9,639 bases of DNA from an uncultured Anaerolineae bacterium (GTDB lineage Bacteria; Chloroflexota; Anaerolineae; Anaerolineales; Villigracilaceae). Below, piece after piece: positions 1 through 9,639 of this stretch (position 1 is its first letter; every line of letters starts with the position of its first letter). The position numbers were made by a program, and so were the translations under genes. The notes beneath the pieces were generated by a model. The model was not told the origin of the DNA. It was given only the letters and a program-made list of their open reading frames with translations, and ran no database searches. The DNA lies in assembly GCA_903854805.1 (NCBI GenBank), contig CAINXK010000422.1:1-9639 (forward strand), in the 5' to 3' direction.

Positions 1-189
1 ATTGTTATTACTTTGGGGGAAAGTGGTTGCAACTCGTTTTGCAAGTTCCTCCCGGCTATATTTTGAAACATCTCCCAACTCTTCCCAGCCAATCGATATC
101 AGATTATTTTCAAGATCAAATTGCCAGACTTTAATAAATAATTCCAACGGTTGAGCGTCTACCGGGGCGATGAGCCAATAACGTGTCAT
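1..189 (-). CDS. N-terminus of a probable restriction-endonuclease-associated protein (partial)
   Basis: The frame is open from the ATG at 189 leftwards to the window edge, giving 63 residues beginning MTRYWLIAPVDAQ. The stretch FDLENNLISIGWEELGD resembles the N-terminal domain of bacterial proteins that carry an EVE/PUA-like module ahead of a restriction endonuclease (Mrr-like) domain. I recall the pattern 'YWvIAPy...WqFDL...ISIGW..LGD' from such proteins, but I could not search. The start is well supported by a strong Shine-Dalgarno sequence GAGGAGAAGG followed by CTTT and ATG. The catalytic part would lie outside the window, so nuclease activity is inference. A fused domain of another kind is possible. 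The gene points away from the rest of the window and is separated from the lipoprotein genes by about 700 bp, so it is probably its own transcription unit. Confidence 0.6.
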   Translation of the reverse strand, partial: MTRYWLIAPVDAQPLELFIKVWQFDLENNLISIGWEELGDVSKYSREELAKRVATTFPQSNNN

Positions 190-225
190 AAAGCCTTCTC
201 CTCAAAAAACATATCCAAGATCGCG

Positions 226-246
226 TGAATTTTAATTCAAAATTCA
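226..246. promoter_or_regulatory. Palindrome upstream of the left-edge gene, possible operator
   Basis: The arms TGAATTTT and AAAATTCA are perfect 8-bp inverted repeats around a 5-base centre. The element lies 37 bp upstream of the ATG at 189. The position suits a repressor site over a promoter, but AT-rich palindromes also arise by chance and I see no clear -35/-10 pair. The operator role is inference. Confidence 0.3.
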
Positions 247-420
247 GGTTTTGAACCACGAACAGCACTCCCAAAACGAAGCCACAACAGGCTATCTGGA
301 TATTAATTGTCTTGGTAGCTTCTGATGATCAATGGCTGGCCCGTTCTAAATCGTCGTCAGATAAAAGGGCATTTCCCAATCACCGGTTCCATAGATGCAA
401 TGCTACTTTATGTTGTATCT
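247..420. other. Non-coding stretch with nothing recognised
   Basis: Neither strand holds a convincing reading frame with a ribosome binding site. No tRNA, clear terminator or repeat was seen before the 47-bp repeat that starts at 421. It may contain decayed gene sequence, but I could not recognise a family. Confidence 0.5.
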
Positions 421-467
421 CTTCAGGATTAACTTATATTACTGCCTTCAAAATTGACAATAATCTA
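421..467. repeat. 47-bp dispersed repeat, copy 1
   Basis: It begins CTTCAGGATTAACTT and ends GACAATAATCTA. It matches 2285-2331 at 46 of 47 positions (A at 436, G at 2300), in the same orientation. Similarity stops at 467/468, about 20 bp before the terminal-repeat-like end of the IS630 remnant. The second copy lies just downstream of the propeller lipoprotein gene, so this copy may mark the former 3' flank of a related gene or a small mobile repeat. Confidence 0.85.
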
Positions 468-487
468 ATACCTTAACTTGATAAAAA

Positions 488-890
488 TGTAGGGTGCGAG
501 TAAGATGGCGATATGGACAAACATGAAGTCGCCCTACGCCCGCAAGAGAAAAAGAAACTGAAAGCAATAGTTTATTTGGACTATATAAGGCAACAGTAAT
601 TCGACGTGCCCATATTTTGCTCAAAGCCAATGCTGAAATCAGCCAAATATTGTATGTAAGCGAACAAATCTCCACCGAACTCGCCTAAGCTATAAAAGCG
701 AAGGTTTGCAGACAGCCTTGGAAGATAAGCCACATCCAGCGCCGAGATGCTTGCAACTTAGAGAAAATCCAGATCCACTGGAAGTTCACAACCAATGAAG
801 CCCGCAAGGTCTTCAAACAATACTACCCTATATCTTTAAAAAATAAGGTACAAGAAATAGGATTTCTAATTGATTTGTGCCCAACCTACA
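488..890 (+). mobile_element. Degenerate IS630-family element with short terminal inverted repeats
   Basis: The left end reads TGTAGGGTGCG (488-498) and the reverse complement of the right end reads TGTAGGTTGGG (880-890), 9 of 11 identical, which suits short terminal inverted repeats. Between them lies a transposase remnant with matches to the beginning and the end of IS630-type transposases but little of the middle. The element is about 0.4 kb, against roughly 1 kb for an intact IS630, so it is an internally deleted, MITE-sized relic. The exact ends and the TA target duplication expected for this family are uncertain. Confidence 0.55.
513..845 (+). pseudogene. IS630-family transposase remnant (frameshifted, internally deleted)
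   Basis: An ATG at 513 opens a peptide starting MDKHEVALRPQEKKKLKAIV, which fits the start of IS630 transposases. A frame change near 575-590 is needed to continue into KATVIRRAHILLKANAE, matching the family's conserved 'RRAHILLKA' segment. Another shift gives EGLQTALEDKPHPAPR, like the 'EGLEAAL..KPRPGP' end of the helix-turn-helix region. From about 764 the peptide KIQIHWKFTTNEARKVFKQYY then resembles the extreme C-terminus of these transposases ('W.FTTEDAR.KLKRLYP'). The DDE catalytic middle is missing. No single frame is open across the region, so it cannot make a working enzyme. The family match is from memory of conserved motifs. Confidence 0.65.
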
Positions 891-898
891 GTCATCTA

Positions 899-1642
899 TT
901 AATTTTGGGGTTTTCGTGATATTTCAAAATAGACACCATAAGTTCGGTGTCCTAGTGGTTCGATAATCATTAAATGGGGTTGAAAATACAGTGAAGGGTT
1001 GCTTCCCTCTCTAATAAGGAAATATATCCAAAAATCCCCTTCCAGTGGAGGGTATCCCTCGGCAATATTATTTAATTCACCAGTCCATGTGTCATCACCT
1101 CCATCAGTGTACCTTAAAGTTAAACTCCAATCCGGATAGATGTCTGCAACCTTATTTGTGTCGTTTTGATTGTCAAATTTTAAGTGACCTTTAATAGCGA
1201 CATATTCTTGCCCAGATATCGGATTTTGGAAACCATAACCGAGACTATTCCTGGCTAATACTAATGCTTCATTTCCGAATTTAACATCCTGAAATGTAAA
1301 TTCCAATTTACCTTGATAAGCTACACCTTGATTAAAGAATTTTTCTGGGATTACAGGTAATTCTATGTTATCGCCAATTTTAAGTTTGTTTTTAAAGGTG
1401 CCACGAATTGGTGTTGCCGATGGAAATGGCGTGGACGTTGGGCTCTTCGTTTGAGTAGGTGCTGGGGTCTCGGTAGGCGTTTTTGTCCAGGATGCCTTGG
1501 TCAGTAGTTCTGCTACCATGGTTTCCATCACAATTTGCTGATTTACCGGAGGCGTTTTTGTATTATTCCCTTGCTGTGCCGCTTGACAAGCACCAAGCGA
1601 AAAAATAATAACGCAAATAATTAATAGCTTGGTACTATTCAT
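899..1642 (-). CDS. Lipoprotein with Thr/Pro linker and beta-rich C-terminal domain
   Basis: The product is 247 aa from the ATG at 1642. An in-frame ATG at 1657 adds five residues, but the ribosome binding site GAGGA lies 8 bases before the 1642 ATG and overlaps the upstream one, so I prefer the shorter form. Residues 1-19 are a lipoprotein signal ending in the lipobox LGAC (Cys19), which predicts membrane anchoring on the outer face. Residues about 54-78 form a Thr/Pro/Ser-rich linker, a common spacer in Chloroflexota surface proteins. The rest contains segments such as LEFTFQDVKFGNEA and GQEYVAIKGHLKFDNQND, which look like an immunoglobulin-like DUF4352-type fold; this is a guess from pattern only. 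The gene starts one base after the stop of the preceding lipoprotein gene, so the two are almost certainly co-transcribed and perhaps translationally coupled. No enzyme motif was recognised. Confidence 0.8.
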   Translation of the reverse strand: MNSTKLLIICVIIFSLGACQAAQQGNNTKTPPVNQQIVMETMVAELLTKASWTKTPTETPAPTQTKSPTSTPFPSATPIRGTFKNKLKIGDNIELPVIPEKFFNQGVAYQGKLEFTFQDVKFGNEALVLARNSLGYGFQNPISGQEYVAIKGHLKFDNQNDTNKVADIYPDWSLTLRYTDGGDDTWTGELNNIAEGYPPLEGDFWIYFLIREGSNPSLYFQPHLMIIEPLGHRTYGVYFEISRKPQN

Positions 1643-1643
1643 T

Positions 1644-2216
1644 TTACTGTTCCTCATTTAACAAGTGTAATTTTTGTAGATATGGTCGGATTTCTTTGCC
1701 TGCATTATTTAGATATCTGACAATATTGATCATATTTTCTTGAGATGCTGAGATTTTTCCGGGATCCATGTAGTCGATACCAACTTCGAGATTGCTTACC
1801 AATTCATGAGTTTCTGTTTTGACCATTTTGTACCAATTATCTGCAATATTCAATTCATCTGGAACATTACCAAAACTCCCTAATTCATCTGCTGTAAGTT
1901 GAAGTTTTACGAGATTAGCAGCAAGATTTAATTTCCATGTATCATTCATGATCTGTACAGGATCATCCCTTAATTTATTAATAGAGATTTGAATATCGTT
2001 TGTCGCGTCTTCATATTTCCTTTTGATCTTTTCCGTAGCTTGAAGATATGTTTTTGTTTCATCGGATATGGAGGGAGTGCTAGTCGAAATTGTTTCACTT
2101 GCAGTTTGCGTAGAAGCTATCGCAGTTTGCACCATTTCTGGAGATACTCTTGCAGCCGAACATGAGAATAATCCAACAAGGAATATCATCCAAAAGATTA
2201 ATAACCTTTTTTTCAT
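1644..2216 (-). CDS. Small, mostly helical lipoprotein of unknown function
   Basis: The 190-aa product starts at an ATG preceded by the strong ribosome binding site AAGGAG at 8-base spacing. The N-terminus MKKRLLIFWMIFLVGLFSC is a lipoprotein signal with Cys19 as the likely lipidated residue. A low-complexity Ser/Thr/Ala stretch follows (VQTAIASTQTASETISTSTP), similar to the 'ATQTA' repeats of Anaerolineae lipoproteins. Residues from about 55 onward are charged and leucine-rich with few Gly or Pro, suggesting alpha-helical packing; there are no further cysteines and no catalytic motif that I can see. It is the first gene of a tight pair with the lipoprotein at 899-1642. The gap of about 120 bp to the propeller gene upstream contains the 47-bp repeat, so it may belong to the same transcript or have its own promoter. 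The function is unknown. Confidence 0.8.
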   Translation of the reverse strand: MKKRLLIFWMIFLVGLFSCSAARVSPEMVQTAIASTQTASETISTSTPSISDETKTYLQATEKIKRKYEDATNDIQISINKLRDDPVQIMNDTWKLNLAANLVKLQLTADELGSFGNVPDELNIADNWYKMVKTETHELVSNLEVGIDYMDPGKISASQENMINIVRYLNNAGKEIRPYLQKLHLLNEEQ

Positions 2217-2284
2217 TAATAATCTCCTTATTATTTTAGATATTGAGGAAAGAAATATTTGGCATTTAACTTTTATTTACATTT

Positions 2285-2331
2285 CTTCAGGATTAACTTG
2301 TATTACTGCCTTCAAAATTGACAATAATCTA
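2285..2331. repeat. 47-bp dispersed repeat, copy 2
   Basis: This copy is identical to 421-467 except at one base (2300). It lies 7 bp past the stop codon of the propeller lipoprotein gene and about 70 bp before the start of the next lipoprotein gene. It contains the near-palindrome TCAAAATTGA but no strong hairpin and no T-tract, so I do not call it a terminator. Conservation at this level between two non-coding sites suggests a recent duplication, a mobile repeat or a retained regulatory role. Confidence 0.85.
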
Positions 2332-2338
2332 GTTGGAG

Positions 2339-3439
2339 TTATTTGGGTTGAAAATCTCCGAGAAATTCACCATCTGAGCTATCTGTCAGTTTAATGGTTT
2401 CGGTTCCATCCTTGCGGATCATGTATAGATCGTCATTCCCGCCCCGATCGGATTGAAAAATAATCCATTGTCCGTCGGGTGAGTACCTGGCAGTAGCATC
2501 TGATGCTGGATTGGATGTTATTTGGGTTAGATTTGTGCCGTTTGGGAAAACCGAAAATATTTCAAGATTACCAGTTCGATCCGAGTGAAAAATAATATTT
2601 GTTCCATCCGGTGACCATCTTGGAAATCGGTCAGCTGCGAAGTTTTTTGTCACCTGTGTCAAATTTGTTCCATCGATATTTATTGTCCAGATATCGAAAT
2701 TTCCGCTTTGGTCTGTCATGAAGGCAATCGTTTTACCGTCTGGAGAAAAGGCAGGAGTTTCGCTGTTACCATAAATATCAGTAACCTTTTTAATTTCATA
2801 TGTTGACAGATCCATCATGAAAATATCAGAATGATTGGGGGATGAAAGTAAAGTAGCTCTATTAGATGCAAAAACGATATTTTTCCCATCCGGTGCCCAG
2901 GCGGGCTGCATATCAAACAGAATATTTTCCACTGAGATATTTCCTTGAAGCATCGGAACCGTGGATATTTTCTGAAGGTTTTCGCCGTTTTCATCCATTA
3001 GAAACAATTCGCTTCTTATTATCGTAGGTGAGATAGTTTGGACCTTTTGAAAAACTATACTTTTTCCATCTGGAGACCAGGCTGGGTAAAAGTAACCTGC
3101 GTTTTCAACATCGGTATTGGTTAAATTTTTGGGTGGAGCCTTGGGATCCAGTAAATTAAGTTTGAAAATATTATTAATCGATGTGTTACTTGAACTGGAT
3201 GCAATTTTTGAATTAACATAGATGACTGAAGCGCCGCCACCTCCGAGAGGGGTAGGCGTGGGCGTAGGTGTTAATGTTGGCAAGGCAGTAGGCGTGGAAG
3301 TTACAGTCGGCGTCAGTGTCCATAGAGCGGCTGTCTCCGTAGATGAGACTGACGTTAGGGTTGCTTTTGCAGCTTCAGAAGGGCCACATCCAACAACAAA
3401 AAACATCAAAATAATAGTCAATAGAATAAAGTTTTTCAT
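2339..3439 (-). CDS. TolB-like beta-propeller lipoprotein (PD40 repeats)
   Basis: The product is 366 aa. The start is supported by the ribosome binding site GGGAGGG seven bases upstream. A signal peptide ends in the lipobox VVGC (Cys18), and residues about 41-64 form a Thr/Pro linker followed by four glycines. Five PD40 (WD40-like) motifs follow, each of the form PxWSPDGxxIxF, near residues 119-130, 179-190, 229-240, 273-284 and 317-328. Several are followed by the S/N-DR-xGNxDI(W/F) part typical of TolB and of 'periplasmic component of the Tol system' proteins. Such propellers bind partners or act as scaffolds. In a Chloroflexota-like cell this one would sit on the outer face of the membrane rather than work in a true Tol-Pal system. 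The protein ends at GDFQPK, where a sixth motif would begin, so the propeller may close with the N-terminal strand ASVIYVNS (70-77). The partner is unknown. Confidence 0.9.
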   Translation of the reverse strand: MKNFILLTIILMFFVVGCGPSEAAKATLTSVSSTETAALWTLTPTVTSTPTALPTLTPTPTPTPLGGGGASVIYVNSKIASSSSNTSINNIFKLNLLDPKAPPKNLTNTDVENAGYFYPAWSPDGKSIVFQKVQTISPTIIRSELFLMDENGENLQKISTVPMLQGNISVENILFDMQPAWAPDGKNIVFASNRATLLSSPNHSDIFMMDLSTYEIKKVTDIYGNSETPAFSPDGKTIAFMTDQSGNFDIWTINIDGTNLTQVTKNFAADRFPRWSPDGTNIIFHSDRTGNLEIFSVFPNGTNLTQITSNPASDATARYSPDGQWIIFQSDRGGNDDLYMIRKDGTETIKLTDSSDGEFLGDFQPK

Positions 3440-3498
3440 AAATCCCTCCCAATCTTCTTAACGTAAAAAGTGCACAACTTTCCCAGAAAACCTACCAA

Positions 3499-3527
3499 GG
3501 AATAAACTTGGCAAAAACTGATGTCAA
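3499..3527 (-). promoter_or_regulatory. Candidate sigma70-type promoter for the propeller lipoprotein gene
   Basis: On the minus strand a perfect -35 box TTGACA (3527-3522) is followed after 17 bases by TATTCC (3504-3499), a half-matching -10 box. This would start transcription about 50 bp before the ATG at 3439. A 5-bp inverted repeat CCAAG/CTTGG (3495-3511) overlaps the -10 box and could be an operator. The -35 box and spacing are good but the -10 box is weak. Confidence 0.4.
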
Positions 3528-3610
3528 ATTGGTTGTATGACTTCTAAAAGTATAAGATATTTTTCCCGGGTATACAGTGATCAATGGCAGGAGATAATAA
3601 ACAAAATGTC

Positions 3611-3680
3611 ATAATCCCGATTAGAAAGAAATTTATTAAATATTCATATTTCTAATAAATATTATCTACTACGGGATTAT
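3611..3680. terminator. AT-rich imperfect inverted repeat, possible terminator of the restriction operon
   Basis: The arms are 28 bases each (3611-3638 and 3653-3680) around a 14-base loop. The outer nine bases (ATAATCCCG with CGGGATTAT) and inner eight (ATTTATTA with TAATAAAT) pair exactly, and the middle pairs poorly. It lies just past the last reading frame of the right-hand operon and ahead of the propeller gene's promoter, so a terminator or insulating role is plausible. It lacks the GC-rich stem and T-run of a classic intrinsic terminator, and could instead be the fused ends of a lost mobile element. Confidence 0.4.
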
Positions 3681-3691
3681 CGATGATCAGA

Positions 3692-3829
3692 TCACATCCA
3701 CGAATGGATCAAGGTGTTTTCAAATACATTAAAACCGGAATAGATTTGCTCTCGACTTACCTGCATCTTCGGTAAATCAATGGATGTAACGATGTTTCCG
3801 TTGATTTGGAAGAGTTTAATAGCGCTCAT
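3692..3829 (-). pseudogene. 45-codon ORF, probably the broken start of a DUF5655/DUF91-like gene
   Basis: The ATG at 3829 has a good ribosome binding site (AAGGA, six bases away) and follows the metallopeptidase stop by 70 bp in the same direction. The peptide begins MSAIKLFQINGNIVTSIDLP, which resembles the start of DUF5655/DUF91-type proteins ('MSDIKLFR..gg.VTEL'), putative nuclease-fold proteins found beside restriction systems. After about residue 22 the likeness is lost and a TGA stops the frame at 45 aa, against the several hundred residues of that family. I infer a truncated or replaced gene at the end of the operon. A genuine small protein remains possible, and the family assignment rests on about 20 residues. 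Confidence 0.35.
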
Positions 3830-3899
3830 AGCTTTTCCTTGTTTGTCATTGGCCGGCCCGGTATCAAGTTCAAGTATTTCCTACGCAGGATATCTCAGC

Positions 3900-4616
3900 T
3901 CAATACTCCCAATCCTCGTGCGCCAGGGGCGACTGGTTCAACTGGTCACGCAGATGACGCCAGTTGGGCATGAATTTGTCCATGGTTGCCACGAAGACGG
4001 CGTTGTGGCTTGGTTCGAGCAGGTGTGTCAGCTCGTGGACGATGACATATTCCAGGCAGGGCAACGGTTTTTTGGCCAGCTCCGTGTTCAGGCGAATGCT
4101 GCCAGTCTCCGGTTTGCAGCTGCCCCAATGGGTTTTCATGCGCTGGATAAAAATATGACCGGCTTTGACGCCCATGACCGGCTCCCATTTGGCGAAGATG
4201 GGCGCGGCTGCGCTGCGCAATTGCTCACGATACCAGGCCGAAAGAAGTTGCTCGCGTTTATCCTGATTTGTTCCGGGCCGGACGTACAACACAAGCTGGG
4301 TGTGATTGATTTCCACCTGTGGCGGCAGGTTGCCTTCCACCAGGTGCAGCAGGTAGCGCCGTCCCCAATGGTAATGGCTTTCACGCTCAATATACTCTCG
4401 CGGCGCCTCACGTTCCTGGGCCAGAAGAATTTTCTGCTGTTTCTTGATCCAATCCAGCCTGGAGATGGCATATAGCCGGATGGTTTCAAGGTTCATGTGC
4501 GCCGGTGCCGCGATCCGCACCCGGCCATTTGGCGGATAAACGCTCAGGTGCACGTTCTTGATTTCCTTGAAAACCACCTCAATCTCAATTTCGCCAATCA
4601 TAAGTGGCTGCGACAT
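3900..4616 (-). CDS. YgjP-type (DUF45) zinc metallopeptidase of the restriction operon
   Basis: The product is 238 aa from the ATG at 4616, which overlaps the hsdR stop as TGATG. An upstream in-frame TTG at 4619 is a less likely start. The zinc-binding signature HELTH (residues 194-198) with a third ligand His204 in EPSHN fits the HExxH...H layout of the YgjP/SprT-like family, and the preceding THWGSC (163-167) is the family's second hallmark. No signal peptide is seen, so it is cytoplasmic. Genes of this family commonly sit in type I restriction operons directly beside hsdR. Their role there is not settled; proteolytic control of the restriction complex is one idea, and I do not claim it here. 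The overlap with hsdR and the AAGGA site within the end of hsdR point to translational coupling and a fixed ratio with HsdR. Confidence 0.9.
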   Translation of the reverse strand: MSQPLMIGEIEIEVVFKEIKNVHLSVYPPNGRVRIAAPAHMNLETIRLYAISRLDWIKKQQKILLAQEREAPREYIERESHYHWGRRYLLHLVEGNLPPQVEINHTQLVLYVRPGTNQDKREQLLSAWYREQLRSAAAPIFAKWEPVMGVKAGHIFIQRMKTHWGSCKPETGSIRLNTELAKKPLPCLEYVIVHELTHLLEPSHNAVFVATMDKFMPNWRHLRDQLNQSPLAHEDWEY

Positions 4617-7600
4617 CAATATTCCTTTTGCGCCTCAACGATGCGGTACACCCGATCAACCTTTGACAGGTCATTCCCGAGCAGGGGGTAGATCGCTTTC
4701 TTGATAATATTCTCCTTAACCTGCACTCCACGGAAGTCATCCGGTTTGACCCGCCGGACTGCCTCATCAATCTGCAGTGCCAGCATCTCGTCCTGATCCA
4801 GGTTGCTCCACAGGGCGCGTTTGGCCGGCGTATCCAGGCTGGATGGGGTTTCCTGCGTGTGGCCGGCTTGAACCTGGCTGGCCAGCCCAGCAATCCGCTG
4901 CAGAAACTCTTCATACTTGATGGCGTTGGCGCGCAAATCGGCGATGATCTGATCCAGCAGGCTGGACATTTTGTCGTAAAAAGCCGGGTCGTTCAGGTGT
5001 TCTTTAATTATCTTGCGTCGTACATTGTTCTGGATGGTTTCGGCAATGGCACCCTTGTTGCCTTTCATCTCGCCCAGCCGGGTTGAGATCGCTTCGGCGA
5101 TGCCAATCTTGGTGATCAATTCCAGCAAACCAATGTTATCAAAGGGTGAGATCTTGCGCGGCTCGTCGGCCTCGATATAGGTGTCGATCAGGTGCCGCAT
5201 ATCGGCCTCGTAGGCCTTCAGGTCGAGGGTCTCGCCGCTGGCTTTGCGAATGATTTCGCGCAGGTTGGTGTAATGCTCCAGCTTGGTCTTGATGCGGTAG
5301 ACATCCCCGCTGGAATACCCAGCCTTATCCAGTTCATCAGAAATGTTGGCGTAGGCGCGCAGCAGGCTCACCGCGGACTTGTAGAGCTGCACCCGCTGGG
5401 GTTCGTGTTCCTGCAGATCGCTGGCGATCTCGGTGTTGCCGCAGAAATAGTGGATGTGTTCCAACTCGCCCCTGGGATGTTCGACCGGCTCACACAGCAG
5501 GTCGAGCGCTTCCAGTGCAGTGTCGAGTTGCTCCTTCCCTTTTTTCAGACGGTCCAGCAGCAGCACATCCGGATCGGCGCCCCCGGTACTGTGATCCAAC
5601 TCAGAAGTATAAACTTCAATCGCTTCTTCAACATTCGAGAAGAGGTCCTTGTAGTCCACAATATAACCAAAATCTTTGTCTTCGCCATCCAGACGGTTGA
5701 CGCGGCAGATAGCCTGAAAGAGGCCGTGATCCTGCATGGGTTTGTCAATGTAGAGATAGGTGCAGGGCGGCGCATCAAAACCGGTCAGGAGCTTGTCTAC
5801 TACGATCAACAGCTTCATGCTGGCAGGTTCCCGGGTAAAGAGCGCTTTGGCGCGTTCCTCGTAGGTTTCGGTTTCGGTCATACCGGGACGGGCTTCGACC
5901 CCTTCCAGCAGCTTCTTGTAAGTGGAATAGATAAACTGTTTCCGGGTTTCGGAGTGTTCCCCGGTTTCCTCGAGCGTGACATCGCCAATGTAGGGGTTGT
6001 AAGAGGTTACAACCGCGCAGCGATCCTTGAAGGGCGTCTTCTGGAACAGCTCAAAATACTTGCAAGCCTCATAGATACTGGACGCCACCAGGATGGCATT
6101 CCCGCGTTCGCTCGAAAGCCGCGGCTTGGTGCTGAAATCAAAAATGATGTCACTGACCACGCGCTCAATGCGAGATTTGGAGCTGAGCACATTCTGCAGG
6201 GTACTCCACTGCTTCTTAAGTTCGGCTTTTTGCCAGTCGTTCAGTCCCCTGGTTTTGGCTTCAAACCAGGCGTCGATCTTATTTTTTGAACCAAGGCGCT
6301 GATCAATATTCCGGGCCTCGTAAACCAGGTCGAGAATGATGCCGTCATCAACCCCCTCGCTGAACTTGTAGGTATGGATGTAGCCGCCAAAGACTTCCAG
6401 GCTGGTCTGTTTATCCTTCATCAGGAGCGGCGTGCCCGTGAAGCCGATGAAAACCGCGTTTGGCATGATGGCTTTCATGGCGCGGTGTAATTTTCCGCTT
6501 TGGCTGCGGTGACACTCATCCACAAAGACAAAAACTTCTCCGACCGTCTGGCTGGGCAGGTTTCCGAGTTCCTTGATGTAAGCCTCAAAGTCGTCCACGC
6601 CCTGCTTGCCAAACTTGTGAACCAGTGAGCACAGCAGGCGCGGGTGGGCCTGACCGAGCTGCTGCATCAGATCACGCCCACTGTTCGTGCGCTTGATCTG
6701 CTCTCCAGCTTCGCTGAAGACACGTTCGATCTGTTTGTCCAGTTCGTCCCGGTCTGTGATGATCGCGACCCGGGCCTGTGGATTGTTCTCCAGGATCCAT
6801 TTGGCCAGCAGCACCATCACAATGCTCTTGCCGCTGCCCTGTGTATGCCAGATGATGCCGCCGCGCTTCTCGCGAACGTGCTTTTGGGCGGCCTTGATGC
6901 CGAAATACTGGTGTGTGCGCGGCAGTTTCTTGATGCCATTATCGAACAGCACAAAGTCATGGATCAATTCCAGCAGGCGCGGCTTGTTGCACAGCTTGAG
7001 CAGGTATTTATCCAGCTTGTAGCGGTTGTTATCTTGCTCATCCTCTTTCCATTTAAGAAAGTATTTTTCTGGGGTCAGGATCGATCCATACTGCAAGCCT
7101 TCGCTGTCATTTCCGGCAAAGACAATCTGGACCGTGCTGAAGAACCAGGCGTTGAACTCGGGCTGCTGATTTGACAGGTTCTGCCGGATGCCGTCCCCTA
7201 TGCTGACTGAGCTTTTTTTTAGTTCAAGCACACCGATGGCCAGCCCGTTCAGATACAGCACCAGGTCAGGCCGGCGTTCATAATTGCCCTTCAGCGTGAC
7301 TTCTTCCGCAATGGCAAAGTCGTTCTTTTCCGGCTCGTCCCAGTTGACCAACCTGACAGTCTCGGTGACCTTGCCGGCCTCGGTCATGACCGGTACGCCA
7401 TAGCGCAGCAGGCTGTAGACGGCCTGATTGTTGCCATACAGTTTGCGGTTATGGTTATCCGCCTCACGATGCAGCTTGTTCAATGCCGCGCTAACCTGCG
7501 CCGGGTTGTACCCGGATTTCATCAGCCAGGCGGAAAGCTGATCTTCCCAAATATTGCTATTATCGTAATCGCTGCGGTCACCCAGATAGCGATACCCCAA

Positions 7601-7666
7601 TTCCTCGCGGAAGAGCTTGATAACGCGGTTCTGTGTCTGGCGTTCAGGTTGGCCGATGGGTGTCAT
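4616..7666 (-). CDS. hsdR: Type I restriction enzyme, R (endonuclease/translocase) subunit
   Basis: The 1016-aa product is full length for HsdR. The start is the ATG at 7666, ten bases after the upstream gene's stop, with the ribosome binding site AGAGGA. A longer in-frame start at 7759 would overlap the previous gene and add 31 residues with no HsdR character. The N-terminal nuclease domain shows the PD-(D/E)XK core as RPDLVLYLNG (Asp134) and LELKK (Glu148, Lys150). Superfamily 2 helicase motifs follow: Walker A TQGSGKS (275-281), DECH box (383-386), TGTP (410-413), LLTGFDAPP (626-634) and QAICRVNR (651-658). The C-terminal third is helical and would dock on the methylase core. HsdR hydrolyses ATP to pull DNA past the HsdM2-HsdS complex and cuts far from the recognition site. 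All visible key residues are intact, so the subunit is probably active. Confidence 0.97.
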   Translation of the reverse strand: MTPIGQPERQTQNRVIKLFREELGYRYLGDRSDYDNSNIWEDQLSAWLMKSGYNPAQVSAALNKLHREADNHNRKLYGNNQAVYSLLRYGVPVMTEAGKVTETVRLVNWDEPEKNDFAIAEEVTLKGNYERRPDLVLYLNGLAIGVLELKKSSVSIGDGIRQNLSNQQPEFNAWFFSTVQIVFAGNDSEGLQYGSILTPEKYFLKWKEDEQDNNRYKLDKYLLKLCNKPRLLELIHDFVLFDNGIKKLPRTHQYFGIKAAQKHVREKRGGIIWHTQGSGKSIVMVLLAKWILENNPQARVAIITDRDELDKQIERVFSEAGEQIKRTNSGRDLMQQLGQAHPRLLCSLVHKFGKQGVDDFEAYIKELGNLPSQTVGEVFVFVDECHRSQSGKLHRAMKAIMPNAVFIGFTGTPLLMKDKQTSLEVFGGYIHTYKFSEGVDDGIILDLVYEARNIDQRLGSKNKIDAWFEAKTRGLNDWQKAELKKQWSTLQNVLSSKSRIERVVSDIIFDFSTKPRLSSERGNAILVASSIYEACKYFELFQKTPFKDRCAVVTSYNPYIGDVTLEETGEHSETRKQFIYSTYKKLLEGVEARPGMTETETYEERAKALFTREPASMKLLIVVDKLLTGFDAPPCTYLYIDKPMQDHGLFQAICRVNRLDGEDKDFGYIVDYKDLFSNVEEAIEVYTSELDHSTGGADPDVLLLDRLKKGKEQLDTALEALDLLCEPVEHPRGELEHIHYFCGNTEIASDLQEHEPQRVQLYKSAVSLLRAYANISDELDKAGYSSGDVYRIKTKLEHYTNLREIIRKASGETLDLKAYEADMRHLIDTYIEADEPRKISPFDNIGLLELITKIGIAEAISTRLGEMKGNKGAIAETIQNNVRRKIIKEHLNDPAFYDKMSSLLDQIIADLRANAIKYEEFLQRIAGLASQVQAGHTQETPSSLDTPAKRALWSNLDQDEMLALQIDEAVRRVKPDDFRGVQVKENIIKKAIYPLLGNDLSKVDRVYRIVEAQKEY

Positions 7667-7676
7667 GCTTGTCCTC

Positions 7677-8687
7677 TTAAATATTGTACAACGCCTGGTA
7701 CCACGCAACCCACTGTTCAAGCGCGGGATCATGCAGCCCAGATGCGGCGGCAAGGACATCTGCGGATGTAAAGGTTGTAAACCCCGGGTTGTTATTGATC
7801 AACTCGCGGTATTGCTGCAGCGTTCCTTCAAGCTGTGTATTTGCGGGGTGCTTGACCACTGAAAACGTGACATGCTTGTATGGCTGTTGCTCATCATGTT
7901 CAATACTGAGCGCCATCAACTGGTTGCGCCACAATTGGTTCATGCCTTCCTTGAAGGGGCAATGCTGGTGGAGTGCATGATTTGCAAAAAACTCCTGGTT
8001 GGCTTCAGTGATCTTCCAATAATTATATTTGTTCACGTGATGGTAAAAGCAATAATCTTTATTTTGTAAAATTTCTATAAATGATCTGCTGCAATCATGG
8101 CCTGGTTTTTTGCTGTGGCTTTTGGCACCACCGCACAGTGTAAATTCTTTTTCTGTCAGTTTGTGCTCAATCATCCACAGGCACAGCTCGTTTTGGTGAT
8201 TATGGTAAGCGATGGCTATATCCGTATCGGTTCCGGTCATTTTGTTTTTGTCGTTCAGACTACCATAAGGCTCATCCCAAAATTCGATGCGATAACCATT
8301 GTCAAGCTGGGAGGTAGCCAGGCTGGCAAAATCAGGTTTTAGTTTGGAAAATACCTGGCTGGCTTCCGGGCTTTGCAGGATCGGAAGGAATAAATTAATA
8401 TTTGCAGCCTGAGAACTGGCAACATGGTTGAAGTACTTGTGAATATGGAATGGAAATTTTTGCAGGTGTTCCATAGCCATTGCAACAATGCCAGGGTAAA
8501 GCATCGGGAAAGTTTCCTTGTACTCAGCCGGAAACATGGTGTCATAAACAACATCACCCACGCACCCAGGCTCAAGGCTTATATTTTCCCACTTCCATTC
8601 GATCAGATGCACATACATATCAAACTGGAAGGGATTAAGCATCCCCGGCAGCTTATACTCTTTCCCGTTAATCGTATGTATTGCCAT
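7677..8687 (-). CDS. Uncharacterised PD-(D/E)XK-like nuclease with a four-cysteine region
   Basis: The product is 336 aa with no signal peptide or membrane segment. A nuclease-like core is visible: GTDTDIAIAYH (Asp154/Asp156), a short turn, then the strand LCLWMIEHKLTEKEF with Glu174-x-Lys176, matching the D...ExK pattern of restriction-endonuclease-fold enzymes. Four cysteines follow (185, 199, 213, 243), in FTLCGGAKS, HDCSRSF, DYCFYHH and QHCPFKEGMNQLWRNQ. They could hold a zinc ion or an iron-sulfur cluster. I recall similar 'IEHKLTE...CGG...CPF..G..QL.RNQ' patterns in putative restriction endonucleases labelled PGN_0703-like, but cannot confirm the family. The gene lies between hsdS and hsdR, its stop overlapping the hsdR ribosome binding site region, so it is made with the restriction system. 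Its own ribosome binding site (GGTGATGA) is weak. The base composition looks more AT-rich than hsdR. It could be an accessory nuclease or a passenger gene. Confidence 0.75.
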   Translation of the reverse strand: MAIHTINGKEYKLPGMLNPFQFDMYVHLIEWKWENISLEPGCVGDVVYDTMFPAEYKETFPMLYPGIVAMAMEHLQKFPFHIHKYFNHVASSQAANINLFLPILQSPEASQVFSKLKPDFASLATSQLDNGYRIEFWDEPYGSLNDKNKMTGTDTDIAIAYHNHQNELCLWMIEHKLTEKEFTLCGGAKSHSKKPGHDCSRSFIEILQNKDYCFYHHVNKYNYWKITEANQEFFANHALHQHCPFKEGMNQLWRNQLMALSIEHDEQQPYKHVTFSVVKHPANTQLEGTLQQYRELINNNPGFTTFTSADVLAAASGLHDPALEQWVAWYQALYNI

Positions 8688-8710
8688 TCATCACCACGCC
8701 TTCACAATGA

Positions 8711-8857
8711 ATTACCTGATTTATTGTCTTAACCGGGATTTGCTTGATTATCCTGATTTACCTGATTTTTGTCTTAACCGCGATTTGCTTGATTATCTTG
8801 ATTGACCTGATTTTAAAATCAAGCTAATCCTGTAATCCTTCCAATCAAGGTTAAGAC
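8711..8857. repeat. Repeat block A: two direct units and one inverted unit
   Basis: Unit 1 (8726-8770) and unit 2 (8771-8814) each begin GTCTTAACCG and end CCTGATTTT; a partial unit end precedes them (8711-8725). The third unit (8815-8857) runs in reverse, beginning AAAATCAA and ending GGTTAAGAC, so units 2 and 3 can fold into a hairpin of about 43-bp arms with several mismatches. Within a unit a 9-bp sub-pattern (roughly YTGATTWNC) recurs. The block follows the GxxExxY gene's stop codon by 7 bp on the minus strand. Block B at 9251-9403 has the same design and orientation. Confidence 0.9.
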
Positions 8858-8864
8858 ATCATGG

Positions 8865-9236
8865 TCAGATCTTATTATTATGCACTCTCTTAAATTGTAA
8901 ACTCTTTGCTCCAAAATTGATCAACAAACCAATCTTCATCTTGTAAGCCTCGAGATAATTGATTGCCTGCGCCAGATGCACATCTTCCAATTGAATGACA
9001 GCCTTCAATTCCACCATGATGACATTCTCGACAAAGAAATCCACCCGGCGCGTACCAATCTGTTGGCCTCGATAAAAGATTTCCATTTCCTTCTCGCGCT
9101 CAAACGCAAGATTGTGGAACGGCATTTCAATTTCCATGGCACGCTGGTAAATCACTTCTTGAAAGCCATTACCCAGCCCCGTATGGACCTTCATAGCCGC
9201 TGCGATGATACGACTGGTCAATTCTTCATGTTCCAT
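8865..9236 (-). CDS. GxxExxY family protein
   Basis: The product is 123 aa from the ATG at 9236; a GTG one codon upstream is an alternative start and the ribosome binding site is poor (GGTGGTG). The name-giving motif is GFQEVIY (residues 24-30), within the conserved HTGLGNGFQEVIYQRAME. Further family features are YRGQQIGTRRVDFFVEN and VELKA, giving Asp66, Glu76 and Lys78, the D...ExK spacing of the PD-(D/E)XK nuclease fold, followed by AQAINYLEAYK and LLINFGAKSLQFKRV near the C-terminus. The length is normal for the family (about 120-130 aa). Its biochemical role is not known; nuclease activity is inferred from motifs. The gene is bracketed by repeat blocks A and B and sits inside a type I restriction operon, which fits insertion of a mobile repeat-gene cassette. 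Confidence 0.92.
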   Translation of the reverse strand: MEHEELTSRIIAAAMKVHTGLGNGFQEVIYQRAMEIEMPFHNLAFEREKEMEIFYRGQQIGTRRVDFFVENVIMVELKAVIQLEDVHLAQAINYLEAYKMKIGLLINFGAKSLQFKRVHNNKI

Positions 9237-9250
9237 CACACCACCATAAC

Positions 9251-9403
9251 CTTGATTTACCTGATTTTTTGTCTTAACCGGGATTTGCTTGATTATCTTG
9301 ATTGACCTGATTTTCTGTCTTAACCGCGATTTGCTTGATTATCCTGATTTACCTGATTTTAAAATCAAGGTAATCCTGTAATCTTTAAAATCAAGGTTAA
9401 GAC
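9251..9403. repeat. Repeat block B: two direct units and one inverted unit
   Basis: A partial unit end (9251-9270) is followed by unit 1 (9271-9316), unit 2 (9317-9360) and an inverted unit (9361-9403), the same order and orientation as block A. Units 2 and 3 meet at TTTTAAAA and can form a long imperfect hairpin. The outer seven bases of the inverted unit include the stop codon of hsdS (9397-9399), so the repeat reaches into the coding sequence. Block A and block B are about 0.5 kb apart and enclose only the GxxExxY gene. Confidence 0.9.
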
Positions 9404-9639
9404 ACCAACCTCACCTTCCCCGTCAACAACTCCTGCATCATCCCGGCCTTTACCGCTCGCGCCTTGGACAGTTTGCCCTCCAGCGCCGCGATCTCTTTAT
9501 CCATGTCACTCAGGATTTCCGCGATGGCGGTTTGTTCGGCAATTGTCGCCGGTGTCTTATATACAAAATTCACGAAATCTTTTTGGTAAAGATGATTGAT
9601 GGTTGAACCTGCGCTTAACTGACCAAGAAACTCGATAAA
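9397..9639 (-). CDS. hsdS: Type I restriction enzyme specificity subunit, C-terminal part
   Basis: Eighty codons to the stop are in the window; the gene continues to the right. The segment EQTAIAEILSDMDKEIAALE (about 35-54 in the visible part) followed by KLSKARAVKAGMMQELLTGKVRL is the standard end of HsdS: the second conserved coiled-coil region and the 'K.GMMQ.LLTGK.RL' tail. The upstream visible residues (SAGSTINHLYQKDF..F) are the end of the second target recognition domain. HsdS reads the split DNA target and bridges two HsdM subunits and HsdR. The final codons VS-stop lie in the last bases of repeat block B, so the repeat may have replaced the original few C-terminal residues. The DNA target cannot be judged from this fragment. 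Confidence 0.95.
   Translation of the reverse strand, partial: FIEFLGQLSAGSTINHLYQKDFVNFVYKTPATIAEQTAIAEILSDMDKEIAALEGKLSKARAVKAGMMQELLTGKVRLVS

What the first reader, a model, noticed from the sequence alone, without database searches (positions are those of the whole stretch)
8711..9403. Repeat-GxxExxY-repeat cassette inserted between hsdS and the rest of the operon
The GxxExxY gene is enclosed by two blocks of the same design (two direct units plus one inverted unit, same orientation). This arrangement suggests a small non-autonomous mobile cassette, or a gene duplicated and moved by recombination between repeats. The GxxExxY family has nuclease-like motifs, so it could act on its own repeats. 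The sequence shows the arrangement; mobility is inference.
Basis: partly seen in the sequence, partly recalled or inferred. Interest (0 to 1): 0.7.

Follow-up and report, generated by a model that had tools for sequence, protein, structure and literature searches.

The report
Nuclease gene between matching DNA hairpins
A small bacterial nuclease gene sits between matching DNA hairpins in a unit that slipped into a restriction operon, and the same gene-plus-hairpin partnership recurs with matched hairpin types in many bacteria, hinting at an undescribed kind of mobile repeat system.

Summary
Window 8711-9404 is a GxxExxY gene (8865-9239, minus strand) between two 92%-alike blocks, each two direct units plus one inverted unit; the last pair forms an 89-nt hairpin with ends TGTCTTAACC/GGTTAAGACA. 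Two relatives' operons (G454, G436) lack the segment: there the hsdS tail overlaps the next gene by 4 bp. In the window hsdS ends on a TAA inside the hairpin end. In another genus a 451-bp hairpin-GxxExxY-hairpin unit is present in four species, decayed in one, absent in three more distant ones. Of 103 GxxExxY genes sampled from Bacteroidota and Anaerolineae, 83 carry one of two hairpin motif classes (reversed-flank control 4 of 103; PIN genes 3 of 27), and the class follows the protein tree. Solo hairpins are dispersed and enriched in genomes holding GxxExxY. The protein keeps the PD-(D/E)XK catalytic residues and a Cas4/RecB-like fold. Best reading: a REP/RAYT-like partnership built on an unrelated nuclease. 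Gain of the unit is well supported; nuclease action on the hairpins is inferred. Against: no target duplication found, and four-helix-bundle genes (11 of 26) show analogous repeats of other motifs without being nucleases.

The parts
8711..8724 (-). truncated repeat unit at the inner-operon end of the left block
   Evidence: (family D1)
8725..8769 (-). direct repeat unit 1 of left block (TGTCTTAACC end on + strand)
8770..8858 (.). 89-nt hairpin of left block: direct unit 8770-8814 plus inverted unit 8815-8858, perfect 10-bp ends TGTCTTAACC/GGTTAAGACA
   Evidence: DNA z -4.28; RNA z -6.22
8865..9239 (-). GxxExxY gene, 124 aa, PD-(D/E)XK nuclease family; invariant E28, D67, E77, K79, Q91, Y95 in a 46-sequence alignment
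9248..9269 (-). truncated repeat unit abutting the 5' side of the GxxExxY gene
9270..9315 (-). direct repeat unit of right block
9316..9404 (.). 89-nt hairpin of right block, same ends
   Evidence: DNA z -6.16; RNA z -7.42
9397..9639 (-). 3' end of hsdS; its stop TAA (9397-9399) lies within the hairpin end 9395-9404
7677..8687 (-). PDDEXK_13/REase-ARP gene; in relatives L305 and L307 its ATG overlaps the hsdS-tail stop by 4 bp (no cassette)
4616..7759 (-). hsdR of the same operon

Best explanation
The segment is a hairpin-bounded gene cassette, gained by insertion at the hsdS stop / next-gene start junction of a type I restriction operon, and one member of a large family in which a GxxExxY nuclease gene and a cognate palindromic repeat form a REP/RAYT-like partnership. 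Shown: matched hairpins at both ends, clean absence in relatives, dispersed solo hairpins, and hairpin type that follows the protein tree even inside one genome. Inferred: the GxxExxY protein recognises its own hairpin (as extruded cruciform or single strand), cuts it, and so lets host repair or replication copy hairpin units, and now and then hairpin-gene-hairpin, to gene junctions where the hairpin end supplies a new stop codon and the operon survives.
For: Empty sites: window operon L305, L307; genus of G040, present 4, decayed 1, absent 3 of 8 species; ruvX locus, 19 of 41 loci with the gene, 13 short gaps without it, one of these with a solo hairpin. Flanks: 83 of 103 GxxExxY genes with motif class A or B, against 4 of 103 reversed flanks and 3 of 27 PIN genes; class-free up/down flank similarity 68 of 98 against 2 of 27 PIN. 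Specificity: hairpin class on the protein tree needs 9 (A) and 18 (B) changes against 24.1 and 34.5 shuffled, 0 of 500 each; six genomes hold both classes, each at its own gene subfamily. Dependence: class B hairpins in 22 of 29 Bacteroidota genomes with GxxExxY (191 copies) against 5 of 32 without (10 copies), reversed-pattern control 13 copies in 61 genomes; weaker in Anaerolineae, 29 of 35 (413 copies) against 13 of 25 (55 copies), Fisher p 0.02. Class A hairpins: 0 of 59 drawn Anaerolineae genomes although 34 of them hold GxxExxY. Enzyme: catalytic residues invariant, confident model (pLDDT 94.8), nuclease folds as nearest structures.
Against: No direct evidence that the protein binds or cuts the hairpins. 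No target-site duplication (42 end pairs). Four-helix-bundle genes (PF05635), not nucleases, also show shared flanking repeats of other motifs in 11 of 26 loci, so a nuclease may not be what such cassettes need. 13 of 25 Anaerolineae genomes without a GxxExxY hit still hold class B hairpins, and G003 and G010 hold class A hairpins while no class A gene was among the genes looked at there; gaps in these assemblies or gene loss could explain it, unproven. Seventy-two of 97 pattern loci are solo repeats. The match between a genome's dispersed heptads and its own gene's flank is modest (p 0.034, 11 genomes).
Confidence: 0.5

Rival explanations
1. Passive cassette: the hairpins are a mobile repeat spread by some other machinery in trans, and GxxExxY is a passenger carried between two of them, kept for another job (for example next to restriction systems).
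For: PF05635 genes show an analogous arrangement with other motifs. LRR-type genes follow the repeat directly in several Anaerolineae loci (6 of 9 loci examined). Class A gene cassettes, but not solo repeats, sit by type I restriction genes: 10 of 25 pattern loci with GxxExxY against 0 of 72 without.
Against: A passenger should not have a hairpin class that follows its own phylogeny and differs between subfamilies within one genome, nor predict hairpin load genome-wide.
Confidence: 0.25
2. The hairpins are RNA-level elements (processing, stability or insulation) that let a small extra gene be tolerated inside an operon; their similarity at both ends is a functional need and their spread is by ordinary recombination and horizontal transfer of operons.
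For: Very stable RNA hairpins; the upstream neighbour is on the same strand in 22 of 24 (class A) and 46 of 57 (class B) loci; the hairpin abuts the start codon in several loci.
Against: Solo hairpins are gained and lost at sites without the gene and are dispersed; PIN genes in the same genomes do not carry them.
Confidence: 0.15
3. Gene duplication and movement by homologous recombination between dispersed repeats, without any dedicated enzyme.
For: Repeats are dispersed; the GxxExxY copy in G547 carries an extra divergent segment at the same site; in G006 an hsdS-tail fragment lies next to the cassette.
Against: Empty sites hold no resident repeat (L305, L265, L282, G549), so there is no homology to recombine with at the target.
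Confidence: 0.1

Closest known systems
REP/REPIN sequences with RAYT (TnpA_REP) transposases
   Same: Small nuclease gene flanked by palindromes that are also dispersed as solo copies; repeat type and enzyme co-vary; rarely on plasmids (PMC8049555 and PMC3733652, passages seen).
   Different: RAYT is a Y1 (HUH) enzyme acting at GTAG-tagged REPs (PMC8266576, passages seen); here a PD-(D/E)XK nuclease, no GTAG or CGTC tag in the window hairpins, hairpins of 9-12 nt periodic words with TTAACC/TGAACC ends.
TIRYT/TIRtrons and MITEs
   Same: Terminal inverted repeats bounding a gene or alone.
   Different: No tyrosine or DDE transposase here, no target-site duplication found.
GxxExxY family (TIGR04256, PF13366)
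   Same: The gene is a full member.
   Different: The flanking-hairpin association is not described in the papers I could find.
TAACTGA direct repeats of Beggiatoaceae, Cyanobacteria and Bacteroidetes (PMC4679880, abstract and passages seen)
   Same: Short periodic repeats just upstream of start codons, suspected to be mobile.
   Different: Another heptamer; such words occur beside a PF05635 gene in L371, not beside GxxExxY here.

Membership tests
GxxExxY (TIGR04256 / PF13366) | profile score above curated cut-off | tested here: met
   133.5 bits against 35; 129.2 against 22
PD-(D/E)XK nuclease superfamily | D ... E-x-K catalytic residues conserved | tested here: met
   D67, E77, K79 (plus E28, Q91, Y95) invariant in 46 sequences
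PD-(D/E)XK nuclease superfamily | core fold | tested here: met
REP/RAYT system | Y1 (HUH) tyrosine transposase | tested here: not met
   the enclosed gene is PD-(D/E)XK
REP/RAYT system | GTAG or CGTC tag at the palindrome | tested here: not met
   absent on reading 8770-8858 and 9316-9404
REP/RAYT system | gene flanked by palindromes that also occur dispersed | tested here: met
   in relatives; the window's own genome is not held
REP/RAYT system | enzyme cleaves cognate single-stranded repeat | not testable with these tools
   needs biochemistry
MITE / TIR transposon | terminal inverted repeats | tested here: met
   10-bp perfect ends
MITE / TIR transposon | target-site duplication | tested here: inconclusive
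   42 end pairs, 54 offset/length combinations, best z 2.75
23S rRNA intervening-sequence protein (PF05635) cassettes | PF05635 gene | tested here: not met
   GxxExxY gene instead

The most novel reading that the evidence does not exclude
GxxExxY proteins and their TTAACC/TGAACC-ended periodic hairpins are an independent class of bacterial repeat-propagation system, equivalent in logic to RAYT/REP but built on a PD-(D/E)XK nuclease, with at least two hairpin dialects matched to enzyme subfamilies, spread across phyla and inserting at stop-start junctions of operons.
Probability: 0.4. Interest if true: 0.9.

Novelty: new variant of a known kind. Interest (0 to 1): 0.75.

Why it matters
GxxExxY is a very large protein family without a known function (over 7,998 relatives in a capped search). 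A matched hairpin gives a first concrete substrate to test, and would explain short-period intergenic hairpins seen in many Bacteroidota and Chloroflexota genomes. It would also add a second, unrelated enzyme to the rare group of chromosomal systems that maintain dispersed palindromes, and shows how such units can enter compact operons by bringing their own stop codon.

Tried and rejected
Own-genome test: no genome is held for the window. Rfam: no match up to E 0.5 in the window. Viral origin: repeat core not in viral contigs, no confirmed relative among 10 candidate stretches there, no match in 50,697 phage records, 8 of 72,556 plasmid records. A single other gene family behind the solo repeats: Pfam scan of 70 chosen nearby ORFs (of 130 listed) gave 92 families, none in more than 2 members. 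Target-site duplication: none convincing. PF05635 as a neutral control failed as neutral: 0 of 26 with class A/B motifs, but 11 of 26 with other shared repeats; my choice of the central ORF in these and the PIN loci was approximate (26 of 30 and 27 of 30 loci used). The type I restriction count used query proteins taken partly from class A loci (L105, L125, L200) and so leans towards class A; the Pfam counts (49 of 50 and 85 of 111 neighbour ORFs, top 25 families shown) point the same way. Motif classes A and B were defined after looking at flanks; the reversed-flank and PIN counts are the controls. The 14 genomes were picked by me, 10 of them because their locus already held GxxExxY. Foldseek against the PDB could not be run.

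Papers: PMC8049555, PMC8266576, PMC3733652: passages seen; PMC4679880: abstract and passages; PMC8934634 and PMC12085832: one passage each, unrelated; PMC6006769: listing only. The library holds open-licence papers only, so absence there is not absence in print.

Full report
1. What is there. The window is a type I restriction operon read on the minus strand: hsdS (3' end, 9397-9639), then the cassette, then a PDDEXK_13/REase-ARP gene (7677-8687), hsdR (4616-7759) and a YgjP-like gene (3900-4619). The cassette is GxxExxY (8865-9239) between two blocks of the same design. Each block holds a truncated unit, two direct units and an inverted unit; the last pair makes an 89-nt imperfect hairpin (8770-8858 and 9316-9404) with perfect 10-bp ends. 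Both hairpins fold better than all of 200 shuffles as DNA and as RNA. The gene's stop is 7 bp from the left hairpin, and the hsdS stop TAA lies inside the right hairpin end.

2. The repeat and the gene go together. A scan of about 85,000 species genomes for the 18-base core of the repeat, blind to genes, gave 97 stretches, mostly by title from Anaerolineae and Bacteroidota, with some from Thioploca, Fibrobacter, Ignavibacteria and others. Twenty-five of the 97 hold a GxxExxY gene, and in all 25 it lies within 0-343 bp of a repeat; 72 are solo repeats or cut short by contig ends. All 14 repeat-holding genomes that I searched hold GxxExxY genes, 1 to 17 each; I had picked 10 of the 14 because the gene was near, the other four also hold it. 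The base rate is 29 of 61 genomes in one sample (phylum of G013) and 35 of 60 in another (class of G002).

3. It is general. In 103 GxxExxY genes from these samples (frames over 240 aa and duplicates dropped), 26 have AATC-type (class A) and 57 have CRCRRAK-type (class B) periodic words within 250 bp; 20 have neither by these patterns, although several of those show other hairpins by eye. Reversed flanks give 1 A and 3 B of 103; PIN-domain genes of the same 14 genomes give 3 B of 27. Without motifs, upstream and downstream flanks resemble each other beyond the 99% level of mismatched control pairs in 68 of 98 GxxExxY loci, 2 of 27 PIN loci, and 11 of 26 PF05635 loci; with a stricter null made of GxxExxY flanks themselves the first count is 57 of 99. 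Both classes often start TTAACC or TGAACC and end GGTTAA or GGTTCA.

4. Hairpin class follows the protein. On a tree of 104 proteins class A needs 9 changes (shuffled mean 24.1) and class B 18 (34.5), 0 of 500 shuffles as low in either case; the window lies in a supported set of 25 proteins of which 21 are class A, 4 unassigned and none class B. The tree has few columns, so many forks are open. Six genomes (G002, G005, G006, G009, G011, G013) hold genes of both classes, each with its own hairpin type, which a genome-wide composition effect cannot explain.

5. Solo hairpins and their dependence on the gene. Class B hairpin starts were found in 22 of 29 genomes with GxxExxY (191 copies) and 5 of 32 without (10 copies); the backwards control pattern gave 13 in all 61 (Fisher 2.4e-6). 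In Anaerolineae the contrast is weaker: 29 of 35 (413 copies) against 13 of 25 (55 copies), control 12 copies (Fisher 0.02). Class A hairpins were absent from all 59 drawn Anaerolineae genomes, 34 of which hold GxxExxY, and present in the nine preselected ones; in seven of these nine a class A type gene was seen (in G007 with an internal stop), in G003 and G010 not among the genes looked at. Related genomes are not independent, and many are draft bins.

6. Gain of the unit. Window operon: among 396 Anaerolineae genomes four hold a close REase-ARP relative (8 any match). In L305 and L307 the hsdS tail (..LLTGRVRLV..LLTGRTRLV) ends in a TGA that overlaps the REase-ARP ATG by 4 bp, with no cassette; in L305 the piece before the tail reads as hsdM, so that operon is itself rearranged, and in L307 a solo palindrome lies about 100 bp upstream. 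In L306 a GxxExxY 90% identical to the window's follows REase-ARP and a fragment of an hsdS tail. Second locus: in the genus of G040 (8 species) a 451-bp unit is present in G040, G068, G550 and G547 (450-544 bp), decayed to hairpin ends in G052, and replaced by 26-28 bp in G549, G551 and G548; the three empty species are more distant (68-74% DNA identity) than the others (86-88%), so a gain on the inner branch is the simplest reading. In the filled genomes the upstream gene ends on the TGA of the hairpin end; in G549 the two genes overlap as ATGA, in G551 and G548 they lie 2-3 bp apart. A nearby solo hairpin shows the same presence and absence, with a different palindrome at that place in G550. 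Third locus: ruvX in Mucilaginibacter. Of 41 loci read (L107 and 40 that I chose from a table of 80 genomes), 19 hold GxxExxY (12 along ruvX, 7 against it), 13 have a short gap of 5-313 bp without it, one of them a solo hairpin (L293) and one a right-end remnant (L289), 8 have longer gaps with content I did not study, and one was incomplete.

7. Class A cassettes and restriction operons. Type I restriction proteins were found in 10 of 26 class A loci against 0 of 56 class B loci, 2 of 30 PIN loci and 0 of 30 PF05635 loci; among pattern-fetched loci, 10 of 25 with GxxExxY against 0 of 72 without (queries partly from class A loci). Solo class A repeats thus do not aim at restriction genes; the gene-bearing cassette either is useful there or travels between phyla with these operons.

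9. Reading. A chromosomal nuclease gene bounded by palindromes that are also dispersed, with enzyme and palindrome type matched, is the pattern that led to the REP/RAYT model (PMC8049555, PMC3733652, passages). It is not a REP/RAYT member: the enzyme is of another superfamily and the GTAG tag is missing. I think it most likely (0.5) that GxxExxY processes its own hairpins; that the segment is a gained cassette I hold at about 0.9. The main warning is PF05635: a non-nuclease family with similar repeat flanks of other motifs, which suggests a wider class of repeat-flanked small genes and leaves room for another mover.

Noticed in passing
L345-L374, e.g. L359, L366, L371: Four-helix-bundle (PF05635) genes show shared up/down periodic repeats of other motifs in 11 of 26 loci, including TAACTGA-like words in L371; a possible parallel cassette family.
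   Followed up: partly
L010, L017, L037, L067, L097, L108: Class A repeats directly upstream of genes whose product starts like M..AEKKI, an LRR-type protein (regex, 6 of 9 loci examined).
   Followed up: partly
G040:C9:91044, G068:C1:72354, G052:C22:338277; G080, G096, G113, G122, G128: GxxExxY domains inside 883-aa frames, and about 270-300-aa frames holding two GxxExxY domains in tandem.
   Followed up: no
window 405-467 and 2269-2331: 63-nt direct repeat, 89% identical, beside the small lipoprotein-like genes (family D4).
   Followed up: no
L328 (G550), at the place of the solo hairpin of L313 6430-6515: A different palindrome (CCTGACAGGTT..AACCTGTCAGG) occupies the site where sister species carry the class B solo hairpin.
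   Followed up: no
G114: 107 copies of a CGCGAAT variant of the class B hairpin in a 3.2 Mb genome, matching the flank of its own GxxExxY gene L215.
   Followed up: partly
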